This document shows, piece by piece, positions 1 to 64,000 of a stretch of DNA of 64,000 bases. The notes below the pieces were generated by a model that saw only the letters and a list, made by a program, of their open reading frames with translations, was not told the DNA's origin and made no database searches. The stretch is from assembly GCF_024345415.1 (NCBI RefSeq), contig NZ_JAGQBB010000007.1:1-64000 (forward strand), in the 5' to 3' direction. Made by a program: the position numbers and the translations under genes. Numbering within the stretch: the stretch's first letter is position 1; every line of letters starts with the position of its first letter. This stretch comes from Synechococcus sp. Tobar12-5m-g. GTDB lineage: Bacteria > Cyanobacteriota > Cyanobacteriia > PCC-6307 > Cyanobiaceae.

Positions 1-127
1 GGTTGACGGCATCCATGCGCTTGTTGCTGTCCGCAACGACCGAAGCCAGGGCATCGATCTGGGATGAGCTGAGGAATTCGCCGCGGGCATCAGCCTGGGC
101 AACGACCTTGGTGAAGGCGTCGAACAT
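1..127 (-). CDS. cpcB: Phycocyanin beta subunit, N-terminal part (cut by window edge)
   Basis: These are the first 42 codons of the beta chain of phycocyanin, the rod phycobiliprotein that passes light energy through the phycobilisome to the photosystems. The visible N-terminus, [18 protein letters not shown] followed by SSSQIDAL, is the hallmark opening of the family. The chromophore-binding cysteines lie beyond the window. The ATG is at 125-127, with GGAG 7 nt upstream on the minus strand. In this family cpcB is normally followed by cpcA and linker genes, which would lie to the left. Its promoter and leader must be in the gap up to the divergent transporter gene at 312. Confidence 0.95.
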
Positions 128-311
128 CAGGGGTCTCCGGGGTCCGGAAGAAAGGAGCAAGGAAACCTTGGACGATGGCGGCTGCGCTGTGTGGGTCCCT
201 TGACAAAAGGTCATTGAATCAGCCCGTGCCTGAATGCGCAGCACAGAACGCGTGGTCCGGGATGGCCGGGGTGCTCGAATGAGCAGCACCCTTCGCAGCC
301 GGCTGGGGGCC

Positions 312-1817
312 ATGGATCCAGGCGCCGCCATCAGAGAGGAGTTGCTGCGCCGTTGCCTGGAGCATGGCCTGCTGGTGACGATCTCAATGGCCCTGGCCCT
401 GGCGATCAGCCTGCCCCTGGGCCTCTGGATCAGCCGCAGCCCCCGCTGGGCCGGCCCCGTGCTCGCCGTGGTGAGTGCCATCCAGACAATCCCGAGCCTG
501 GCCATCTTCGGGGTGCTGATCTCGGTGCCGCTGGTGGGCGGCCTGGGGGCACGGCCAGCGATCGTGGCCCTCACCCTCTATGCGCTGCTGCCCCTGGTGC
601 AGGGCGTGGTCACGGGGCTGACCCAGGTGCCGGTGGGATTGAGGGAAGCGGCGATGGCCCTCGGACTCACCCCGGCGCAGCGGCTGTGGCATGTGGAGGT
701 GCCGGTCGCCCTGCCGGTGGTGATGGCCGGGGTGCGGGTGGCCACGGTGCTCACGATCGCGGTGGCGACGATCGCCGCAGCGATCGGGGCCGGAGGGCTG
801 GGGGTGTTCTTGTTCCGCGGCATCGCCACGGTCGACAACCGGCTGATCCTGCTGGGGGCAGTGCCGGCCGCCCTGATGGCCCTGCTGGCCGATTGGGCGC
901 TCGCCAGCCGCCGCAGGCTGGCCATCGGGCTAGCCCTGGGCCTGACCCTCTCGGCAGGGCTGTGGCTGAGTGGGCCGGCGGCCACGACGACGGTGGCGAT
1001 CGGCTCGAAGGCCTTCACGGAACAGCTGGTGCTGGGGGAGTTGCTGGCCCAGCAGATCGAAGCGGGCACCAACCTGGCGGTGCGGCGGGACTTTGGCCTC
1101 GGCGGCACCCAGATCTGCCAGCAGGCGGTGCGCTCCGGCCAGATTGCCGGCTATGTGGAGTACACCGGCACTGCCTGGGCTTCGGTTCTCAACCAGGCGC
1201 CCTTGCAATCCAAGCCGGGATTGGAGAGGGCCGGGGCGGTGTTCGAGCGGGCCCGGGCGCTGTACCGGCAGCGGTTCGATCTGGAGATGTTTCCATCCCT
1301 GGGCTTTCAGAACAGCTTCGCGATCCTGGTTCGCGCCGCCCAGGCCGAGGCGAACGGGTTGACCCGCCTCTCCCAGCTGGCGCCCCACGCGCCGCAATGG
1401 CGGGCGGGCTTCGGTTTTGAATTTCTGAACCGCCCCGATGGCTATGCCGGGCTGGCCCAGGTTTACGGTCTGCGCTTCAAGGAGCCGCCCCTGGCCATGG
1501 ATCTGGGCATCACCTACCGGGCCCTGGCCGAAGGACGGGTCGACCTGATCGCCGGAGATTCCACCAATGGCCTGATCGAGACCCTGGCCCTGAGGTCCCT
1601 CGCCGATGACCGTCACTACTTCCCCCCCTACCAAGCCGTGCCGGTGTTCAATGGCGCCGTGCTGCGTCGATTACCCAAGCTGGTACCGGTGATCGAAGCC
1701 CTTGCCGGCCAGGTCAGCGAAGTCGAGATGCGCCGGCTGAATGCCGCGGTGGATGGGCAGGGCCAGGCGGTGGCGGAGGTGGTGCGCCGCTTCCGCGCCG
1801 AGAAGGGTTGGGCCTGA
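312..1817 (+). CDS. Osmoprotectant (glycine betaine/choline type) ABC transporter, fused permease and substrate-binding protein
   Basis: One chain carries both the inner-membrane permease and the solute-binding domain of an OpuB/ProW-ProX type uptake system for quaternary amines. Residues about 15-215 hold the membrane helices with the EAA loop ([21 protein letters not shown]) that docks the ATPase. After a further hydrophobic segment, residues about 228-501 form the periplasmic OpuAC-type domain beginning [12 protein letters not shown], with [10 protein letters not shown] in the ligand cleft region. Fused permease/binding proteins are known in this family. No ATP-binding subunit is in the window. 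The ATG at 312 puts about 20 residues before the first helix; in-frame ATGs at 234 and 279 are alternatives. The substrate is inferred. Confidence 0.88.
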
Positions 1818-1887
1818 GCCCTGAATCGCCCCAGCAGGGCCAGGGGATCAGGATGGCCGCACAGCTGGCCTTTTCGCAACGGCCGCC

Positions 1888-2769
1888 ATGACAGTGATGT
1901 TGCTCCGGATCCACCACACCCTGCGGTTCCGCTACGACCGGCCGGTGTTCCTGGAGCCGATGACCGTGCGGCTCTCCCCCCGGCAGGACGCCACCCAGCA
2001 GAGGCTGCGCCATTCCCTGCGGGTGACGGCCGCACCGACCGGGACAGCGTGGACCATCGAGCCCGATGGCAACGAGGCCGCCGTGCTCTGGTTCAGCGAG
2101 GAACGCGACAACCTGGAGCTCACAGTGGAGTCGGAGGTGCGCACCCTGCGGGAGAACCCCTTCGACTGGATTTTCACCGACCCCCGGGCCCAGCGGCTAC
2201 CGCTGGCCTACGCCCCGGCCCTGGCCGCTTCGCTGGCTCCAGCACGGCCTGATCACGCCAGCCCCACCGTGGCGGCCTGGGCCGAGGGCCTGGCCGCCAC
2301 GGTGGATCGCTCCACCACCACCTTCCTGATCCATCTGTGCGATCAGATCCATGCCAGCTTCCACCACATCGGCCGGATGGATGGAGACCCCCAGACGCCG
2401 GAGAACACCCTCGAGAGCCGAACCGGCGCCTGCCGCGACACGGCCATGCTGTTCGTGGCAGCCTGCCGCAGCCAGGGGCTGGCCGCCCGGTTCGTGAGTG
2501 GGTATTCGATCCACCATCCGCCGGAGGTCACCGAACAGGAGCTTCACGCCTGGGCTGAGGTGTACCTGCCCGGGGGCGGCTGGCGGGGCTACGACCCGAG
2601 CCTCGGCCTCGCCGTCGCCGATGGGCACGTCGCCCTCGCCTCCGCGCCCGACCACCGGCTGGCCGCTCCGGTGGTGGGCAGCTACCGAGGCACCGGTGTG
2701 GGCTCGACGATGGATTACACGATCAGCATCGGACCGATCGCGTCTCCCTCCTGCTGCCCCCTGGCCTGA
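1888..2769 (+). CDS. Transglutaminase-like cysteine peptidase family protein
   Basis: This 293-residue protein has the layout of bacterial transglutaminase-like proteins: an N-terminal beta domain beginning LRIHHTLRFRYDRPV (residues 6-20), then the papain-like catalytic core. The likely triad is visible as Cys in RTGACRDTA, His in ELHAWAEVYLPGGGW and Asp in GYDPS. Relatives often sit next to alpha-E or circularly permuted ATP-grasp genes, but none is present here. The substrate is unknown; proteolysis or transamidation is an inference from the fold. The next feature is a convergent tRNA gene. Confidence 0.85.
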   Translation: MTVMLLRIHHTLRFRYDRPVFLEPMTVRLSPRQDATQQRLRHSLRVTAAPTGTAWTIEPDGNEAAVLWFSEERDNLELTVESEVRTLRENPFDWIFTDPRAQRLPLAYAPALAASLAPARPDHASPTVAAWAEGLAATVDRSTTTFLIHLCDQIHASFHHIGRMDGDPQTPENTLESRTGACRDTAMLFVAACRSQGLAARFVSGYSIHHPPEVTEQELHAWAEVYLPGGGWRGYDPSLGLAVADGHVALASAPDHRLAAPVVGSYRGTGVGSTMDYTISIGPIASPSCCPLA

Positions 2770-2794
2770 GGACAGAAGCACAGGGCAGCACAGC

Positions 2795-2818
2795 AAAAAG
2801 CCCCGACGAAGCGGGGCT
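2795..2818 (-). terminator. Rho-independent terminator of the tRNA-Pro gene
   Basis: On the minus strand AGCCCCG, a six-base loop CTTCGT, then CGGGGCT is followed by a run of five T (plus-strand A at 2795-2799). It lies 35 bases past the 3' end of tRNA-Pro. On the plus strand no T-run follows, so it serves the minus strand. Confidence 0.8.
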
Positions 2819-2852
2819 GAATGGGGAAAAAGCTGGAGTGAACCCGTTGACA

Positions 2853-2929
<77 letters not shown>

Positions 2930-2941
2930 AAAGGGAAGCTA

Positions 2942-3304
2942 TCACAGCTCCCGCGGCAGCCATTCCTCCCAGCGACGGCTGCGTTTGAGCCGCTTCAGGA
3001 TCCGGGCGGTGAGGCGCTCCCGGCTGAGGCCGGCATAGCCGCACAGCCGCAGGCGACAGGCCAGCAGGCGCAGGTCAGCCAGGTTCAGGCCCGCCAGGCG
3101 AAGTTCGGGCTGACGCCGCCAGGCACTGGCGCTCACGGGCATCGAATCGCCCCGCCGCTGGCCAGGCCAGCCCTGCAGGGCCCCATCCGCCATCCACTCC
3201 GGCACCAGCACGAACAACACGGCCAGCAGGCCGTAGAACTCGACCAAGCCTTTCGGCAAGGGGTGAAGGTGGCGTTTGGCCTCTGGGCCGGGGGGAGGAT
3301 CCAA
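2942..3304 (-). CDS. Conserved hypothetical protein
   Basis: A 120-residue protein with one hydrophobic stretch near the N-terminus (FYGLLAVLFVLVPEW, residues about 23-37) and a basic, helix-rich C-terminal half ending in ARILKRLKRSRRWEEWLPREL-like sequence. The motif LNLADLRLLACRLRLCGY resembles a small helical module, and I know similar short proteins in picocyanobacteria, but I cannot assign a function. It begins the minus-strand cluster that runs through 3311-3846 with gaps of only 5-6 nt, suggesting cotranscription. A cysteine pair in the C-terminal half (CRLRLC) could be structural. Confidence 0.65.
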   Translation of the reverse strand: MDPPPGPEAKRHLHPLPKGLVEFYGLLAVLFVLVPEWMADGALQGWPGQRRGDSMPVSASAWRRQPELRLAGLNLADLRLLACRLRLCGYAGLSRERLTARILKRLKRSRRWEEWLPREL

Positions 3305-3310
3305 GGCGGC

Positions 3311-3496
3311 TCAGAGCAGGGTGCCCTTTGGTTGCGGTGCCGGCGGCCGGGGAGCCTCCAGAGCGGGGGACTCCTTCCACAGGAAAGGCGTTTCCACCGG
3401 CCCATTCAAGCGGGCATACCAGAAGACCAGGGCGAACACCAGCCCGAAGGTGACGGCGATGGCCAGGAGGGCGGTGCGATCGGGGAGGGGTCCCAT
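3311..3496 (-). CDS. Small single-pass membrane protein
   Basis: A 61-residue protein with one clear transmembrane helix (LLAIAVTFGLVFALVFWYA, residues about 10-28) and a proline-rich C-terminal tail. The ATG at 3494-3496 is preferred over one 10 codons upstream because the upstream one would overlap the MliC-like gene. It lies 5 nt after that gene and 6 nt before the 120-residue unknown, so an operon is likely. Function unknown. Confidence 0.6.
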   Translation of the reverse strand: MGPLPDRTALLAIAVTFGLVFALVFWYARLNGPVETPFLWKESPALEAPRPPAPQPKGTLL

Positions 3497-3501
3497 GCCG
3501 T

Positions 3502-3846
3502 TCAAACCTGATCCGTGCGCAGGCAAAGAACCCGCTGGGGCAGCCGCTCCAGGGTGAGTTCATCACCCCTGAGGATCAGCCGCAGGGCGTCATTGCCGTA
3601 GCGGAGGCCAGGCAGGTCGGAGGGTTCGCGAAACAGGGTGGTGCTTGAGCGGCCGGAGATCAGGGCGGCCTGGGCATCGTTGCGCTCCAGCACCACCTTG
3701 TTGTTGTCACGGCAGAGAAAGCTTTCGCGGGTGTCGTAGTTCTCCCACCAGGGCGAGCCCATGGTTTGAGCCGGCCGCCCAGCCAACAGGGCCGAGCCGG
3801 TCAAGACGATCAGGATGGACCAGGGCGCCAACAACCAGGGTTTCAT
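3502..3846 (-). CDS. Secreted MliC-like (C-type lysozyme inhibitor) domain protein
   Basis: A 114-residue protein starting MKPWLLAPWSILIVLTGSALL, a signal peptide or anchor. The rest resembles the MliC/PliC fold: first Cys at 45 in SFLCRDNNKVVLERND, then AALISG, a central LRYGND corresponding to the family's GxRYxxGD loop, and a final Cys at 108. Known members are periplasmic or membrane-bound and plug the active site of lysozyme. The two cysteines match the conserved disulphide positions. The assignment rests on motif layout only. The longer open frame that continues upstream through msrA is a shadow. Gap to msrA is 16 nt. Confidence 0.6.
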   Translation of the reverse strand: MKPWLLAPWSILIVLTGSALLAGRPAQTMGSPWWENYDTRESFLCRDNNKVVLERNDAQAALISGRSSTTLFREPSDLPGLRYGNDALRLILRGDELTLERLPQRVLCLRTDQV

Positions 3847-3862
3847 CGTTCTGGAGGGGGCA

Positions 3863-4621
3863 TCAGAGGCGGATCGGCTCATTGGAACTGCGCAGCACAC
3901 AGTGCTGCACCGACCAGTCGTACTGATTCCAGACCTCACTCGGCAGGAGGAAGGCGCTGCCGGGGAAGGGGGTGAGCCTGACGCCGCTGGGACGGGCGGA
4001 GCAGTAGGGACGGCTGCCGGGGCGGGCCAGGTACTGCTGGTGGGGTGTTTCGGCAAAGTAGAACGGCTGGCCCACGGTGATCTCCGTGGTGATGGGACCG
4101 AAACCGGCGGCCTCCAGCTGCCCCTGGTAATGGGAGCGGCTGGCTTCGGCGAGAGCGAACTGAGCCAGGTCGCTCGCCACGATCGCCGAGCGGTACTGGC
4201 TGCCGGTGTCATGGCCCTGGGCCAGCCCCTGGGTGGGGTCATGGCATTCCCAGAACAGCTTGAGCAGATCGCTGAATCCCACCTGGGTGGTGTTCCAGAC
4301 AACCCGCACCACCTCCGTGTGGCCTGTGCGCCCCGAGCAAACCTCCTCGTAGGTGGGATTGAGGGTGTGCCCTGCGGCATAGCCCACCGCCGTGGTCACC
4401 ACTCCAGGCAGGCGCCAGAAACCCTTTTCCGCGCCCCAGAAGCAACCGCAGCCGAAGATGGCCGCCTCCTGGCCCTCCTGGAGCGGGGCCTGTATGTCGG
4501 TACCGAGCACCACATGGCGGGAGCCGGTGGCAATCGGCTTGGTGCGGCCCGGCAAGGCCTCAGCCGCGGTCACGATCCTCTGCTTGGGGCTGCTCGCCGT
4601 TGAACCGAAGAGACCGAACAC
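3863..4621 (-). CDS. msrA: Peptide methionine (S)-sulfoxide reductase
   Basis: This enzyme reduces methionine-S-sulfoxide in oxidised proteins. The catalytic motif GCFWG is at residues 59-63 with nucleophile Cys60; an extra Cys58 precedes it (GCGCFWGAEKGF). Further family blocks are GYAAGHTLNPTYEEVCSGRTGH, HDPTQGLAQGHDTGSQYRS and the ETPHQQYLARPGSRPYC region with a candidate resolving cysteine. At 252 residues it is longer than the compact E. coli form because of an N-terminal extension of about 50 residues common in cyanobacteria. It heads the minus-strand cluster with the MliC-like gene and small membrane proteins. Confidence 0.95.
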   Translation of the reverse strand: MFGLFGSTASSPKQRIVTAAEALPGRTKPIATGSRHVVLGTDIQAPLQEGQEAAIFGCGCFWGAEKGFWRLPGVVTTAVGYAAGHTLNPTYEEVCSGRTGHTEVVRVVWNTTQVGFSDLLKLFWECHDPTQGLAQGHDTGSQYRSAIVASDLAQFALAEASRSHYQGQLEAAGFGPITTEITVGQPFYFAETPHQQYLARPGSRPYCSARPSGVRLTPFPGSAFLLPSEVWNQYDWSVQHCVLRSSNEPIRL

Positions 4622-4645
4622 CGATCGAATGCCGCTCCTGCCAGC

Positions 4646-4909
4646 CTAGGCGGGGGTTTCGAGCGGCGCTGAAGGCTCCAGGGCGATGTGGTTCAGCAGG
4701 GTGGTCGTGAAGGCGAACAGCAGGAACGGCAGGGAGAGCACCAGGATCATGCCCACACCAACCAGGGCGAACAACGGTTTGCTCGAGCCCATCAGAGCAA
4801 GGCCGGCGGCCAGGCTCACGAAGATCACCACCATCCAGATCAGCACCTGGCCGTAGATGTCACCGAAGGTGAGCGTGCAGCGCAATTTGTAGGCCTTGGC
4901 GGGCTCCAT
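4646..4909 (-). CDS. Conserved two-helix membrane protein
   Basis: An 87-residue protein with two transmembrane segments (VLIWMVVIFVSLAAGLALM, residues about 22-40, and LFALVGVGMILVLSLPFLLF, about 46-66) and a short cytosolic start MEPAKAYKLRCTLTFG. I recognise no domain; proteins of this kind occur next to msrA in picocyanobacteria as far as I recall. It may be cotranscribed with msrA (24 nt upstream of its start). Function unknown. Confidence 0.65.
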   Translation of the reverse strand: MEPAKAYKLRCTLTFGDIYGQVLIWMVVIFVSLAAGLALMGSSKPLFALVGVGMILVLSLPFLLFAFTTTLLNHIALEPSAPLETPA

Positions 4910-4960
4910 GGCGAGCGCACTGGGTATCCCCAGCTAAGACGAGAAACCGGCGCGTGGGGG

Positions 4961-4988
4961 CCGGAATCAACAACTCGTTTGATTCGGG
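4961..4988. other. Imperfect hairpin between ABC exporter and small membrane protein
   Basis: GAATCAA (4964-4970) and TTGATTC (4979-4985) form a 7-bp stem with an 8-nt loop, extended by two C-G pairs after one mismatch. It lies just past the stop of the exporter gene at 5012. It has no adjacent T-run, so it is at best a weak terminator or RNA-stabilising hairpin. Confidence 0.35.
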
Positions 4989-5011
4989 CATGCTGATTTG
5001 GGCCTGCTGCT

Positions 5012-6760
5012 TCAGGCCAGCTGCAATTGCTCCTCCGCCTGCTGCCGCTCCCACAGCCGCCGGTAGGTACCCGGCACCTTCAGCAGGTCCTGATGGCGAC
5101 CCTGCTGCACCAGCCGGCCATCGTCGAGCACCAGCACCCGGTCACAGGCCGCCGCCGCCGAGAGCTGGTGGCTGATCATCAGGATCGTTCGGCCCTGCTG
5201 CTCCCGGATCGAGTCCAGGATCGCGGCGGCGGTGTTGTTGTCCACGCTGGCCAGGGCATCGTCGAGCACGAGCAAGGGGGCCTCCACCATCAGGGCACGG
5301 CCGAGGGCGGCCCGCTGTCGCTGCCCGCCGCTGAGGGTGATGCCCCGCTCCCCCACCAGGGTCTGATAGCCGTCGGGGAAACCGCGAATGTCGCCTTCCA
5401 GTCGGGCCTGCCGCGCCGCCTCCTCCACCAGGGGCAAAGGGGCCTCGGGGACCCCGTAGCGCAGGTTGTCGGCCAGGGTGGCGGTGAACAGGTAGCCCTC
5501 CTGAGGCACAAGCGCCACCTGGCGGCGCAGGGCCTCGAGGGCCAGGGCGGTGACATCGACCCCGTCAAGGAACAGGGTGCGCTCAGGCACCTCCACCATG
5601 CGACCGAGAGCCCTGGCCAGGGTGGTCTTGCCGGATCCCACCGGCCCCACCACGGCCACCAGTTCACCGGGATGGATCCGAAAGCTCACATCGCTGAGGG
5701 CCTCCCGCTGGGCGCCGTCGTAGCGAACGCTGAGGCCCCGGGCCTCAACGGCACCCCGCCCCCCGACCGCCGCCGGTTCGGGCCGGACGGGCGAGACCAC
5801 CCGGGGCTGCCTGGAGAGGAGCTCCTCCACCCGCTCCAGGCTCACCTGGCCGGTCTGGAAGGTGTTGAGGGTGAAACCGAGCAGGGCCGTGGGGAACACC
5901 AGTCGCTCCACGAAGAGGATCAGGGCCACCAGGTTGCCGATGCTCAGGCGGCCGCTCTCGAGCTGGCCGCTGCCGAAGGCCAGCAGCAGCAGCAGGCTGA
6001 TCGAGGAGATCCCCTCCAGCAGCGGAAACAGGGTGCTGCGGGTGCGAGCCAGGGAGAGGGCTGAATCGCGGTAGTGGCGGTTGCGCCGGGCAAAGGCCTC
6101 CTGCTCGGTGTGTTCCTGGCCGTAGATCTTGATGGCGCTGATGCCGGAGAGGTCCTCCTGGATCAGGTCGCTGAGGCTGGCCAGGGATTCCTGCTGGCGC
6201 CGTTGCTGGCGCATCATGCGGCCCCCGAACAGGCGGACCACCATCAGCATTCCCGGGTAGAGGCCGAGGGCCGCCAGGGTGAGCAGGGGGTCGATCATCA
6301 GCATCGCCGGCACCGTGAGGGCATAGGCCAGGGCGGTGTTGGTGAGGCTGAGCATGGCGAAACCGAGCAGCCGCCTCACGTTCTCCACATCGCTGGTGGA
6401 GCGGCTGATCACATCGCCGCTTCCGGTGGTCTGCACCCAGCCAGGTTCCTGGCGGAGCATGTGCTCGAACACCTGCTGGCGCAGGCTGGCTTCCACCTGT
6501 CGGCCGACCCCGAACACCAGCATCCGCGAAACCAGCCGGGCCACCCCCATCAAGGAGGCCAGCACAACGATCCAGCCGGCCTGACGCAGCACGGCCGAGA
6601 TGGCGAAGCCGTCGTGAAGGTCATCGATCACGCCGCGGACCATCAGCGGGATGGTGACACTGAGCAGGTTCACCACCAGCAGCGCCGCGGCCCCCTGGAG
6701 CAGCACCTTGCGGTGGGGGCGTAGGTACTTCCAGAGCAGGCCGGGGCGGATGGCGGCCAT
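5012..6760 (-). CDS. ABC exporter half-transporter (MdlB/MsbA type)
   Basis: A 582-residue fusion of a six-helix transmembrane domain (residues about 1-310) with a C-terminal ATPase, the standard design of homodimeric type IV exporters for lipids, peptides or drugs. The ATPase shows Walker A GPVGSGKTTL, the signature LSGGQRQR, Walker B LLVLDDALASVD and the switch histidine in ISHQLS. The chosen ATG at 6758-6760 gives MAAIRPGLLWKYLRPHRKVLL, the usual opening. The open frame upstream to 7324 is non-coding shadow. Substrate cannot be told from sequence. Confidence 0.93.
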   Translation of the reverse strand: MAAIRPGLLWKYLRPHRKVLLQGAAALLVVNLLSVTIPLMVRGVIDDLHDGFAISAVLRQAGWIVVLASLMGVARLVSRMLVFGVGRQVEASLRQQVFEHMLRQEPGWVQTTGSGDVISRSTSDVENVRRLLGFAMLSLTNTALAYALTVPAMLMIDPLLTLAALGLYPGMLMVVRLFGGRMMRQQRRQQESLASLSDLIQEDLSGISAIKIYGQEHTEQEAFARRNRHYRDSALSLARTRSTLFPLLEGISSISLLLLLAFGSGQLESGRLSIGNLVALILFVERLVFPTALLGFTLNTFQTGQVSLERVEELLSRQPRVVSPVRPEPAAVGGRGAVEARGLSVRYDGAQREALSDVSFRIHPGELVAVVGPVGSGKTTLARALGRMVEVPERTLFLDGVDVTALALEALRRQVALVPQEGYLFTATLADNLRYGVPEAPLPLVEEAARQARLEGDIRGFPDGYQTLVGERGITLSGGQRQRAALGRALMVEAPLLVLDDALASVDNNTAAAILDSIREQQGRTILMISHQLSAAAACDRVLVLDDGRLVQQGRHQDLLKVPGTYRRLWERQQAEEQLQLA

Positions 6761-6841
6761 GGAACGGGGCAAGGGACCCCAACCTACGAATCCAGCCACC
6801 GGTGCGAGAGTCGGCGGCCGCCTGCCTTTGCCGGGGATTCG

Positions 6842-7168
6842 ATGACCGACCGCGACCAAGGGGAACCCCAGGCCCATCCGCTCTACGACACGGACCGGAG
6901 CGTGGTGGACCGGCTGCTGGCGCTGGAGCGGCCCGCTGAGGGTGATCTGGTGGATCTGGCCCGGCTGCTGATGCGCTACGAGGGCTTTCCCGGTGCCGAC
7001 GATCTGCAGCGGGATCTGGCCAAGAGCCTGAGCCACTGGGGCCTGAACCTGGAGCAGTTGCATCAGCGCACCCGGGCGATCTGGGCCGCCGGTCACCGCC
7101 CCGGCATGGCGGCCGGAGCCGAAGCGGTCGGCAGCGGTTTCGATACGGCCGCCCAGGACAGCCCCTGA
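6842..7168 (+). CDS. DUF3288 family protein
   Basis: A 108-residue cyanobacteria-specific protein. The motifs HPLYDTDRSVVDRLL and LARLLMRYEGFPGADDLQRDL are the hallmark of DUF3288, a soluble helical family of unknown role. It is divergent from the ABC exporter (81 nt apart) and is followed by a strong intrinsic terminator at 7232-7263, so it is probably a single-gene unit. Confidence 0.85.
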   Translation: MTDRDQGEPQAHPLYDTDRSVVDRLLALERPAEGDLVDLARLLMRYEGFPGADDLQRDLAKSLSHWGLNLEQLHQRTRAIWAAGHRPGMAAGAEAVGSGFDTAAQDSP

Positions 7169-7231
7169 GCCGCTCTGGTATTGGTCAGATTCCCCGTTCC
7201 CGGGTGATAGTGGAGGCGTCCCCATCACCCG

Positions 7232-7263
7232 GCCCGGCGTGCCTTGCACCCGGGCTTTTTTTT
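7232..7263 (+). terminator. Strong Rho-independent terminator upstream of trpD
   Basis: GCCCGG (7232-7237) pairs with CCGGGC (7250-7255), and inside it GTGC (7239-7242) pairs with GCAC (7246-7249) around loop CTT, leaving only C7238 bulged. Eight T follow (7256-7263). It ends the DUF3288 transcript. Because it lies 52 nt before the trpD ATG, an attenuation role is conceivable but I see no Trp-rich leader peptide. Confidence 0.9.
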
Positions 7264-7314
7264 GGCCGCCAGCCCGCTGCGGCTGTCTACGCTCGGGCTC
7301 CTGAACGCCGATCG

Positions 7315-8370
7315 ATGGCCCCAACGACCGCCTGGCCTGGCCTGCTCGACGCCCTGCTGGAAGGGGTTGGCCTGGGGGAGGGCGAAGCCACCGCCTTGAT
7401 GCAGGGCTGGCTCGATGGACAGATCGAACCGGAACTCACCGGTGCCCTGCTGGCCGCCCTACGGGCCAAGGGGGTCAGTGGCACCGAGCTGGCAGCCATG
7501 GCCCGGGTGCTGCGCAACGCCGTTGTCCTGCCCTGTGAGCGCCCCCCCCTCCTGCTGGTGGACACCTGCGGGACGGGCGGCGATGGCGCCGGCAGCTTCA
7601 ACATCTCCACCGCCGTGGCATTCGTGGCCGCCGCCTGCGGTGCCAGCGTCGCCAAGCACGGCAACCGCAGCGCCAGCGGCAAGGTGGGCTCCGCCGATGT
7701 GCTCGAAGCCCTCGGCCTCAACCTCCAGGCTCCCGCCGAAACCGTGGTCGGCGCCCTGCCCGGCAGTGGCGTCACCTTCCTGTTCGCCCCCGGCTGGCAT
7801 CCGGCCCTGGTCGGCCTGGCGCCGCTGCGTCGATGCCTGGGCATTCGCACGGTGTTCAACCTGCTCGGACCCCTGGTCAACCCCCTGCGGCCCGAAGCCC
7901 AGGTGGTGGGAGTCGCCCGCCCCGAGCTGCTCGAGCCGATGGCCGAGGCCCTGGTTCACCTGGGGCTGGAGCGGGCCGTCGTCGTCCACGGCCACGGCGG
8001 CCTCGACGAGGCCTCCCTCTCTGGTGCCAGCGAGCTGCGGCTGGTGGAGCAGGGGGCGATTCGTCGCCAGCTGATCGACCCGGCGGCGATGGGCCTCGAG
8101 TTTGCCCCGCTGGAGGCCCTGGCCGGCGGTGATCTCGAGACCAACCGACACATTCTCGAAACCGTGCTGCGCGGTGGCGGCAGTGCCCCGCAACGGGATG
8201 TGGTGGCCCTGAACACGGCCATGGTGCTGTGGGCCGCCGGTCGCGCCCCTTCGCTGCAGGAGGGCCTGGATCTGGCCCGCGCCAGCCTGGCCGCCGGGGC
8301 CGGCTGGCAGCGGTTGCTGTCCCTGCGCCAGGCCCTGGATCCCTTGCCCGAGGTGGCTGCTGCGGGATGA
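7315..8370 (+). CDS. trpD: Anthranilate phosphoribosyltransferase
   Basis: Transfers the phosphoribosyl group of PRPP to anthranilate in the second committed step of tryptophan synthesis. The 351-residue protein has the PRPP loop GTGGD at residues 86-90 followed by GAGSFNIST, the KHGNRS metal/anthranilate motif, and [18 protein letters not shown] 7315 gives [15 protein letters not shown]; an in-frame start at 7204 would begin before the terminator and is rejected. The stop overlaps the carA start by 4 nt (ATGA), so the two are translationally coupled. Confidence 0.96.
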
Positions 8371-9548
8371 TCGAAACCACAAGCCTGGCCCCCTTGACCG
8401 TTGCTCCCCCCCCCGTCACCGGCGAGGCCCTGCTTGTCCTGGCCGATGGCACCGTCCTGCGCGGCAGGGCCTTCGGAGCGAAGGGCACCGCGATCGGCGA
8501 GGTGGTGTTCAACACCGGCATGACCGGGTATCAGGAAGTGATCACCGACCCCAGCTACGCCGGTCAGCTGGTCACCTTCACCTATCCGGAGCTGGGCAAC
8601 ACCGGCATCAACCCCGAGGATCAGGAGGCCGACGGCCCCCAGGTGCGGGGGGTGATCGCCCGCCAGCTGGCCCCCCTCCCCAGCAACTGGCGCTGCACCG
8701 AAAGCCTGGCCCCCTGGCTCGCCCGCCATGGCGTCGTGGGGATCGAAGGGGTCGACACCCGTGCCCTGGTGCGACGGCTGCGGGAGGGCGGCGCCATCAA
8801 CGGGGCGATCAGCAGTGATGGCAGCGATCCCCACAACCTGCTGGAGCGCGTCCGCAGCAGCCCCTCCATGGAAGGATTGAACCTGGCGGAGCAGGTCAGC
8901 ACCAGGCAGGCCTACCGGTGGGAGAAGCTCTGCCGGGCCGACTTCGACCAGCGCCTGCAGGCCAGGCCAGCTCGGCCCTACCGGGTCGTGGCGATCGATT
9001 TCGGCATCAAGCGAGCCATCCTCGAGCGCCTGGCCGCCCACGGGTGCCAGGTGCAGGTGCTGCCGGCCGACAGCACGATCGATCAGGTGCTGGCGCTCGA
9101 TCCCGAGGGTGTCTTTCTCTCGAACGGCCCGGGCGATCCGGCCGCGGTTCAGGCCGGCATCCGCCTGGCGCAGGGCCTGCTTGGCCAGCCAACCCTGCCC
9201 CTGTTCGGCATCTGTCTCGGCCATCAGATCCTGGGGCTGGCCCTGGGCGGAACCACCTACAAGCTGACCTTCGGCCATCGGGGCCTGAACCATCCCTGCG
9301 GCGGCAAGGGGATCGTGGAGATCACCAGCCAGAACCACGGCTTCGCCCTCGAGGCCGCCTCCCTGCCCCAAGATCAAGTCACCGTGACCCACCACAACCT
9401 CAATGACGGCACAGTGGCGGCCCTGCGCCACCGCCACCAGCCGGTCTTCGGGGTGCAGTACCACCCGGAAGCCAGTCCGGGCCCCCACGATGCCGACCAC
9501 CACTTCGGCCGTTTCGTCACCTTGATGGCCGAACGGCGCAGCCCCTGA
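8367..9548 (+). CDS. carA: Carbamoyl-phosphate synthase small (glutaminase) subunit
   Basis: Hydrolyses glutamine and channels ammonia to CarB for carbamoyl phosphate, used in pyrimidine and arginine synthesis. The N-terminal CPSase domain ([17 protein letters not shown]) is followed by a class I glutaminase domain with nucleophile Cys283 in FGICLGH and the His366/Glu368 pair in QYHPEA. Length is 393 residues, normal for the family. It starts inside the trpD stop (ATGA). Coupling of trpD with carA is unusual in general but, as I recall, is kept in picocyanobacteria. carB is not in the window. Confidence 0.96.
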
Positions 9549-9652
9549 ATCGTTCCGATTGTGTGTGGTCTTGATTCCCCTTTTCCGTTCACTCTCTACA
9601 CTTCGATCGCCGTTTCGCATCGAGGCCTGGGGAGATTCCTGAACTGCAGCGT

Positions 9653-10003
9653 TTGACCGTGTCCCTGCGGGGTGGTTTTGAGCGGCAGGCCCTCTGTCTG
9701 CTGTTCAGCTTCACAGGCCAACTGGATGCCTACTCGGACAAACAGTTCAAGGAATTCGTCCTCCTGCACCAGGGCACCAGCACCCTGCCCCTTGTGCTCG
9801 ATTTGACCCACATCGATTTCATCGACTCCTCCGGCCTGGGGGTGTTGGTGCAACTCGCCAAGCTCTGCAGCGACGCCGGCATCCGGTTCCTGGTGGTGGG
9901 CAATGCCCGGGTCGTCCAGACCGTGAAGCTCGTGAGGCTCGAGGAGTTCCTCCACCTCCAGAGCGACCTGAACGCGGCCCTTCGTGCCCTCGCCACCGCC
10001 TGA
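9653..10003 (+). CDS. STAS-domain anti-sigma factor antagonist
   Basis: A 116-residue STAS protein of the SpoIIAA/RsbV type. The diagnostic block LDLTHIDFIDSSGLGVLVQLAKLC includes the serine of DSSGL that is phosphorylated by the partner kinase in this family; it switches anti-sigma kinases between partners. The frame has no ATG: TTG at 9653 is listed, but GGGGAG at 9628-9633 is better spaced for a CTG at 9644, so the true N-terminus may be three codons longer. A -10-like TACACT lies at 9597-9602. It overlaps mrnC by 20 nt. An RsbW-like kinase gene is at 37993. Confidence 0.85.
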   Translation: MTVSLRGGFERQALCLLFSFTGQLDAYSDKQFKEFVLLHQGTSTLPLVLDLTHIDFIDSSGLGVLVQLAKLCSDAGIRFLVVGNARVVQTVKLVRLEEFLHLQSDLNAALRALATA

Positions 10004-10475
10004 TCGGCTGCCAGATGAGCCCCCTGGCCGGCACCTGAACCGGGAGGAGCGATCAGCCTGTTCCAACTGGCTGCCTCAGGGCGCGGGCCTTCAAGCAGCC
10101 GAACTGGGCCCCCTGCAGCTGGCCTGGCTCGGGGATGCGGTCTGGGAACTGCACCAGCGCCTGCGCCACTGCCGGGAGCCGGGGCGCAGCGATGCCCTGC
10201 ACCGGGCCGTCGTGGAGGAGGTGCGCGCCGGGGCCCAGGCCGAGGCCCTTGCCCGGCTGGATCCCCTGCTCACCGACCAGGAGCGGGACTGGGTGCGGCG
10301 GGGACGCAACCGGGCTGGCCGGGGACCCCGCCGCGGCAACGCGGCGACCTATGGCCAGGCCACGGGATTTGAGACAATGGTGGGCTGGCTCTTTCTGCGG
10401 AACCCCGGACGGCTCGCTCAGCTGCTGGATCATCTTGAACAGCCCGGACCCGACCCTTTGCCTGATCTTCCATGA
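9984..10475 (+). CDS. mrnC: Mini-ribonuclease III
   Basis: A 163-residue stand-alone RNase III catalytic domain without the dsRNA-binding domain. In B. subtilis this family matures 23S rRNA. The block LGPLQLAWLGDAVWELHQRLR holds the catalytic Asp51, and TGFETMVGWLFL holds Glu130, both as in Mini-III. The RNA-contacting loop NRAGRGPRRGNAATY lies between. GTG at 9984 is the first possible start and lies within the STAS gene. The stop overlaps rlmB by 4 nt (ATGA), linking two rRNA-processing enzymes. Confidence 0.92.
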   Translation: MPSPPPDRLPDEPPGRHLNREERSACSNWLPQGAGLQAAELGPLQLAWLGDAVWELHQRLRHCREPGRSDALHRAVVEEVRAGAQAEALARLDPLLTDQERDWVRRGRNRAGRGPRRGNAATYGQATGFETMVGWLFLRNPGRLAQLLDHLEQPGPDPLPDLP

Positions 10476-12163
10476 CCCAACGATTTGAGCGCCGCAGGCC
10501 GAGGGGGTCAGAGGGCGGCGACGACCGGCCAGGCCCCGGGGCCCGTGGGGGCAAACCAGCACGCTTCAGCGGTCCAAGGCCCGACTGGCGGGGCGGGGCT
10601 CCGGATCGCGAAGGCCGCGAGGGAAGGGAGGGACGCGAAGGCCGTGAAGGGGCCGAGAGCCGCAGGGGGCCCCGGCCCGGCGATCGGCGTGAGAACTTCA
10701 AGCGGCCCAGTGGCGACGGCCGCCCCGCCCGCGTGATTCCAGCCAGGCCTGGCGCGCGCCGGATCGAACCGGGCGGAAGGCCCGCCGGGGCCAAACCCGC
10801 CTACGGCAAGCCCTCGTTTGGCAAACCGGCCTTTGGCGCCAGAGCAGCTTTCGGATCCAGGACTTCGGGTGGTGACCGTGATCGGCCCGCCTTCGGCAAG
10901 CCAGCCTTCGGCAAACCGGCCTTCGGCAAGCCATCGTTCGCGAGAAAGCCCTCCTTCAGCAAGCCGGCCTACGAGAAATCCCGCTTCGCCGATCGGCGCC
11001 CGAGCGCACCGGGCGCCAACCTCCGGGAGAGGCCGGCCGACCAGGTCCGGGAGCGGGAGGATGCCGTCGAACCCACCGGTGAATCCGAACGGTTCGGCGC
11101 CGAGCCGGCCGAGGACATGATCTGGGGCCGCCATTCGGCCCAGGCCGCTCTGGAGAGCGACCGGCCCATCCACCGCATCTGGTGCACCCCGGAGCTGCGT
11201 TTCGCCCCCCGGTTCCTGCAGTTGCTGCGCGAAGCGAAGGCGGGTGGGGTGCTGGTCGAAGAGGTGAGCTGGGCGCGACTGGGCCAGCTCACCGGCGGCG
11301 CCGTGCACCAGGGCATCGTGCTGCAGGCAGCCGCTGCCGACACCCTGGATCTCGCCAGCCTGATCGAGGGTTGCCGGGGAATCGGGGAACCACCCCTGCT
11401 GATGGCGGTGGACGGCCTCACCGATCCCCACAACCTCGGCGCGATCGTTCGCAGCGCCGAGGCGCTCGGGGCCCACGGGCTTGTGCTGCCCCAGCGACGC
11501 AATGCCGGGCTGACCGGATCGGTTGCCAAGGTGGCCGCCGGGGCCCTGGAGCACCTGCCCGTCGCCAAGGTGGTGAACCTCAACCGTTCGCTGGAGCAGC
11601 TCAAGGACGAGGGCTACCGCATCGTCGGTCTGGCCGAAGAGGGCACGGTCAGCCTGATCGAGGCTGATCTCGATGGTCCCCTGGTGGTGGTGACGGGCTC
11701 GGAATCCCAGGGGCTTTCGATGCTCACCCGCAAGCACTGCGACCAGCTGATCCGCATCCCCCTGCGGGGAGCCACCCCGAGCCTCAACGCTTCGGTGGCC
11801 ACCGCCCTGCTGCTCTACGAGGTGGCCCGCCGCGGCTGGATGAAGACAATCATGGGAACCTCTCCGGCGCCCCGGATCGTGCGGCCCCAGCTACCGAGCC
11901 AGGCCGCCTCGACTGGGCCCGAGCTGGAGCTGGAGCCCGAGCTGGCGGTGGAGCTGGAGCCCTCCATCGAAGCGCCGATCAACGCCGAATCCAGCCTGGC
12001 GATGGACACCGAGGACGACCTCGCTTCCGTTCCCCACTCTCCCGTCATCGATCTCGAAAGCGGGCCGGACTCCAGCCTCGGCGAACCGGGAGACCTCGCC
12101 GATGGGGAACAAGCCGGGGCCCCGGAGCTTCCGTGCGCGTTTCAAGGCGACATCCAGCTCTGA
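10472..12163 (+). CDS. rlmB: TrmH-family (RlmB-like) 2'-O-ribose methyltransferase with long disordered extensions
   Basis: Residues about 216-456 are a complete SpoU/TrmH enzyme: substrate-binding domain from MIWGRHSAQAALE, then the knotted SPOUT domain with DPHNLGAIVRSAEALG, the AdoMet loop TGSESQGLS (about 408-416) and IPLRGATPSLNASVATALLLYE. The predicted target is G2251-type 23S rRNA methylation. Residues 1-215 are Arg/Gly/Lys/Pro-rich and repetitive (EGR and FGKPA units), probably RNA-binding and disordered. Residues about 457-563 are acidic (ELELEPELAVELEP). At 563 residues it is about twice the E. coli length. It is coupled to mrnC by ATGA. Confidence 0.92.
   Translation: MTQRFERRRPRGSEGGDDRPGPGARGGKPARFSGPRPDWRGGAPDREGREGREGREGREGAESRRGPRPGDRRENFKRPSGDGRPARVIPARPGARRIEPGGRPAGAKPAYGKPSFGKPAFGARAAFGSRTSGGDRDRPAFGKPAFGKPAFGKPSFARKPSFSKPAYEKSRFADRRPSAPGANLRERPADQVREREDAVEPTGESERFGAEPAEDMIWGRHSAQAALESDRPIHRIWCTPELRFAPRFLQLLREAKAGGVLVEEVSWARLGQLTGGAVHQGIVLQAAAADTLDLASLIEGCRGIGEPPLLMAVDGLTDPHNLGAIVRSAEALGAHGLVLPQRRNAGLTGSVAKVAAGALEHLPVAKVVNLNRSLEQLKDEGYRIVGLAEEGTVSLIEADLDGPLVVVTGSESQGLSMLTRKHCDQLIRIPLRGATPSLNASVATALLLYEVARRGWMKTIMGTSPAPRIVRPQLPSQAASTGPELELEPELAVELEPSIEAPINAESSLAMDTEDDLASVPHSPVIDLESGPDSSLGEPGDLADGEQAGAPELPCAFQGDIQL
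10610..10652 (+). repeat. EGR-coding short tandem repeat in rlmB
   Basis: About 43 bases of GAAGGCCGC/GAGGGAAGG-like units encode alternating Glu-Gly-Arg in the disordered N-terminal part of RlmB. The units are imperfect at the DNA level, so slippage changes would stay in frame only in multiples of three. Confidence 0.6.
10802..10936 (+). repeat. 15-bp tandem repeats coding (F/Y)GKP(A/S) in rlmB
   Basis: Units of 15 bases recur at 10802, 10817, 10892, 10907 and 10922, for example TTCGGCAAGCCAGCC then TTCGGCAAACCGGCC. They encode F-G-K-P-A or F-G-K-P-S, a basic, aromatic, disordered repeat. Two blocks are split by about 60 bases of diverged sequence. Confidence 0.8.
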
Positions 12164-12167
12164 ATGA

Positions 12168-12191
12168 CCCCAGCCGACCCCCGGGCTGGGG
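12168..12191 (+). other. GC-rich hairpin after rlmB
   Basis: CCCCAGCC (12168-12175) and GGCTGGGG (12184-12191) form a perfect 8-bp stem with an 8-nt loop, 4 nt past the rlmB stop. No T-run follows, so it may be a Rho-dependent end, a pause site or a 3'-end protector. Confidence 0.5.
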
Positions 12192-12227
12192 CGGCAAGGG
12201 CACAATGGGCTGAATCGAACGGTCCCC

Positions 12228-12476
12228 ATGAACCCGCTCCTTCAGCCCCTCCGCAGCCTGGCCAATGGTCTGGGCCTGGCCTGGTGGGCGAAGGTCCAGA
12301 CCGCCTCCCCTGACGTCATCTACTGGTTCGGCCCCTTCCTGCGGCGCCACGAACTGGAGACGAAGCTGCCGGCCTTTCTCGCCGACCTGCAGGCCGAAGC
12401 TCCGGGCTCCATCCGCCACGAGGTGCTGCGGTTGCGCCGCAGCGAGCCACTCACCGAAGAGCTCGGGCCTGGCTGA
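12228..12476 (+). CDS. DUF1816 domain protein
   Basis: An 82-residue cyanobacterial protein. [41 protein letters not shown] matches the DUF1816 pattern of a short W-W-x-K start, a Y-x-F-G-P-F core and a helical end; the family is related to the small domain found in some phycobilisome-associated proteins. Role unknown. It lies 29 nt before gatA and may be cotranscribed. Confidence 0.8.
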
Positions 12477-12505
12477 TAGCGTCGCCCCATTGCCTGCAGA
12501 ACGCC

Positions 12506-13972
12506 ATGGGGATCGCCGAGTGGCGGGAGCAACTGAAGCGAGGCGAGCTCTCGGCCCGTGAACTCACCGATCACCATCTCGCCCGCATCGCGGCCGTTGA
12601 TCCCAGCGTCCATGCCTTTCTGGAGGTCACCACCGAGCGGGCCCGGGCCGATGCCGATCGGATCGATGCGGCCCTGGCCGCCGGCGAGCCACTGCCCCCC
12701 CTGGCCGGCGTCCCCCTGGCCATCAAGGACAACCTCTGCACCAAGGGCATCGCCACCACCTGCTCCAGCCGGATGCTGGAGCACTTCCTGCCGCCCTACG
12801 AATCCACCGTCACCGAGCGCCTCTGGCAGGCGGGGGCGGTGCTGATCGGCAAGACCAATCTCGACGAGTTCGCCATGGGCAGCTCGACGGAAACCTCCGC
12901 CTTCGGGCCCAGCCGCAACCCCTGGGACCCGGAACGGGTGCCAGGCGGCAGCTCAGGCGGCAGCTCCGCCGCCGTGGCCGCTGGCGAATGCATGGCCGCC
13001 CTCGGCTCTGACACGGGCGGCTCGATCCGCCAGCCCGCCTCCTTCTGTGGTGTTGTGGGGCTGAAACCCACCTACGGCCGGGTCAGCCGCTGGGGGCTGG
13101 TGGCCTTCGCCAGCTCCCTCGATCAGGTGGGCCCGTTTGCCACCACCGTGGCTGATGCGGCTGAAGTGCTCCAGGTGATCGCTGGCGAAGACCCCCGCGA
13201 CGGCACCTGCCTCCAGGCTGCCGTGCCCGACTACGCCGCCGCCCTCCAGCAGCCGGTGGCCGGCCTGCGGGTGGGGCTGATCCGGGAATGCTTCGACCAG
13301 GACGGCCTGGCGCCGGAGGTGGCCGCCGCCGTGATGGCCGCCGCCGACCAGCTGCAGGCCCTCGGCTGCGAGCTGGTGGACGTGAGCTGCCCCCGCTTCA
13401 ACGACGGGATCGCCACCTACTACGTGATCGCCCCGTCGGAGGCGTCAGCCAACCTGGCCCGCTACGACGGCGTGAAGTACGGCCACCGCTCCGAGCAGGC
13501 CGGCAGCCTCGCCGAGATGACTGCCCGCAGCCGCACCGAAGGCTTCGGCGCGGAGGTGCAGCGCCGCATCCTGATCGGCACCTATGCCCTCTCGGCGGGC
13601 TACGTCGACGCCTTCTACAAGAAGGCCCAGCAGGTGCGCACCCTGATCCGCCGTGACTTCGACCGGGCTTTCGAGGGCGTCGACGTGCTGCTCGCCCCCA
13701 CCTGCCCAACCACGGCGTTCCGCTTCGGCGCCCACAGCGATGACCCCCTGGCCATGTATCTGGCCGACCTGCTGACGATTCCGGCCAACCTGGCCGGGCT
13801 GCCGGCGATCAGCCTGCCCTGCGGCTTCGATGCGGCGGGCTTGCCGATCGGCCTGCAGCTGATCACCGGCGTGCTCGAGGAGCCGCGCCTGCTGCAGGTG
13901 GCCCACCACTACGAGCAGGCGGCGCGGGTGATGGAAGGGCACCAAGCACCAGATCTGGTGGTTCGCCGGTAG
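12506..13972 (+). CDS. gatA: Aspartyl/glutamyl-tRNA(Asn/Gln) amidotransferase subunit A
   Basis: The amidase subunit of GatCAB, which converts misacylated Glu-tRNA(Gln) to Gln-tRNA(Gln), essential in cyanobacteria because they rely on this indirect route. The 488-residue protein shows the Ser-cisSer-Lys signature: Lys74 in AIKDNLC, the Gly/Ser loop GGSSGGSS at 147-154, and the nucleophile serine in [11 protein letters not shown]. gatB and gatC are not in the window. The ATG at 12506 fits the family N-terminus, and dnaE follows after 38 nt. Confidence 0.97.
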
Positions 13973-14010
13973 GCTGGGCGCATCCTGTGGTGGTGATGCC
14001 CCTCGACGCC

Positions 14011-17000
14011 ATGGCTTTCGTCCCCCTCCACAACCACAGCGACTACAGCCTGCTGGATGGGGCGAGCCAGTTGCCGCAGATGGTGGAGCGGGCCGTGGAG
14101 CTGGGCATGCCGGCCCTGGCCCTCACCGACCACGGTGTGATGTATGGCGCCATCGAGCTGCTGAAGCTCTGCACGAAGGCGGGCATCAAGCCGATCATCG
14201 GCAACGAGATGTATGTGATCAACGGCTCGATCGAGGATCCGCAGCCGAAGAAGGAACGCCGTTACCACCTGGTGGTGCTGGCCAAGAACGCCACCGGCTA
14301 CCGCAACCTGGTCAAGCTCACCAGCATCAGCCACCTGCGGGGCATGCGCGGCCGGGGCATCTTCTCCCGCGCCTGCATCGACAAGCAACTGCTGGCGCAG
14401 CACAGCGAGGGCCTGATCGTGGCCACGGCCTGCCTGGGCGGCGAGATTCCCCAGGCGATCCTCAAGGGCCGCCCCGATGTGGCCCGCGACGTGGCCCGCT
14501 TCTACCAGGGCCTTTTCGGCGCCGATTTCTACCTGGAGATCCAGGACCACGGCTCACCGGAAGACCGGATCGTCAACGGGGAGATCGTACGGATCGCCGC
14601 TGAGCTGGGCATCGAGCTGATCGCCACCAACGACGCCCACTACCTCAGCAGCGCCGATGTGGAGGCCCACGACGCCCTGCTCTGCGTGCTCACCGGCAAA
14701 CTCGTCACCGACGAGAAGCGCCTGCGCTACACGGGCACCGAATACATCAAGAGCGAAGCGCAGATGGGGCGGCTGTTCGCCGACCATCTGGAGCCCGACG
14801 TGACCGCCCGGGCGATCGCCAACACCGCCCGGGTGGCCGAAAAGGTGGAGGCCTACGACATCCTCGGGCGACAGCAGATGCCGCGCTTCCCGATCCCGGA
14901 TGGGCACACGGCGGTGAGCTATCTCACGGCTGTGGCCGAGCAGGGGCTGCGCGAGCGGCTCCGGCTTGCCGTCGATGATCCGATCGATCCCCTCTATGGC
15001 GAGCGGCTTGCCTTCGAGCTCCAGGTGATGGAGCAGATGGGCTTCCCCACCTACTTCCTGGTGGTGTGGGATTACATCAGGTTCGCCCGGGAGAGCGGCA
15101 TCCCGGTGGGCCCCGGTCGGGGGTCAGCAGCCGGTTCGCTGGTGGCCTACGCCCTGGGGATCACCACCATCGACCCAGTGGTGCACGGCCTGCTGTTCGA
15201 GCGCTTCCTCAACCCCGAACGCAAGTCGATGCCGGACATCGACACCGATTTCTGCATCGAGCGCCGCGGCGAGGTGATCGACTACGTCACCCAGCGCTAC
15301 GGCGAAGACAAGGTGGCCCAGATCATCACCTTCAACCGCATGACCTCGAAGGCGGTGCTCAAGGATGTGGCCCGGGTGCTCGACATCCCCTACGGCGACG
15401 CCGACCGGCTGGCCAAGCTGATTCCCGTTGTGCGGGGCAAACCCGCCAAGCTGGCCGAGATGATCGGGCCCGATTCACCGGCGCCGGAGTTCCGCGAGAA
15501 GTACGAAAAGGACCCGACCGTGCGCCGCTGGGTCGACATGGCGCGGCGGATCGAGGGCACCAACAAAACCTTCGGCGTCCATGCCGCCGGCGTGGTGATC
15601 GCCGCCGAACCGCTCGATCAGCTGGTGCCGCTGCAACGCAACAACGACGGCCAGGTGATCACCCAGTACTTCATGGAGGACGTGGAGGCGATGGGCCTGC
15701 TGAAGATGGATTTTCTGGGCCTCAAGAACCTCACCATGATCGACAAGACGATCGATCTGGTGGAGCGCAGCAGTGGTGAACGCCTCGACCCGGATGCGCT
15801 GCCGGCCGATGACCCCGGCACCTACGACCTGCTGGCCCGCGGCGATCTTGAAGGCATCTTCCAGCTGGAATCGAGTGGCATGCGCCAGATCGTGCGCGAC
15901 CTCAAACCCTCCTCGCTCGAGGACATCTCCTCGATCCTGGCGCTGTACCGGCCAGGTCCGCTCGATGCCGGCCTGATCCCCAAGTTCATCAACCGCAAAC
16001 ACGGCCGCGAGGCAATCGATTTCGCCTGCCCGGCCCTGGAGCCGATCCTCAGGGAAACCTACGGGATCATGGTCTACCAGGAGCAGATCATGCGGATCGC
16101 CCAGGATCTGGCCGGCTATTCCCTCGGCGAAGCCGATCTGCTGCGGCGGGCGATGGGCAAGAAGAAGGTGTCGGAGATGCAGAAGCACCGCAGCCAGTTC
16201 GTGGAGGGCGCCACGGCACGGGGCGTCGACGGGGCGGTGGCCGAAGCCCTGTTCGTGCAGATGGTGCTGTTCGCCGAATACTGCTTCAACAAGAGCCACT
16301 CCACGGCCTATGGAGCGGTGACCTATCAAACCGCCTACCTCAAGGCCCACTACCCGGTGGCCTACATGGCCGCCCTGCTCACGGTGAATGCCTCCGCCAC
16401 CGACAAGGTGCAGCGGTACATCGCCAACTGCCAGGCGATGGGCATCGAGGTGATGCCCCCCGATCTGAATGCCTCCGGCATCGACTTCACCCCAACCGGC
16501 GATCGCATCCTCTTCGGCCTCTCGGCGGTGCGCAACCTCGGCGAAGGGGCGATCCGTCAGCTGCTGGAGGCCCGCCTCACAGATGGCCCCTTCGCCTCCC
16601 TGGCCGACCTCTGCGACCGCATCCCCACGAACCTGATGAACCGCCGGGCGTTGGAATCGCTGATCCACTGCGGTGCCCTCGATGGCCTGGAGCCGGCGGG
16701 AAACAGGGCCCAGCTGATGGCGGATCTGGATCTGGTGCTGGATTGGGCCGGCTCCCGCGCCAAGGATCGGGCCAGCGGCCAGGGCACCCTGTTCGATCTG
16801 TTTGGCAACACGGATGCCTGCACCACGCCGGAGCCGGCAGGACTGCGGGGTGACCTCTCCACGGCGCCGAAGGCCGCCCCGGTGGCCGATTACCCCCCCA
16901 ACGAGAAGCTGAAGCTGGAGAAGGAGCTGGTGGGCTTCTACCTCTCCGACCACCCGCTCAAGCAGCTGGCCCGGCCGATGCGCCTGCTCACCCCGATCGG

Positions 17001-17547
17001 GCTGGCCAGCCTCCAGGAGCAGACCGACAAGGCCCGCGTCAGCGTGGTGGCGATGGTTGCGGAACTGCGCCCCGTCACCACCCGCAAGGGCGATCGGATG
17101 GCGGTGCTGCAGCTCGAAGATCTCAGCGGCAGCGCTGAAGCCGTGGTGTTCCCCAGAACCTTCGCCCGCCTGGCCGACCACCTGATGCCCGATGCCCGGC
17201 TGCTGATCTGGGCGTCGGTGGATCGTCGCGACGAGCGGGTGCAGCTGATCGTCGACGACTGCCGTGCCATTGATGACCTGCGCTTCCTGATGGTGGAGCT
17301 GCAGGCGGAGCAGGCGGCCGACATCGCCGTGCAGCACCAATTGCGCGAGTGCCTGGTGCGCCACCGGCCCGAGCAGGAGGAGGCGGGGGTGCGGGTGCCG
17401 GTGGTGGCCCTTGTGCACCAGGCCAATGAGTCCTGCTACGTGCGCCTCGGCCACCAGTTCTGCGTGCGCGATGGCGAAGCGGCCGTGGCCAGCCTCACCG
17501 CCGCCTCGTTCACAGCCCGCTTGCGCTCACCGCTGCAGCTGGCCTGA
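14011..17547 (+). CDS. dnaE: DNA polymerase III alpha subunit
   Basis: The replicative polymerase chain. About 1178 residues from the ATG at 14011, which gives the standard opening [18 protein letters not shown]; an in-frame GTG lies 8 codons upstream. Domains in order: PHP domain ([16 protein letters not shown]), polymerase palm with catalytic PDIDTDF near residue 408 and [10 protein letters not shown], fingers with [13 protein letters not shown], helix-hairpin-helix, and a C-terminal OB fold ([28 protein letters not shown]). Length and order are those of the DnaE1 type. No intein is present here, although split inteins in dnaE occur in other cyanobacteria. Confidence 0.97.
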
Positions 17548-17557
17548 GCGGGGCGGC

Positions 17558-17998
17558 TCAACCTGAAGCCTTGCCCCCCTGCCGCATCGCCTTGAGCGAA
17601 GCGCTCACCCGCCCCAGGTTCAGGCCGATCTGCTCGGTTCCCAACCGGCTGCCGGGAGCTTCCTCCCAGCTGGCCGAGAGCACGCCATAGCTCAGGCCGA
17701 GCAGGCCAAGCAAAAAACAGCCGCCGGAGGCAGCCAGGGTGACCACGGTGGGGATGGGGAGGATATCGCGGCTCACCAGCAGATAACTGGCCACGAACAC
17801 CGCCATTCCAAGGAAAGAAGGCACCCCGGTGGCGATGGAGATGCGGCGGGCCATTCGGTTGGCCACCACCGACGGGATCACCTGGGAGCCGGAGGTCTTG
17901 GCCGGTTTGGCTTTGGGCTGGGACTTGGCACCACCCCCTGCCCTGGCGGCCGCAGGTCTGTCGGGCTTGAACGGCAGGGGCTTGCGCTTGGCCGCCAT
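17558..17998 (-). CDS. PAM68-family photosystem assembly protein (DUF3464)
   Basis: A 146-residue protein with a basic N-terminal tail (MAAKRKPLPFKPDR), the family block SQVIPSVVANRMARRI, and two transmembrane helices (VPSFLGMAVFVASYLLV and LAASGGCFLLGLLGLSYG), ending in the conserved SWEEAPGSRLG and EQIGLNL region. In plants PAM68 aids photosystem II assembly and chlorophyll delivery to nascent CP47; the cyanobacterial homologue acts similarly. It follows rpsO by 9 nt on the minus strand, consistent with a ribosome-linked role. Confidence 0.9.
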   Translation of the reverse strand: MAAKRKPLPFKPDRPAAARAGGGAKSQPKAKPAKTSGSQVIPSVVANRMARRISIATGVPSFLGMAVFVASYLLVSRDILPIPTVVTLAASGGCFLLGLLGLSYGVLSASWEEAPGSRLGTEQIGLNLGRVSASLKAMRQGGKASG

Positions 17999-18007
17999 GA
18001 CGATCGC

Positions 18008-18277
18008 TCAGCCCCGGATGCCGAGCTTGGCGATCAACTGGCTGTAGCGCTCCTCGCTCTGGGCGCGGAGATAGCCGAGCAGCCGCTTGCGGCGCCCGAT
18101 CATCTTGAGCAACCCCTGGCGAGAGGAGAAATCGTGCTTGTTCTGCTGCAAATGGCCGGTGAGCTGCACGACCCGCTCGCTCAACATCGCCACCTGGACC
18201 TCGACGGAGCCGGTGTCAGTGCCGTGGGTCTGGTGGCTGTTGATCAGTTCCTGCTTTTTGGTGGTATTGAGCGGCAT
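18008..18277 (-). CDS. rpsO: 30S ribosomal protein S15
   Basis: An 89-residue primary rRNA-binding protein of the small subunit. The signature [22 protein letters not shown] and the central [24 protein letters not shown] match S15 end to end. The gene sits between ruvA (53 nt upstream) and pam68 (9 nt downstream). S15 often autoregulates through its leader; the short leader here shows no recognisable structure to me. Confidence 0.97.
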
Positions 18278-18330
18278 GCCGACGTTGAGCCCTGACGGTG
18301 CAAACCGACAACCTACCGTCCCGGCGGTCC

Positions 18331-18978
18331 TCAGGCGACCTGCTGGGCCAACCAGCGCAAACTCTCCCGCAACCAGGCATCGGGGCCGAGCTCCGGCTCC
18401 AGACCCTGGCGACCCACCGCCCGCAGGGCCCGGTTGATCTCAAGAGGTTCGTAACCGAGGGCCGCCAGGGTGATCTGGACGTCGTCGCGGGTGGCGGGCG
18501 GCGGGCCACCGGGCTCGGATCCTGAAGCCTCGTCTTCGATCGCCAGCGCACCGGGGTCGAACGCCTCGGCCAGCTTGTTGCGCAGCTCCACCGAAAGCCG
18601 CTCGGCCGTGCGCTTGCCAACCCCGGGCGCCCGGGCAAGCAGCCGGAGATCGGCCTGCACGATCCCCCGCACCAACTCCTCGAGGGGCATCGCCCCGAGC
18701 AGGGCCAGGGCCATCTGGGGGCCCACGCCACTGACAGCCACCAGCAGGCGGAAAAGGTCGCGCTCCTGGCGCGCCCCGAAACCAAACAGGGTCCAGCTGT
18801 CTTCGCGGATCGCCTGGTGGATGTACAGAACCAGGCTGCTGCCGGCGGGCGGCAGCCCGTCGAAGTGGGCCCGGGTGAGCTGCACCTCATAGCCCACCCC
18901 CTGGCAGGAGAGCAGCAGGCCGCAGCGACTGCCCTGCTGCCACTGCTCCGCCACGGTGCCCTGCAGCCAGCCGATCAT
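18331..18978 (-). CDS. ruvA: Holliday junction branch migration protein RuvA
   Basis: A 215-residue RuvA, which binds four-way junctions as a tetramer and loads the RuvB motor. MIGWLQGTV opens the N-terminal OB domain, followed by HhH motifs ([16 protein letters not shown] and [22 protein letters not shown]) and a C-terminal RuvB-contact domain ([23 protein letters not shown]). The start at 18976-18978 gives the canonical MIGW; the longer upstream frame overlaps the divergent lipoprotein gene. Confidence 0.96.
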
Positions 18979-19000
18979 GGGGACGTGTCGAGGACATCCC

Positions 19001-19480
19001 ATGCTGCCCGCTCTGCCCGTTCCCGCCAGTCGCTGGGTTCTGCCGCTGCCGGCGCCGCTGCGGGTGTTGCTGCCTGTGCTGCTGGTGTTGCTGCTGGGGT
19101 TGCTGCTGGGGTTGACGGGCTGCCAGGGCGAAGGCCAGCCACCCCGCCAGGTGTTGCTCGATGCCCTGGAGCTGCAGATTGCCCTGACCCAGCAAGCGAT
19201 CGCCCGGGCGCTGGAGCTGCCGCCGCCCGGGCCGGCGCAGGTGAGCCGGGTGCGGGTGGAGCGGCAGGAGGCCGTGTCGATCGGCGAGGGCAAGGGGCTG
19301 CACCTCACCGGCCAGTTCGACTGGCGGCTGGCGGACGCCCCCTACCGGGTCGACAGCGGCTTCGAGCTGTTCCTGCAGCGGGGCGAGAAAGGCCAGAGCT
19401 GGCGGCTGGCCAGGCCCAGGGACCAGGGCGGCAGCCCCGGCTGGGTCACCGATCCGCTGCCCCTCAAGGCCCCAGGCTGA
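19001..19480 (+). CDS. Predicted lipoprotein
   Basis: A 159-residue protein with a long hydrophobic signal peptide (residues 20-38) ending in lipobox LTGC, so Cys41 should be lipidated. The mature part includes QVSRVRVERQEAVSIGEGKGLHLTGQFDWRLA, which looks like a small beta-rich domain, and no catalytic motif. ATG 19001 is chosen because it places the lipobox at a normal distance. It is divergent from ruvA (22 nt) and its 3' end overlaps the convergent permease gene by 17 nt. Function unknown. Confidence 0.7.
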   Translation: MLPALPVPASRWVLPLPAPLRVLLPVLLVLLLGLLLGLTGCQGEGQPPRQVLLDALELQIALTQQAIARALELPPPGPAQVSRVRVERQEAVSIGEGKGLHLTGQFDWRLADAPYRVDSGFELFLQRGEKGQSWRLARPRDQGGSPGWVTDPLPLKAPG

Positions 19481-20294
19481 GCAGGGTGGCACCCAGCACC
19501 AGTCCAGCGGCGGCCAGGATGTCGGGATCGAGGGATTCGCCGAACCACAGCAGGCCCCAGAGGGCGGCGAGCGGCACCTGCACGTAGCTCACGGCGGTGG
19601 CCCGGCCGGCCGGCAGCCCCAGCAGGCCCCGGGTGAGGGCCAGCTGGCCCAGCTGGGTCAGCACCCCCACCCCCAGCAGCCAGCCCAGTTCGGCGCGGTT
19701 GGGCAGCACCGGATCCAGCAGCACAAGGGGCAGGCTGAGCGCCAACCCGACCAGCGGGAAATAGAACACGATCACCAGGGGATGCTCGCTGCGCCCCAGG
19801 GCCCGCACACTCACATAGGCCAGGGCCGAGAGCAGCGACCCCGCCAGCGCCAGCATCACCCCTGTCCAGGGCAGACCCGCCCCCGGGGCGCCGAATCCGG
19901 CCGGGTCGGTGAGCAGCAGCACGCCGATCCAGCCGACCACCGCCGCCAGCAGCACCCGCCAGGACAACCGCTCACCGAGCAAGGCCCAGGCCAGCAGCGC
20001 CGTGAAGGTGGGGTGCAGGTACTGGATCACCGTGGCGGCCGCCAGGGGCAACCGGGTCAGGGCAGCAAAGACGCAGTAGAGCGCCACACTGCCCAGCAGA
20101 CCCCGCACCAGCAGCAACCCCTGGCGCTGGCCCCAGGGGGAGAGACCGGCCTGCCTGAGCATGGCCAGGCTCAGCACCAGGCTCACCACCGAACGGGCCA
20201 GCACCAGCTCGCTCACCGGCAGCCGCGGGCCGACCGCCTTGACACAGACGCCCATCAGGCTGAAGGCCAGGGCGCTGGCCAGCATCCACAGCAC
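19464..20294 (-). CDS. EamA/DMT-family permease
   Basis: A ten-helix drug/metabolite-type permease made of two EamA repeats. The first repeat starts VLWMLASALAFSLMGVCVKAVGP, with ALTRLPLAAATVIQYLHPTFTALLAW; the second has SYVQVPLAALWGLLWFGESL near the C-terminus. Members export amino acids, nucleobases or other metabolites; the substrate is unknown. GTG at 20292-20294 with CGAGG about 10 nt upstream is preferred; an ATG 9 nt downstream is possible. It is divergent from dnaG. Confidence 0.83.
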   Translation of the reverse strand: MLWMLASALAFSLMGVCVKAVGPRLPVSELVLARSVVSLVLSLAMLRQAGLSPWGQRQGLLLVRGLLGSVALYCVFAALTRLPLAAATVIQYLHPTFTALLAWALLGERLSWRVLLAAVVGWIGVLLLTDPAGFGAPGAGLPWTGVMLALAGSLLSALAYVSVRALGRSEHPLVIVFYFPLVGLALSLPLVLLDPVLPNRAELGWLLGVGVLTQLGQLALTRGLLGLPAGRATAVSYVQVPLAALWGLLWFGESLDPDILAAAGLVLGATLLSLGP

Positions 20295-20355
20295 AGCAGC
20301 TAAGGCCTCGGGATCCGGATCGGCCGCTCCCCAGAGATGGTGTACTGCGGCAGAA

Positions 20356-20375
20356 TGGAGTCTGGATCGACTCCA
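20356..20375. promoter_or_regulatory. Perfect 7-bp inverted repeat upstream of dnaG
   Basis: TGGAGTC (20356-20362) and GACTCCA (20369-20375) flank TGGATC. It sits 16 nt before the dnaG TTG codon in the divergent gap to the permease gene. It could be an operator or a 5'-UTR hairpin affecting dnaG translation; it does not match the cyanobacterial LexA consensus. Confidence 0.4.
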
Positions 20376-20391
20376 CCGATAGCGCCAATCC

Positions 20392-22485
20392 TTGAGCCAG
20401 CCACCGCTCCAGCCCAAGTTCCAACCCCGCCTCCACCCCCGCACGATCGAGGCCGTCAAGGAGCGTGCGGACATCGTGGATGTGGTGGGCGAGCACGTGG
20501 TGCTCAAGAAGAAGGGCCGCGAGTTCGTGGGGATCTGCCCCTTCCACGACGACAAGTCACCGTCGATGACGGTGTCGCCCGCCAAGCAGTTCTACTACTG
20601 CTTCTCCTGCGGGGCGGGCGGCAACGCGATCAAGTTCCTGATGGAGCTGCAGCGCACCAGCTTCAGCGAGGTGGTGCTGGAGCTGGCCGGCAAGTATCAG
20701 CTGCCGATCGAAACCCTCGATGGTCCCCAGCAGGAGCGGCTGCGCCGTCAGCTCTCCCACCGCGAGGCCCTGCTGCGCGCCCTGGCTTTGGCCTCGGGCT
20801 GGTTCCGCAGCCAGCTGCGCAGCCCCGCCGGCGCCGGCGCCCTGGCCTACCTGAAGGAGCAGCGGGGGCTCAGTGAAACCACCCTGGAGAGCTTCGAGCT
20901 CGGCTACGCCCCCGACCAGTGGGAGGGGCTGCTGCAGCACCTTGGCCAGGTGGAGGGCCTCAGCCCCCAGCTGCTCGAGGCGGCCGGGCTGGTGGTGGCC
21001 CGCAAAGGGGGCGAGGGGGTCTACGACCGCTTCCGCCACCGGGTGATGGTGCCGATCAAGGACCGCCAGGGGCGGGTGATCGGCTTCGGCGGCCGCAGCC
21101 TCGATGGCGGCGAACCCAAATACCTCAACTCGCCGGAAACGGAGGTGTTCGAGAAGGGCAAGCACCTGTTCGGCCTGGATCGCGCCACTGCCGCCATCCG
21201 CACCAGCGACCAGGCGGTGGTGGTGGAGGGCTACTTCGACGTGATCGCCCTCCATGCCGCCGGCATCACCAACGCCGTGGCCTCCCTGGGAACGGCCCTG
21301 AGCAGCCAGCAGATCACCCAGCTCTGCCGCTGCTGCGACAGCCGCCGCCTGATCCTCAATTTCGACACCGACGGCGCCGGCGTGCGGGCCGCCCAGCGGG
21401 CGATCGGCGAAGTGGAGCAGCTGGCGCTGCAGGGCCAGCTGGAGCTGCGGGTGCTGCACCTGCCCGCCGGCAAAGACCCCGACGACTTCCTCAAAGAGCA
21501 TGGGGCCGGTGAGTACCGTGCCCTGCTCGAGGGGGCGCCGCTCTGGCTCGACTGGCAGATCGAGCAGGCGCTGGAAGGCAAGGATCTGGCCCGCTCCGAC
21601 CAGTTCCAACAGGCGGTCTCGGCCCTGGTGGCCCTGCTGGGCAAGCTGCCCCAGAGCGCCGTCCGCAGCCATTACCTGCAGCAGGTGGCCGAGCGCCTCT
21701 CCGGCGGCCAGGCCCGCCTGGCCCAGAAACTGGAGGAAGACCTGCGCCAGCAGGTGAAGGGCGAGCGCTGGCACGGCCGCTCGACGAAATGGGAGCAGCC
21801 CGGTGACATCGGCCTGCGCGAACGGGCCGAAGCCGAGCTGCTGAGGCTCTATCTCCACGCCGCCCGCCATCGCGGCGCGATCCGCCGGGAGCTGCGCCTG
21901 CGGGAACTCGACGACTTCGCCCTGCAGCATCACCGCCTGCTCTGGGCGGCAATCAGCGAACGGGAGGAGGACAACCTCGGCGTCGGCCGGCTGGAGGCGA
22001 TCAACCGGGGCGAGGATCCCGGCGATGACCTGGCCGATCTCGACCTGCCCCGGCTGCTGGCCGATCAACTGCTGGTGGAGCAGAGCGCGTTGCTCGATCG
22101 CCTCACCCCCCTGCTGGAGCCCAATGAGCTCCAGACCATGACCCTCTCGGCGCCCCTGCTGCAGCTGCGCGGCACCGCGGCGGTGCTGGAGCGGCAGCGC
22201 TGCCTCAAGCGCTGCCGCCACTTGCTCGATGCCTGGTGCGGCCAGCGGCTGGAAACCCTGGAGCGCTGCATCGCCCTGCTGCTGGAGCAGGAAACGACCG
22301 AAGCCCCCGCGCCGCTGAACCTGAACATGGAAACCCGCATCGACGCCCTGTTCGCCGATCTCAACCGCGATGCTTTGCGCTTCCAGGAGCTCTATTACAA
22401 CGAGCGGAAGCACATCGGCCACCTCGACCGACAACGCTGCCCCGGCCTGGCCGAAACCCTCGCCGCCGCGCCAGCCGCCGCCTGA
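20392..22485 (+). CDS. dnaG: DNA primase
   Basis: Makes RNA primers at the replication fork. The 697-residue protein has an N-terminal CHC2 zinc finger (CPFHDDK then YYCFSCGAGG), the TOPRIM catalytic core with EGYFDVIALHAAG and NFDTDGAG, the RNA-polymerase-like domain between, and a helical C-terminal DnaB-interaction region. The start is a TTG at 20392; no ATG or GTG precedes the zinc finger in frame. It lies 97 nt from the divergent permease start, with a small inverted repeat between. Confidence 0.95.
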   Translation: MSQPPLQPKFQPRLHPRTIEAVKERADIVDVVGEHVVLKKKGREFVGICPFHDDKSPSMTVSPAKQFYYCFSCGAGGNAIKFLMELQRTSFSEVVLELAGKYQLPIETLDGPQQERLRRQLSHREALLRALALASGWFRSQLRSPAGAGALAYLKEQRGLSETTLESFELGYAPDQWEGLLQHLGQVEGLSPQLLEAAGLVVARKGGEGVYDRFRHRVMVPIKDRQGRVIGFGGRSLDGGEPKYLNSPETEVFEKGKHLFGLDRATAAIRTSDQAVVVEGYFDVIALHAAGITNAVASLGTALSSQQITQLCRCCDSRRLILNFDTDGAGVRAAQRAIGEVEQLALQGQLELRVLHLPAGKDPDDFLKEHGAGEYRALLEGAPLWLDWQIEQALEGKDLARSDQFQQAVSALVALLGKLPQSAVRSHYLQQVAERLSGGQARLAQKLEEDLRQQVKGERWHGRSTKWEQPGDIGLRERAEAELLRLYLHAARHRGAIRRELRLRELDDFALQHHRLLWAAISEREEDNLGVGRLEAINRGEDPGDDLADLDLPRLLADQLLVEQSALLDRLTPLLEPNELQTMTLSAPLLQLRGTAAVLERQRCLKRCRHLLDAWCGQRLETLERCIALLLEQETTEAPAPLNLNMETRIDALFADLNRDALRFQELYYNERKHIGHLDRQRCPGLAETLAAAPAAA

Positions 22486-22539
22486 GCGGTGGCCCCTGCG
22501 GTCCTGCCAGCATCGGCAGCACCCAGACCGCCCGCGGTG

Positions 22540-23859
22540 ATGCCCTCTCTCCCCGACTCCCCCTGGCGCCGCGCCTGGTACCCGGTGGCCTACATCAAGG
22601 ACCTCGAGCAGGCCCGCCCCACCCCCTTCACCCTGCTCGGCGACGACCTGGTGCTCTGGTGGGACCAGCAGGCCAACCAATGGCGCGCCTTCGCCGATGT
22701 CTGTCCACACCGGCTGGTGCCCCTCTCCCAGGGCCGCCTCAACGGGGATGGCGAGCTGGAGTGCCCTTACCACGGCTGGAGCTTCAACGGCGACGGGCAC
22801 TGCACGGCGATTCCCCAGGCCGATCCCGGCACCACCATCGACTCGCCCCGCAGCCGCTGCCGCGCCTACGCCACCGCCACAGGGCAGGGGCTGCTGTTCG
22901 TTTTCGCCGGCGATCCCGCCGCGGCGAGCGCGGCGCCCTTGCCGCTGCTGCCACTGCTGGAGGAGGAGCCGGAGCAGTGGTCGGTACAGGACACCTTCCG
23001 CGATCTCCCCTACGACGCCCTCACCCTGCTGGAGAACGTGCTGGACGTGAGCCATGTGCCCTTCACCCACCACGCCACGGTGGGCAAGCGGGAGACGGCC
23101 GGCCCGGTGAACCTGGAGCTGAAGACCAGCGGAGCGGAGGGCTTCACCGGCGTGTGGCCCGAGGGGCCGCGACGAGGCACGCTCGGCACCCAGTTCACCA
23201 CCTTCCAGGCCCCCTGCCTGATGTGGCACGACCTCACCGCCAAGGGCTTCGCCCGCATCCTCACGGTGGTGTATGCCACACCGATCCGACCGGGCGAATG
23301 CCGGCTGTTCGCCCGCTTCCCCTTCCGCTTCGAATCGGCCCTGCCGCGCCGGCTGCTGGGGCTGCGGCCGGAGTGGCTGCAGCACCTGGGCAACCACGTG
23401 GTGCTCGAAGACGACCAAGTCTTCCTGCACTGGCAGGAGCGGGTGCTGCAGGCCCGGGGGGGCGGCGCGGCCCTGGCCCAGGCCTGCTATCTGGCCACCC
23501 GCTCCGACCTCTACGTGCGGGCGCTGCACGACTGGGTGGGCCGCAGCGGCGGCGGTCCGTTCGGGGAGGCGCCCCTGCCGGAGCGGCTGGGGGAAACGCC
23601 CCTGCTGGAGCGCTACGACAGCCACACCCGTCACTGCCGCAGCTGCCGCACGGCCGACCGGCGCCTGGCCCAGCTCCAGCCGGGGGCAGCGGCGCTGGTG
23701 CTGCTCGGCCTGGCTGCGGCCGCCTGGTGGGGGGCCTGCGCCCCGGGGGCTGCTGCCCTGCTGGTGGCCGTCCTGGCGGCGGGCGCCTGGCTGCAGGCCG
23801 GCCGCTGGCGACGGCAGCTGCGCCTCGGCCAGCCGGTGCCACCCCGCAACCGGAGCTGA
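22540..23859 (+). CDS. Rieske oxygenase, pheophorbide a oxygenase/Tic55-like
   Basis: A 439-residue Rieske non-haem iron oxygenase. The [2Fe-2S] ligands are in CPHRLVPLSQG and CPYHGW; the mononuclear iron site is likely in LENVLDVSHVPFTHH. The C-terminal region has the CxxC-type RHCRSCRTAD motif and then two transmembrane helices, the layout of the PaO/Tic55/ACD1 branch, whose plant members act in chlorophyll breakdown. Substrate here is unknown; a tetrapyrrole or pigment is an inference. ATG 22540 (MPSLPDSPWRRAWYPVAY) is preferred over a GTG at 22489. Confidence 0.88.
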   Translation: MPSLPDSPWRRAWYPVAYIKDLEQARPTPFTLLGDDLVLWWDQQANQWRAFADVCPHRLVPLSQGRLNGDGELECPYHGWSFNGDGHCTAIPQADPGTTIDSPRSRCRAYATATGQGLLFVFAGDPAAASAAPLPLLPLLEEEPEQWSVQDTFRDLPYDALTLLENVLDVSHVPFTHHATVGKRETAGPVNLELKTSGAEGFTGVWPEGPRRGTLGTQFTTFQAPCLMWHDLTAKGFARILTVVYATPIRPGECRLFARFPFRFESALPRRLLGLRPEWLQHLGNHVVLEDDQVFLHWQERVLQARGGGAALAQACYLATRSDLYVRALHDWVGRSGGGPFGEAPLPERLGETPLLERYDSHTRHCRSCRTADRRLAQLQPGAAALVLLGLAAAAWWGACAPGAAALLVAVLAAGAWLQAGRWRRQLRLGQPVPPRNRS

Positions 23860-23861
23860 AG

Positions 23862-25169
23862 TCAATCGGCCCACACCACCGGCAGGTCGGCCGGCCGGGT
23901 GGTGGCGGAGCGCGAGAGCCGCTCCCGCTTCATCGCCCAGGCGGGCCGCAGGCCGCAGGCGGCCCACTGCACGGTGCCGCGGCCGTAGCGGCGGTTGAGG
24001 CCGTCGATCGTGGCCATCAACGCCTCGCGCCGCTGCTGCTGCTCCGGCGGCAGCGGCACCAGCAGGTGGTGCTGCAGCTGCTCCACCGGCTGCAGGTTCT
24101 GCAGCAGCACGCCGGCCTTCTGCAGCGGTTTGTGGGGCTTGAACAGGCGTTCGGCCAGGGGCAGGGCGGCGGCGAGCAGCACGGCCGTGTCGTTGCTGGC
24201 CAGCGGCAGGGTGGTGGTGGCGGCATTGGCGTAGAGGCTCGTGCCGTTGAAGGGGCTGCTGCGCACGAACACGGTGACCGTGCCGGTGCGCTGGCGCTGG
24301 CGGCGCAGCTTCTCGGCGGCGCGGCTGAGGTAGGTGGCGATCGCCTCGCGCAGGGCCGCCAGGCTGGTGACCGGCTCACTGAAGCTGCGGCTCACGCAGG
24401 TTTCCTGTTTGGCCGGCACCACGCTCTGCAGCAACAGGCAGCTGTGGCCGCGCAGGTCCTGCTGCAGGCGCAGGCCCACCACGCCGCAGCGGGCCCGCAG
24501 CTCGCCGCTGGGCAGATCGCGCAGCTGGCGGGCCGTGGCCACGCCGCGCAGGCGGCACCAGCGCGAGAGCTTGCGGCCGATGCCCCAGACCTCTTCCACC
24601 GGCACCTGCTCCAGCCAGGGGTCGGGATCGGGAACGGCCCCCAGATCGAACACGCCCTGCTGGATCGGGTTCTGCTTGGCCAGCCGGTTGGCCACCTTGG
24701 CCAGGGTCTTGCTGCCGGCGATGCCCACCGCCACCGGCAGGCCCAGGTGGCGCCGCACCTGGCGGCGGAGCGCCAGGCCCCAGGCGCTGAGGTCACCGCC
24801 ACGGGAGCCCTTGCCGGGCCCAGCGCCAGCAGGGCGGTGCAGCCGGCCGAAGGCCTCGTCGATCGAATAGACCTCCAGCTCCTCCACCCAGGGCTCCAGG
24901 GTGGCCATCAGCCGCTGGCTCATGTCGGCGTAGAGGGCGTAGTTGGAGCTGCGCACCACCACCCCCTGGCGCTCCAGCTGGCGACGCACCTGGAAGTAGG
25001 GCACCCCCATGGCGATGCCGAGGGCGCGGGCCTCGGCGCTGCGGGCCACGATGCAGCCGTCGTTGTTGGAGAGCACCACCAGCGGCCGGCCGATCAAGGC
25101 GGGATCCAGGGCCGCCTCGCAGGAGGCGTAGAAGTTGTTGCCGTCGATCAGCACGGTGGCGAACGCCAT
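23862..25169 (-). CDS. umuC: DNA polymerase V catalytic subunit
   Basis: A 435-residue Y-family translesion polymerase used in SOS mutagenesis. Catalytic acids are in VLIDGNNFYASCEAAL and YSIDEAFG; the fold continues with VGIAGSKTLAKVANRLAK, the HhH region VEEVWGIGRKLSRW and a UmuC-type C-terminal domain. It follows umuD by 35 nt in an operon preceded by a LexA box at 25616-25629. It ends 2 nt from the convergent Rieske gene. Confidence 0.95.
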   Translation of the reverse strand: MAFATVLIDGNNFYASCEAALDPALIGRPLVVLSNNDGCIVARSAEARALGIAMGVPYFQVRRQLERQGVVVRSSNYALYADMSQRLMATLEPWVEELEVYSIDEAFGRLHRPAGAGPGKGSRGGDLSAWGLALRRQVRRHLGLPVAVGIAGSKTLAKVANRLAKQNPIQQGVFDLGAVPDPDPWLEQVPVEEVWGIGRKLSRWCRLRGVATARQLRDLPSGELRARCGVVGLRLQQDLRGHSCLLLQSVVPAKQETCVSRSFSEPVTSLAALREAIATYLSRAAEKLRRQRQRTGTVTVFVRSSPFNGTSLYANAATTTLPLASNDTAVLLAAALPLAERLFKPHKPLQKAGVLLQNLQPVEQLQHHLLVPLPPEQQQRREALMATIDGLNRRYGRGTVQWAACGLRPAWAMKRERLSRSATTRPADLPVVWAD

Positions 25170-25204
25170 CGGTTGTGCAGGGCGGAGGGTTCAGCGCGGC
25201 TGGA

Positions 25205-25588
25205 TCAGAGCGGGTGGATCACCTGGATGGCCACGCCCCAGAGGCGGGTGTCGTCGGCATCGCTGAGCTCCAGGGGCGGATAGGCCGGGTTGGCCGCCTC
25301 CAGCCGCAGGCGGCCCTGGTGCCGCACCAGACGCTTGAGCGTGAAGGCCCCCTCAACCGCCGCCACCACGATGCGGCCGGGGCGCGGCTCCAGGCTGCGA
25401 TCCACGATCAGCAGGTCGCCGTGGTGGATGCCGGCGCCGATCATCGAATCGCCGCTGACGCGCAGGAAGAAGGTGCTGCTGGGGCGGGCGATCAGGTGCT
25501 CGTTGAGGTCGATGCCCGCCTCCACGTAGTCATCGGCGGGGGAGGGGAAGCCGGCCGCCACCGATTCGGTGACCAAAGGAAGGCGCAC
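25205..25588 (-). CDS. umuD: SOS mutagenesis protein UmuD
   Basis: A 127-residue self-cleaving accessory subunit of polymerase V. The N-terminal arm has the cleavage site Ala12-Gly13 (VAAGFPSPADD), and the peptidase dyad is Ser48 (SGDSM) with Lys85 (FTLKRL), 37 residues apart as in E. coli UmuD. RecA-stimulated cleavage would yield UmuD', which joins UmuC. The start is GTG at 25586-25588, 28 nt downstream of the LexA box. Confidence 0.95.
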   Translation of the reverse strand: MRLPLVTESVAAGFPSPADDYVEAGIDLNEHLIARPSSTFFLRVSGDSMIGAGIHHGDLLIVDRSLEPRPGRIVVAAVEGAFTLKRLVRHQGRLRLEAANPAYPPLELSDADDTRLWGVAIQVIHPL

Positions 25589-25615
25589 GGGGTGCAGTCG
25601 CGGGCGCTCCAGGCT

Positions 25616-25629
25616 AGTACAGGTGTACT
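25616..25629 (-). promoter_or_regulatory. SOS box (cyanobacterial LexA operator)
   Basis: AGTACAGGTGTACT fits the cyanobacterial LexA consensus RGTACNNNDGTWCB at every position and is nearly palindromic. It ends 28 nt upstream of the umuD start codon, the right place to block the umuDC promoter. It reads the same way on both strands apart from the central bases. Confidence 0.88.
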
Positions 25630-25642
25630 GAAATCCTGAAGG

Positions 25643-26062
25643 TCAGTCCTCCTCGCCCTCCAGCAGCAGTTGCTGGAACGCGGTGTACAGCTCGGGATGC
25701 TCGGCGGCGGCGCGGGGATCCCGCTGGCCCAACTCCGTGGGCCGCAAGGGCTTACGGGCAGGCCCAGCGAAAGGGGCGCCAGACCCGGCGGCCGGTGCCG
25801 CGGCCGGGCGCTGGCTCTGGCGCCGTTGCTCCTCCGCCTGCCGCAGCCGCTGCAGCAGGTGGGGCGGCACGGTGCCATCGGGGCTCACCTGCATCAGTTC
25901 ATGGAACAGGGCCTCGGGGTCGGTTTCCGTTTCCACCCGGTGGCGCCGCTCGCTGGCCGGCACTGCCGCAGCGGCGGGGGGTGGTGCCGGCACAGGCAGG
26001 GGCTGGGGGAGGCGGCGGCCCAGTTCCTTGAGGCGCTCGAGGCTGCGGGGGTCGAAGGCCAT
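25643..26062 (-). CDS. Conserved hypothetical protein
   Basis: A 139-residue soluble protein beginning MAFDPRSLERLKELGRRLP, with a low-complexity Pro/Ala linker (residues about 20-40), a short conserved helix DPEALFHELMQVSPDGTVPPHLLQRL and a C-terminal block RDPRAAAEHPELYTAFQQLLLE. I recognise it as the sort of small protein kept in picocyanobacteria but know no function. It ends 14 nt before the SOS box and lies 13 nt after the pentapeptide gene, so it may belong to that gene's transcript. Confidence 0.7.
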   Translation of the reverse strand: MAFDPRSLERLKELGRRLPQPLPVPAPPPAAAAVPASERRHRVETETDPEALFHELMQVSPDGTVPPHLLQRLRQAEEQRRQSQRPAAAPAAGSGAPFAGPARKPLRPTELGQRDPRAAAEHPELYTAFQQLLLEGEED

Positions 26063-26075
26063 CACCACGGCAGGG

Positions 26076-26594
26076 TCAGGAGCATCCCAGTGTGTCGCGG
26101 GTGACGCGGCCGGTGACGGGGTTGGTGCCGGTGGCGCTGGCGCAGAGCTTCTTGAGAACATCGGCCCGCAGGGGCACGTTGGTGAAGTCGGCCCCGTCGA
26201 TTGCCACCTGATCGAACTTGGTGTTGAAGGCGAAGGCGTCTTCCAGCACCGCATCGCGCAGGTCGGTGCCCTCCAGCACCGCCGAGTCGAGGGTGGCCTG
26301 GCGCAGATCAGCGCCCCGCAGGTTGGCATCCTGCAGCTTGGCGCCGAACAGGCTGGCGTTGCGCAGGTCGGAACCGGAGAGATCGGCATCCCGCAGATTT
26401 GTGAGGTTGAAGGTCACCCCGTTGAGGTCGCTGTCGTGGAAATCGGCGCCGATCAACACCTGCTTGGCGTAGTCCATCGCGGCATCGGCCGGCGCGATCG
26501 GCCAGCCCAGCAGCAGGCAGGCGGCCAGCCCCCACAGTCCACCCACAAGAACAAACAGCAAGCCCGTGAACAGCGAACGCAGCGGGGCGGCCAT
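26076..26594 (-). CDS. Thylakoid-lumen type pentapeptide repeat protein
   Basis: A 172-residue protein with an N-terminal signal or anchor (LFTGLLFVLVGGLWGLAACLLLG then APADA), followed by about ten A(D/N)Lxx pentapeptide units such as GADFHDSDLNGVTF, LRDADLSGSDLRNASL and GADLRQATLDSAVL that form a right-handed beta helix. Two C-terminal cysteines (KKLC and TLGC) could pair. The layout matches plant lumenal TL15/TL17 proteins, of unknown role. Export to the lumen or periplasm is inferred. Confidence 0.88.
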   Translation of the reverse strand: MAAPLRSLFTGLLFVLVGGLWGLAACLLLGWPIAPADAAMDYAKQVLIGADFHDSDLNGVTFNLTNLRDADLSGSDLRNASLFGAKLQDANLRGADLRQATLDSAVLEGTDLRDAVLEDAFAFNTKFDQVAIDGADFTNVPLRADVLKKLCASATGTNPVTGRVTRDTLGCS

Positions 26595-26647
26595 GGCGGC
26601 GGTGGGACAGGCAAGGGAACTCTAGGAACAGTGGGCCTGGCGGTTCC

Positions 26648-27040
26648 ATGGCGGCGATCACACCGCAACAGTCGAAAAACCAGCGGCGGATCCCCGGCCA
26701 GTGGGCCGAGCAGCGCGCCCTGCGGCTGTTGCGCAGCCGCGGCTGGCAGCTGGTGGCACGGCGCTGGCCCTGCCGCTGGGGCGAACTGGATCTGGTGGTG
26801 GCCAAACCGGGTCGGTTGCTGCTGGTGGAGGTGAAGGGCCGGCGCTGCCGCGGGCCTGACGGCTGGGGGGCGGCGGCCCTGGGGCCCCATAAACGGGCCC
26901 GGCTGGCCAGGGCCTGGGCCTGTTGGCTGGCGGCCCATCCGGAGCGGGCGGAGCTGCCGCTGGAGGTGGTGTTCGCCCTGGTGCCCCTGCCACCGGCCCG
27001 GGGTGCGGTGCGCTGGCTGAGGCTGGATCAATGGGGCTGA
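26648..27040 (+). CDS. YraN/UPF0102 family nuclease-like protein
   Basis: A 130-residue member of UPF0102. GQWAEQRALRLLRSRGWQLVARRW is followed by the endonuclease-fold core GELDLVVAKPGRLLLVEVKGRR, in which the E, D, E and K residues correspond to a PD-(D/E)xK-type site. The family is widespread and often near rRNA methyltransferases or DNA-processing genes; its role is unproven. It precedes rsmA by 54 nt. Confidence 0.88.
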   Translation: MAAITPQQSKNQRRIPGQWAEQRALRLLRSRGWQLVARRWPCRWGELDLVVAKPGRLLLVEVKGRRCRGPDGWGAAALGPHKRARLARAWACWLAAHPERAELPLEVVFALVPLPPARGAVRWLRLDQWG

Positions 27041-27094
27041 GCCGCGCCGGCTGGGCCAGGCGCCACGCTGGTGGCGTCGCCCCCATCTGCCGCC

Positions 27095-27910
27095 ATGACC
27101 TTCGGGGCCCACCGCGCCCGCAAGCGCTTCGGCCAGCACTGGCTCAACGATGCTGGCGTGCTGCAGCAGATCGTGGCGGCGGCTGAGCTGCAACCGTGCG
27201 ACACGGTGCTGGAGGTGGGCCCGGGCCGCGGCGCCCTCACCGAACGGCTGCTCGCCTCTCCAGCGGAGCTGGTGCGGGCCGTGGAGCTCGACCGCGACCT
27301 GGTGGCGGGCCTGCGCCAGCGGTTCGGCGCCGACCCACGCTTCGAGCTGCTGGAAGGCGACGCCCTGGCGGTGCCCCTGCCGGCTGCCGAAAAGGTGGTG
27401 GCCAACATTCCGTACAACATCACAGGTCCGCTGCTGGAGCGGCTGGTGGGGCGGCTGGATCGGCCGGCGCCAATCCCCTACCGGCGCCTGGTGCTGCTGG
27501 TGCAGCAGGAGGTGGGAGAGAGGATCCGGGCCCGGGCCGGCAGCGGCGCCTTCAGCGCCCTGAGCGTGCGGATGCAGTTGCTGGCGGACTGCCGGTCGGT
27601 GTGCCCGGTGCCTCCTCGCTGCTTTCAACCACCGCCGAAGGTGCAATCGGAGGTGATCGTGCTCGATCCCCTGCCGGCGGAGCGGCGCCTGGAGCCGGGG
27701 CTCGCCGCCCGGGTGGAGCAGCTGCTGCGCCGCTGTTTCGCCAGCCGCCGCAAGATGCTGCGCAACAGCCTGGCCGGCCTGTTGCCCCCGGAAGCCCTGG
27801 CCACCCTGGCCACCCAGGCGGGCTTCGACCTCCAGCAGCGCCCCCAGGACCTGGCTGCGGAGCGCTGGGTGGCGATGGCGCGAAACCTGAGCAGAGAAAG
27901 CCCTAGATAG
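27095..27910 (+). CDS. rsmA: 16S rRNA (adenine1518/1519-N6)-dimethyltransferase
   Basis: KsgA-type enzyme that dimethylates two adjacent adenines in helix 45 of 16S rRNA late in 30S assembly. The 271-residue protein begins MTFGAHRARKRFGQHWL, has the AdoMet motif VLEVGPGRGALTE, and the catalytic NIPYNITGP. The C-terminal domain includes CFQPPPKVQSEVI and CFASRRKMLRN. ATG 27095 is chosen over a GTG at 27071 that precedes the family start. Confidence 0.96.
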   Translation: MTFGAHRARKRFGQHWLNDAGVLQQIVAAAELQPCDTVLEVGPGRGALTERLLASPAELVRAVELDRDLVAGLRQRFGADPRFELLEGDALAVPLPAAEKVVANIPYNITGPLLERLVGRLDRPAPIPYRRLVLLVQQEVGERIRARAGSGAFSALSVRMQLLADCRSVCPVPPRCFQPPPKVQSEVIVLDPLPAERRLEPGLAARVEQLLRRCFASRRKMLRNSLAGLLPPEALATLATQAGFDLQQRPQDLAAERWVAMARNLSRESPR

Positions 27911-28015
27911 CGCCAACACAAGGGTGCTCAAAGAAGCGATGTCCAGCCCCGGTGTTTGTACTCATCTCTGCTGATCGTTGGCCGCTCTAGGCTGTGATCA
28001 GAGAGAAGAAACACC

Positions 28016-28228
28016 ATGAACGTACACACCAAAACCTCCAATGCGCTCCAATCCATGCGCGCTCTGGCCCACAGAGATCCTGGTTTTGCGGAGGCCCTAT
28101 CCCATTCGCAATCACCACAACAAGCTGCCCAGTTGGCGGCGGAGCGGGGCATCACCATCAGCTCCAGGACGCTCTGGCTGAACCGGGGCCGCCTGCTGGG
28201 TGGGGGCCTGCCCAGCTGGCGAGGCTGA
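28016..28228 (+). CDS. Nif11-type leader peptide, putative RiPP precursor
   Basis: A 70-residue peptide. Residues about 11-53 (LQSMRALAHRDPGFAEALSH, then SPQQAAQLAAERGITIS) follow the Nif11 leader pattern of two helices with a conserved A-x-x-x-G-(I/F) turn. The end, GRLLGGGLPSWRG, carries a double-glycine motif at residues 62-64 where a C39-type protease could cut, leaving a very short tail LPSWRG without Cys. Nif11 leaders guide modification of prochlorosin-type and other RiPPs in picocyanobacteria. No modifying enzyme or exporter of this kind is beside it. The surrounding bases 27911-28130 are clearly lower in G+C than neighbours. AGAGAAG precedes the ATG. Confidence 0.7.
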   Translation: MNVHTKTSNALQSMRALAHRDPGFAEALSHSQSPQQAAQLAAERGITISSRTLWLNRGRLLGGGLPSWRG

Positions 28229-28310
28229 CCATGGGCTGCCCCCCGGGCAGGATCTGGGCGTGGCGAGCTTGAATCGGGTCGATCACCGCTGAAGCCAAAG
28301 CGCCTTGCCC

Positions 28311-29261
28311 ATGGCTGATCTGATTGTTCAGGCCCCGGCCAAGATCAACCTGCACCTGGAGGTGCTCGGCCTGCGGCCCGATGGCTTCCATGAGCTGGCC
28401 ATGGTGATGCAGAGCCTCGACCTGGTCGACAGCCTGGCCCTGTCGCCCCGCAGCGATGGGGCCTTGATTCTGTCCTGCGATGAGCCGGGGCTTCCCACCG
28501 ATGGCACCAACCTGATTGTGCGGGCCGCTGCGCTCTTGCGGCAGCGGGCCGGGCGGCCAGAACTCGGCGCCGATCTTGCCCTCACCAAACGGATCCCTGT
28601 CGGGGCGGGCCTGGCCGGGGGCTCCAGCGACGGTGCCGCGGCCCTGCTCGGGTTGAACCAGCTCTGGGAGTTGGCGCTGGACGAAGCCGAACTGCGCGCC
28701 CTGGCGGCGGCACTCGGCTCCGATGTGCCGTTCTGCCTGGTCGGCGGCACCCAGCTTTGTTTCGGGCGGGGCGAGCGGCTGGAGGCCGTCGACCCCGGCG
28801 CCTCGGAGCCGCTGGCGGTGCTGCTGATCAAGGATCCGGCGGCAAGCGTCTCCACCCCCTGGGCCTACGGCCGCTGCCGTGACCTGCGTGGCGATTTCTA
28901 CCTCGATCACGAACTGGATTTCGAGCAACGCCGCGCCAGCCTGCGCCACGGCCCCCTGCTTGCGGCCCTGCGGGGGGAGCGGCTCATCCCGCCCCTGCGC
29001 AACGATCTGCAGGCGGTGGTCGAACCGGAGCAGGACAGCGTGCGCCAGGGCCTGGCTCTGTTGCGCCAGGCCAATGGCCAGCTGGGTGTGGCGATGAGCG
29101 GCTCGGGCCCCAGCCTGTTCGCCCTGTTCACCGATCTGGAGCAGGCCGAAGCGGCCAGGGCCCAGCTCGCTGCGGCCCTGGAGCAGGCGGGCTTCGACGC
29201 CTGGTGTTGCTGCTGCAGCAGCATGGGGGCCCGACTCAAGGGCGCTGCCCCATCCCCATGA
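28311..29261 (+). CDS. ispE: 4-diphosphocytidyl-2-C-methyl-D-erythritol kinase
   Basis: The GHMP kinase of the MEP pathway, phosphorylating CDP-methylerythritol on the way to isoprenoids (carotenoids, phytol, quinones). The 316-residue protein has [22 protein letters not shown] at the start, the ATP loop [17 protein letters not shown], and a C-terminal [13 protein letters not shown] 28311 gives [11 protein letters not shown]; a TTG two codons earlier is possible. The stop overlaps the next gene by ATGA. A run of four cysteines (WCCCC) near the C-terminus is peculiar. Confidence 0.95.
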
Positions 29262-29581
29262 GCGTTCCGCCTCCCTCCCCCGCTGAAGCCAGTTCCGCCG
29301 CACCGCCCCGCAAAGGTCCGCTCAGCTTTCTCTCCGGCGCCCTCACCAGCTTCCTGCTGGCCTGGGTGTTCCTGCTGCTCAGCCAACGGGTGCTGGGTTA
29401 CTACGCGCTCCACCCGCCGCAGTACAGCAAGCCGATCGCCCAAAGCATCGCCACCGCAGTGAAAACCCTGGTCGTCGGCATGAGTTTCCTGGCCACCTTC
29501 AGCTGTGCCTTCATTGGCCTGGGGCTGTTCCTGGTGTTCATCCGCAGCCTGGTGCCGGCCCGGTCAGAAGAATCCTCCTAG
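29258..29581 (+). CDS. DUF3082 membrane protein
   Basis: A 107-residue cyanobacterial protein with a proline-rich start and two transmembrane helices: [20 protein letters not shown] and [19 protein letters not shown]. Between them [30 protein letters not shown] is the recognisable DUF3082 stretch. It is translationally coupled to ispE (ATGA overlap). Function unknown. Confidence 0.85.
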
Positions 29582-29620
29582 GTTGACGGCGGCGTGATCC
29601 AACCACCACCAGCCCCTGCA

Positions 29621-29716
29621 ATGACCCCCCACGACCTGGGCCTGCTCGCCCTGCTGCTCTCACCGGGAATGCTGCTGTCGGTGCTGCTGCTGGCCACCTT
29701 CGCCGCCGGCGGCTGA
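29621..29716 (+). CDS. 31-residue single-helix membrane peptide
   Basis: An ATG at 29621 opens a short frame encoding MTPHDLGLLALLLSPGMLL followed by SVLLLATFAAGG, one hydrophobic helix with a polar N-terminus. The size and shape resemble small photosystem or cytochrome b6f subunits and other thylakoid micropeptides, but it matches none I can name. It sits 39 nt after DUF3082 and 81 nt before pdhB. Coding is inferred only from the clean frame and helix pattern. Confidence 0.5.
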   Translation: MTPHDLGLLALLLSPGMLLSVLLLATFAAGG

Positions 29717-29797
29717 GCCACCACCGGAAAAGCTGGGCCCAACAGCCTGAGATAGGTTGGCCGCTCCACCGGCAATGGCCGGGCCCGCTCCCTTCCC

Positions 29798-30781
29798 GTG
29801 GCTGAGACGCTCCTCTTCAACGCCCTGCGTGACGCCATCGACGAGGAGATGGCCCGCGACCCCATGGTCTGTGTGTTCGGAGAGGACGTCGGCCAGTACG
29901 GCGGCTCCTACAAGGTCACCAAGGATCTCTACGAGAAATACGGCCAATGGAGGGTGCTCGACACCCCGATCGCCGAGAACAGCTTCACCGGCATGGCTGT
30001 GGGCGCTGCGATGACCGGCCTGCGCCCGATCGTGGAAGGCATGAACATGGGCTTTCTCCTGCTCGCCTTCAACCAGATCTCCAACAACATGGGGATGCTG
30101 CGCTACACCAGCGGCGGCAACTACACGATCCCCACGGTGGTGCGCGGGCCCGGCGGGGTGGGCCGTCAGCTCGGCGCCGAGCACAGCCAGCGTCTGGAGG
30201 CCTATTTCCACGCGGTGCCCGGCATCAAGATCGTGGCGGTCAGCACCCCCACCAATGCCAAGGGCCTGATGAAGGCCGCCATCCGCGACAACAACCCCGT
30301 TCTCTTCTTCGAGCATGTGTTGCTCTACAACCTCAGCGAGGAACTCCCAGAGGGCGACTACATCTGCGCCCTCGACCAGGCCGAGGTGGTCAGACCTGGC
30401 AAGGATGTCACGATTCTCACCTATTCCCGCATGCGCCACCACTGCCTCAAGGCCGTGCAGCAACTGGAGGCCGAGGGTGTCGATGTGGAACTGATCGATC
30501 TGATCAGCCTCAAGCCGTTCGATCTCGAAACAATCACGCGCTCCATCCGCAAGACCCACAGGGTGATGGTGGTGGAGGAATGCATGAAAACCGGGGGCAT
30601 CGGCGCCGAACTGATCGCCCTGATCACCGAGCACTGCTTCGATGATCTCGATGCCCGGCCCCTGCGGCTCTCCAGCCAGGACATCCCCACCCCCTACAAC
30701 GGCGCCCTGGAGAATCTCACGATCATTCAGCCCCACCAGATCGTCAAGGCCGCCACCCAGCTCAAGTCGGGCAGCTTCTGA
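29798..30781 (+). CDS. pdhB: Pyruvate dehydrogenase E1 component, beta subunit
   Basis: Together with PdhA decarboxylates pyruvate with thiamine diphosphate in the pyruvate dehydrogenase complex. The 327-residue protein opens [17 protein letters not shown] and shows [19 protein letters not shown], with the ThDP-contacting glutamate, then PRGPGG-like [17 protein letters not shown]. Start is GTG 29798. pdhA is not adjacent, as is usual in cyanobacteria. secD begins 1 nt after its stop, suggesting cotranscription. Confidence 0.96.
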
Positions 30782-30782
30782 G

Positions 30783-32297
30783 ATGGCACGCCAACAGGGG
30801 TGGTTTGCCCTGATCCTGGCCCTGGCCATCGCCGCCGGCGCCGTTCTGGTCTCCTTCCCCCTCCAGCTGGGCCTCGACCTGCGCGGCGGCAGCCAGCTCA
30901 CCTTGCAGGTGATGCCGGCCGGATCGATCACCAAGGTGCAACGGGAGCAGCTCGAAGCCGTCAAGGACGTGCTCGATCGCCGCATCAACGGCCTGGGGGT
31001 CGCGGAATCCACCCTCCAGACCATCGGCGACGACCAGCTGCTGCTCCAACTCCCCGGGGAACAGGACCCGACCCGCGCCGCCAAGGTGCTTGGCACCACG
31101 GCCCTGCTGGAGTTCCGCGCCCAGAAGCCCGGCACCGAAGAGGAGATGCAGGGACTGCTTCGCCTGAAGCGCCAGGCCGAAGCCGTCCTGGCCCGCCTGG
31201 AGCGGCGCAGCCCGGCCACGCCAGCCCAGGGGCTGCCGCCGGGCCAGGCCCCTCCGCCACCGCCCAGCTTCCCTGCCGCCGAACTGGCCAAGGCGCTCGC
31301 CGGCCTTGGCGTCAAAGTGCCGGAGAGCGCCGGTGAAGCCGGCCAGATCAAGGCCCTGCTCGACGAAGTGAACAAAAGGGTGGTGGCCCTCTACGAACCG
31401 GCCGCCCTCACCGGCAAGGGGCTGATCACGGCCGGTCGCCAGCAGCAAAGCAGCGGTCCCGGCTGGGATGTCACCCTCGGCTTCAACCGCGAGGGGGGCG
31501 AGGCCTTCGCCAAGCTCACCCAGTCAATCGCCGGGACGGGCCGGCTGCTGGGCATCGTGCTGGATGGCCGCTCGATCAGCGAAGCGAGCGTCAGCAAGGA
31601 GTTCGCCGCCGCCGGCATCACCGGCGGAGCGGCCAGCATCACCGGAAACTTCACGGCGGAGGAGGCCAGGGATCTGGAGGTGCAACTGCGGGGCGGCTCC
31701 CTGCCCCTGCCGGTCAAGATCATCGAGGTGCGCACCGTCGGCCCTTCCCTCGGCGCCGAGAACATCCGCACCAGCCTGGTGGCGGCCCTTACCGGCTTGG
31801 TGCTGGTGGGGGTGTTCATGGTGCTGGTCTACCGGCTCCCCGGTGCGGTGGCCGTGGTGGCCCTGAGCCTCTATTCGCTCTTCAACCTGGCGGTCTATTC
31901 CCTGATCCCCGTCACCCTCACCCTGCCGGGCATCGCCGGCTTCATCCTCAGCGTGGGGATGGCGGTGGATGCCAATGTGCTGATCTTCGAGCGGGTCAAG
32001 GAGGAACTGCGCGGCGGCAACACCCTGATCCGCTCCATCGACACCGGCTTCTCCCTGGCCTTCAGCTCGATCCTCGATGGCCATGTCACCGGCCTGATCA
32101 GCTGCCTCGCCCTGTTCACCCTCGGCACGGGCCTGGTCAAGGGCTTTGCCGTCACCCTGGCGATCGGCCTGCTGCTCAGCCTGTTCACTGCCCTCACCTG
32201 CACCCGCACCCTGCTGCGGCTGCTGATGAGCTATCCGGCCCTGCGCCGCCCCACCTACTTCCTGCCCGCCAGCCAGCGTCCAGCCGGCCTGGCCTGA
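30783..32297 (+). CDS. secD: Protein translocase subunit SecD
   Basis: With SecF forms the proton-driven accessory complex that finishes Sec-dependent export across the thylakoid and plasma membranes. The 504-residue protein has an N-terminal helix, the family motif GLDLRGGSQLTLQV, a large periplasmic P1 region with a Pro-rich insertion (LPPGQAPPPPPS), and five C-terminal helices with GMAVDANVLIFERVKEEL. It is followed by secF after 20 nt. Confidence 0.96.
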   Translation: MARQQGWFALILALAIAAGAVLVSFPLQLGLDLRGGSQLTLQVMPAGSITKVQREQLEAVKDVLDRRINGLGVAESTLQTIGDDQLLLQLPGEQDPTRAAKVLGTTALLEFRAQKPGTEEEMQGLLRLKRQAEAVLARLERRSPATPAQGLPPGQAPPPPPSFPAAELAKALAGLGVKVPESAGEAGQIKALLDEVNKRVVALYEPAALTGKGLITAGRQQQSSGPGWDVTLGFNREGGEAFAKLTQSIAGTGRLLGIVLDGRSISEASVSKEFAAAGITGGAASITGNFTAEEARDLEVQLRGGSLPLPVKIIEVRTVGPSLGAENIRTSLVAALTGLVLVGVFMVLVYRLPGAVAVVALSLYSLFNLAVYSLIPVTLTLPGIAGFILSVGMAVDANVLIFERVKEELRGGNTLIRSIDTGFSLAFSSILDGHVTGLISCLALFTLGTGLVKGFAVTLAIGLLLSLFTALTCTRTLLRLLMSYPALRRPTYFLPASQRPAGLA

Positions 32298-32317
32298 AGT
32301 CCCTGTTACCCCAGCCT

Positions 32318-33295
32318 GTGACCAACAGCCCCTCCCCCCGCTTTCGGATCAGCCGCTACCGGCGCCTCGCCTGGGTGGGATCGGGGCTGGCCTGCCTGCT
32401 CAGCGTGATCGGCCTGGCTCTCTGCTGGCTCACCCCGTCGATTGGCTTTCCGCTCAGGCCAGGCCTGGACTTCACCGGCGGCACCCAGATCCAGCTGGAG
32501 CGGAGCTGCGCGGGGGCATGCCCGCCGCTCACGGCGCCGGAGCTGCAGCAACGGCTGGCCAGCCTGGCCCTGCCCCCCGGTGAGGGTGAGCGGGCTCCGA
32601 ACCTGGGTGGCGCCAGTGTCCAGGTGCTCGATCGCGGCAGCTCCGTGCTGCTGCGCCTGCCGGCCCTCAGCACCGAACAGAGCGCCGCGGTGATCACCGA
32701 TCTGGCCACCGCGATCGGGCCCCTGGATGCGGCCGGCACCGCCATCAACACGATCGGGCCCACCCTGGGCTCCCAGCTGCTGACCAGCAGCGTGATCTCG
32801 TTGCTGGTCAGCTTTGCGGCGATCGCCCTCTATATCACCTTCCGCTACGACCGCATCTTCGCCTTCCTCGCCCTCCTCTGCCTGGCCCACGACGTGTTGA
32901 TCACCTGCGGGGCCTTCGCCTGGCTGGGGTTGATCCTGGGCATCGAGGTGGATTCGCTGTTCGCCGTCTCCCTGGTCACCGTCGCTGGTTACTCGGTCAC
33001 CGACACGGTGGTGGTGTTCGACAGGATCCGCGAACAGAAAACCAGCCTGAGCCACCTCCCCGTCGCTGAGCAGGTGGATGTGGCCGTCGATGCCACCCTC
33101 ACCCGCTCCCTTTACACCTCCTTCACCACCCTGTTGCCACTCCTGGCCCTGATCTTCTTCGGCGGCAGCAGCCTGTTCTGGTTCGCGGTGGCGCTCACAA
33201 TCGGCATCGCCGTGGGCAGCTGGTCGAGCATCGGGGTGGCGCCCACCCTTCTGCCCCTGTTCAACGCCCCGGCCCCGGTCCGGAGCCCCGCATGA
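32318..33295 (+). CDS. secF: Protein translocase subunit SecF
   Basis: A 325-residue partner of SecD. It has GLDFTGGTQIQLE after the first helix and the C-terminal RND-like helices containing VTVAGYSVTDTVVVFDRIRE with the conserved proton-relay Asp/Arg region. Start is GTG 32318. The stop overlaps the next small gene by ATGA. Confidence 0.96.
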   Translation: MTNSPSPRFRISRYRRLAWVGSGLACLLSVIGLALCWLTPSIGFPLRPGLDFTGGTQIQLERSCAGACPPLTAPELQQRLASLALPPGEGERAPNLGGASVQVLDRGSSVLLRLPALSTEQSAAVITDLATAIGPLDAAGTAINTIGPTLGSQLLTSSVISLLVSFAAIALYITFRYDRIFAFLALLCLAHDVLITCGAFAWLGLILGIEVDSLFAVSLVTVAGYSVTDTVVVFDRIREQKTSLSHLPVAEQVDVAVDATLTRSLYTSFTTLLPLLALIFFGGSSLFWFAVALTIGIAVGSWSSIGVAPTLLPLFNAPAPVRSPA

Positions 33296-33474
33296 GGCGC
33301 CAGCCCCTGGTGCCGGTGCTGCTGATTCTGCTGGCGCTCTGGGATCTGCGGGGGGAACTCCAGTTGCTCAGCGATCACTTCACCTGGGTCACGCTCAGGG
33401 CGGCCCTGGTTCAGCATCCCCTCGCCGTGGCGGTGCTGCTGCTCGCTCCCAGCCTGTGGCGTCGCTTCCGCTGA
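33292..33474 (+). CDS. Small hydrophobic protein downstream of secF
   Basis: A 60-residue protein with two hydrophobic stretches (VPVLLILLALWDL and HPLAVAVLLLAPSLW) separated by an amphipathic loop RGELQLLSDHFTWVTLRAAL. The 4-nt ATGA overlap with secF argues that it is translated. I recall similar short reading frames after secF in picocyanobacteria, but no function is known. Confidence 0.7.
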   Translation: MRRQPLVPVLLILLALWDLRGELQLLSDHFTWVTLRAALVQHPLAVAVLLLAPSLWRRFR

Positions 33475-33506
33475 GCCCCGCCACCCAGCTCCCGCCAAGG
33501 CTCCCA

Positions 33507-34523
33507 CTAGCCCCCACCCGGCAGGGTCCAGCGGTCCATGATCTGCTCCACCAGCACCCGCTGGCAGACCACCTGGATCACCACCACCAGGGGCAGACCC
33601 AGCAACACACCCGGCAGACCCAGCAGGGCACCGAGGCTGAGCTGGGCCATCAGGGCCACGGTGGGCAGCAGGTTCACCGTCCGACTGAGCAGCACGGGGG
33701 TGAGCACGAAGGCCTCCACGTTCTGGAGCAGGAGCCGCAGGATCAGCACCTGCACCACCTTGGCCGGAGAGATCAACAGGGCCACGGCCATGGGCAGCAG
33801 GGTCGCCACGGTGGGGCCGATGGTGGGAACAAAGGTGAGCAGGCCGCAGACCAACCCACTCAGCAGGGCGAGCGGCACCTTCAGCAAGGCCAGTCCAGCC
33901 CAGGTGAGCACGAACACCGTCACCGCCGAGATCGTCATGCCGGCCAACCAGCCGCCGAGGGCCTGGCGGCAATCGTGGAGCAGCCCCTGCATCGTCGGTC
34001 GGTAGAAGCGCGGCGTGGCGGCGATCAACAGGCGTTGGTGGCTGCGGGGATCAAGGGCGAACAGAACGGCCAGCAGGCCCATCAGCAGCATCTGGATCGT
34101 GGTGTTGGCCGTGCTTCCAGCCACGCCGAGCAACTGGGAGCCCAGGGGCTGCAGCCGGTCCCAGCTGCCCAGATCCAGCAGTTGCTCCTCCAGGGTCTGG
34201 AGCCCCCGGAACTGGCCGGCCAGGGCGCCAAGGCGCTGGATCAGCACCGGCACCAACTGGGTGAACTCATTGGCCTGCTGCACCAACTCCGGCAGCAGCA
34301 GCTCCGACACCTTCCAGCCCAGCACCGCCAGCACCGCCAGCACCAGGGCAAGGGCGGTCGGCCGGTTGAGCGGCAGGCGACGGCGCAACTGGGTCACCGG
34401 CACATCGAGGGCGACAGCCAGCACCACGGCGCCGAACAACACCAGCAGCACCCAGCGCAGCTCCCAGAGCAACAGGCCGAGAACCACCAGGGCCAGGCAA
34501 CCGAGCAGGGCACGGGTGTTCAT
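33507..34523 (-). CDS. AI-2E family transporter (second of a tandem pair)
   Basis: A 338-residue polytopic protein of the AI-2E/PerM family (DUF20). It opens [31 protein letters not shown]-like hydrophobic sequence and has the family block GLVCGLLTFVPTIGPTVATLLPMAVALL and the terminal LLGLPGVLLGLPLVVVIQV. Members have been linked to autoinducer or ion/antiporter activity, but for cyanobacteria the substrate is unknown. Its start overlaps the stop of the upstream paralogue by ATGA. Confidence 0.88.
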   Translation of the reverse strand: MNTRALLGCLALVVLGLLLWELRWVLLVLFGAVVLAVALDVPVTQLRRRLPLNRPTALALVLAVLAVLGWKVSELLLPELVQQANEFTQLVPVLIQRLGALAGQFRGLQTLEEQLLDLGSWDRLQPLGSQLLGVAGSTANTTIQMLLMGLLAVLFALDPRSHQRLLIAATPRFYRPTMQGLLHDCRQALGGWLAGMTISAVTVFVLTWAGLALLKVPLALLSGLVCGLLTFVPTIGPTVATLLPMAVALLISPAKVVQVLILRLLLQNVEAFVLTPVLLSRTVNLLPTVALMAQLSLGALLGLPGVLLGLPLVVVIQVVCQRVLVEQIMDRWTLPGGG

Positions 34524-35599
34524 GCGGCCTGCCGTTGGCGCTTCCACGGATCGAGCACGTCGTGGATCAGCACCTCCCGCACAATCACCTGCAGGCACAC
34601 CGCCATCGGCAGGGCCAGCAACAGCCCCAGCGGCCCGAACAGCACCGTGAACAGAAACTGGGCCGAAAGCGTGAGGCCGGGCAGGAGCTTGAGCTGGTGC
34701 TGCATCACCGAGGGGGTGATCAGGTAGCTCTCCAGGTGCTGAATCACGAAGTAGAGGCCGAGCACGGCCACCGCCTTCCAGGGGGCATCGAGCAGGGCCA
34801 CCGACATCGGAAAAACGGTGCTCAAGGTGGGGCCGACGTTGGGGATCACATTGAGCAACCCGGCGAGCAGGGCATTGGCAACCACCAGCTTCACCCCGAG
34901 CAACATCAGGCCGATGCCCGAGAGCAGCGCCACACAGCAGGAGCTGATCAGCACGCCCACCATCCAGTCGCTCAGGGCCGCACCGCAGGAATCGAGCACC
35001 TGGCGGAACCGGCGCCGATAGAAGGACGGCACCAGCAGCACCGCCACATCCCGGTAGGCAGTGGGCTGCAGCGCCACCATCACACTCACCGCCACGACGA
35101 ACAGCAGCTGCAGCACCGCACCCCCGAGGTTGCCGGCCAGGCCGAGCAGGCGGTTGAGTCCCTCGCCCAGGCCGCTGGCCAGCGCGGCGCTGCCGTCGGA
35201 GCTGCCGGGCAGGATCTCCTGGAGCCAGTCCAGCTCCAGGGTGGCGTCCTGGCGCCCATAGATCATCTGGGCCGTCTCGGTGAGGGCACTGCGACCCATC
35301 TTCAGCAAGAGCGCCGCGGCGGCTGGCACCTTGGTGAGCAGTTCGGCGAACTGGGCTGCGAAAGGAGGGATCAGCACGGTGACGCCCAGGACCAGCAACA
35401 CCAGCAGACCCAGCAGGCTCAGCAGCAGGGCGAGGGAGCGGCTGCAACGCAGTTGCCGGCCCACGAACCCGACCAGGGTGCAGAGCGCCATCGCCAGCAC
35501 GATGGCGGCGAAAACCTGCACGAGCACATCACGCAGGCTCCAGAGCAGCGCGACGGCAGCGCCCGTTGCGGCCAGACCCAGCCACTGGCCGAACTTCAA
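34520..35599 (-). CDS. AI-2E family transporter (first of a tandem pair)
   Basis: A 359-residue paralogue of the next gene. It has eight or so helices, with the diagnostic [30 protein letters not shown] and [20 protein letters not shown]. Sequence similarity to the neighbour is moderate, so the duplication is old. Its ATG at 35597-35599 overlaps the psb28 stop by 4 nt, making psb28 and both transporters a coupled run. Substrate unknown. Confidence 0.88.
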
Positions 35600-35997
35600 A
35601 TCGCTTCCGGCTCCGTCTCAGGCTCCGGCTCCGCATCCGGCTTGTCTTCCGGCTGCTCGCCATCCTTCTCGGCGAATCCCAGGCCATGGCCGGCCGCGTA
35701 GCGATCAGCGAAGCGCATGAACCGATCGAAATCGGCCTCGGTCTTCCAGGTGTAGGTGGCCTCGATGGCGCTGGCCCGGCCATTCACGAAGCGGGCATTG
35801 ACATCCCGGGTGACCAGCTCTCCCTCTTCATCGAGCAGGAACATGCCGGTGATGTCGCCCATCGTTTCGGGGGCCAGGGCCTCGGGCTCCTCAAACACGA
35901 ACACCGCCTGACCGGTGCGTCCATCGCGGGAACGGGTCAGGCGGATATCGGGCACCACGGGCTCATCCACCCCACGAAAGAACTGAATCGCAGTCAT
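35596..35997 (-). CDS. psb28: Photosystem II assembly factor Psb28
   Basis: A 133-residue soluble factor that binds PSII assembly intermediates and protects the acceptor side until activation. [51 protein letters not shown] and [20 protein letters not shown] are near-identical to the family. ATG 35997 gives MTAIQFFRG; the in-frame codons before it are not conserved. A tail of about 20 acidic and proline residues ([17 protein letters not shown]) extends beyond the usual C-terminus. Confidence 0.95.
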
Positions 35998-36021
35998 CGG
36001 AGGCGGCACGAAAAAACGATC

Positions 36022-37071
36022 CTAAACATCACACCTGATGCGGCCCTGCTCGAGCAACCACTCCGCAGCTTTTGATTCGGGCCAGTCGCCGAGATCGACC
36101 CCATCCCCCTGCAGCGGCAGACAGATCCCCGCAGACAAGGGCTGTTGTTTCGCTTCGTGATCGTAACAACGGTCGTAATAATCGAGCATCTGACGACAGG
36201 CTGCCGCCCAATCCGCGGCGGCGATCGCCTCCAGGGCCGCCTTGGTCCGGGCCGGACCGAGCCGCCTGGCGATCCGCGCGGTGGCCTCCGCCAGCTCCGC
36301 CCCGTTCTGGACCCCATAAACCGCCACCAGCCGCCGCACCCGCTCCTCCAGCGGGCGCCGCAGCTCCAGCCGGGGCGCCGCCTGCATCTGCCGCCACAGG
36401 CCGGCGGGAATCCGGCAGCGGCCCACCTGAACGCTCTCCGCCTCCAGCCAGATCTCCCTGGCCTCGCCGAGGCGCTGAAGCGCTTCGGCCAGTCGGTTTT
36501 CGTAGTGCTCGGTGCTGGGTTGGGGCGGCAGGCCCAGGCCGCCGAAGCTGCTGCCGCGGTGGTGGGCCAGCCCCTCCAGATCTACCACCGCCACGCCGCG
36601 CCGGCCCAGTTCCAGCAACAGGTCGGTTTTGCCGGTGCCGGTGCGACCCCCCAGCAGCCTCAGCGGCCAGGCTTGCTCGAAGCGCCCCAGCACCCACTGC
36701 CGGTAGGCCTTGTACCCCCCCTCCAGCAGCAGCACGGGCAGGTCAAGGGTTTCCGCCAGCCAGGCCAGGCTGGCGGACCGCATGCCGCCCCGCCAGCAAT
36801 GGATCCGCAGTGGGCTGCCCTGATCGAGCCCCAGGAGGCTTTCGCCGAGTTCGACCAGCCGCGGACCCACCAGGGCCAGGCCGAGCTGAACAGCGGCCTG
36901 GCGACCCTGCTGCTTGTAGAGGGTGCCGATCTCGGCCCGTTCGGAATCACTGAACAGGGGCAGGCTCTGGGCACCGGGGATGTGGCCCCGCTCGAACTCG
37001 GCGGGGCTGCGCCCATCGATCAGCGGCCCCTGGGCGGCCAGGAAAGGCTCGATCGCCAGCCGCACCGCCAT
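36022..37071 (-). CDS. mnmH: tRNA 2-selenouridine synthase (rhodanese/P-loop)
   Basis: MnmH/SelU replaces sulphur by selenium (via geranylation) on wobble 2-thiouridines of tRNA Lys, Glu and Gln. The 349-residue protein has a rhodanese domain with LIDGRSPAEFERGHIPGAQSLP and catalytic Cys in IHCWRGGMRSA, then a P-loop domain with GGRTGTGKTDLL and the conserved HHRGSSFGGLG. Start ATG is at 37069-37071. selD is not in the window, so selenophosphate supply cannot be judged here; without it the enzyme may only make geranylthiouridine. Confidence 0.93.
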   Translation of the reverse strand: MAVRLAIEPFLAAQGPLIDGRSPAEFERGHIPGAQSLPLFSDSERAEIGTLYKQQGRQAAVQLGLALVGPRLVELGESLLGLDQGSPLRIHCWRGGMRSASLAWLAETLDLPVLLLEGGYKAYRQWVLGRFEQAWPLRLLGGRTGTGKTDLLLELGRRGVAVVDLEGLAHHRGSSFGGLGLPPQPSTEHYENRLAEALQRLGEAREIWLEAESVQVGRCRIPAGLWRQMQAAPRLELRRPLEERVRRLVAVYGVQNGAELAEATARIARRLGPARTKAALEAIAAADWAAACRQMLDYYDRCYDHEAKQQPLSAGICLPLQGDGVDLGDWPESKAAEWLLEQGRIRCDV

Positions 37072-37142
37072 CCTCCAACCCGGGACCGACCTGCCCTGAC
37101 ATAGTGGGCCCACGCTGGCCCCGATCAGGCCAGCTGAACGTC

Positions 37143-37865
37143 ATGCTCTCAGGACCGTCCGCCTCCACCACCGTCAGCGCCGAAGAGCTGCTGGAGCGGT
37201 TTCTGACCAGTTCGCTGCGGCAGCGGCGCAACCTACTGCCCCAGCTCGAAGCCCGCAGCGACGAGTTGCGTCCTTTGCTGATCGACTGCCTGGCCCATCT
37301 CGATGCCAACGGCGACGACTGGGCCGCCGGCGCCCTGATCCATCTGCTGCTGGGCCAGCCGGATGCCCTGGCTGGCGACTTCCTCTCCCGCTACCCCCAG
37401 GGCTGGCTGGCGTTGGGCAGCGCCCAGGGCATCGACCATCAGCCGCTGCAGAGCGCCCTGATGGCCAAGTCCTTCGAGGAGGCCGACCGTCTCACCAGTG
37501 CGATCCTGCGCCAGCTGGCCGGGCCGGCAGCCGAGCAGCGCGGCTACGTGTACTTCAGTGAGGTGGCTTCGATCGGGGCGGTGGATCTGGAAAGCCTCGA
37601 CCGGCTCTGGATCTGCTACTCGCTCGGGAGGTTCGGCTTCTCCGTCCAGGGTCGGCTGTTGCGGAGCGTCGGCGGGCGCTGGCCACTGCTGTGGCCGAAG
37701 CTGGGCTGGAAGACCGGCGGGGCCTGGACCCGCTATCCCGCTGGCTTCTCCTGGACGCTGGAGGCGCCGGAAGGGCACCTGCCCCTGGTGAACCAGTTGC
37801 GCGGGGTGCGGTTGATGGATGCCCTGCTCTCCCATCCCGCTCTGCAACAGCGCATACCCAGCTGA
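37143..37865 (+). CDS. GUN4-domain protein
   Basis: A 240-residue protein whose C-terminal 140 residues form the porphyrin-binding GUN4 core: DRLWICYSLGRFGFSVQGRLL, then GGAWTRYPAGFSWTLEAPEGHLPLVNQLRGVRL. The N-terminal part (LRQRRNLLPQLEARSDELRPLLID) is helical, as in cyanobacterial GUN4. The family stimulates Mg-chelatase and shields porphyrins. Cyanobacteria often have several GUN4-domain proteins, so this could be the true Gun4 or a paralogue. ATG 37143 avoids an upstream in-frame start at 37104 that precedes the conserved N-terminus. Confidence 0.9.
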   Translation: MLSGPSASTTVSAEELLERFLTSSLRQRRNLLPQLEARSDELRPLLIDCLAHLDANGDDWAAGALIHLLLGQPDALAGDFLSRYPQGWLALGSAQGIDHQPLQSALMAKSFEEADRLTSAILRQLAGPAAEQRGYVYFSEVASIGAVDLESLDRLWICYSLGRFGFSVQGRLLRSVGGRWPLLWPKLGWKTGGAWTRYPAGFSWTLEAPEGHLPLVNQLRGVRLMDALLSHPALQQRIPS

Positions 37866-37992
37866 GGAAGCCTCCAGTTAGGGTCAAATCCAGTGGTCGA
37901 TGGAGTGAATGCCCCGGCGTTTGATCACCCCAAGGCTTCCCTGGCCACCACGTCCCTGGACAGGTTTTCATTTGAGAGTGCTCCCCTGGGCC

Positions 37993-38382
37993 GTGTGTCG
38001 CTGGACCGATTTCACCATCCCCTCCACCCTGCAGCTCGCTCCGCTGCTTGAGGTGCTGCTCGAGCCGATGGCGAAAGCGGCCAACCTGCCTGAACTTCAG
38101 CTCGGCCTGCATGAAGCCCTGGTCAACGCCGTTCGCCACGGAAACGGCGGCGATCCGAGCAAGTGCCTGCGCATCCGACGCATCCTCTCTCCCCGCTGGA
38201 TCATCTGGCAGATCCAGGACGAGGGCTTCGGCGTGCCGCCGGCCAGCCGCACGAAGGAGCTGCCGGCGAACCCGGCCGCCTGCTGCGGCAGGGGCTTCTT
38301 CCTGATTCACCACTGTTTCGATGACGTTCGCTGGAGCGGTCGGGGTAACCGGCTCCAACTGGCGGCCCAACGCCGGCGTTGA
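37993..38382 (+). CDS. Anti-sigma regulatory kinase (RsbW-like HATPase)
   Basis: A small HATPase_c domain of the RsbW/SpoIIAB type. The N-box is LGLHEALVNAVRHGNGGD, the G1 box DEGFGVPP, and the G2 box is CGRGFFLIHHCFDDV. Such kinases phosphorylate STAS proteins and hold sigma factors. GTG 37993 gives a first residue just before CRWTDFTIPSTLQLAP, where the conserved sequence begins; ATG 37909 and TTG 37972 are in-frame but add Arg/Pro-rich, non-conserved residues. A matching STAS gene is at 9653, not adjacent. Confidence 0.82.
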   Translation: MCRWTDFTIPSTLQLAPLLEVLLEPMAKAANLPELQLGLHEALVNAVRHGNGGDPSKCLRIRRILSPRWIIWQIQDEGFGVPPASRTKELPANPAACCGRGFFLIHHCFDDVRWSGRGNRLQLAAQRRR

Positions 38383-38391
38383 GCGGGCCGC

Positions 38392-38760
38392 TCAACGGCC
38401 GTGGCTGGGGCAACCCGGATCCTTGAGATCCCCCTTCAGCCAGGCCAGGCCATGGTCCAGCAGGGCGATGGCCCGCTCCTGGCCCTCTCCCCCCAGGCGG
38501 TGCGGAGGGCTGTCGTCACCGATCAGCTGCACCAGGGCGGCGGCGATCTGCTCGGCTCCGCGGCGGGGCTTCTGCGCTTTGAGGGCGTGCCAGTCACGCC
38601 CCTCGATCGCCAGGAGGCGGTGCAGGGCCTCAGCCAGCTGGCGGCTGCCTTCCGGCCATGGGCGCTGAGCCGGTGGGGAAGGATCGCCAGCGGCGGCAAC
38701 CACGGGGATGCTGGGGTCGGGGGAAAGCGTCACTGGACGCGAAGCGGCAGGGGGCTCCAT
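38392..38760 (-). CDS. DUF6439 family cyanobacterial protein
   Basis: A 122-residue protein with an unconserved Pro-rich start and a conserved helical C-terminal block: ALHRLLAIEGRDWHALKAQK, PRRGAEQIAAALVQLI, then LDHGLAWLKGDLKDPGCPSHGR. That end block is the signature I associate with DUF6439. The start ATG at 38758-38760 lies 9 nt from a divergent small gene. Function unknown. It ends 9 nt from the convergent kinase gene. Confidence 0.78.
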   Translation of the reverse strand: MEPPAASRPVTLSPDPSIPVVAAAGDPSPPAQRPWPEGSRQLAEALHRLLAIEGRDWHALKAQKPRRGAEQIAAALVQLIGDDSPPHRLGGEGQERAIALLDHGLAWLKGDLKDPGCPSHGR

Positions 38761-38769
38761 CCTGGCGCC

Positions 38770-39048
38770 ATGCCAAAAGGCCTGCGCCGATCCAGCCGCC
38801 GCCGACCATCGGGTTGGCTGCACAGCCTCTCCTCCCTGCTGGCGGTGGCGGCCCGAGGGGAACGCTTGCAACCCGACGACGGCGGCAGCGGGGCCCGCCG
38901 TCTGCGTCAGCACCTTGAACTGGGCCAGCGGCTGCTGGATCCACTGCCCAAACCCCTGCGCGCTGGAAACGGGCAGGAGGAGTGGCTCTGGAAGGCGTTG
39001 CGCTGGGGGGGCGGAGGGATGGTGCTGGCCTGGTTGCTCCAGCGCTGA
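38770..39048 (+). CDS. Conserved hypothetical small basic protein
   Basis: A 92-residue protein beginning MPKGLRRSSRRRPSGWLHSLSSLLAVAARGERL and ending in a hydrophobic KALRWGGGGMVLAWLLQR. The basic start, helix and C-terminal hydrophobic segment suggest a peripheral or tail-anchored membrane protein. No family recognised. The 9-nt gap to the divergent DUF6439 gene leaves little room for its own promoter. Confidence 0.55.
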   Translation: MPKGLRRSSRRRPSGWLHSLSSLLAVAARGERLQPDDGGSGARRLRQHLELGQRLLDPLPKPLRAGNGQEEWLWKALRWGGGGMVLAWLLQR

Positions 39049-39052
39049 TCGC

Positions 39053-40114
39053 TCAGGTGGCGGCTTTGGTGGCGGTCCAGACCCGGGTCATGAAATGGGA
39101 CTCCGCCTGAGTCGCGGCGAATCCCGCCTGCCTCAGGCGCCCATCGATGCCATCGCCGATGTAATCGCGGTAGTAGGGCTCGTGGAACATCCGGCGGAAG
39201 TTCTCCATCGCCGGCATGAATTCGGGCGAGTCAGCCATCTGAACGGAATCGGCCATCACCAGGGTGCCGCCAGGCTCCAGCAAGCGGAAACACTCCGCCA
39301 TCACCTTCTGGCGGGCCGCTCCGGGAAGTTCGTGCAGAAGAAACACACAGCTCACCGCCTGAAAGGTTGCATCGGCGAACGGCATCGCTTCCGCATTGGC
39401 CTGAACAAGCTGGGGCAGCTCGCCGGGCAACTGGGCCAGGAAGCGGTTGGCCTCCCGCAGATAGGCGGTGGACAGATCGAGGCCCACCAGCTGAACGCCA
39501 GGAAGAGCGGCCCGCAACTGCCGCAGGGTCCGGCCGGTGCCGGTGGCCACGTCCAGCACCCTCAGCTGGCCGGGGGTGCGGCTGGAGAACGCCCGCAGCC
39601 CCCGCCGCAACGGCGCCAGCAGGCGGCGGCGCATCGGGTCAGCCGTTCCGTTGAAGAGGATCTCCACCTGCAGGTCGTAGAGAACGGCGGAGCGATCGCT
39701 CAGGTAGCCGTCGGTCTGGTGGTGGAAGTTCTGAAGGTAGTAGCCGGGAAAGTCGGCGGGTTCCACCGCGCGGGGCAGATCGCGCACTTTGCGCTGGCTG
39801 CGGCGGCTCCAGATGCTGGGCAGATCGAGCCAGACCAGGGGATAGCGGCTGGCCCACTCCAGCCAGGGAGCCTCGAACAACAGCGAAGATGGGTAAACCC
39901 CCCGCTCGGCGTCCTGCCAATCGATCTCCAGGAGCCTGTTCATCGAGGCGCGGAACTGCTCGAACATTCCCGGCGGAACCGGCACGGTCTGGGGCAGGGT
40001 TCCCGGCGCAAGCATCTCCAGGAGCCTGGTGCTCACTTCCTTGTGGGCCAGGCCCATCAGGCTCTTGCCCTGCTGCAGCGTCTGGTACGCGAGCTTGCTG
40101 ACCGGATCGGGCAT
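39053..40114 (-). CDS. Class I SAM-dependent methyltransferase
   Basis: A 353-residue protein. Its C-terminal half is a Rossmann methyltransferase with the AdoMet motif LRVLDVATGTGRTLRQL, the acidic residue in LVGLDLSTAYL and post-motif LLEPGGTLVMADSVQMADS. The N-terminal half (MPDPVSKLAYQTLQQGKSL, then FPGYYLQNFHHQTDGYLSD) is helical and conserved among cyanobacterial relatives; it resembles enzymes acting on small lipophilic substrates such as quinones, but the substrate is unknown. ATG 40114 is chosen over two upstream in-frame starts that run into a hairpin region. Confidence 0.85.
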   Translation of the reverse strand: MPDPVSKLAYQTLQQGKSLMGLAHKEVSTRLLEMLAPGTLPQTVPVPPGMFEQFRASMNRLLEIDWQDAERGVYPSSLLFEAPWLEWASRYPLVWLDLPSIWSRRSQRKVRDLPRAVEPADFPGYYLQNFHHQTDGYLSDRSAVLYDLQVEILFNGTADPMRRRLLAPLRRGLRAFSSRTPGQLRVLDVATGTGRTLRQLRAALPGVQLVGLDLSTAYLREANRFLAQLPGELPQLVQANAEAMPFADATFQAVSCVFLLHELPGAARQKVMAECFRLLEPGGTLVMADSVQMADSPEFMPAMENFRRMFHEPYYRDYIGDGIDGRLRQAGFAATQAESHFMTRVWTATKAAT

Positions 40115-40162
40115 CGGCTGGATCAGGGGTCTGAGCCTGGATTGGACCCCCATTCCAACGGA

Positions 40163-40210
40163 TCGGCCCTGGTGCCGCGAGCCGTCCTGGGCCGGCGGCA
40201 CCAGGGCCGA
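40163..40210. promoter_or_regulatory. 16-bp perfect inverted repeat upstream of apcF
   Basis: TCGGCCCTGGTGCCGC (40163-40178) is the exact reverse complement of GCGGCACCAGGGCCGA (40195-40210), with a 16-nt loop. It sits in the 224-bp gap between the divergent methyltransferase and apcF genes. No T-run follows on either strand, so it is not a simple terminator. It could be an operator, an mRNA 5' hairpin or a relic of a palindromic repeat. Confidence 0.6.
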
Positions 40211-40301
40211 CAGGACCTCGAAGCGAACCAGGCACCCGCGTAACCGTTTCTGTCGGATTCTTGAAATCCCATGGCTGGACAGGGTTCTTCCGGGTCGCAG
40301 A

Positions 40302-40310
40302 TGCTAGTTT
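40302..40310 (+). promoter_or_regulatory. Candidate extended -10 element of apcF
   Basis: TGCTAGTTT has the TGn plus -10 hexamer form (TAGTTT, 40305-40310). A start of transcription about 7 nt on would leave a short leader before the apcF ATG at 40339. No good -35 hexamer lies at 17 nt; TTGAAA at 40261-40266 is too far. Confidence 0.35.
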
Positions 40311-40338
40311 CCAACCCAGGTCAATGGATCTCCACGTC

Positions 40339-40857
40339 ATGCGCGATGCCATTACCGGCCTGATCGGTCGGTATGACCAGCTGGGGCGCTATTTCGATCG
40401 CGACGCGATCGACCGCATCTCCAGCTACTTCGCCCAGTCCCAGTTGCGCCTGGCGGCGGCGGAAATCATCAACCGTGATGCCGCCGACATCGTGCGCGAG
40501 GCCAGCCGGCGGCTGTTCGAGGGGGATCCCGAGCTGCTGCTCCCCGGCGGCAACGCCTACACCACCCGCCGCCTCTCAGCCTGCCTGCGGGACATGGATT
40601 ACTTCCTCCGCTACGCCAGCTATGCCCTGGTGGCTGGCGACCCCTCCATCCTCAATGAACGGGTTCTCAACGGCCTCGACGACACCTACAAGAGTCTGGG
40701 CGTGCCCACCGGACCCACCGTGCGCAGCATCAACCTGCTGGGTGATGTGGTGAGTGAGCGTCTCGAAGAGGCCGGGCTGGGGCCTGCCGAGGTGGTCCGG
40801 ATGCCGTTCAACCACATGGTCCGGGGGCTGGGCGCCACCAATCTCCGGGCCCGCTAG
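40339..40857 (+). CDS. apcF: Allophycocyanin beta-18 type core subunit
   Basis: A 172-residue phycobiliprotein of the phycobilisome core, part of the terminal-emitter trimer that hands energy to chlorophyll. MRDAITGLIGRYDQLGRYFDRDAID opens the chain, and Cys82 in ACLRDMDYFLRYASYALVAGD binds phycocyanobilin at the standard position, which supports this ATG over one at 40324. GPTVRSINLLGDVVSERL follows the family. In cyanobacteria apcF typically lies apart from apcAB, as here. Confidence 0.93.
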   Translation: MRDAITGLIGRYDQLGRYFDRDAIDRISSYFAQSQLRLAAAEIINRDAADIVREASRRLFEGDPELLLPGGNAYTTRRLSACLRDMDYFLRYASYALVAGDPSILNERVLNGLDDTYKSLGVPTGPTVRSINLLGDVVSERLEEAGLGPAEVVRMPFNHMVRGLGATNLRAR

Positions 40858-40936
40858 GCCGCATCCAGCCTTGCCCCGTGCCTGCGTCCCATCGCTGCGT
40901 AGGCTTCGCAACACCTTCCTATCGCGCCACTGGATC

Positions 40937-42145
40937 TTGGTCACCCAGTTCTCGTCTGCCCCCATCAGCGATCGTCATCGCCTTTCGCTCGGGCCGATCG
41001 CCACTCCGGAGAGGCTGCTTCTGGGCCCTGGACCCTCCAACGCCCATCCCACCGTGCTCGCGGCCCTGGCCCGCAGCCCGATCGGCCACCTCGACCCCCT
41101 CTACATCGAATTGATGGGGGAGGTGCAGGAACTGCTGCGCTACGCCTGGCAAACCGACAACCGCCTCACCATTCCGATGAGTGGCACCGGCAGCGCGGCG
41201 ATGGAGGCCACCCTCGCCAACACGGTCGAGCCCGGCGACGGGGTTCTGGTGGCTGTCAAGGGCTACTTCGGTCTTCGGCTTGTCGACATGGCGCAGCGGT
41301 ATGGAGCCGAGGTTCACACGATCGAGCGTCCCTGGGGCGAAGCCTTCAGCCTCGAAGAGATCGAAGCCGCGCTGCAACGGCATCGCCCCAAAATCCTGGC
41401 GATCGTTCATGCCGAAACCTCCACCGGCGTCTGCCAGCCGATGGAGGGGATCGGTGAACTCTGCCGCCGTTACGACTGCCTGCTCCTGCTCGACACGGTC
41501 ACGTCGCTCGGGGCCGTGCCGGTCCACCTGGATGCCTGGGGAGTGGACCTGGCCTACAGCTGCAGCCAGAAGGGCCTCAGCTGCCCCCCCGGCCTGGGGC
41601 CCTTCAGCATGGGCCCCCGCGCCGAGGCCAAGCTGGCTGCCCGCAGCGGCAAGGTGCCCAACTGGTACCTCGATGTCTCCCTGCTCAACCAGTACTGGGG
41701 CAGCAACCGCATCTATCACCACACGGCCCCGGTCAACATGAACTTCGGCATGCGCGAAGCACTGCGGCTGCTGGCCGAAGAAGGCCTCGAAAACGCCTGG
41801 GCCCGCCATCGCCAGAACGCAGAACGGCTCTGGAGTGGTCTGGAGTCGCTTGGGCTCGAACTGCACGTGCCCGAGCCCCTGCGGCTGCCCACCCTCACCA
41901 CGGTGCGGATTCCGGAGGGGATCGATGGCAAGGCCTTCAGCCTTCACCTGCTCAACAGCCACGGCATCGAAGTGGGTGGCGGCCTGGGCAGCCTGGCCGG
42001 CAAGGTCTGGCGGATCGGCCTGATGGGGTACAACAGCCGGGCCGAGAACGTCGACCGGCTTCTCAATCTGCTGGAAACGGAGCTTCCGTCTTTCCGGGCC
42101 GAACGCCCCAGCGATCAAGCCGCTGTTGCCGTCGCCGCCGCCTGA
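40937..42145 (+). CDS. Class V aminotransferase, serine/alanine-glyoxylate type
   Basis: A 402-residue PLP enzyme of the alanine/serine-glyoxylate aminotransferase group, which in photosynthetic cells recycles photorespiratory glyoxylate. Motifs: LLLGPGPSNAHPTVL at the start, the PLP phosphate loop MSGTGSAAMEA, VHAETSTGV, and Schiff-base Lys212 in CSQKGLSCPPGLG. The frame has no ATG near the conserved start; TTG 40937 (VTQFSSAPISDRHRLSLGPI) is best. Its last 83 nt overlap the convergent tadA gene. Confidence 0.92.
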   Translation: MVTQFSSAPISDRHRLSLGPIATPERLLLGPGPSNAHPTVLAALARSPIGHLDPLYIELMGEVQELLRYAWQTDNRLTIPMSGTGSAAMEATLANTVEPGDGVLVAVKGYFGLRLVDMAQRYGAEVHTIERPWGEAFSLEEIEAALQRHRPKILAIVHAETSTGVCQPMEGIGELCRRYDCLLLLDTVTSLGAVPVHLDAWGVDLAYSCSQKGLSCPPGLGPFSMGPRAEAKLAARSGKVPNWYLDVSLLNQYWGSNRIYHHTAPVNMNFGMREALRLLAEEGLENAWARHRQNAERLWSGLESLGLELHVPEPLRLPTLTTVRIPEGIDGKAFSLHLLNSHGIEVGGGLGSLAGKVWRIGLMGYNSRAENVDRLLNLLETELPSFRAERPSDQAAVAVAAA

Positions 42146-42605
42146 ACCAGCCCTCCAGCAACGCCTGGGCTTCCGGCTCCAGCACCCCCCCCACCACCAC
42201 CATCGGGTGGTGGGCACTCGGATCTGCGGAGAGATCGAGGCAGCCCCCGAGGGCACCACGCTTCGGATCGGCGGCAGCAAACACCACGGTCCCCATCCGG
42301 GCCTGGATCAGGGCCCCGGCACACATCGGGCAGGGTTCCAGGGTCACCAGCAGGGTGCTGTCGTTGAAGCGCCAGTCGGCACGGAGGGCGGCAGCCTGCC
42401 GCAGGGCCACCAACTCCGCATGACCGAGGGGATCCTGCTGGGTCTGACGCTGATTCGTGCCCCAGCCGAGGCAGAGACCGCCACCATCCAGCACCACGGC
42501 GGCCACGGGCACTTCCCCGATCTCCCCGGCACGGCGGGCCAGGCGCAGCAACCGCTCCATCCACAGCCGTCGCTGGGCTTCTGCGTGGGGAGAAGGGGTG
42601 GGCAA
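42063..42605 (-). CDS. tadA: tRNA-specific adenosine deaminase
   Basis: Deaminates A34 to inosine in tRNA-Arg(ACG), allowing CGN decoding. The zinc and proton-shuttle motif HAELVAL and PCPMCAGALIQARM are intact, with GEVPVAAVVLDGG before them. TTG 42605 is listed because the WM-containing helix RRLWMERLLRLARRAG aligns with residues that precede the core in E. coli TadA; an ATG at 42560 would cut it. The C-terminal tail runs 83 nt into the convergent aminotransferase gene. Confidence 0.93.
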   Translation of the reverse strand: MPTPSPHAEAQRRLWMERLLRLARRAGEIGEVPVAAVVLDGGGLCLGWGTNQRQTQQDPLGHAELVALRQAAALRADWRFNDSTLLVTLEPCPMCAGALIQARMGTVVFAAADPKRGALGGCLDLSADPSAHHPMVVVGGVLEPEAQALLEGWFRRRRRQQRLDRWGVRPGKTEAPFPAD

Positions 42606-42739
42606 TGGCTGGCGGTCGCGAAAGGGGCGAAACGGGCGTGCTCATCAGCGTCTGATCCGCTCAGGCTGACAGCACGCCAGAGTGCGGTCCTCTCCAGGCA
42701 AGGATCACCGGACAGGACCATGCGCTGCACCCCAGGAGA

Positions 42740-44182
42740 ATGACCGGCCCGATCACCCTGCCAGCGGCCGTAGCCCCCAACCAGGTTGGAGACGCAGGGC
42801 CGCTGCCCTTCGCATCGCCTGGCCAGTTCGATCCCGGCCTGGAATCCTTTTTGCAGGATGCCGCCCACCAGCTCTGCCGCTGGCTGGGCTCAGCCACCAG
42901 CCGCCCCCCCCTGCCCGGTCTCAGCCTGCTGCCCGGGATTGAACCGCACAGGGAGGGTCTCGGCGGGGAACGGCTGCTTTCGGATCTTCAGCAGCTGATG
43001 GAAGGGGCTTACAACCCCAGCCATCCGGGGGCCCTGGCCCACCTTGACCCGCCGCCGCTGACCGCCTCAGTGGTGGGGGACCTGATCTGCGCAGGCCTCA
43101 ACAACAACCTCCTGGCCGAGGAACTCTCCCCCTCCCTGAGCCGCCTGGAGCGGGGCCTCTGCGGCTGGCTGGCCCGCCGGGTCGGCCTGGGGGAGAACGC
43201 CAGCGGTGTTCCGGCCAGCGGCGGCAGCCTCAGCAATCTGATGGCCCTGGTCACGGCGCGGCAGAGCCGCGGCCTGGGAACACGCCAGGACGCCGTGGTG
43301 CTCGGCAGCTCCGACCTGCATGTGTCGATCGAGAAGGCGTTGATGGTGATGGGCCTGCCTCCCGAGGCCCTGCGGCGCCTGCCGGTCGACGCGGCCGGGC
43401 GACTGCAGCCAGACCGGCTGGAGGATGAGCTGCTGCACCTGGGGCGGCAGGGGAAGCCGGTGATCGCCGTCGTCGCCACCGCCGGCACCACCGTGCGGGG
43501 GGCGGTCGACCCCCTCGGGGCCCTGGCGGCGGTCTGCCGCCGCCAGGGGGTCTGGCTGCATGTGGATGGGGCGATCGGAGGGGTGCTGGCCCTGAGCGAG
43601 CGACACCGCCACCGGGTGGAGGGGATGGGCCTGGCCGACTCGATCACCCTGAACCCCCAGAAACTGCTGGGGATCACCAAGACGTCCTCCCTGCTGCTCC
43701 TGGCCAATCCCGCCGAGTTGCAGCGCACCTTCGGCACCGGGCTCCCTTACATGGAGCCGAGCTGGGGCGGCGCCCATGGGGGCGAATGCGGGCTGCAGGG
43801 AACCCGCAGTGCCGAGATTCTCAAGCTCTGGCTGGGCTTGCGCCAGCTGGGTCTGGCGGGGATTGATCACCTGATCCAAGCGGCGATCGATCGACGGCGA
43901 CGCTTGCGGCAACAGCTCCAGGAGGGGCTGCCCGAGGGAGCCCTGGTGCTGCTGAGCGGCCCGCTCCATCTGCTGGCCTTCCGGCCCGGCGGCCTCGATG
44001 CGGAGGCTTCGGAGCGCTGGTCGACCCAATGCCGCAGCGCCCTGCTGGCGGAGCAGCTGATGCTGTCGCGGCCGCTCTACCAGGGCCACCACCATCTCAA
44101 GGCGGTGCTGGGCAACCCCCACACCGGCGAGGCCGAGTTGGAGCGGCTGAGCAGGGTGGTGAGGCAGTCGCTCCATGGCTGA
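42740..44182 (+). CDS. Group II PLP-dependent decarboxylase
   Basis: A 480-residue enzyme of the glutamate/tyrosine/diaminobutyrate decarboxylase family. It shows GVPASGGSLSNLMAL, the cofactor-stacking region ATAGTTVRGAVDPLG, the aspartate of LHVDGAIGG and PLP-lysine Lys308 in LNPQKLLGITKTSSLL. Substrate cannot be fixed: the NPQK context differs from the usual HK pair of animal-type enzymes. AGGAGA precedes the ATG. Its 3' end overlaps a small membrane protein gene by 8 nt. Confidence 0.88.
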   Translation: MTGPITLPAAVAPNQVGDAGPLPFASPGQFDPGLESFLQDAAHQLCRWLGSATSRPPLPGLSLLPGIEPHREGLGGERLLSDLQQLMEGAYNPSHPGALAHLDPPPLTASVVGDLICAGLNNNLLAEELSPSLSRLERGLCGWLARRVGLGENASGVPASGGSLSNLMALVTARQSRGLGTRQDAVVLGSSDLHVSIEKALMVMGLPPEALRRLPVDAAGRLQPDRLEDELLHLGRQGKPVIAVVATAGTTVRGAVDPLGALAAVCRRQGVWLHVDGAIGGVLALSERHRHRVEGMGLADSITLNPQKLLGITKTSSLLLLANPAELQRTFGTGLPYMEPSWGGAHGGECGLQGTRSAEILKLWLGLRQLGLAGIDHLIQAAIDRRRRLRQQLQEGLPEGALVLLSGPLHLLAFRPGGLDAEASERWSTQCRSALLAEQLMLSRPLYQGHHHLKAVLGNPHTGEAELERLSRVVRQSLHG

Positions 44183-44372
44183 GAGCAGCCGCCGCGGGCG
44201 CTGGGTGGCGATCCTCACCGGAGCGATCTCGATACTGATCGGTGTGCTTTATCTCGGCCTGATCACGGTGCTCGACGCCCGCGGCCCTCTCCTGCCGCCT
44301 CCCCCCGAGGCCCTGGCCGGGGCGGCAACTGCAGATCCTTCCGGCGTTGCAACGGCTCCACCACCCGGTTGA
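44175..44372 (+). CDS. Small membrane protein coupled to the decarboxylase gene
   Basis: A 65-residue protein: basic start MAESSRRGRWVAILTG, one transmembrane helix AISILIGVLYLGLITVLDARG and a proline/alanine tail. It begins inside the decarboxylase stop region, and its helix sequence looks constrained, which argues it is real. The last 110 nt overlap the convergent GTPase gene. Function unknown. Confidence 0.6.
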   Translation: MAESSRRGRWVAILTGAISILIGVLYLGLITVLDARGPLLPPPPEALAGAATADPSGVATAPPPG

Positions 44373-45855
44373 AGGCGGCATCCAGAAATCGCTTCAAGGC
44401 CCCGTCGCGGCGGTTGAGGTCGTATTGACGTTGCACCACCTCCTGCAGGCCACCTTCGCCCCAGTCCTGGTCCTGCTCGAAGTAGGTGAGGAAGCTCAAG
44501 CCGGCGATCCGGGTCAACCAGGCCGCGCTGACGCCCTGCACCACCTTGCTGACCACCAGCGCCGGCAGATTCAAGGTCAGGGCCGAGGTGATCAGGCCCA
44601 GGCCTCCCTTGATCACGCCGAGCCCCGCCAGGGTGCGCCCCACCGACAGGGCCAGCTCCTGCCCCGTTTCGCGGGAAAGATTGACCCCGTACACCCGGGC
44701 GATCTCCACCACCATCTGGGCGTTGACCGCCGCGGTGCCGAGCAGGTCGACGACGGGCAGCGGGTTCACCACCAGCACCCCCGCCCCGATCCACATGTAG
44801 CGCTCGATGATCCCGCTGCCATCCCGCCGCCGTTGGCGGGCCAGCAACTCGCGGCTGGCATCGCTGAGGCGACGGCTCTGCAACAGGATGTTGTCGGCAA
44901 TCAATTCCTCGCCGTCCTGGAGCAGCACGGTGGCGAGACGCCGCAGCAGGCCCTCCACCTCCGGCTCCGGCTGCAGGGGCCGCCCGCCAGGCATCGGCAC
45001 CGACTGGGGCGCCGCACTGGCCGGGATCACGTCATCGGCATCGATCCGGCCGGCGGCGCGCTGGCGCAGCAGCTCGAGCAGGCGCCGCTCCTCCTGTTCA
45101 CCGCGCAGGTCGCACTTGTTGAGCACCAGGAGCAAGCGCTTGCCCAGGCCGGCCAGGGCTTCGAACACCTCCAGCTCGGCGGCCCGCAGGTCCCCGTCCA
45201 CCACCAGCAGAAGCAGATCGGCCCGGGCCGCCTGTTCCCTTGCGTTGCTTTCCCGCCCACGGCCATCGGCTCCCGCTTCCAGGATTCCGGGCGTATCCAC
45301 CAGTTTCAGGCCGCGACGCAGGCCCTTCAGGCGCAATCGGTAGGTGTGGCACTCGGCGGTGGACCCCATCGGCGCCCCCACCTCCCCAACAACCTCGCTG
45401 AGCAGGGCCCGAATCAGGGAGGTCTTGCCGGTGGACCCCGCACCGAACACCACCAACACCAGGTCGCCCCGGGCGAGTTCGGCCTCAACCCGCTGCCGCT
45501 CCTGCTGGAGGGCCTGCCGCTCGACGTCGTCGCGAACCCGCTCGAGCACCTGGTCGATCGCCTGCAGGTTGCGCTCGGCCGCCTCCTGACGGCTGCCGAG
45601 CGGTCCCAGGGCCTTGGGCGGTGGCGCCCCGCCCGGGCGGGGCTGGCGCCAGGCCACCAGCCAGGGCCAGGCCAACCGCAACGCCAGCAGGGCTCCGCCG
45701 CCGAAGAGCAGCAGCGTCACCGGGCCCACCAGCCAGTAGGGCAGCAGATAACTCAGCTGCCAGAGGAGATTGTTGAAGGCCCCCAGCAGCAGCGAAACAG
45801 CCACAACCCCCACCAGGGCAAGCCCCAACCACAGCCAGGGCCGGAACCGGCGCAT
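44263..45855 (-). CDS. Membrane-associated Era-like GTPase with DUF697 domain
   Basis: A 530-residue protein. Two N-terminal transmembrane helices (residues 8-25 and about 40-65) precede a GTPase domain with G1 VFGAGSTGKTSL, G3 KLVDTPG and G4 LNKCD, then a helical DUF697 domain (WIGAGVLVVNPLPVVDLLGTAAVNAQMVVEIARVYG). The family is common in cyanobacteria and chloroplast-related genomes; its job is unknown, perhaps membrane remodelling. It starts 1 nt into the stop of the PBP gene (TGATG), so the two are coupled. The Arg/Gly-rich tail overlaps the small ORF on the plus strand. Confidence 0.9.
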   Translation of the reverse strand: MRRFRPWLWLGLALVGVVAVSLLLGAFNNLLWQLSYLLPYWLVGPVTLLLFGGGALLALRLAWPWLVAWRQPRPGGAPPPKALGPLGSRQEAAERNLQAIDQVLERVRDDVERQALQQERQRVEAELARGDLVLVVFGAGSTGKTSLIRALLSEVVGEVGAPMGSTAECHTYRLRLKGLRRGLKLVDTPGILEAGADGRGRESNAREQAARADLLLLVVDGDLRAAELEVFEALAGLGKRLLLVLNKCDLRGEQEERRLLELLRQRAAGRIDADDVIPASAAPQSVPMPGGRPLQPEPEVEGLLRRLATVLLQDGEELIADNILLQSRRLSDASRELLARQRRRDGSGIIERYMWIGAGVLVVNPLPVVDLLGTAAVNAQMVVEIARVYGVNLSRETGQELALSVGRTLAGLGVIKGGLGLITSALTLNLPALVVSKVVQGVSAAWLTRIAGLSFLTYFEQDQDWGEGGLQEVVQRQYDLNRRDGALKRFLDAAFNRVVEPLQRRKDLQLPPRPGPRGEAAGEGRGRRAP

Positions 45856-48044
45856 CAGGGCTTGGCCGCGGCCGGCTGGGAGCCCCGGCCGGCCGCACGG
45901 ATGATGTCGCCCCACAGACCGGCGGCCAGGGCGCTGGAGCCCGCCGTGGGGCGGTTCTCGTCGTTGCCCAGCCAGATGCCCATCACCCAGTGGCGGCTCG
46001 GCTCATAGCCCACGAACACCAGATCGTGGCCCTTGTTGGTGGTGCCGGTCTTGCCCCCTTCCTCCCCGCCCAGGTAGGCCGCGGTGCCTGTGCCGCCCCG
46101 CACCACCCCCCGCAACAGCCCCTGCATCTGCCTGGCCACCTCGGGTTTGACCACCGTTCGTGACGGACTGACCGTGCGGCCCCGGCCACCGGCCTGCTTG
46201 CGGCAGCGGGCACTGTCGAGCCCGCCGCAGGTTTCGGCGTCGGTGAGACGGCGGACGGTGCTGGGGGCATGCCAGACCCCATCGTTGGCGACGGCGGCGT
46301 AGGCGGCGGTGAGTTCGATCAGACGCACCTCGCTCTGGCCGAGGGCCAGGCCGGGCACCGCCTGCATCGGCGTGGTGATGCCCAAATCCCGCGCCATCTG
46401 CTCCACCTTCTCCAGCCCGACCCGCCGGGCCAGGCGCAGGGCGGCGGTGTTGCTGCTGATCGCAAAGGCCTGCGCCAGGCTGAGATTGCCGCCACAGGAG
46501 CTGGCGAAGGTCTGGCCGGCCCAGCTCAGGGGGCCGCAGCTGACGCTGGCAGTCGGTTTGGTCCCCTGCTGCAGGGTCGCCAGATAGGTGAACAGCTTGA
46601 AGGTGCTGCCCGGTTGGCGCAGGGCCATGCTGGCTCGGTTGAACTGGCTGCGGCGGTAGTCCCGGCCGCCGGCGATGGCCAGAACGCCGCCGTTGCGGCT
46701 GTCGAGCACCACCACCGCCCCCTCGCTCACCCCGGCCGGCGCGCCAAAATCGAGCCGCTGGCGCAACTGGCTCTCCACCACCTGCTGCAGCAGGGGATCC
46801 AGGTGGGTTTCAACCAGGAAGTTGCCTTCGGCGGCCACATCGGAGCCCAGCAGATTCTCCAGGTCGCTGCGCACCTGGTCGGTGTAGAAGGGCACCGGCC
46901 GGATGCGCCCGCCGCGGCAGGCACCGGCACCGAGCTGCACCGGGCGGCGGCGGGCCTGACGGGCCAGATCGGCACTGATCCGGCCGGTGTTGGCCATCTT
47001 CAGCAACACCCCGTTGCGGGCCTCCAGGGCGGCCTGGGGGTTGGCGCAGGGATCGTTGCCGTTGGGGGATGGCAGCAGCCCCACCAGCAGGGCAGCCTCC
47101 TCGAGGCTGAGCTTGGCGGCGGGCTTGTCAAAATAGGAGCGGGCGGCATCCTCAAACCCCCAGCCCACCCCGAGATAGACCCGGTTCAGGTAGCTGAGCA
47201 GCAAGGCGCCCTTGCTGAACCGCGCCTCCAGCTGCAGGGCCACGAGCAGCTCCCGCCACTTGCGCAGCAGGGTTTCCCCCTCCCCCACCTGATCGGGATA
47301 AAGGCTGCGGGCCAGCTGCTGGGTGAGGGTGCTTCCCCCCTCCAGCACCCGGCCCCCCAGCAGGTTGGTGACCAGGGCCCGGCCGGTGCCGATCGGGTCC
47401 ACGCCGGGGTGCCACCAGAAGCGGCTGTCCTCACTGGCCAGCAACGCTTCCACCAGCACGCTCGGATAGTTGCTCAGCGCCTTGTTTTCGCGGTGTTCGC
47501 TTGAATCGGCCGAGCTGAGCGGCCGATTCAGCCGGTCGTAGAGGGCCACCGGGCCCCGCACAGGCGCCAGGCTGCCCCGCACCGGCACCTGCAGCACCGA
47601 CAAGCTCAGCAGCAGGGTGCCGGCCGTGGCCGCGGCGGTGGCGGCGGCGACGGCCGCCCGCGCCAGGGACGGCAGGCGGGGAATCGGTCGGCGCTGAAAG
47701 ACCAGCTCCGGCAGGCCCGGCTCACTCGCCGGCCCGAAACGCACCGCATCGCCATCACAGAGCAGGAGCTGCCGGATGCGTTGTCCGCGCCAGTACAGAC
47801 CGTTGGTGGAGCCGTCGTCGCGCAGGAGCCAATCCGAACCGATCTGCTCCAGCAGGGCGTGCCGCTTGCTGACGGCCGGGTGGTCGAGGCAGACCTCCAG
47901 CCGGCTGTCGCGGCCAAGGCGATAGAGGCCGCCGTGCAGGTTGATGCGGCGGCTGGGATGGCCGGGCAGGAAGATCTCCAGCAGGGCCTCCGAGGGGAGG
48001 GTAGACCGGGCAACCAGCGGTTTCAACCGTTCAGCGCCCAGCAC
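45855..48044 (-). CDS. Class A penicillin-binding protein with N-terminal FHA domain
   Basis: A bifunctional peptidoglycan synthase of about 729 residues. Residues about 20-125 form a forkhead-associated domain (RLGRDSRLEVCLDHPAVSKRHALLE with the phospho-Thr-binding R, S and H) on the cytoplasmic side. After one transmembrane helix comes the GT51 transglycosylase (EDSRFWWHPGVDP, GGSTLTQQLARSLYP) and the transpeptidase with STFK, SSN and KTGT motifs. GTG at 48042-48044 with GGGAGG upstream is preferred and overlaps lspA by 14 nt; TTG 48026 is an alternative. Confidence 0.92.
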   Translation of the reverse strand: MLGAERLKPLVARSTLPSEALLEIFLPGHPSRRINLHGGLYRLGRDSRLEVCLDHPAVSKRHALLEQIGSDWLLRDDGSTNGLYWRGQRIRQLLLCDGDAVRFGPASEPGLPELVFQRRPIPRLPSLARAAVAAATAAATAGTLLLSLSVLQVPVRGSLAPVRGPVALYDRLNRPLSSADSSEHRENKALSNYPSVLVEALLASEDSRFWWHPGVDPIGTGRALVTNLLGGRVLEGGSTLTQQLARSLYPDQVGEGETLLRKWRELLVALQLEARFSKGALLLSYLNRVYLGVGWGFEDAARSYFDKPAAKLSLEEAALLVGLLPSPNGNDPCANPQAALEARNGVLLKMANTGRISADLARQARRRPVQLGAGACRGGRIRPVPFYTDQVRSDLENLLGSDVAAEGNFLVETHLDPLLQQVVESQLRQRLDFGAPAGVSEGAVVVLDSRNGGVLAIAGGRDYRRSQFNRASMALRQPGSTFKLFTYLATLQQGTKPTASVSCGPLSWAGQTFASSCGGNLSLAQAFAISSNTAALRLARRVGLEKVEQMARDLGITTPMQAVPGLALGQSEVRLIELTAAYAAVANDGVWHAPSTVRRLTDAETCGGLDSARCRKQAGGRGRTVSPSRTVVKPEVARQMQGLLRGVVRGGTGTAAYLGGEEGGKTGTTNKGHDLVFVGYEPSRHWVMGIWLGNDENRPTAGSSALAAGLWGDIIRAAGRGSQPAAAKP

Positions 48045-48513
48045 CGCCCCGTCCCTCCCAAAGGTCCACGGCCAGGCAGGCCACCGCCACATTGATCGCC
48101 ACGTCGGCCAGATTGAACACCGGGAACTGGATCGGCACCAGCTCCAGGAAATCGACCACCCCGCCCAGGCGCCAGCGATCGAGGCCATTTCCCAGGGCGC
48201 CCCCAAGCAGGGCGCCCACCCCCAGCGCCTGCCAGCGCCGCAGGGAGCTCTGCCGCTGAATCCAGATGATCAGGCCCAGGGCCACCAGGAGGCTCACCAC
48301 CCCCAGCAGGGCGGTGGATGCCTGGAAGAGGCTGAAAGCGGCACCGGTGTTGAACAGCAAGCGCAGGCGCAGCAGGCCGGGCAGGAACGGCTGGGACGCC
48401 GATGGTGCCAGGGTTGCAACGGCCCAGGCCTTGGTGAACTGGTCCAGCAGAACAACGGCGGTGGCGACCAGCCAGGCAACCCGTCGCCATGGCTTGGCGG
48501 GTGGCGTCATCAC
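48031..48513 (-). CDS. lspA: Lipoprotein signal peptidase
   Basis: A 160-residue four-helix aspartic protease that removes signal peptides from prolipoproteins. The catalytic aspartates are in GNGLDRWRLGGVVDFLEL and VFNLADVAINVAV, and FNTGAAFSLF matches the family. A second ATG one codon later is possible. It lies between bioY (7 nt) and the PBP gene (overlap), forming a minus-strand envelope operon. Confidence 0.96.
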   Translation of the reverse strand: MMTPPAKPWRRVAWLVATAVVLLDQFTKAWAVATLAPSASQPFLPGLLRLRLLFNTGAAFSLFQASTALLGVVSLLVALGLIIWIQRQSSLRRWQALGVGALLGGALGNGLDRWRLGGVVDFLELVPIQFPVFNLADVAINVAVACLAVDLWEGRGGAGR

Positions 48514-48520
48514 GCGTCAT

Positions 48521-49120
48521 TCATGGTTGGACGAGCAGCAGCTTGCGCAGCGGCACCGCCAGAACCGCAACGGCGCAGCAAAGAAGAAGTTGTGGCAGCA
48601 GCGGGCCGAGGCTGTAGCTGAGCAGCAGATCCGTAAGGCTGCCACCCCAACGGCCCGCCAGGGCGCCGATCAGCAGGTTGGCGATGCCGCAGAGCTGAAT
48701 CACCAGCAGGCCAATTACGGCCGACCCAAGCAGACGAAGCAGCTCCCCCATCCCCTCCTGACGCGCGAGTCGCCCGGCCAGCCAGCCGGCCGGCACGAAC
48801 CCGGCCAGAAAGCCGAAGCCCGGATCGAGCAAGTAGGCCATGCCGCCACCGCCGTGGAATACCGGCAGCATCAGCAGCCCGAGACTGAGGTAAGCCACGG
48901 CCGCCAGCAGGGCTGGCCTGGGTCCGCAGACCAGGGCCGTGAGCAGCAGGGCCGGAACCTGGGCTGTGACGGGCAGCTCCTGGAGGGCAAGGCCACCCCC
49001 CGGTGCAGGCAAGGGAAAGAAGGTCTGAATCAGACCACCGCTGATGATCAGCAGCAGCCCCACGACGGCGCCGCTCCAGTTGGCTAAGGCCCGCAATCGA
49101 AGGAATCTGGCTTCCCCCAT
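48521..49120 (-). CDS. bioY: Biotin transporter BioY
   Basis: The substrate-capture membrane subunit of ECF or solitary biotin uptake. About 199 residues with six helices; SGGLIQTFFPLPAPGGGLALQELPVTAQVPALLLTALVCG and the family's GPRPALLAAVAYLSLGLLMLPVFHGGGGMAYLLDPGFGFLAGF are clear. ATG 49118-49120 (MGEARFLRLRALANW) is preferred; one at 49148-49150 would leave 6 nt to the divergent sipA. BioM/N genes are absent here. Confidence 0.9.
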   Translation of the reverse strand: MGEARFLRLRALANWSGAVVGLLLIISGGLIQTFFPLPAPGGGLALQELPVTAQVPALLLTALVCGPRPALLAAVAYLSLGLLMLPVFHGGGGMAYLLDPGFGFLAGFVPAGWLAGRLARQEGMGELLRLLGSAVIGLLVIQLCGIANLLIGALAGRWGGSLTDLLLSYSLGPLLPQLLLCCAVAVLAVPLRKLLLVQP

Positions 49121-49156
49121 CCTGCTGTAGTGGAGGGCAGTGAAGTGCATCGAACG

Positions 49157-49414
49157 ATGGAGTCACCAGAAACCGACCAGCCCAATCCCCTGACGATCGG
49201 CACCCGGGTGCGCTTGAACGGCAGCCCCCCCTTTCTCAAGACCGCCGATCCGATGCCGATGCTGCGGCCCCCCGATCTGGTCGACGCCGGCGAGATCGGT
49301 CAGGTGACCGCCCTCAGGGCCCTGGACCAGCTGGCCGTTCGCTTCCGTCGTGGCACCTTTCTGCTGCGGGCCGATCAGCTCAGCAGCGCCGAAGCGGAGC
49401 GGCCCAGGGGGTGA
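49157..49414 (+). CDS. sipA: SipA family regulator (NblS-interacting protein)
   Basis: An 85-residue SH3-like protein. IGTRVRLNGSPPFLKTADPMPMLRPPDLVDAGEIGQV and FRRGTFLLRADQL match SipA, which in Synechococcus binds the ATP-binding domain of the stress kinase NblS and tunes high-light and nutrient responses. ATG 49157 follows the conserved start better than one at 49130. Its 3' end overlaps the convergent peptidase gene by 40 nt. Confidence 0.9.
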   Translation: MESPETDQPNPLTIGTRVRLNGSPPFLKTADPMPMLRPPDLVDAGEIGQVTALRALDQLAVRFRRGTFLLRADQLSSAEAERPRG

Positions 49415-50691
49415 GCGGCCCAGGCCCTCTGGGCGGCGGACAACGCCGCGGCCGGCCCGCACAGGCTCAGGCTGGGGTGAGCCAGCAGGGTTCGGGCAAC
49501 CTCCCACAGGGCAGCTGGATCGAGGGCCTCCGCCCGTTCACTGGCCTCATCGGGATAGGACCAGGCCAGGCCATGGCCCAGCACCAGGGCCTGGCGATCG
49601 GCGATCTGACCGCAGGTCTGGCGACCGGCGGCGACAAGGCCGCGGAACTTGGCGAGAGCGAGCTGCCACTCCTTGGTGGTCAGGGGCTGATCCAGCAGCC
49701 GTTGCCATTCCTGCAGCAGCTGGCCGGTGGCTTCGGCGGCCCGATCCGCCGAACTGGAGAGGTGGATCACGAAGGGGGCGGCGCCACGCCGGGCCGGCAG
49801 GTGCACACCCACGTCGTAGGCGAGGCCCTGCTCCTCCCGCAGCACCACGAACAGTCGGCTGGACATGCCGACCCCCAGATGGCACTGCAGCAGGCGCAGG
49901 GCCAGGGAGCGGGGGTCAGCCAGGGGAACCGTGGCCGCCCCCAGCATCAGCACGAGTTGCTCGGTGTCGAGTTCTTCGCTCACCAGGGCGGCAATTGAGC
50001 GGCCGCCAGGCCCCGCAGCCGCCAGGGGCGCCACGGCGGGCCAGAGGGGAGCGGCCGCAGGCTCCAGGAGGGTGCGGAGATCCGGCGGCGGCTGACCGCT
50101 GATCACCAGGACGGCCCCCTCGCCGCCGAGCTGGCCGGCAGCCTCGAGCAGAAGGGGCCTCTCCAGACCCGCCAGTTCCTCCTCCACGCCGAGGGGATCG
50201 TGGCCGTAGGGGCCGTCCCCATAGAGCTGGTGGCGCAGCCGGTCATGGGCCTGCTGGAACGGGTCCTCCCGCTGGCGATGGAGGGCCTGCAGGTTGAGCT
50301 GTCGCTCCAGGCTGATCTGGTCACTCGCCAGCCAGGGATTCAGCACCATCGTGTGCAGCAGAGGCAACAGGGCAGCGCTGTCGGCGCTGGCGCACTTCAG
50401 GCTGATCAGCAGCCCATCCTCAGAGGCCTCGCAGCGCAGCTCATCGCCGAGGCCCTCGACCAGATCGGCCATCGCCTCGCCACTGAGGTCGCCGCAGCCC
50501 CGGCTGAGCAGGCCCGCCAACAGCTGGGCGCGGCCGCGCTGACCCCTGGGATCGGCGCCACTGCCGCCCCGGATCCAGAGTTTCGCGGAAACGATCGCAG
50601 GACCGGACCGGCGCAGCACCCACACCGGGCAACCGCCTGAAAGGGTGAACGTCTCCGGGGTGGGCAGGGGGGGATGAAGGGAGGCGATCAT
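49375..50691 (-). CDS. M16 family peptidase-like protein, non-catalytic partner
   Basis: A 438-residue M16 homologue without the HxxEH zinc motif: the equivalent region reads GRAQLLAGLLSRGCGDLS. The second domain has GVGMSSRLFVVLREEQGLAYDVG, the R/Y region that contacts substrate in two-subunit M16B enzymes. It would pair with the catalytic subunit encoded just upstream (ATGA overlap), forming a processing-peptidase-like heterodimer. Substrate unknown. Confidence 0.9.
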   Translation of the reverse strand: MIASLHPPLPTPETFTLSGGCPVWVLRRSGPAIVSAKLWIRGGSGADPRGQRGRAQLLAGLLSRGCGDLSGEAMADLVEGLGDELRCEASEDGLLISLKCASADSAALLPLLHTMVLNPWLASDQISLERQLNLQALHRQREDPFQQAHDRLRHQLYGDGPYGHDPLGVEEELAGLERPLLLEAAGQLGGEGAVLVISGQPPPDLRTLLEPAAAPLWPAVAPLAAAGPGGRSIAALVSEELDTEQLVLMLGAATVPLADPRSLALRLLQCHLGVGMSSRLFVVLREEQGLAYDVGVHLPARRGAAPFVIHLSSSADRAAEATGQLLQEWQRLLDQPLTTKEWQLALAKFRGLVAAGRQTCGQIADRQALVLGHGLAWSYPDEASERAEALDPAALWEVARTLLAHPSLSLCGPAAALSAAQRAWAAHPLGRSASALLS

Positions 50692-51956
50692 GCCGGCAGC
50701 ACCAGCAGGCGGCATGCCTTCTCGGGATCGAGCAGCGGCACCATCTCCTGGTGGATCCGCTCCGCCGACCAGGCGTCAAGCAGGTCGAGGGGATGGCGCA
50801 GGGGGGCAAGGCGTCCCCAGAGCCCCTGGTGGCCGGTGAGCCCGGCCACGGCGGAAGCCGACTCCAGCCCGAAGCGGTAGCCGTTGGCCACGAGGCGACG
50901 CGCCCGCTCCAGCTCCTGGTCCGTGGGGGGCGCCGAACAGAGCTCCTGCCACACCTGGGAAATCCGGGCCTCCACCGTCTCCGCCTGGTCCGGCTCAAAG
51001 ACCGCCTCCAGCAGGCCGAGGCTGCCCGCCTCCAGCACGTTCAGATCCAGATCGATGCTTTCAACAAGCCGGAGATCTTCGCGCAGCCGTTGCACCAGCC
51101 GGCTGCGTTTTCCCTCGGCCATCAAGGTGGTGAGCAGATCGGCGCCGGCCACCGCATCGAGGTCGGCCGCCGCCGGAAAGGGCCAGGCCAGCAACAGCCG
51201 GGCAGCCTCCAGCCGGGGAAGCCTGAGCTGGTGGCGTCCGCTCTGGAGTCGCAACGGCGGGAAGCGATCGGTGGCTTCGAGATCGGTGGCTTCGAGGCGT
51301 GCCAGGGGGCTGGGGGCCAGCAAGGCTTCAAGGTCGAGGTCTTCAACCGCGCCTGCCATGGCCAGGCTGCAGTGCTGGGGTTGATAGCGGCGGCGGTGGA
51401 AGCGCGCCATCCGCTCCGGGTCATGGTCGAGCAAAGCCTGCCGGTCGCCCAGGATCGGGCGGCCGTAGGGATGCCCGGGGCAGGCCAGGGCCAGCAGGCG
51501 CTGGAAGGCGACCTCCTCGGGTTGGTCTTCGCTCTGGGCCAGTTCCTCCAGCACCACCTGCTTCTCGAGGCCGAAATCAGCTGCGTTCAAGCGCGGATGC
51601 AGCACCAGGTCGAGCAGCAGATCCAGGGCTTCCGGGGCCGCGGCGGGCGGAATCAACACGTGGTAATGAACATCGTCAAAGCCGGTGGCCGCATTGCTGC
51701 TGCCGCCGAGGGCCTCGATGCGCCTGTCGAACTCCCCTGCCGCCAGCTGACCACTGCCCTTGAAGACCATGTGCTCAAGAAAGTGGGCGAGACCGAATTC
51801 CTCTGGAGCCTCGGTGCGGCTTCCCGCCTGACACCAGAAATCCAGGCAGACCACAGGTGCCTGCTCCTGGTCGATGGTGACGACCCGAACCCCGTTCTCG
51901 AGACTGAAGGCGTGAGGGGACGGAAAGATTTCCTCTGAATCGGGCGACAGGGGCAA
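50688..51956 (-). CDS. M16 family zinc peptidase, catalytic subunit
   Basis: A 422-residue peptidase with the inverted zinc motif HFLEH ([14 protein letters not shown]) and a downstream glutamate in [14 protein letters not shown] as third ligand. The C-terminal half is the non-catalytic repeat. The family includes mitochondrial and chloroplast processing peptidases. Start is TTG at 51954-51956; no ATG precedes [17 protein letters not shown]. It is coupled to the inactive paralogue downstream and divergent from pcyA (56 nt). Confidence 0.92.
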
Positions 51957-52012
51957 GGGCTGGACCGATCACACGTGGCAGGATCAGCATTCTGCTGGCT
52001 GAGGCAGCGTTC

Positions 52013-52783
52013 GTGACCAGCACCGCACCCAGCGCCGGCGGCGTCCATCCCCTGGTGGATGCCTTGGCCGAGCAGATCCGGGCGAGCTGGCTCTCCCTCC
52101 CAGGCCTGGAGCCCCTGCCGATCGCTGCAGACCTCGAGGCGATCACAGGCAGCCTCGACGGTGAACGGCTGTTCATCCGCAACGAGCTGAAGCAGTGCCG
52201 CGGCCTGCGCAAGCTCCACCTGGAAACGGCCCGCCTCGGGGCCGGTCTGCAGATCCTTCACTGTGTGTTCTTCCCGGATCCCCGCTTCGATCTGCCCGTG
52301 TTCGGTGCCGACATCGTGGCCGGGCCGGCGGGGGTTTCCGCCGCCATCGCTGACCTTTCCCCCACCGTGGGGTTGCTGCCTCCGGGAATCGTGGCCGGCC
52401 TCGAGGCCCTGCCGGTCCATCCCTTCAGCCAGGTCCGGGAGCTTCCAGGCTGGGGCACGATCTTCTCCCCCTTCGTCCGTTTCGTGCGGCCAGTGGGGGC
52501 CACCGAGGAGGGCTGGTTCATCGCGGAGGTGAACGGCCTGCTCACGGTGCTCGCCGCCGCCATCGCGGAGGCCCAGGAACAGTCCCTCGATCACCCGGCT
52601 ACGATCAATCGCTACCATGGCCAGCTGTCGTATTGCCAGCAGCAGAAACGCAACGACAAGACCCGGCGGGTCCTGGAGAAGGCGTTCAACCCAGCCTGGG
52701 CGAACCGCTACATCGAGGAACTCCTGTTCGACAATCCTCCTCCGATCCGAGCGGCGGATCCGGACGTGGGCGCAAGCTGCTGA
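52013..52783 (+). CDS. pcyA: Phycocyanobilin:ferredoxin oxidoreductase
   Basis: Makes phycocyanobilin, the chromophore of CpcB and ApcF, by four-electron reduction of biliverdin IX alpha with ferredoxin. The 256-residue protein has [21 protein letters not shown] with the catalytic His and Asp, and the C-terminal [27 protein letters not shown]. Start is GTG 52013. The downstream exporter gene begins within its 3' end. Confidence 0.95.
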
Positions 52784-53664
52784 TCGGTGCGGCGGCATTG
52801 CTGCTGGTGGGCAGCGGTGTCGTGATCTGGCAAGCCAGGCAGCGCAGCGCAGGGCCGGCGCCGGCTGCCCGCACCCGCCCAGCAGCTGTCGTTGAAGCGG
52901 TCTCCGCCCTTGGCCGGCTCGAGCCGGCCGGTGATGTCCGCAAACTGGCCGCCCCGATGACCGATTTCGGTGGCAGCCCGCGGTTGTCAGACCTGCTGGT
53001 CGAGGAGGGCGATCGGGTCGAGAAGGGGCAACTGCTGGCCCGCTTCGACAACGGCCCCACCCTGCAGGCCGAGCGGAAGCTTCTGCGCAGCCGCATCGCC
53101 AACCTGACCAGCCAGGTGACGGTGCTGGAGCGGGAGATCAACCGCTACCGACAGTTGGCCAGGGCAGGCGCCACTGCGGCCGCCGATCTGGAGGCCCGCG
53201 AACTCAAACTGATCGAGCTGAAGGGCAGCCTGCTGGAGGCGCAAAACCTGTTGCTTAAAACCGACACGGATCTGGTAAACACCGAACTGCGCTCGCCGAT
53301 CACAGGCACCGTGCTTCGTCTGCAGGCCAGGGTAGGGGAGCGACCAGGCGACGACGGCATCCTCGAGATCGGAGCCAGTGACCGGATGGAGGCCGTCGCG
53401 GAGGTCTATGAAAGCGACATCAACCGGCTGCGCCCGGGCCAGACGGCCACCATCACCAGTGAGAACGGCGGCTTCAGCGGCACCCTCCAGGCCCGGGTGA
53501 TCCGGATCAGCCCCCAGGTGCGCCAGCGGCAGGTGCTCTCCACCGACCCCACCGGCGACGCCGACGCCCGGGTGGTGGAAGTGCGCCTCGAACTCGACCC
53601 CGCCGATGCCCGCCGGGTGCGCAACCTGGTGGGCATGAAAACCATCACCCGCTTCCAGCCGTGA
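52633..53664 (+). CDS. DevB/HlyD-type membrane fusion protein
   Basis: The periplasmic adaptor of a DevBCA-type exporter. One transmembrane helix ([19 protein letters not shown]), a lipoyl/barrel half with [19 protein letters not shown] and [19 protein letters not shown], a coiled-coil hairpin (residues about 130-210) and a return barrel with [23 protein letters not shown]. The start is unsure: TTG 52633, inside pcyA, is the only standard codon before the helix, giving an overlap of 151 nt. A non-standard start nearer 52777 is possible. It couples to the permease by GTGA. Confidence 0.88.
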
Positions 53665-54848
53665 GTGAGCTGCCCGCTGTGGGCCTGCTCTGGAGGTCCC
53701 GGAAGATACCTCTCGCCTGGTTGCTGCTCACCCGCCAGCCCGTGCGCCTGGCGGTGGCCCTGGCGGGGATCAGCTTCGCCGGAATCCTGATGTTCATGCA
53801 GCTGGGCTTCCGCGACGGGCTGTTCGACGCCAGCGTGACCATCCACAAGCTCTTCGACGCCGACCTGGTGCTGATCAGTCCGCGGACGATCAGCTCGATC
53901 AGCATGTCGGGCTTTCCGCGGCGGCGCCTCGTTCAGGCCCTGGGCGATCCGGAGGTGAAAGGGATCACGCCGGTGAACTGGAACTTCCTGCTCTGGCGGA
54001 ACCCCCAGAACAAAAGCACCCGCTCGATCCTGGCGATCGGCTTCGAGCCCAACGATCCCCTGTTCCTCGATCCCAGCCTGAAGGCCAAGGCCCAGTTGCT
54101 CACCCAGCGGGACCGGGTGCTCTTCGACGAGCTTTCCCGCGACGAGTTCGGCCCGGTGGCCACGTGGTTCCGTGAGGGCCGCACAGTGGAGAGCGAGGTG
54201 GGCGGCAAGCGGGTGCGGGTGGCCGGGCTCGTGGGCCTCGGCCCCTCCTTCGGTGCCGACGGCAACCTGATCACCAGCCGCGAAACCTTCCTGCGCCTGC
54301 TGCCTGACACCCCGGCGGGCAGCATCGAGCTGGGGCTGATCCGGCTCAGCCCCGGCGCCGATCCGGCCGTGGTGCAGCAGCGCCTGCGCAACCAGCTGCC
54401 GAAGGACGTGACCGTGTTCACCAAGAAGGAATTCGAGGAATCCGAGAAGGACTACTGGCGCAGCAGCACAGCCATCGGCTTCATCTTCACCCTGGGGGCC
54501 GGCATGGGTTTTGTGGTGGGCTGCGTGATTGTGTACCAGATTCTCTACTCCGACGTGAGTGATCACCTGCCGGAGTACGCCACCTTGATGGCGATGGGCT
54601 ACCCGCTCACCGCCTTGCTGGGGGTGGTGGGCCGGGAAGGTCTGCTGCTGGCCATGCTGGGGTACCTGCCCGCCTATGGGGTGGGCCAGGGTCTGTATGC
54701 CCTGGTGCGCTCGGCCACCAAGCTGCCGGTGGAGATGAACAGCACCCGGGCCCTGGTGGTGTTCAGCATGATCCTGGTGATGTGCATGGGTTCGGCCGCG
54801 ATGGCGATGCGGCGCCTGGCCGATGCCGATCCAGCCGAGATTTTCTGA
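53661..54848 (+). CDS. DevC-type ABC exporter permease
   Basis: A 395-residue MacB/FtsX-like permease with one N-terminal helix (RLAVALAGISFAGILMFMQLGFRDGLF), a large periplasmic domain and three C-terminal helices (GFIFTLGAGMGFVVGCVIVYQILYSDVSDHLPEYATLMAMG). This is the DevC family, which in heterocyst formers exports envelope glycolipids; in unicellular species the cargo is unknown. Start is GTG 53661, overlapping the adaptor stop. Confidence 0.93.
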   Translation: MSELPAVGLLWRSRKIPLAWLLLTRQPVRLAVALAGISFAGILMFMQLGFRDGLFDASVTIHKLFDADLVLISPRTISSISMSGFPRRRLVQALGDPEVKGITPVNWNFLLWRNPQNKSTRSILAIGFEPNDPLFLDPSLKAKAQLLTQRDRVLFDELSRDEFGPVATWFREGRTVESEVGGKRVRVAGLVGLGPSFGADGNLITSRETFLRLLPDTPAGSIELGLIRLSPGADPAVVQQRLRNQLPKDVTVFTKKEFEESEKDYWRSSTAIGFIFTLGAGMGFVVGCVIVYQILYSDVSDHLPEYATLMAMGYPLTALLGVVGREGLLLAMLGYLPAYGVGQGLYALVRSATKLPVEMNSTRALVVFSMILVMCMGSAAMAMRRLADADPAEIF

Positions 54849-54877
54849 CCGCTCGCCGCCCCATCCCTTCCACACCC

Positions 54878-55657
54878 ATGGCTGCCCTCCCCTCCAACGG
54901 CAACGGAACTGAGCAGGGAGACGGCAACGGCAACGGGGCCAGCTCCCCGCCAGGTGCCGTCGCGCCGATGGTGGACCTTCAGGAGCTCTGCCATTGGTAC
55001 GGCGAGGGGGAGATGCGCCGCCAGGTTCTGCAAAGGGTCGACCTGCGCATCCACCCCGGCGAGGTGGTGTTGCTGACTGGGCCGTCCGGCTGCGGCAAGA
55101 CCACCCTGCTCACCCTGGTGGGCGGACTGCGCCAGGTTCAGCAGGGGCGGGTCACGGTGATGGGGAAAGCGCTGGAGGGCTCCAGCCGGCGGCGGCGCCA
55201 GCAGCTACGGCGCCACATCGGCATGATCTTCCAGGGCCATAACCTGTTGCGCTGCCTGACGGCCGAGCAAAACGTGCAGATGGGCTCGGATCTGCTGCCC
55301 GGCCTGAGCTACCGGGCGCGGCGGGACCAGGCCCGCGAGTGGCTGCGGGCGGTCGGCCTGGGCGACCACCTGGGAAAACTGCCCCACGATCTCTCCGGTG
55401 GCCAGAAGCAGCGGGTGGCGATCGCCCGCGCCCTGGCCGCCCACCCGAAGCTGCTGCTCGCCGATGAACCCACCGCCGCCCTCGACAGCCGCAGTGGCCG
55501 CGAGGTGGTGGACCTGCTCAAGCGGCTGGCCCGCGAGCAGAGCTGCGCCGTGCTGATGGTCACCCACGATCCCCGCATCCTGGACGTGGCCGACCGGCTG
55601 GTGGAGATGGAGGATGGCCGCCTTCGCGTCGCCCCCCCTTTGCTCGCCACCTCCTGA
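54878..55657 (+). CDS. DevA-type ABC exporter ATPase
   Basis: The ATP-binding subunit of the exporter above: Walker A GPSGCGKTTLL, signature LSGGQKQRVAIARAL, Walker B LLLADEPTAALD and H-loop MVTHDPR in 259 residues. A low-complexity Asn/Gly-rich N-terminus (residues 5-25) precedes the ATPase. Order adaptor-permease-ATPase (BCA) is that of the dev operon. Confidence 0.94.
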   Translation: MAALPSNGNGTEQGDGNGNGASSPPGAVAPMVDLQELCHWYGEGEMRRQVLQRVDLRIHPGEVVLLTGPSGCGKTTLLTLVGGLRQVQQGRVTVMGKALEGSSRRRRQQLRRHIGMIFQGHNLLRCLTAEQNVQMGSDLLPGLSYRARRDQAREWLRAVGLGDHLGKLPHDLSGGQKQRVAIARALAAHPKLLLADEPTAALDSRSGREVVDLLKRLAREQSCAVLMVTHDPRILDVADRLVEMEDGRLRVAPPLLATS

Positions 55658-55712
55658 GGGGAGGAGATGCCAGGAGTAGGATCTTCCTTCTGCCCAAGGT
55701 CAGCGCTCCTCC

Positions 55713-55868
55713 ATGTCGAAACGCAGGAACCTCAAGAAAGAAAAGCAGGAGCGCAATCGCTCCTACGCCCGGAAGTTCAAGAAGCGCAAGCTCCGCAACG
55801 ACGGCCGCGGTGAAGGGGCTGGCAATGGCGTGACCGGCACGGCCAACAACGGTGGCGCGGCCGACTGA
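55713..55868 (+). CDS. Small strongly basic conserved protein
   Basis: A 51-residue protein from ATG 55713: MSKRRNLKKEKQERNRSYAR, then KFKKRKLRNDGRGEGAG and a Gly/Asn-rich tail. Over a third of the first 33 residues are Lys or Arg. I recall small proteins with this opening in cyanobacteria; rRNA or ribosome association is a guess from composition. It is 11 nt before the glycosyltransferase gene. Confidence 0.7.
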   Translation: MSKRRNLKKEKQERNRSYARKFKKRKLRNDGRGEGAGNGVTGTANNGGAAD

Positions 55869-55879
55869 TCACCAGGCGC

Positions 55880-56812
55880 ATGTTCCCCAGCGTCGTCATC
55901 CCCACCTATAATCGCCGGCCCATCCTCGAGAAGTGCCTGAGGGCCCTGGAGCAGCAACAGCTGGCTGCTCCGATCGACGCCTATGAGGTGGTGGTGGTGG
56001 ATGACGGCTCCACCGATGGCACGGCCGAGTGGCTGCGGGCGGACGCCGCCCGCTTTCCCCATGTACGCCTGATCGAGCAGGACCATGGCGGACCGGCGGC
56101 CGGCCGCAATCGGGGCGTCGACCAGGCCCGCGGTGACGTGATCGTCTTCATCGACAGCGATCTGGTGGTGACCAGCGGCTTCCTGAGCGCCCATGCCCGG
56201 GCCCTGGAGCGCCACTGGCGCGAGCGGGGCAACAGGCTCTGCTTCACCTACGGCGCGGTGATCAACACCAGTAATTTCGCCGATCCCACCAGCGAGCCCC
56301 ACAAGCTCAGCGACCATTCCTGGGCCTACTTCGCCACCGGCAATGTGGCGATCGATCGTGCCCTGCTGGAGCGCGCCGGCCTGTTCGACACAGGCTTCCG
56401 CCTTTACGGCTGGGAAGACCTGGAACTGGGCGAGCGCCTGCGCCGCCTGGGGGTGGAGCTGGTGCGCTGCCCGGAGGCCCCTGGCTACCACTGGCATCCT
56501 GCCCTCAGCCTGGAGCAGGTTCCCGACCTGGTGCGGATCGAGCAGGAGCGGGCCCGCATGGGGTTGGTGTTCTACCGCAAGCACCCGACCCGGCGGGTGC
56601 GCTTCATCATTCAATTCACCTGGCTGCACCGCCTGCTCTGGGAGTTCCTCACCCTCGGGGGCCTGATCAATGAGCGCAGCCTGAGGCCCCTGTTGGCCTG
56701 GCTGCTGCGCCGCGGCCATCCCGCCCTGGCCATGGAACTGCTCCGGCTGCCGCTCAACAGGATCGGGGTGCGTGCCCTGTACCGGGAGGCGAGGGCGGAG
56801 GGATTGGCCTAG
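55880..56812 (+). CDS. Family 2 glycosyltransferase
   Basis: A 310-residue GT-A inverting transferase. PSVVIPTYNRRPILEKCL binds the nucleotide, VVVVDDGSTDGT and FIDSDLVV give the DxD-type metal site, and GWEDLELGERLRRLG is the ED acceptor-side motif of galactosyltransferase-like members. Acceptor is unknown: lipopolysaccharide, glycolipid or exopolysaccharide. It ends 143 nt before rpsB. Confidence 0.88.
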   Translation: MFPSVVIPTYNRRPILEKCLRALEQQQLAAPIDAYEVVVVDDGSTDGTAEWLRADAARFPHVRLIEQDHGGPAAGRNRGVDQARGDVIVFIDSDLVVTSGFLSAHARALERHWRERGNRLCFTYGAVINTSNFADPTSEPHKLSDHSWAYFATGNVAIDRALLERAGLFDTGFRLYGWEDLELGERLRRLGVELVRCPEAPGYHWHPALSLEQVPDLVRIEQERARMGLVFYRKHPTRRVRFIIQFTWLHRLLWEFLTLGGLINERSLRPLLAWLLRRGHPALAMELLRLPLNRIGVRALYREARAEGLA

Positions 56813-56955
56813 CAGGCGCTTTGGTAACTTGAGAGGTCCCCACAACACCGCACACCTGTCCGTTTCGGGTGCTCAGGCGAATCCGGTGGCTCCCTTTGGT
56901 GCCACTCCGCCCTGATCCCTGGCAGGTGGAGGCGAACCCGAAACCCCTCTCAACC
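56813..56955 (+). promoter_or_regulatory. rpsB leader region
   Basis: A 143-base non-coding stretch before rpsB. GTGGC (56884-56888) and GCCAC could pair around CTCCCTTTGGT-like sequence, and a weak -10-like TAACTT lies at 56825-56830. Leaders of rpsB are often autoregulated by S2; I cannot show that here. Confidence 0.35.
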
Positions 56956-57678
56956 ATGGCTGTCGTTACCCTCTCCGAAATGATGGAGGCGGGTGCCCAC
57001 TTCGGGCACCAAACCCGCCGCTGGAACCCCAAGATGTCGCGCTACATCTATTGCGCGCGCAACGGTGTTCACATCATCGATCTCGTGCAGACCGCAATCT
57101 GCATGAACAACGCTTACAAGTGGACCCGCAGTGCGGCCCGTTCCGGCAAGCGCTTCCTGTTCGTCGGCACCAAGAAGCAGGCCTCCGAAGTGATCGCCAT
57201 CGAGGCGACCCGCTGCGGCGCCTCCTACGTGAACCAGCGCTGGCTGGGCGGCATGCTCACCAACTGGAGCACGATGCGCGCCCGCATCGACCGGCTCAAG
57301 GATCTCGAGCGGATGGAGTCCTCTGGAGCGATTGCGATGCGGCCCAAGAAGGAGGCCGCCGTGCTGCGCCGCGAACTCGATCGTCTGCAGAAGTATCTGG
57401 GCGGGTTGAAGAACATGCGCCGCCTGCCCGATGTGGTGGTGCTGGTCGACCAGCGGCGGGAAACCAACGCCGTGCTCGAGTGCCGCAAACTCGACATCCC
57501 CCTGGTGTCGATGCTGGACACCAACTGCGATCCCGATCTCACCGACGTGCCGATCCCCTGCAACGACGACGCCGTGCGCTCCGTCCAGCTGGTGCTGGGG
57601 CGTCTGGCCGACGCGATCAATGAGGGGCGCCAAGGCGGCCAGGATCAGCGGTCCGCCGGCGACGACGACGAGTCCTGA
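56956..57678 (+). CDS. rpsB: 30S ribosomal protein S2
   Basis: A 240-residue small-subunit protein. [35 protein letters not shown] and [11 protein letters not shown] are canonical S2. It also binds S1 in many bacteria. The gene precedes tsf, the usual rpsB-tsf order, with a hairpin in between. Acidic tail (GDDDES) is normal. Confidence 0.97.
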
Positions 57679-57684
57679 GCTTCC

Positions 57685-57716
57685 GGGCTGGCCATGGGGC
57701 CAGCCCCATCTCTTTT
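57685..57716 (+). terminator. Intrinsic terminator or attenuator between rpsB and tsf
   Basis: GGGCTGGCC (57685-57693) and GGCCAGCCC (57698-57706) form a perfect 9-bp stem with loop ATGG, followed by CATCTCTTTT. The T-run is interrupted, so partial read-through into tsf is likely, as in other rpsB-tsf units. Confidence 0.65.
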
Positions 57717-57752
57717 CCCCCCACCATCGTTCACTCCCCATCCCTTCTCCCC

Positions 57753-58415
57753 ATGGCTGCGATTTCAGCAACCCTCGTCAAGGAACTGCGCGAGAAAACC
57801 GGCGCCGGAATGATGAACTGCAAGAAGGCGCTGTCGGAATCCGATGGCGACATGACCAAGGCGGCGGAGTGGTTGCGCCAGAAGGGCATCGCCACCGCCG
57901 AGAAGAAGGCTGGACGCACGGCGGCGGAAGGATCGATCGGCAGCTACATCCATACGGGCGCCCGGGTGGGTGTGCTGCTGGAGTTGAACTGCGAAACCGA
58001 TTTCGTCGCCCGCGGCGACCTGTTCCAGGAGCTCCTGCGCAACGTGGCGATGCAGATCGCCGCCTGCCCCAACGTGGAGTATGTGAGCACCGATCAGATT
58101 CCCGAGGAGGTCGTAGAGCGGGAAAAGGCCATCGAAATGGGCCGCGATGACCTGGCCGGCAAACCCGACAAGATGAAGGAGAAGATCGTGGAGGGGCGCA
58201 TCGGCAAGCGCCTCAAGGAGCTGGCGCTGCTCGAGCAGCCGTTCATCAAGGACAGTTCGATCACCGTGGCCGAGCTGGTCAAGCAGGTGGCCGGCAAGAT
58301 CGGCGAGAACATCCAGGTGCGGCGCTACACCCGCTACACCCTTGGTGAAGGCATCGAAGTCGAACACACCGATTTCGCCGCCGAAGTGGCCTCAATGGGC
58401 ATCCAGGCCCCTTGA
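57753..58415 (+). CDS. tsf: Elongation factor Ts
   Basis: The 220-residue nucleotide-exchange factor for EF-Tu. [19 protein letters not shown] is the N-terminal UBA-like domain, [13 protein letters not shown] is the EF-Tu contact, and the C-terminal core is present. It is the short type without long extensions. ATG 57753 follows the rpsB hairpin by 37 nt. Confidence 0.97.
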
Positions 58416-58449
58416 TCGACGCCCACACCCCTTCTCCATCCCCAGGGCC

Positions 58450-59715
58450 TTGGACTCCAGAGCCACGGCACTGAGCGAGGCCCACGGGCAACTGGAACGG
58501 CTGCGGCTGCGCCTTGAGGAGAGCAACGCCGTCCTCTATCGGGAGTTCGCGCTCTATCTCCAGGTGCTGCGCGAAGGGTTGCCGATGGCGGTTCACCAGG
58601 CCGCCTTTCATGTGGCCACCCAACTGGTGCCGGAGCGCTACGGCGCCCTGGCGGAGGGTCCCCGTCAGGAACTGCAGCGGCGGCTCCGGGAGTTGGTGCA
58701 GCGCTGTGGCGGCCTGCTCACCCTGGAGCAGTTGGTCGTGCTGGGCCGGCAGGTCCGCTCGGAGCAGAAGCGCCTGCACCGGCGGGAGCATCAGCGGTTG
58801 ATGGCCGCCCTGGCCGACTCCAGCGAAGAGGATGGGTCCAACGATCCGGCCAGCGATGGCCCCCTCCCACCAGGTTCGGTGCGGCTCGGCCTCGATCTGC
58901 CCCTCTCCGCTGACCTGTTTGCCTCAGGCCTGCCTGGGCTGGTGGGCCTGGGCACCCTGAGTGGCTCCGTCACCGCTGAAGCGAGCGTCAAAGCAGACGA
59001 CGAACCAGACCAGGAGAGCCAAGCCTTTGCCAGCGAAGCCGACGTTGACGAGGACGCGGATGTGGACGCTATAGAGGAAGACGAGAACCCCGCTGACGCC
59101 GATACCCTGGGCTCAGACCGCTTCGACGCGCTCCGCTCCAGCGGTGGCCTGCAGCAACTCTTCGCCATGGCCAGTGCCCAGTTCGGCCGCGACGCCGCCA
59201 AGGCCGACCCTGAAGAGGAGGAGCGTCCAGGCAACCCTGAGGACGGGGACGCTCCTTTCCTGTTGCCCCAGCAACCGATCGCGCTATTGCGGTGGTGGGA
59301 GCTTCTGGATCGGGCCCTGCAGCGCCGACTCCGCAACCTGTCCCATGCCATCAATCTCGACTTGCTGCGGCTTGGTCTGACCCGCAGCCTGCTGCCGATC
59401 AACCTGCTGGATGCCGTCCTGGACGGTGAGATCGAGGCGATGCCGGCCCCTGCCAACCTGTTGCGCCTGTCCCTGCCTTTCACTCCCGATGGAATGGCCG
59501 GCCAACTCGAGGCGGTCGGGTTGCTGCTGCGCAGCAGTGATCTGGAGTTCGATCAAGCCCGCCTGCGCACCTGCCGGCGGCGGCTGGAGAGCAGGCGGCA
59601 GGATGTGCGCAAAATGGCCCGGCAGTACCGCCACTGGCAACGGCGAGCCCAGGCCCTCGAAGCGGAACAGCAGTGGTTGCAGGACAGCCAAACCAACCTG
59701 CCGGCTCCCCCCTGA
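58450..59715 (+). CDS. Hypothetical protein with acidic central region
   Basis: A protein of about 421 residues from TTG 58450. The N-terminal 120 residues are helical (ESNAVLYREFALYLQVLREGLP and LQRRLRELVQRCGG). A highly acidic, low-complexity middle (ADVDEDADVDAIEEDENPADAD) follows, then a second helical region with LLDRALQRRLRNLSHAINLDLLRLGLTRSLLPINLLDAVLDGEIEAM and a Glu/Arg-rich C-terminus that looks coiled-coil. No family recognised. It lies between tsf and recG, an arrangement I recall in picocyanobacteria. Confidence 0.75.
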   Translation: MDSRATALSEAHGQLERLRLRLEESNAVLYREFALYLQVLREGLPMAVHQAAFHVATQLVPERYGALAEGPRQELQRRLRELVQRCGGLLTLEQLVVLGRQVRSEQKRLHRREHQRLMAALADSSEEDGSNDPASDGPLPPGSVRLGLDLPLSADLFASGLPGLVGLGTLSGSVTAEASVKADDEPDQESQAFASEADVDEDADVDAIEEDENPADADTLGSDRFDALRSSGGLQQLFAMASAQFGRDAAKADPEEEERPGNPEDGDAPFLLPQQPIALLRWWELLDRALQRRLRNLSHAINLDLLRLGLTRSLLPINLLDAVLDGEIEAMPAPANLLRLSLPFTPDGMAGQLEAVGLLLRSSDLEFDQARLRTCRRRLESRRQDVRKMARQYRHWQRRAQALEAEQQWLQDSQTNLPAPP

Positions 59716-62168
59716 GCCGCTCCGACCAGGCTGGAGCCGACTGGATCGCCACCCTTCAGAGGGCGCTGCAACTGGAGGCCGACCGCGGCTTCCCGGACCT
59801 GGAAGGCAGGCGCGAGCGGTTCAGCTCCTTTCTGGGGCGCAGTTGCCGTGAACCGACGGCCGGGCTGATGGCCCTGGCTGAGGAGTTCGGTCGCTACGGC
59901 GAACTGAGCCTGGCCCGTCGCCAGAATCTGGTGCGCCGTTGCCGGGAGCACCTGCATGGGCTGCGCCGCAAGCTTGAGCCCACCGCCCCCTTCGCCCCGC
60001 CGCGCCTGCGCCTGGCAGAGCTCCCTCCCGGCGGCCGCCTGGCCACGCCCAGGGGGACGACCCCGATCGGGCCTGACACCCCCCTGGCCGAGGTGCCTGG
60101 CATCGGCCCGAAGACGGCCAGCCGGCTGGCTGCCCTGGGGCTGCTGCTGGCCCGGGATCTGCTGCGCCATTACCCCCGCGACTATCTCGACTACGCCCAC
60201 CTGGTGCGGATCCACGCCCTGGTCCCGGGCGACACCGCCACGGTCGTGGCCACGGTGCGGCGCAGCCACGCCTTCACCAGCCCCCGCAACCCCAACCTCT
60301 CGATCCTGGAGTTGCAGGTGCAGGACATCACCGGTCGGTTGCGGCTGAGCAAATTCTTCAACGGCAAACGCTTCAGTGCGCCGGGTTGGTTGCGGGCCCA
60401 GGAACGGCAGTACCCGATCGGTTGCACCCTGGCCGCCAGCGGCCTGGTCCGCCAGACCCCCTACGGACCCAGCCTGCAGGACCCCCTGATCGAGGTGCTC
60501 GAGGGTCCGAACGCGCCGGTGCGATCCGAGCAGATCGGCCGCCTGCTGCCGGTCTACGGGCTCACCGAAGGCCTCACCGCCGAGCGGCTGCGCCAGGTGG
60601 TCCAGGCCGTGCTGCCCGCCGCCGGGGGCTGGGGCGATCCCCTGCCGGCCCCCCTGCGGCAGCGGTTGAACCTGGTTGATCGGGCGACGGCCCTGCGGGG
60701 AATCCATGCTCCGGCCGATCAGGAGCAGCTCCGGGCCAGCCGGCACCGGCTGGTGTTCGACGAGTTCCTGCTGCTGCAGCTGAGCCTGCTGCAGCGGCGG
60801 CGGCACCTGCTCAGCCGTCCCTCGCCGCCCCTGGTGCTGCCGACCGGGCAGGCCTCTCTGGTGGCCGCCTTCCTGGAGCTGCTGCCCTTTTCGCTCACGG
60901 CCGCCCAACGGCGGGTGCTGGCCGAGATCCACGCCGACCTGGCCCGGGAGCGGCCGATGGGTCGACTGATGCAGGGCGATGTGGGCAGCGGCAAAACCGT
61001 GGTAGCGATCGCCGCCCTGCTCACGGCGATCGAGGCCGGTTGCCAGGGGGCCTTGATGGCTCCCACCGAAGTGCTGGCCCAGCAGCACGCCCGCAAGCTG
61101 GGCGAATGGCTGCCGCAGCTGCACGTCCGCGCCGACCTGCTGACCGGCTCCACCCCCCGCCCCCGCCGCCTGGAACTCCTGCAGGACCTGGCCAACGGCC
61201 AGTCGCAGCTGCTGGTGGGGACCCATGCCCTGCTCGAAGACCCCGTGCAGTTCGCCCGACTCGGGCTGGTGGTGGTGGATGAACAGCACCGCTTCGGGGT
61301 GCGGCAGCGCAACCGCCTGCTGGGCAAGGGGCTGCAACCGCACCTGCTGACCATGACCGCCACCCCGATACCGCGGACCCTCGCCCTCTCGGTGCACGGC
61401 GATCTGGAGGTGAGCCAGATCGACGAACTGCCCCCCGGCCGCACCCCGATCCTCACCCAGCTGCTGCGGGGCAGTCAGCGCCAGGAGGCCTATGGCCTGA
61501 TCCGCCAGCAGGTGGCCCTCGGCCAGAGGGCCTACGTGGTGCTGCCCCTGGTGGAGGAGTCGGAGACGCTGGATCTTCGCTCGGCGGTGGAGGTGCATGC
61601 CCAGCTCAGCGCTGAGGTGTTCGCCGATCTGCGGGTGGGGTTGCTGCATGGCCGACTGGACAGCTCTCAGAAGCAGGCCGCGATCACCGCCTTTGCAGCA
61701 GGCCACACCGATGTGCTGGTGTCCACCACGGTGGTGGAAGTGGGGGTGGATGTTCCCGAAGCCAGCGTGATGGTGATCGAGCACGCCGATCGGTTCGGCC
61801 TGGCCCAGCTGCACCAGCTGCGTGGCCGGGTGGGTCGCGGCGTCGCGGCCTCCCACTGTCTGCTGATCAACGACAGCCGCAATCCCCAGGCCCGGCAACG
61901 GCTGGAGCTGCTGGTGCGTTCATCGGATGGCTTCGAGATCGCCGAGATGGATCTGCGGCTTCGGGGTCCGGGGCAGGTGCTGGGCACGCGCCAGTCGGGC
62001 CTGCCGGATCTGGCCCTGGCCAGCCTCACCGACGACGGTGAGGTGCTGGAGCTGGCCCGCAGGGAGGCGGCGGCGATCCTGGCGGTCGATCCCGACCTGC
62101 AGCGGCACCCGGGCCTGGAGCAGGCCCTCAGCGAACAGCGCCAGAGCGATGCGGCCCGTTTGAATTGA
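59673..62168 (+). CDS. recG: ATP-dependent DNA helicase RecG
   Basis: Reverses stalled forks and branch-migrates junctions. About 831 residues from GTG 59673, which overlaps the previous gene by 43 nt. A family-typical cyanobacterial N-terminal extension precedes the wedge/OB domain (HYPRDYLDYA, VVATVRRSHAF). Helicase motifs: QGDVGSGKTVVA (I), VVDEQHRFG (II), TATPIPRTLAL (III), TTVVEVGVDVPEA (V) and QLRGRVGRG (VI). Confidence 0.96.
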   Translation: MVAGQPNQPAGSPLSRSDQAGADWIATLQRALQLEADRGFPDLEGRRERFSSFLGRSCREPTAGLMALAEEFGRYGELSLARRQNLVRRCREHLHGLRRKLEPTAPFAPPRLRLAELPPGGRLATPRGTTPIGPDTPLAEVPGIGPKTASRLAALGLLLARDLLRHYPRDYLDYAHLVRIHALVPGDTATVVATVRRSHAFTSPRNPNLSILELQVQDITGRLRLSKFFNGKRFSAPGWLRAQERQYPIGCTLAASGLVRQTPYGPSLQDPLIEVLEGPNAPVRSEQIGRLLPVYGLTEGLTAERLRQVVQAVLPAAGGWGDPLPAPLRQRLNLVDRATALRGIHAPADQEQLRASRHRLVFDEFLLLQLSLLQRRRHLLSRPSPPLVLPTGQASLVAAFLELLPFSLTAAQRRVLAEIHADLARERPMGRLMQGDVGSGKTVVAIAALLTAIEAGCQGALMAPTEVLAQQHARKLGEWLPQLHVRADLLTGSTPRPRRLELLQDLANGQSQLLVGTHALLEDPVQFARLGLVVVDEQHRFGVRQRNRLLGKGLQPHLLTMTATPIPRTLALSVHGDLEVSQIDELPPGRTPILTQLLRGSQRQEAYGLIRQQVALGQRAYVVLPLVEESETLDLRSAVEVHAQLSAEVFADLRVGLLHGRLDSSQKQAAITAFAAGHTDVLVSTTVVEVGVDVPEASVMVIEHADRFGLAQLHQLRGRVGRGVAASHCLLINDSRNPQARQRLELLVRSSDGFEIAEMDLRLRGPGQVLGTRQSGLPDLALASLTDDGEVLELARREAAAILAVDPDLQRHPGLEQALSEQRQSDAARLN

Positions 62169-62202
62169 ACCCCGCCGCCCAGCCGGCCCGTCCCCTCCTT
62201 CC

Positions 62203-62919
62203 GTGCCCCGACCCTGGAACGCGATCCCGATCGACGACAACGGCGAAGCGCTGATCGAGCTGCCGCCGGCGCTGCATCGCCTCTTACCCCACCCCTATGC
62301 GGAACTCGGAGCGCCCTATGGCGCCGGTGGTTCCCCCTTCCGGCTGCGCAAGGGCGTGGTGGAGCGCTTGCTGATCGCCCAGGCCGAACTGCAAAGGCTC
62401 GAGCCGACCTGGCGGCTGGCGATCTTCGATGGCTGGCGGCCAGTGGCCGTGCAGGCCTTCATGGTGGATCACGCCCTCGCCAGCGAATGCGCCGCCCGGG
62501 GGGTGGGCGCCATGGCTGCCAGTGCGCAGCGGGACGCCATCCAGCGGGAGGTGGAGCGGTTTTGGGCACCACCCAGCCTGGATCCGTCCATGCCGCCGCC
62601 CCACAGCACTGGCGCGGCAGTGGATCTCAGCCTGGCGGACGCCAGCGGCGCCGCCTTGGCGATGGGCGGGGAGATCGACGCGATCGATCCGGTTTCCGAA
62701 CCGGATCATTATGCCAGCGCTGCCCTGGAGGCCGCCAGCGCCGCCGCCACCTGGCACCGCCGCCGGCGGATCCTGCTCACGGCCATGGAAGCGGCAGGCT
62801 TCTGCCAGCACCCCAACGAGTGGTGGCACTTCAGCCACGGCGACCAGCTCTGGGCCTGGCGATCCGGGCTGGCCAGGGCGTTCTACGGCCGTTGGCTGGC
62901 TCCAGCCGACGGCGCCTGA
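62203..62919 (+). CDS. VanX-like D-alanyl-D-alanine dipeptidase (M15D)
   Basis: A 238-residue zinc peptidase. Zinc ligands fit VanX spacing: His and Asp seven apart in PHSTGAAVDLSL, and Glu/His in NEWWHFSHGDQLW, with the transition-state arginine in FDGWRP. No signal peptide is evident, so it is probably cytoplasmic; a housekeeping role in D-Ala recycling fits better than vancomycin resistance, as no vanH/A lie nearby. Start is GTG 62203. Its end overlaps the convergent gene by 37 nt. Confidence 0.9.
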   Translation: MPRPWNAIPIDDNGEALIELPPALHRLLPHPYAELGAPYGAGGSPFRLRKGVVERLLIAQAELQRLEPTWRLAIFDGWRPVAVQAFMVDHALASECAARGVGAMAASAQRDAIQREVERFWAPPSLDPSMPPPHSTGAAVDLSLADASGAALAMGGEIDAIDPVSEPDHYASAALEAASAAATWHRRRRILLTAMEAAGFCQHPNEWWHFSHGDQLWAWRSGLARAFYGRWLAPADGA

Positions 62920-63332
62920 GGCAGGGGCATCGTCTGAAGGTCTCGCCAGATCCGCTCTGCCTCCTCGCGGCTGATCAGGTTCTGGGCCGCGCAGCTCCTG
63001 AGGGTGGCCTCGCCCAGTTCCAGTTGGAGTTGCCGCAGCCGGGCCAGAACCTCCGGGGGCTGGGTGGCGAACTGCTCCAGGTGGCGGCGTTGAGCCACCA
63101 CAAGATTCTGCGGTTGGCAGGTGGCCAGATCGGGGCGGTAGATCTGGACGGGAGCCGCCGGCGGCGGCGGCACGGGACGCCCCTGGGCCACAGCAGTCGG
63201 CACCAGGGCCGCCCCACCGATCAGGCGATCGCCTGGCAGGAGGGCGCCCATCCAGACAACGGCAAGGGCGATCAGTGCCAGCACAAGAGCCTTGCGGAAG
63301 GAGTTTTGCCAGGGCGAAGGGAGCCTCACCAT
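62883..63332 (-). CDS. Secreted or anchored hypothetical protein
   Basis: A 149-residue protein with an N-terminal signal peptide or anchor (KALVLALIALAVVWMGALLPG) and an exported domain with two cysteines, one in DLATCQPQNLVVAQRRHLEQF and one in ATLRSCAAQNLISREEAERIW, likely a disulphide. No family recognised; as I recall it recurs next to sir in picocyanobacteria. Its start coincides with the sir stop (63332), so it is probably cotranscribed with sir. Confidence 0.7.
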   Translation of the reverse strand: MVRLPSPWQNSFRKALVLALIALAVVWMGALLPGDRLIGGAALVPTAVAQGRPVPPPPAAPVQIYRPDLATCQPQNLVVAQRRHLEQFATQPPEVLARLRQLQLELGEATLRSCAAQNLISREEAERIWRDLQTMPLPQAPSAGASQRP

Positions 63333-64000
63333 CAGGTGACCGGCAGCAGGGCTTGCACGGCCTCGGGGCCCAGCTGAGCGACGAAGTCCCCGAAGCTGGG
63401 GGGCCTGCTGCCGCCCTTGCCCGCCGACTTCCAGCCCTGAAGAAGGGGCTCCAGCGTGTCCTCCAAGGCGTCCAGGGGCATGCGCTCCAGGTAGGGAGTG
63501 GCCAGACGGGTGAGGTTGGGGGTTCCCCCCAACCAGAGCTGATACTGATCCACCCCGCTGCCCACCAGGCCGATCTCGGCCATGTAGGGCCGGGCACAGC
63601 CATTGGGGCAGCCGGTCATGCGCACGAGCACCGCCTGGTCGATCTCCAAACGCCGAAGCAGGCCATCGAGGCGATCGAGCACGGCCGGCAGGATGCGCTC
63701 CGCTTCGGTGATCGCCAGGCCGCAGGTGGGCAGGGCTGGGCAGGCCAGGGCGTGGCGGGCCAGCAGAGCGGGGGCCTCGGGAGCATCGAAGCCCAGGGCC
63801 CCCAGGGCGTGGCGCAGGGTCGTGCGCTGGCTGGTGCCGATGTTGCAGAGCAGCAGGTCCTGGTTGGGGGTGAGGCGCACATCGAGCTGGTAGGTCTCGA
63901 CCAACCGCCGCAGCCCCTGCTTCACGGCCCCCTCCAGCCGCCCGCAGAGCAAGGGAAGCCCAACGAACCAGAGGCCGCTGCTCTGGCGGTGCCAGCCGAG
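63332..64000 (-). CDS. sir: Ferredoxin-sulfite reductase, C-terminal part (cut by window edge)
   Basis: The final 222 codons of assimilatory sulfite reductase, which reduces sulfite to sulfide with ferredoxin using siroheme and a [4Fe-4S] cluster. The cluster/siroheme cysteines are in ACPALPTCGLAI and TGCPNGCARPYMAEIGLVG. The frame continues to the window edge (LGWHRQSSGLWFVGLPLL), so the N-terminal two thirds lie to the right. The closely related nitrite reductase is less likely given the GLVG and LWLGG context. Confidence 0.92.
   Translation of the reverse strand, partial: LGWHRQSSGLWFVGLPLLCGRLEGAVKQGLRRLVETYQLDVRLTPNQDLLLCNIGTSQRTTLRHALGALGFDAPEAPALLARHALACPALPTCGLAITEAERILPAVLDRLDGLLRRLEIDQAVLVRMTGCPNGCARPYMAEIGLVGSGVDQYQLWLGGTPNLTRLATPYLERMPLDALEDTLEPLLQGWKSAGKGGSRPPSFGDFVAQLGPEAVQALLPVT

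Follow-up and report, generated by a model that had tools for sequence, protein, structure and literature searches.

A constant C-terminal tail marks a lineage-restricted family of Nif11-like small proteins in picocyanobacteria

Precursors of the TIGR03798 (N11P) type and the prochlorosins are among the described proteins closest to the family reported here, with which they share small size, a domain resembling a leader, a GG in most cases, and scattered orphan genes. RiPP cores vary, and RiPP precursors show a conservation pattern opposite to that of a family with a constant tail. Nif11 genes of picocyanobacteria tend to be labelled automatically as RiPP precursors. Nif11 peptides have been described as precursors of RiPPs that carry the motif ELSDEELEAVAGG (PMC2887384), and Nif11 genes of Prochlorococcus MIT9313 that respond to nitrogen stress are cited in PMC2784084. 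A marine Synechococcus group of Nif11 proteins with the layout MALDQL...GEYH/N (group F of PMC10783134) resembles our family in joining a Nif11 domain to a constant C-terminal end and differs from it in N terminus and tail (LPGEYN versus GGLPTWRG). Small cyanobacterial proteins with a GG also include the EbfG double-glycine proteins of Synechococcus elongatus, which depend on the C39 transporter PteB and lose only a minor part of the protein on cleavage (PMC4997328).

The initial annotation of the window, a stretch of 64,000 nucleotides from a Synechococcus genome (G000), had described an orphan gene between rsmA and ispE in a lower-G+C pocket, whose 70-residue product carries GGG at residues 62-64 and ends without Cys. 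All of this was borne out. The product, MNVHTKTSNALQSMRALAHRDPGFAEALSHSQSPQQAAQLAAERGITISSRTLWLNRGRLLGGGLPSWRG, is encoded by an open reading frame that includes the stop codon (Table 1), and only the six residues LPSWRG follow the GGG. The flanking genes match TIGR00755 (rsmA, 7e-72) and TIGR00154 (ispE, 3e-64). G+C content averages 0.688 across the window but 0.620 over positions 27911-28310, which places this region at the 1.6th percentile among 400-base windows; the dip is concentrated in the promoter and the 5′ half of the gene (27911-28140; 0.557, 0.1th percentile). Elsewhere in the window, an adjacent pair of open reading frames on the minus strand (23862-25588) resembles, by eye, a UmuC-type polymerase and a UmuD-like protein.

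Table 1. Features of the 70-amino acid gene and its upstream region, in window coordinates.
Feature	Position	Strand	Evidence
Conserved box GGTGTTTGTACTCATC (GTG-N8-CAT), candidate site for a dimeric regulator, 21 nt ahead of the -10-like hexamer	27951..27966	+	Alignment of relatives
TAGGCT, candidate -10 hexamer (TANNNT type)	27988..27993	+	Relatives
GAGAGAAGA, candidate ribosome-binding site	28001..28009	+	Sequence reading; GAGAAGGAGG-like stretches likewise placed in relatives
CDS, 70-aa Nif11-like protein with constant tail	28016..28228	+	Homologues, profile matches, purifying selection between closely related members
Nif11-like helical region, residues 15-54	28058..28177	+	PF07862 match at residues 20-49; hhalign over residues 15-63; AlphaFold helices
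Family-defining C-terminal block LWLNRGRLLGGGLPSWRG, residues 53-70, consensus LWRxRGTLxxGGLPTWRG up to the stop codon	28172..28225	+	Pairwise identities

A first search for relatives picked up 12 further genomes with a homologue of 42-62% identity, and relatives in genome contigs were recovered with a family profile rather than with the window protein as sole query. With this profile, about 67 of the 400 genomes searched from the same taxonomic family gave a member (counted by hand, taking genomes whose match scored at least 50 bits), and among 386 genomes searched across the phylum no member was found outside that taxonomic family. Cyanobium, Synechococcus and related isolates or MAGs make up most of the named carriers, with Cyanobium usitatum and Synechococcus sp. 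CS-1331 as culturable examples. The window protein is thus a member of a conserved small-protein family of picocyanobacteria that is restricted to one taxonomic family, and since relatives were found by search we consider the gene real despite the weak Nif11 match of the single protein. One contig titled as a Bifidobacterium breve MAG (CALPNT020000151.1) encodes a member with 76% identity; the title is probably wrong. In the portions of the literature that were searched, no name for a family with a PTWRG tail was found.

Taken alone, the window protein falls below the cut-offs of both Nif11 models: it matches PF07862 with 15.4 bits (E = 0.023, gathering cut-off 23.8 bits) and TIGR03798 with 12.8 bits (E = 0.11, cut-off 32.3 bits). 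At the level of the family, PF07862 is matched by 28 of 38 members at E<=0.1 (best 6e-6) and TIGR03798 by 25 of the 38 (best 5e-7), and hhalign aligns the family with five other Nif11 proteins of the same genome over residues 15-63 (E = 6.8e-7, probability 92%). Because of these family-level matches and the profile-profile comparison, we accept the Nif11 relationship as real. The Nif11 label of the initial annotation, for which it had suggested a profile search, is therefore upheld by the relatives as that of a Nif11-type small protein; its further step, to a RiPP leader, is not. The likeness to Nif11 domain proteins lies in the helical region, whereas the N-terminal tail and the LWRxRG...PTWRG tail of the family lie outside the domain model. 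Among the other Nif11 proteins of G000 are a MALDQL...LPGEYN protein (L001, G000:C6:40087-40230) and one that reads as a Nif11-cupin (L002).

Members are about 66-108 amino acids long. A variable tail at the N terminus leads into a helical domain of the Nif11 type, and a constant tail closes the C terminus. Intact relatives share one ending, LWRxRGTLxxGGLPTWRG followed by the stop codon. Mean pairwise identity among 28 non-redundant members is 0.81 in the last eight residues, 0.65 in LWRHRGTLxS (the first ten consensus columns of the block), 0.46 in the helical region and 0.21 in the N tail. Conservation starts ahead of the GG, where the LW and RG of LWRxRG are invariant or nearly so. Immediately before the last six residues, 42 of 52 members have GG and the rest have DG, HG, NG or GR, with AG in one further member (L135), and the last 18 residues are without Cys in 51 of the 52. 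Where TIGR03798 proteins and prochlorosins have a leader ending of the type ELSDEELxxxGG and a variable core rich in Cys, Ser or Thr, the window protein reads LWxxRGxLL before the GG, with no ELSDEEL-like leader end, and six constant residues after it in place of a variable core with modifiable residues. As the segment after the GG is the most conserved part of the protein, the reading of what precedes it as a RiPP leader is unsupported; judged by its conservation, the tail is neither degenerate nor a RiPP core.

We surveyed three modifying or exporting enzymes. In the G000 genome, which is an estimated 99.97% complete, searches with PF05147, PF03412 and PF02624 found no LanC-domain protein, no C39 peptidase and no YcaO, respectively. 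By hand counts, LanC is present in four and YcaO in five of 54 carrier genomes, 21 of which have no C39 match, and each of LanC and YcaO is present in one of 26 non-carrier genomes. Family presence tracks none of the three enzymes. The initial annotation had proposed a possible degenerate or unusually short prochlorosin-type precursor from a set scattered far from one lanthionine synthetase, to be checked by searching the genome for LanM/ProcM-like synthetases, C39 exporters and other Nif11 leaders. The sub-threshold PF07862 and TIGR03798 matches and the GG fit this proposal. The search returned no such synthetase or exporter in G000, and of the other Nif11 proteins checked there none combines a GG with a Cys-rich core behind it; TIGR03798 systems and prochlorosins differ from G000 in this respect, as it has no LanM, YcaO or C39. 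The end of the protein is conserved rather than decayed and, in nearly all members, free of Cys. With no LanC, no precursors with a Cys-rich core and a conserved tail, the proposal is contradicted, and we consider it highly implausible.

It is improbable, though less strikingly so, that the protein is a RiPP precursor whose unrecognised maturase, perhaps a radical SAM enzyme that modifies Trp or Arg in the tail, is encoded elsewhere in the genome. Nif11 domains are established RiPP leaders (PMC2887384), and the constant C-terminal stretch of the MALDQL...GEYH/N peptides (PMC10783134) would offer a parallel; against this, family genes have no conserved neighbour of any kind and most carriers are without LanC and YcaO.

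At a C39 cleavage site one would expect GG or GA to be retained. A non-C39 protease might instead cut after the GG and free a constant, unmodified hexapeptide of the LPTWRG type as a pheromone, in keeping with the GG that precedes a short, almost invariant end in most members and with the GG-motif small proteins that S. elongatus secretes and that act in biofilm formation (PMC4997328). We regard such a signal peptide as unlikely. GG-secreted peptides such as EbfG and the class II bacteriocins go with a C39 exporter, and no C39 match was found in G000 or in 20 further carriers; some members have DG, HG, NG or AG in place of GG; and the strong conservation that begins at LWRxRG, before the GG, is not obviously needed in a discarded leader. 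The secretion motifs of the EbfG type are N-terminal and leave a product of 6-7 kDa (PMC4997328). Unlike EbfG, the window protein has its GG at the C terminus.

Our preferred reading, which we hold to be probable on balance, is that of a lineage-restricted small binding or regulatory protein with a Nif11 fold outside RiPP biosynthesis, which works unprocessed as an adaptor or inhibitor. A constant tail in genomes with no detected LanC, C39 or YcaO suggests that at least part of the Nif11 set probably has another role. The protein would stay in the cell, its helical domain would present an exposed tail, and the tail would dock on a single conserved partner, either a protein or a nucleic acid, while a regulator bound at the upstream box would switch the supply. 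AlphaFold (24 sequences) predicted helices at residues 3-20, 22-30, 34-43, 50-55 and 57-60 and then a coil tail; we infer that the tail is conserved yet outside the predicted folded core, as expected for a docking end. This reading is favoured by the shared tail end, the gradient of identity (81% versus 46% versus 21%), a first G of the GG that is not fixed, conservation from before the GG, the lack of LanC, C39 and YcaO in G000, the lack of a common neighbour, selection among close pairs and the upstream box. Counting against it, confidence in the AlphaFold model is moderate (pLDDT averages 77, and about 60 in the tail) and the model gave no PDB fold match at E below 0.001, many Nif11 proteins are RiPP leaders, and GG precedes the tail in most members.

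In most close pairs pN is well below pS (ratios mostly 0.1-0.35, with a few higher values on very few changes), and close relatives of the 70-aa gene thus appear usually to be under purifying selection. Several genomes hold two copies and one holds three within about 12 kb. This last stretch (L068, G139:C1:2197000-2216500), in which the three copies lie near a MALDQL...GEYN Nif11 remnant and a P-type ATPase gene, has few long open reading frames and looks like a flexible island. Some copies have decayed through in-frame stops in several genomes (e.g., L107, on G193:C66), which indicates that some lineages can do without the gene and that it is lost as well as gained; this is a further point against the preferred reading. 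Searches of phage, plasmid and viral contigs gave no matches, and nothing thus marks the gene as one of phages or plasmids.

Of the 11 other genera of the taxonomic family with an ispE match, 10 have rsmA and ispE side by side (20-78 nt between protein matches), and the gene lies between them in G000, G001 and G002. In G003, the genome whose ispE is nearest to that of G000 (84%), the rsmA-ispE gap is only 122 nt and the gene copy lies on another contig. Insertion sites are scattered, with different loci in different genera, and across genera no common neighbour gene was found at family loci. The neighbours MoaA/MoaB, HoxE and ferredoxin were considered as functional hints and rejected, as each is confined to an individual clade.

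In most relatives TAGGCT, or a variant that differs by one base, lies about 28-36 nt upstream of the start codon. Of 30 non-redundant family upstream regions, 11 carry the box (also written GGTGTTTNTACTCAYC) with agreement at no fewer than 12 of 15 positions, and its place is almost always -64 to -69 relative to the start codon; the box consensus was read from the same sequences as were counted, so shuffle p-values are descriptive, which weighs against the preferred reading. In one large clade the position holds another sequence. A consensus scan revealed no E. coli-type sigma-70 promoter and no intrinsic terminator. The gene is preceded by its own promoter region, in which the conserved box is often present. 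A regulon for the box was sought in 11 genomes, and outside family promoters no gene is preceded by this layout: near matches elsewhere in G000 and 10 other genomes fall almost all within long open reading frames, and the possibly intergenic ones (L114, L115 and L149) have no gene start with this promoter layout downstream.

A box found before no other gene in the 11 genomes searched is what an autoregulator predicts, and the tail is basic and aromatic, a distant echo of the H-NS motif TWxGxGRxPxW. The product could accordingly be a small DNA-binding protein that contacts DNA through its RG...PTWRG tail, with the box as its own operator. We think this quite unlikely: the resemblance to H-NS is by eye and the spacing differs, no PDB fold was matched, and the box is divergent or missing in several clades, which could mean another regulator.

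Under the preferred reading of an unprocessed adaptor or inhibitor, the promoter would travel with the gene. More tentatively, the locus may be a lineage-specific regulatory or signalling cassette, a mobile unit with its own promoter and a box seen before no other gene, in which the ...GGLPTWRG end would be a dedicated docking or signal sequence on a Nif11 fold used outside RiPP biosynthesis; we see this as possible but doubtful. To trace its function, the family offers a motif short enough to test and a candidate regulatory box. In one clade (copies such as L018, L030 and L033), a strong GC-rich hairpin, GGAGCGATC...GATCGCTCC, lies just 3′ of the stop codon at different loci, and its retention there suggests that promoter, gene and hairpin may move together.

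Follow-up and report, generated by a model that had tools for sequence, protein, structure and literature searches.

Why does a perfect 16-bp palindrome stand between a methyltransferase gene and a phycobilisome core gene in Synechococcus sp. Tobar12-5m-g, and where did it come from? We addressed this question in a 64,000-nucleotide stretch of the genome (hereafter the window), whose relevant features are listed in Table 1.

Table 1. Features around the palindrome, in window coordinates
Feature	Position	Strand	Remarks
Class I SAM-dependent methyltransferase gene	39053-40114	-	353 aa from conserved ATG 40114; Pfam Methyltransf_25, E 7e-20
Methyltransferase upstream element	40150-40184	-	CATTYCARC[GC]GAT, ~11 nt, then GCCGCGAG (+ strand reading)
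Palindrome left arm, TCGGCCCTGGTGCCGC	40163-40178	+	Ancestral, inside the methyltransferase upstream element; homologous stretch in relatives
Palindrome loop	40179-40194	none	16 nt; contains extra GCC/GGC pairing
glnA-loss scar	40179-40237	none	Site of glnA in most relatives
Palindrome right arm, GCGGCACCAGGGCCGA	40195-40210	+	Left arm copied in inverted orientation; relatives show no clear counterpart
Conserved apcF upstream element, GCGTAACCGTTTCTGTC	40238-40254	+	Pattern match in 82/85 sequences; remaining 3 recognised by eye
apcF-like phycobilisome core gene	40339-40857	+	Pfam Phycobilisome, E 1e-48; ATG 40324 alternative start

A perfect palindrome in a divergent gap

The arms are perfectly reverse-complementary over 16 of 16 bp with a 16-nt spacer, and they lie in a divergent gap before apcF, both as the initial annotation had described; the apcF start is most likely at 40339, given the conserved N-terminus MRDAI. 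Allowing two mismatches extends the stem to 21 nt and shortens the loop to 6 nt. As RNA, a 76-nt segment folds to -47.0 kcal/mol on the plus strand (z -5.23) and -50.4 kcal/mol on the minus strand (z -4.56), and none of 200 shuffles folds as well on either strand.

A census of perfect inverted repeats (arms of at least 12 bp, loops of 3-40 nt) covered 464 kb of this genome, namely the window plus 20 non-randomly chosen stretches of 20 kb, some of them around glutamine-synthetase genes. It returned 15 repeats, of which the palindrome is the longest, followed by three with 14-bp arms. Order-3 Markov simulation of 9.28 Mb produced 80, 24, 2 and 3 repeats with arms of 12, 13, 14 and 15 bp and none with arms of 16 bp or more, which bears out the earlier judgement that the palindrome is far beyond chance; base composition does not yield perfect 16-bp arms. 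Repeats with arms of at least 12 bp are also more frequent than expected per 464 kb (15 versus about 5.5, or 109 in 20 simulated sets), and we therefore see a general mutational or selective excess in this genome, to which selection as well as mutation could contribute. A further perfect inverted repeat of the window, with 14-bp arms and a 14-nt loop, occupies 2264-2305.

Scanning both strands of 40000-40400 revealed no terminator-like and no sigma-70-like site. The palindrome shares a G+C-rich stem with intrinsic terminators but differs from them in its loop of 16, its position between divergent genes and its lack of a T run after the stem on either strand; the last of these rules a terminator out, as the initial annotation had maintained. 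Nor does the palindrome match a known structured RNA: no Rfam family reached its gathering score across 39800-40600 (two weak matches, E 0.92).

Dispersed palindromic repeats such as REP and MITE elements are also intergenic palindromes, and an element of this kind had been one of the original suggestions; unlike them, the palindrome is single-copy. A gapped hairpin pattern (loop 4-28) occurs at one place in this genome and at none in the three other genomes of the genus (one of four overall). Searching the genome for further copies of the arm, as had been advised, turned up no second gapped hairpin: single arms with one mismatch match at four places, all without a paired partner. With up to three mismatches, single-arm matches number 196 against 82-83 in a reversed control, a surplus that we read as codon-usage bias. 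The sole other match in this genome at E ≤ 0.001 (C12) is not palindromic and lies inside an open frame; we judged this and partial DNA matches in G064, G071, G074 and G076 to be due to chance, as all are short, GC-rich and inside open frames. Absence of the hairpin rests on the four genus genomes and on gaps read individually; a search of 148 other relatives, in which five candidates were scored in most of the genomes listed, carries little weight by its silence. The initial annotation had held that a mobile palindrome would be missing from related genomes and present at unrelated sites. Related genomes indeed lack the hairpin, while no occurrence at unrelated sites was found, and together these results therefore argue for a single local event.

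Conserved elements on either side

The methyltransferase, for which no NCBIfam model scores above its cut-off, has a conserved N-terminus (MPDPVSK in six of the seven aligned genomes, or the variants MSDPVSK and MPETVSK). A longer GTG frame reaching 40201 is non-coding, because the spacing between the start and the upstream element differs among sequences by lengths not divisible by 3. In all 43 sequences (43 of 43) the core of that element, ATTYCARC, lies before the conserved start at a distance of at most 75 nt, where shuffles predict 0.065; the core is joined by GCGAG about one helical turn further in 23 of the 43, and a stricter pattern matches 11 of 37. The left arm lies inside this conserved element. 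By contrast, the stretch containing the right arm aligns only weakly with the corresponding region of the relative G003 (score reached by 50 of 1000 shuffles), and not convincingly with that of G001 or G002. We thus take the left arm to be old and the right arm to be the newcomer. Elsewhere, at locus L203, the gap between the methyltransferase gene and glnA holds a 13-bp perfect inverted repeat of its own, AAATGGCCATTCC, with a 15-nt loop.

On the other side, the downstream gene, which we take, with the initial annotation, to be apcF, encodes a product scoring 208 bits against the NCBIfam apcB model, under the cut-off of 228; this fits an ApcB-like ApcF. The element GCGTAACCGTTTCTGTC, present as one exact copy in this genome, begins 27 nt beyond the right arm and stands 97-116 nt before the apcF ATG in the 82 pattern-matched sequences. 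Downstream of it lies GTG[CT]TA, possibly the -10 of apcF. No exact NtcA box (GTA-N8-TAC) was found upstream of apcF in 23 genomes, in a survey of N-termini and upstream regions whose apcF-start pattern missed 11 of 34 loci. Perfect arms of at least 10 bp occur in the glnA-apcF gaps of six of 80 loci (L132, L133, L134, L136, L137 and L163); five of these belong to a different inverted repeat, in the region conserved before apcF, and the palindrome is not among the six. That other repeat, CCAGATCCC-N11-GGGATCTGG, lies just upstream of the possible -10 in L132, L133, L134, L136 and L137, is perfect over 10-13 bp in some species and degenerate at 40262-40292 of the window, and looks like a candidate operator. 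Comparison of the apcF upstream region among relatives, another step that the initial annotation had recommended, showed that the palindrome is absent from all three other genus genomes and that a separate element is conserved. Its suggestion of a regulatory site specific to apcF is not upheld, as the exact hairpin is confined to one of four genus genomes and the conserved region comprises GCGTAACCGTTTCTGTC and the sequence downstream.

The palindrome lies at the scar of a lost glnA

Most relatives carry glnA, the gene for type I glutamine synthetase (GSI), in the gap that separates the methyltransferase gene from apcF. This is so in the sister pair G001 and G002 (473 aa in G002), and the intact product at this locus scores 633 bits against an NCBIfam GlnA cut-off of 429. 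All 80 named loci with apcF have glnA or a recognisable remnant before it. In Tobar12-5m-g and G003 the methyltransferase gene adjoins apcF with glnA absent between them, and neither genome has a GlnA anywhere at E ≤ 1e-120; the initial annotation, made from the sequence alone, could not have revealed this absence. Because the two group together (support 1.00 in a seven-taxon tree of two flanking genes) and both lack GlnA, one loss in their ancestor is the simplest account. The same clean loss is seen in G035 and G082, and likewise in G076 within its short contig.

The palindrome sits at this scar, next to its border with the old upstream region of the methyltransferase gene. No homology could be established between the inner scar and the glnA region of G001 or G002: alignment scores against glnA or its surroundings were reached by 17, 32, 86 and 96 of 300 shuffles. 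Among the other glnA-less gaps, the longest perfect arms are 7 bp in G003 and G082, with none of at least 7 bp in G035 or G076. Fold z-scores of these gaps are -0.27 (G003), 0.31 (G035), 1.09 (G076) and 0.24 (G082), against -4.54 in Tobar12-5m-g.

Origin of the palindrome

We consider it probable, with real room for doubt, that the palindrome is a lineage-specific inverted duplication, likely made by template switching and without established function. On this account, the common ancestor of Tobar12-5m-g and G003 would have lost by deletion the glnA that separated the methyltransferase gene from apcF. Later, after the split from G003, an error of replication or repair would have written 16 bp of the methyltransferase gene's upstream element a second time, in reverse orientation and 16 nt away; the simplest such error is a template switch to the nascent or the opposite strand. 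Alternatively, the error may have made a weaker inverted repeat perfect. The perfect stem may have been tolerated because it lies outside the conserved apcF element, and we infer that it lacks a function.

An old left arm and a new right arm together make a copying error by fold-back, whether a template switch or one of another type, the most likely mechanism. As described in excerpts of two papers, template switching creates perfect stems in one step and perfects imperfect ones (PMC8794818, PMC7202029), and it has been described for bacteria and for RNA stems (PMC7202029; PMC8794818). The template-switch or quasipalindrome mutations in these excerpts consist of a near-perfect reverse-complement copy adjacent to its source, with one arm old and the other new (PMC8794818, PMC7202029). 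Here, too, the copy lies beside its source, one arm is present in relatives, and the stem is perfect over 16 bp. Unlike such mutations, the palindrome comes without a progenitor strain, and the mutational step itself is invisible; the relatives compared are one genome per species, and none is close enough to preserve the state just before the event. The weak alignment of the right-arm stretch with the G003 scar might mean that both arms are old and slowly converged.

We think it unlikely, though worth keeping in view, that the stem is instead a functional structured leader or insulator that sets expression after the loss of glnA with its promoter, acting within the RNA of the methyltransferase gene or as a cruciform that forms between both divergent promoters. 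The stem is stable on both strands and occupies a divergent gap bordered by two conserved elements, and its perfect pairing suggests either youth or upkeep. Were transcription to start on its far side, the stem would lie in the methyltransferase leader, 49 nt before the ATG, and so stable a structure within 50 nt of a start codon could be used by selection. However, the hairpin is kept neither in the genus nor in the gaps of other glnA-less genomes, and it lacks both an Rfam family at gathering score and a terminator tail. We give a low probability to the view that the deletion of glnA itself made the palindrome by fold-back repair, with no later event. Its place within the scar, directly adjoining the old upstream region of the methyltransferase gene, speaks for this view, but G003 carries the same loss and the same GCGAGCCG junction without the stem; a deletion-made stem would therefore have to have eroded there, or the two losses would have to be independent.

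Inverted copies are a known type of artefact, and the palindrome could be a fold-back chimera from the library or assembly. We hold this to be very improbable, as the palindrome is inside a 121-kb contig of an assembly that is 99.97% complete, and the sequence to either side of it runs collinear with G003 over 2.2 kb. We give next to no credence to a mobile REP- or MITE-like palindrome, which has the shape in its favour and nothing else: there is one gapped copy, its left arm is ancestral, the C12 match is not palindromic, and no phage record is similar at E ≤ 1e-5.

Inverted duplication by template switching, our preferred reading, also has an improbable variant, in which the switch took place when glnA and its divergent promoter disappeared and produced a reversed duplicate of the methyltransferase element's inner half, now facing apcF. 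If so, the reversed copy could put apcF under the methyltransferase's regulator or insulate both promoters, and a control site would have been born in one mutational step at the scar of a gene loss. In its own right, the palindrome is a tidy natural case in which a perfect stem can be compared with an arm that is ancestral and with a gene loss that is dated.

Decay of type I glutamine synthetase in relatives

GSI has decayed several times at this locus in relatives that carry glnN. In G053 (L095, 2257-3647), glnA is frameshifted and in two pieces, a recent pseudogene. At 13 of 80 loci the glnA position holds a GSI-like frame with 41-44% identity to G002 GlnA, and at two of 80 one with 33-34% identity, with which G040 and G079 belong. 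The loci with such open but altered frames are L139, L140, a subset of L179-L200 (13 loci), L094 and L096; Synechococcus sp. ATX 2A4 and Cyanobium relatives are among the carriers of a remodelled GSI. The motifs EPEFF, HHHEV..GQQEL, NGSGMH and GNRSAAVRIP of intact GSI, which hold metal, ammonium and nucleotide contacts, are changed or deleted in both divergent groups, and some of the same catalytic motifs are altered in L168 (64%). A block, GEGT..LSQTARWY.GGLL, is nearly unchanged in the GSI-derived proteins. The two such proteins that we tested score 276 and 137 bits, below the NCBIfam GlnA cut-off.

Pairwise dN/dS is 0.24-0.50 in the 41-44% group (66 pairs from 12 of the 13 loci, L200 left out) and 0.29-0.33 in the 33-34% group (3 pairs), versus 0.11-0.20 among intact enzymes (6 pairs). 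Selection on the GSI-derived proteins of the two lineages is thus relaxed, yet purifying, and they are possibly pseudoenzymes with a regulatory role. Among the matches listed, we found no literature report of a GSI-derived protein without the catalytic motifs.

In the family genomes with a completeness of 95% or more, glnN (PF12437) is present in all eight without GlnA, a count that includes divergent and broken cases, versus 19 of 42 with GlnA (Fisher p 0.005, which is optimistic because the genomes are related). Tobar12-5m-g has glnN and two further proteins above the TIGR03105 cut-off, and may therefore have ammonium ligases besides that of glnN. Loss of glnA has been stated, in excerpts of the respective papers, for Pseudanabaena PCC 6903 (PMC6316151) and for freshwater sub-cluster 5.3 picocyanobacteria (PMC9361551). 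As here, glnA is missing in both cases and glnN (GSIII) is kept; these excerpts of PMC6316151 and PMC9361551 name neither the present genus nor the remodelled GSI proteins of other lineages.

The repeated decay of GSI matters more than the palindrome. In one ancient gene neighbourhood, in picocyanobacteria carrying the type III enzyme, the type I glutamine synthetase through which ammonium usually enters has several times disappeared, been disrupted or been stripped of key catalytic motifs. In some lineages the stripped protein persists under selection, and whether it has a regulatory job is directly testable.
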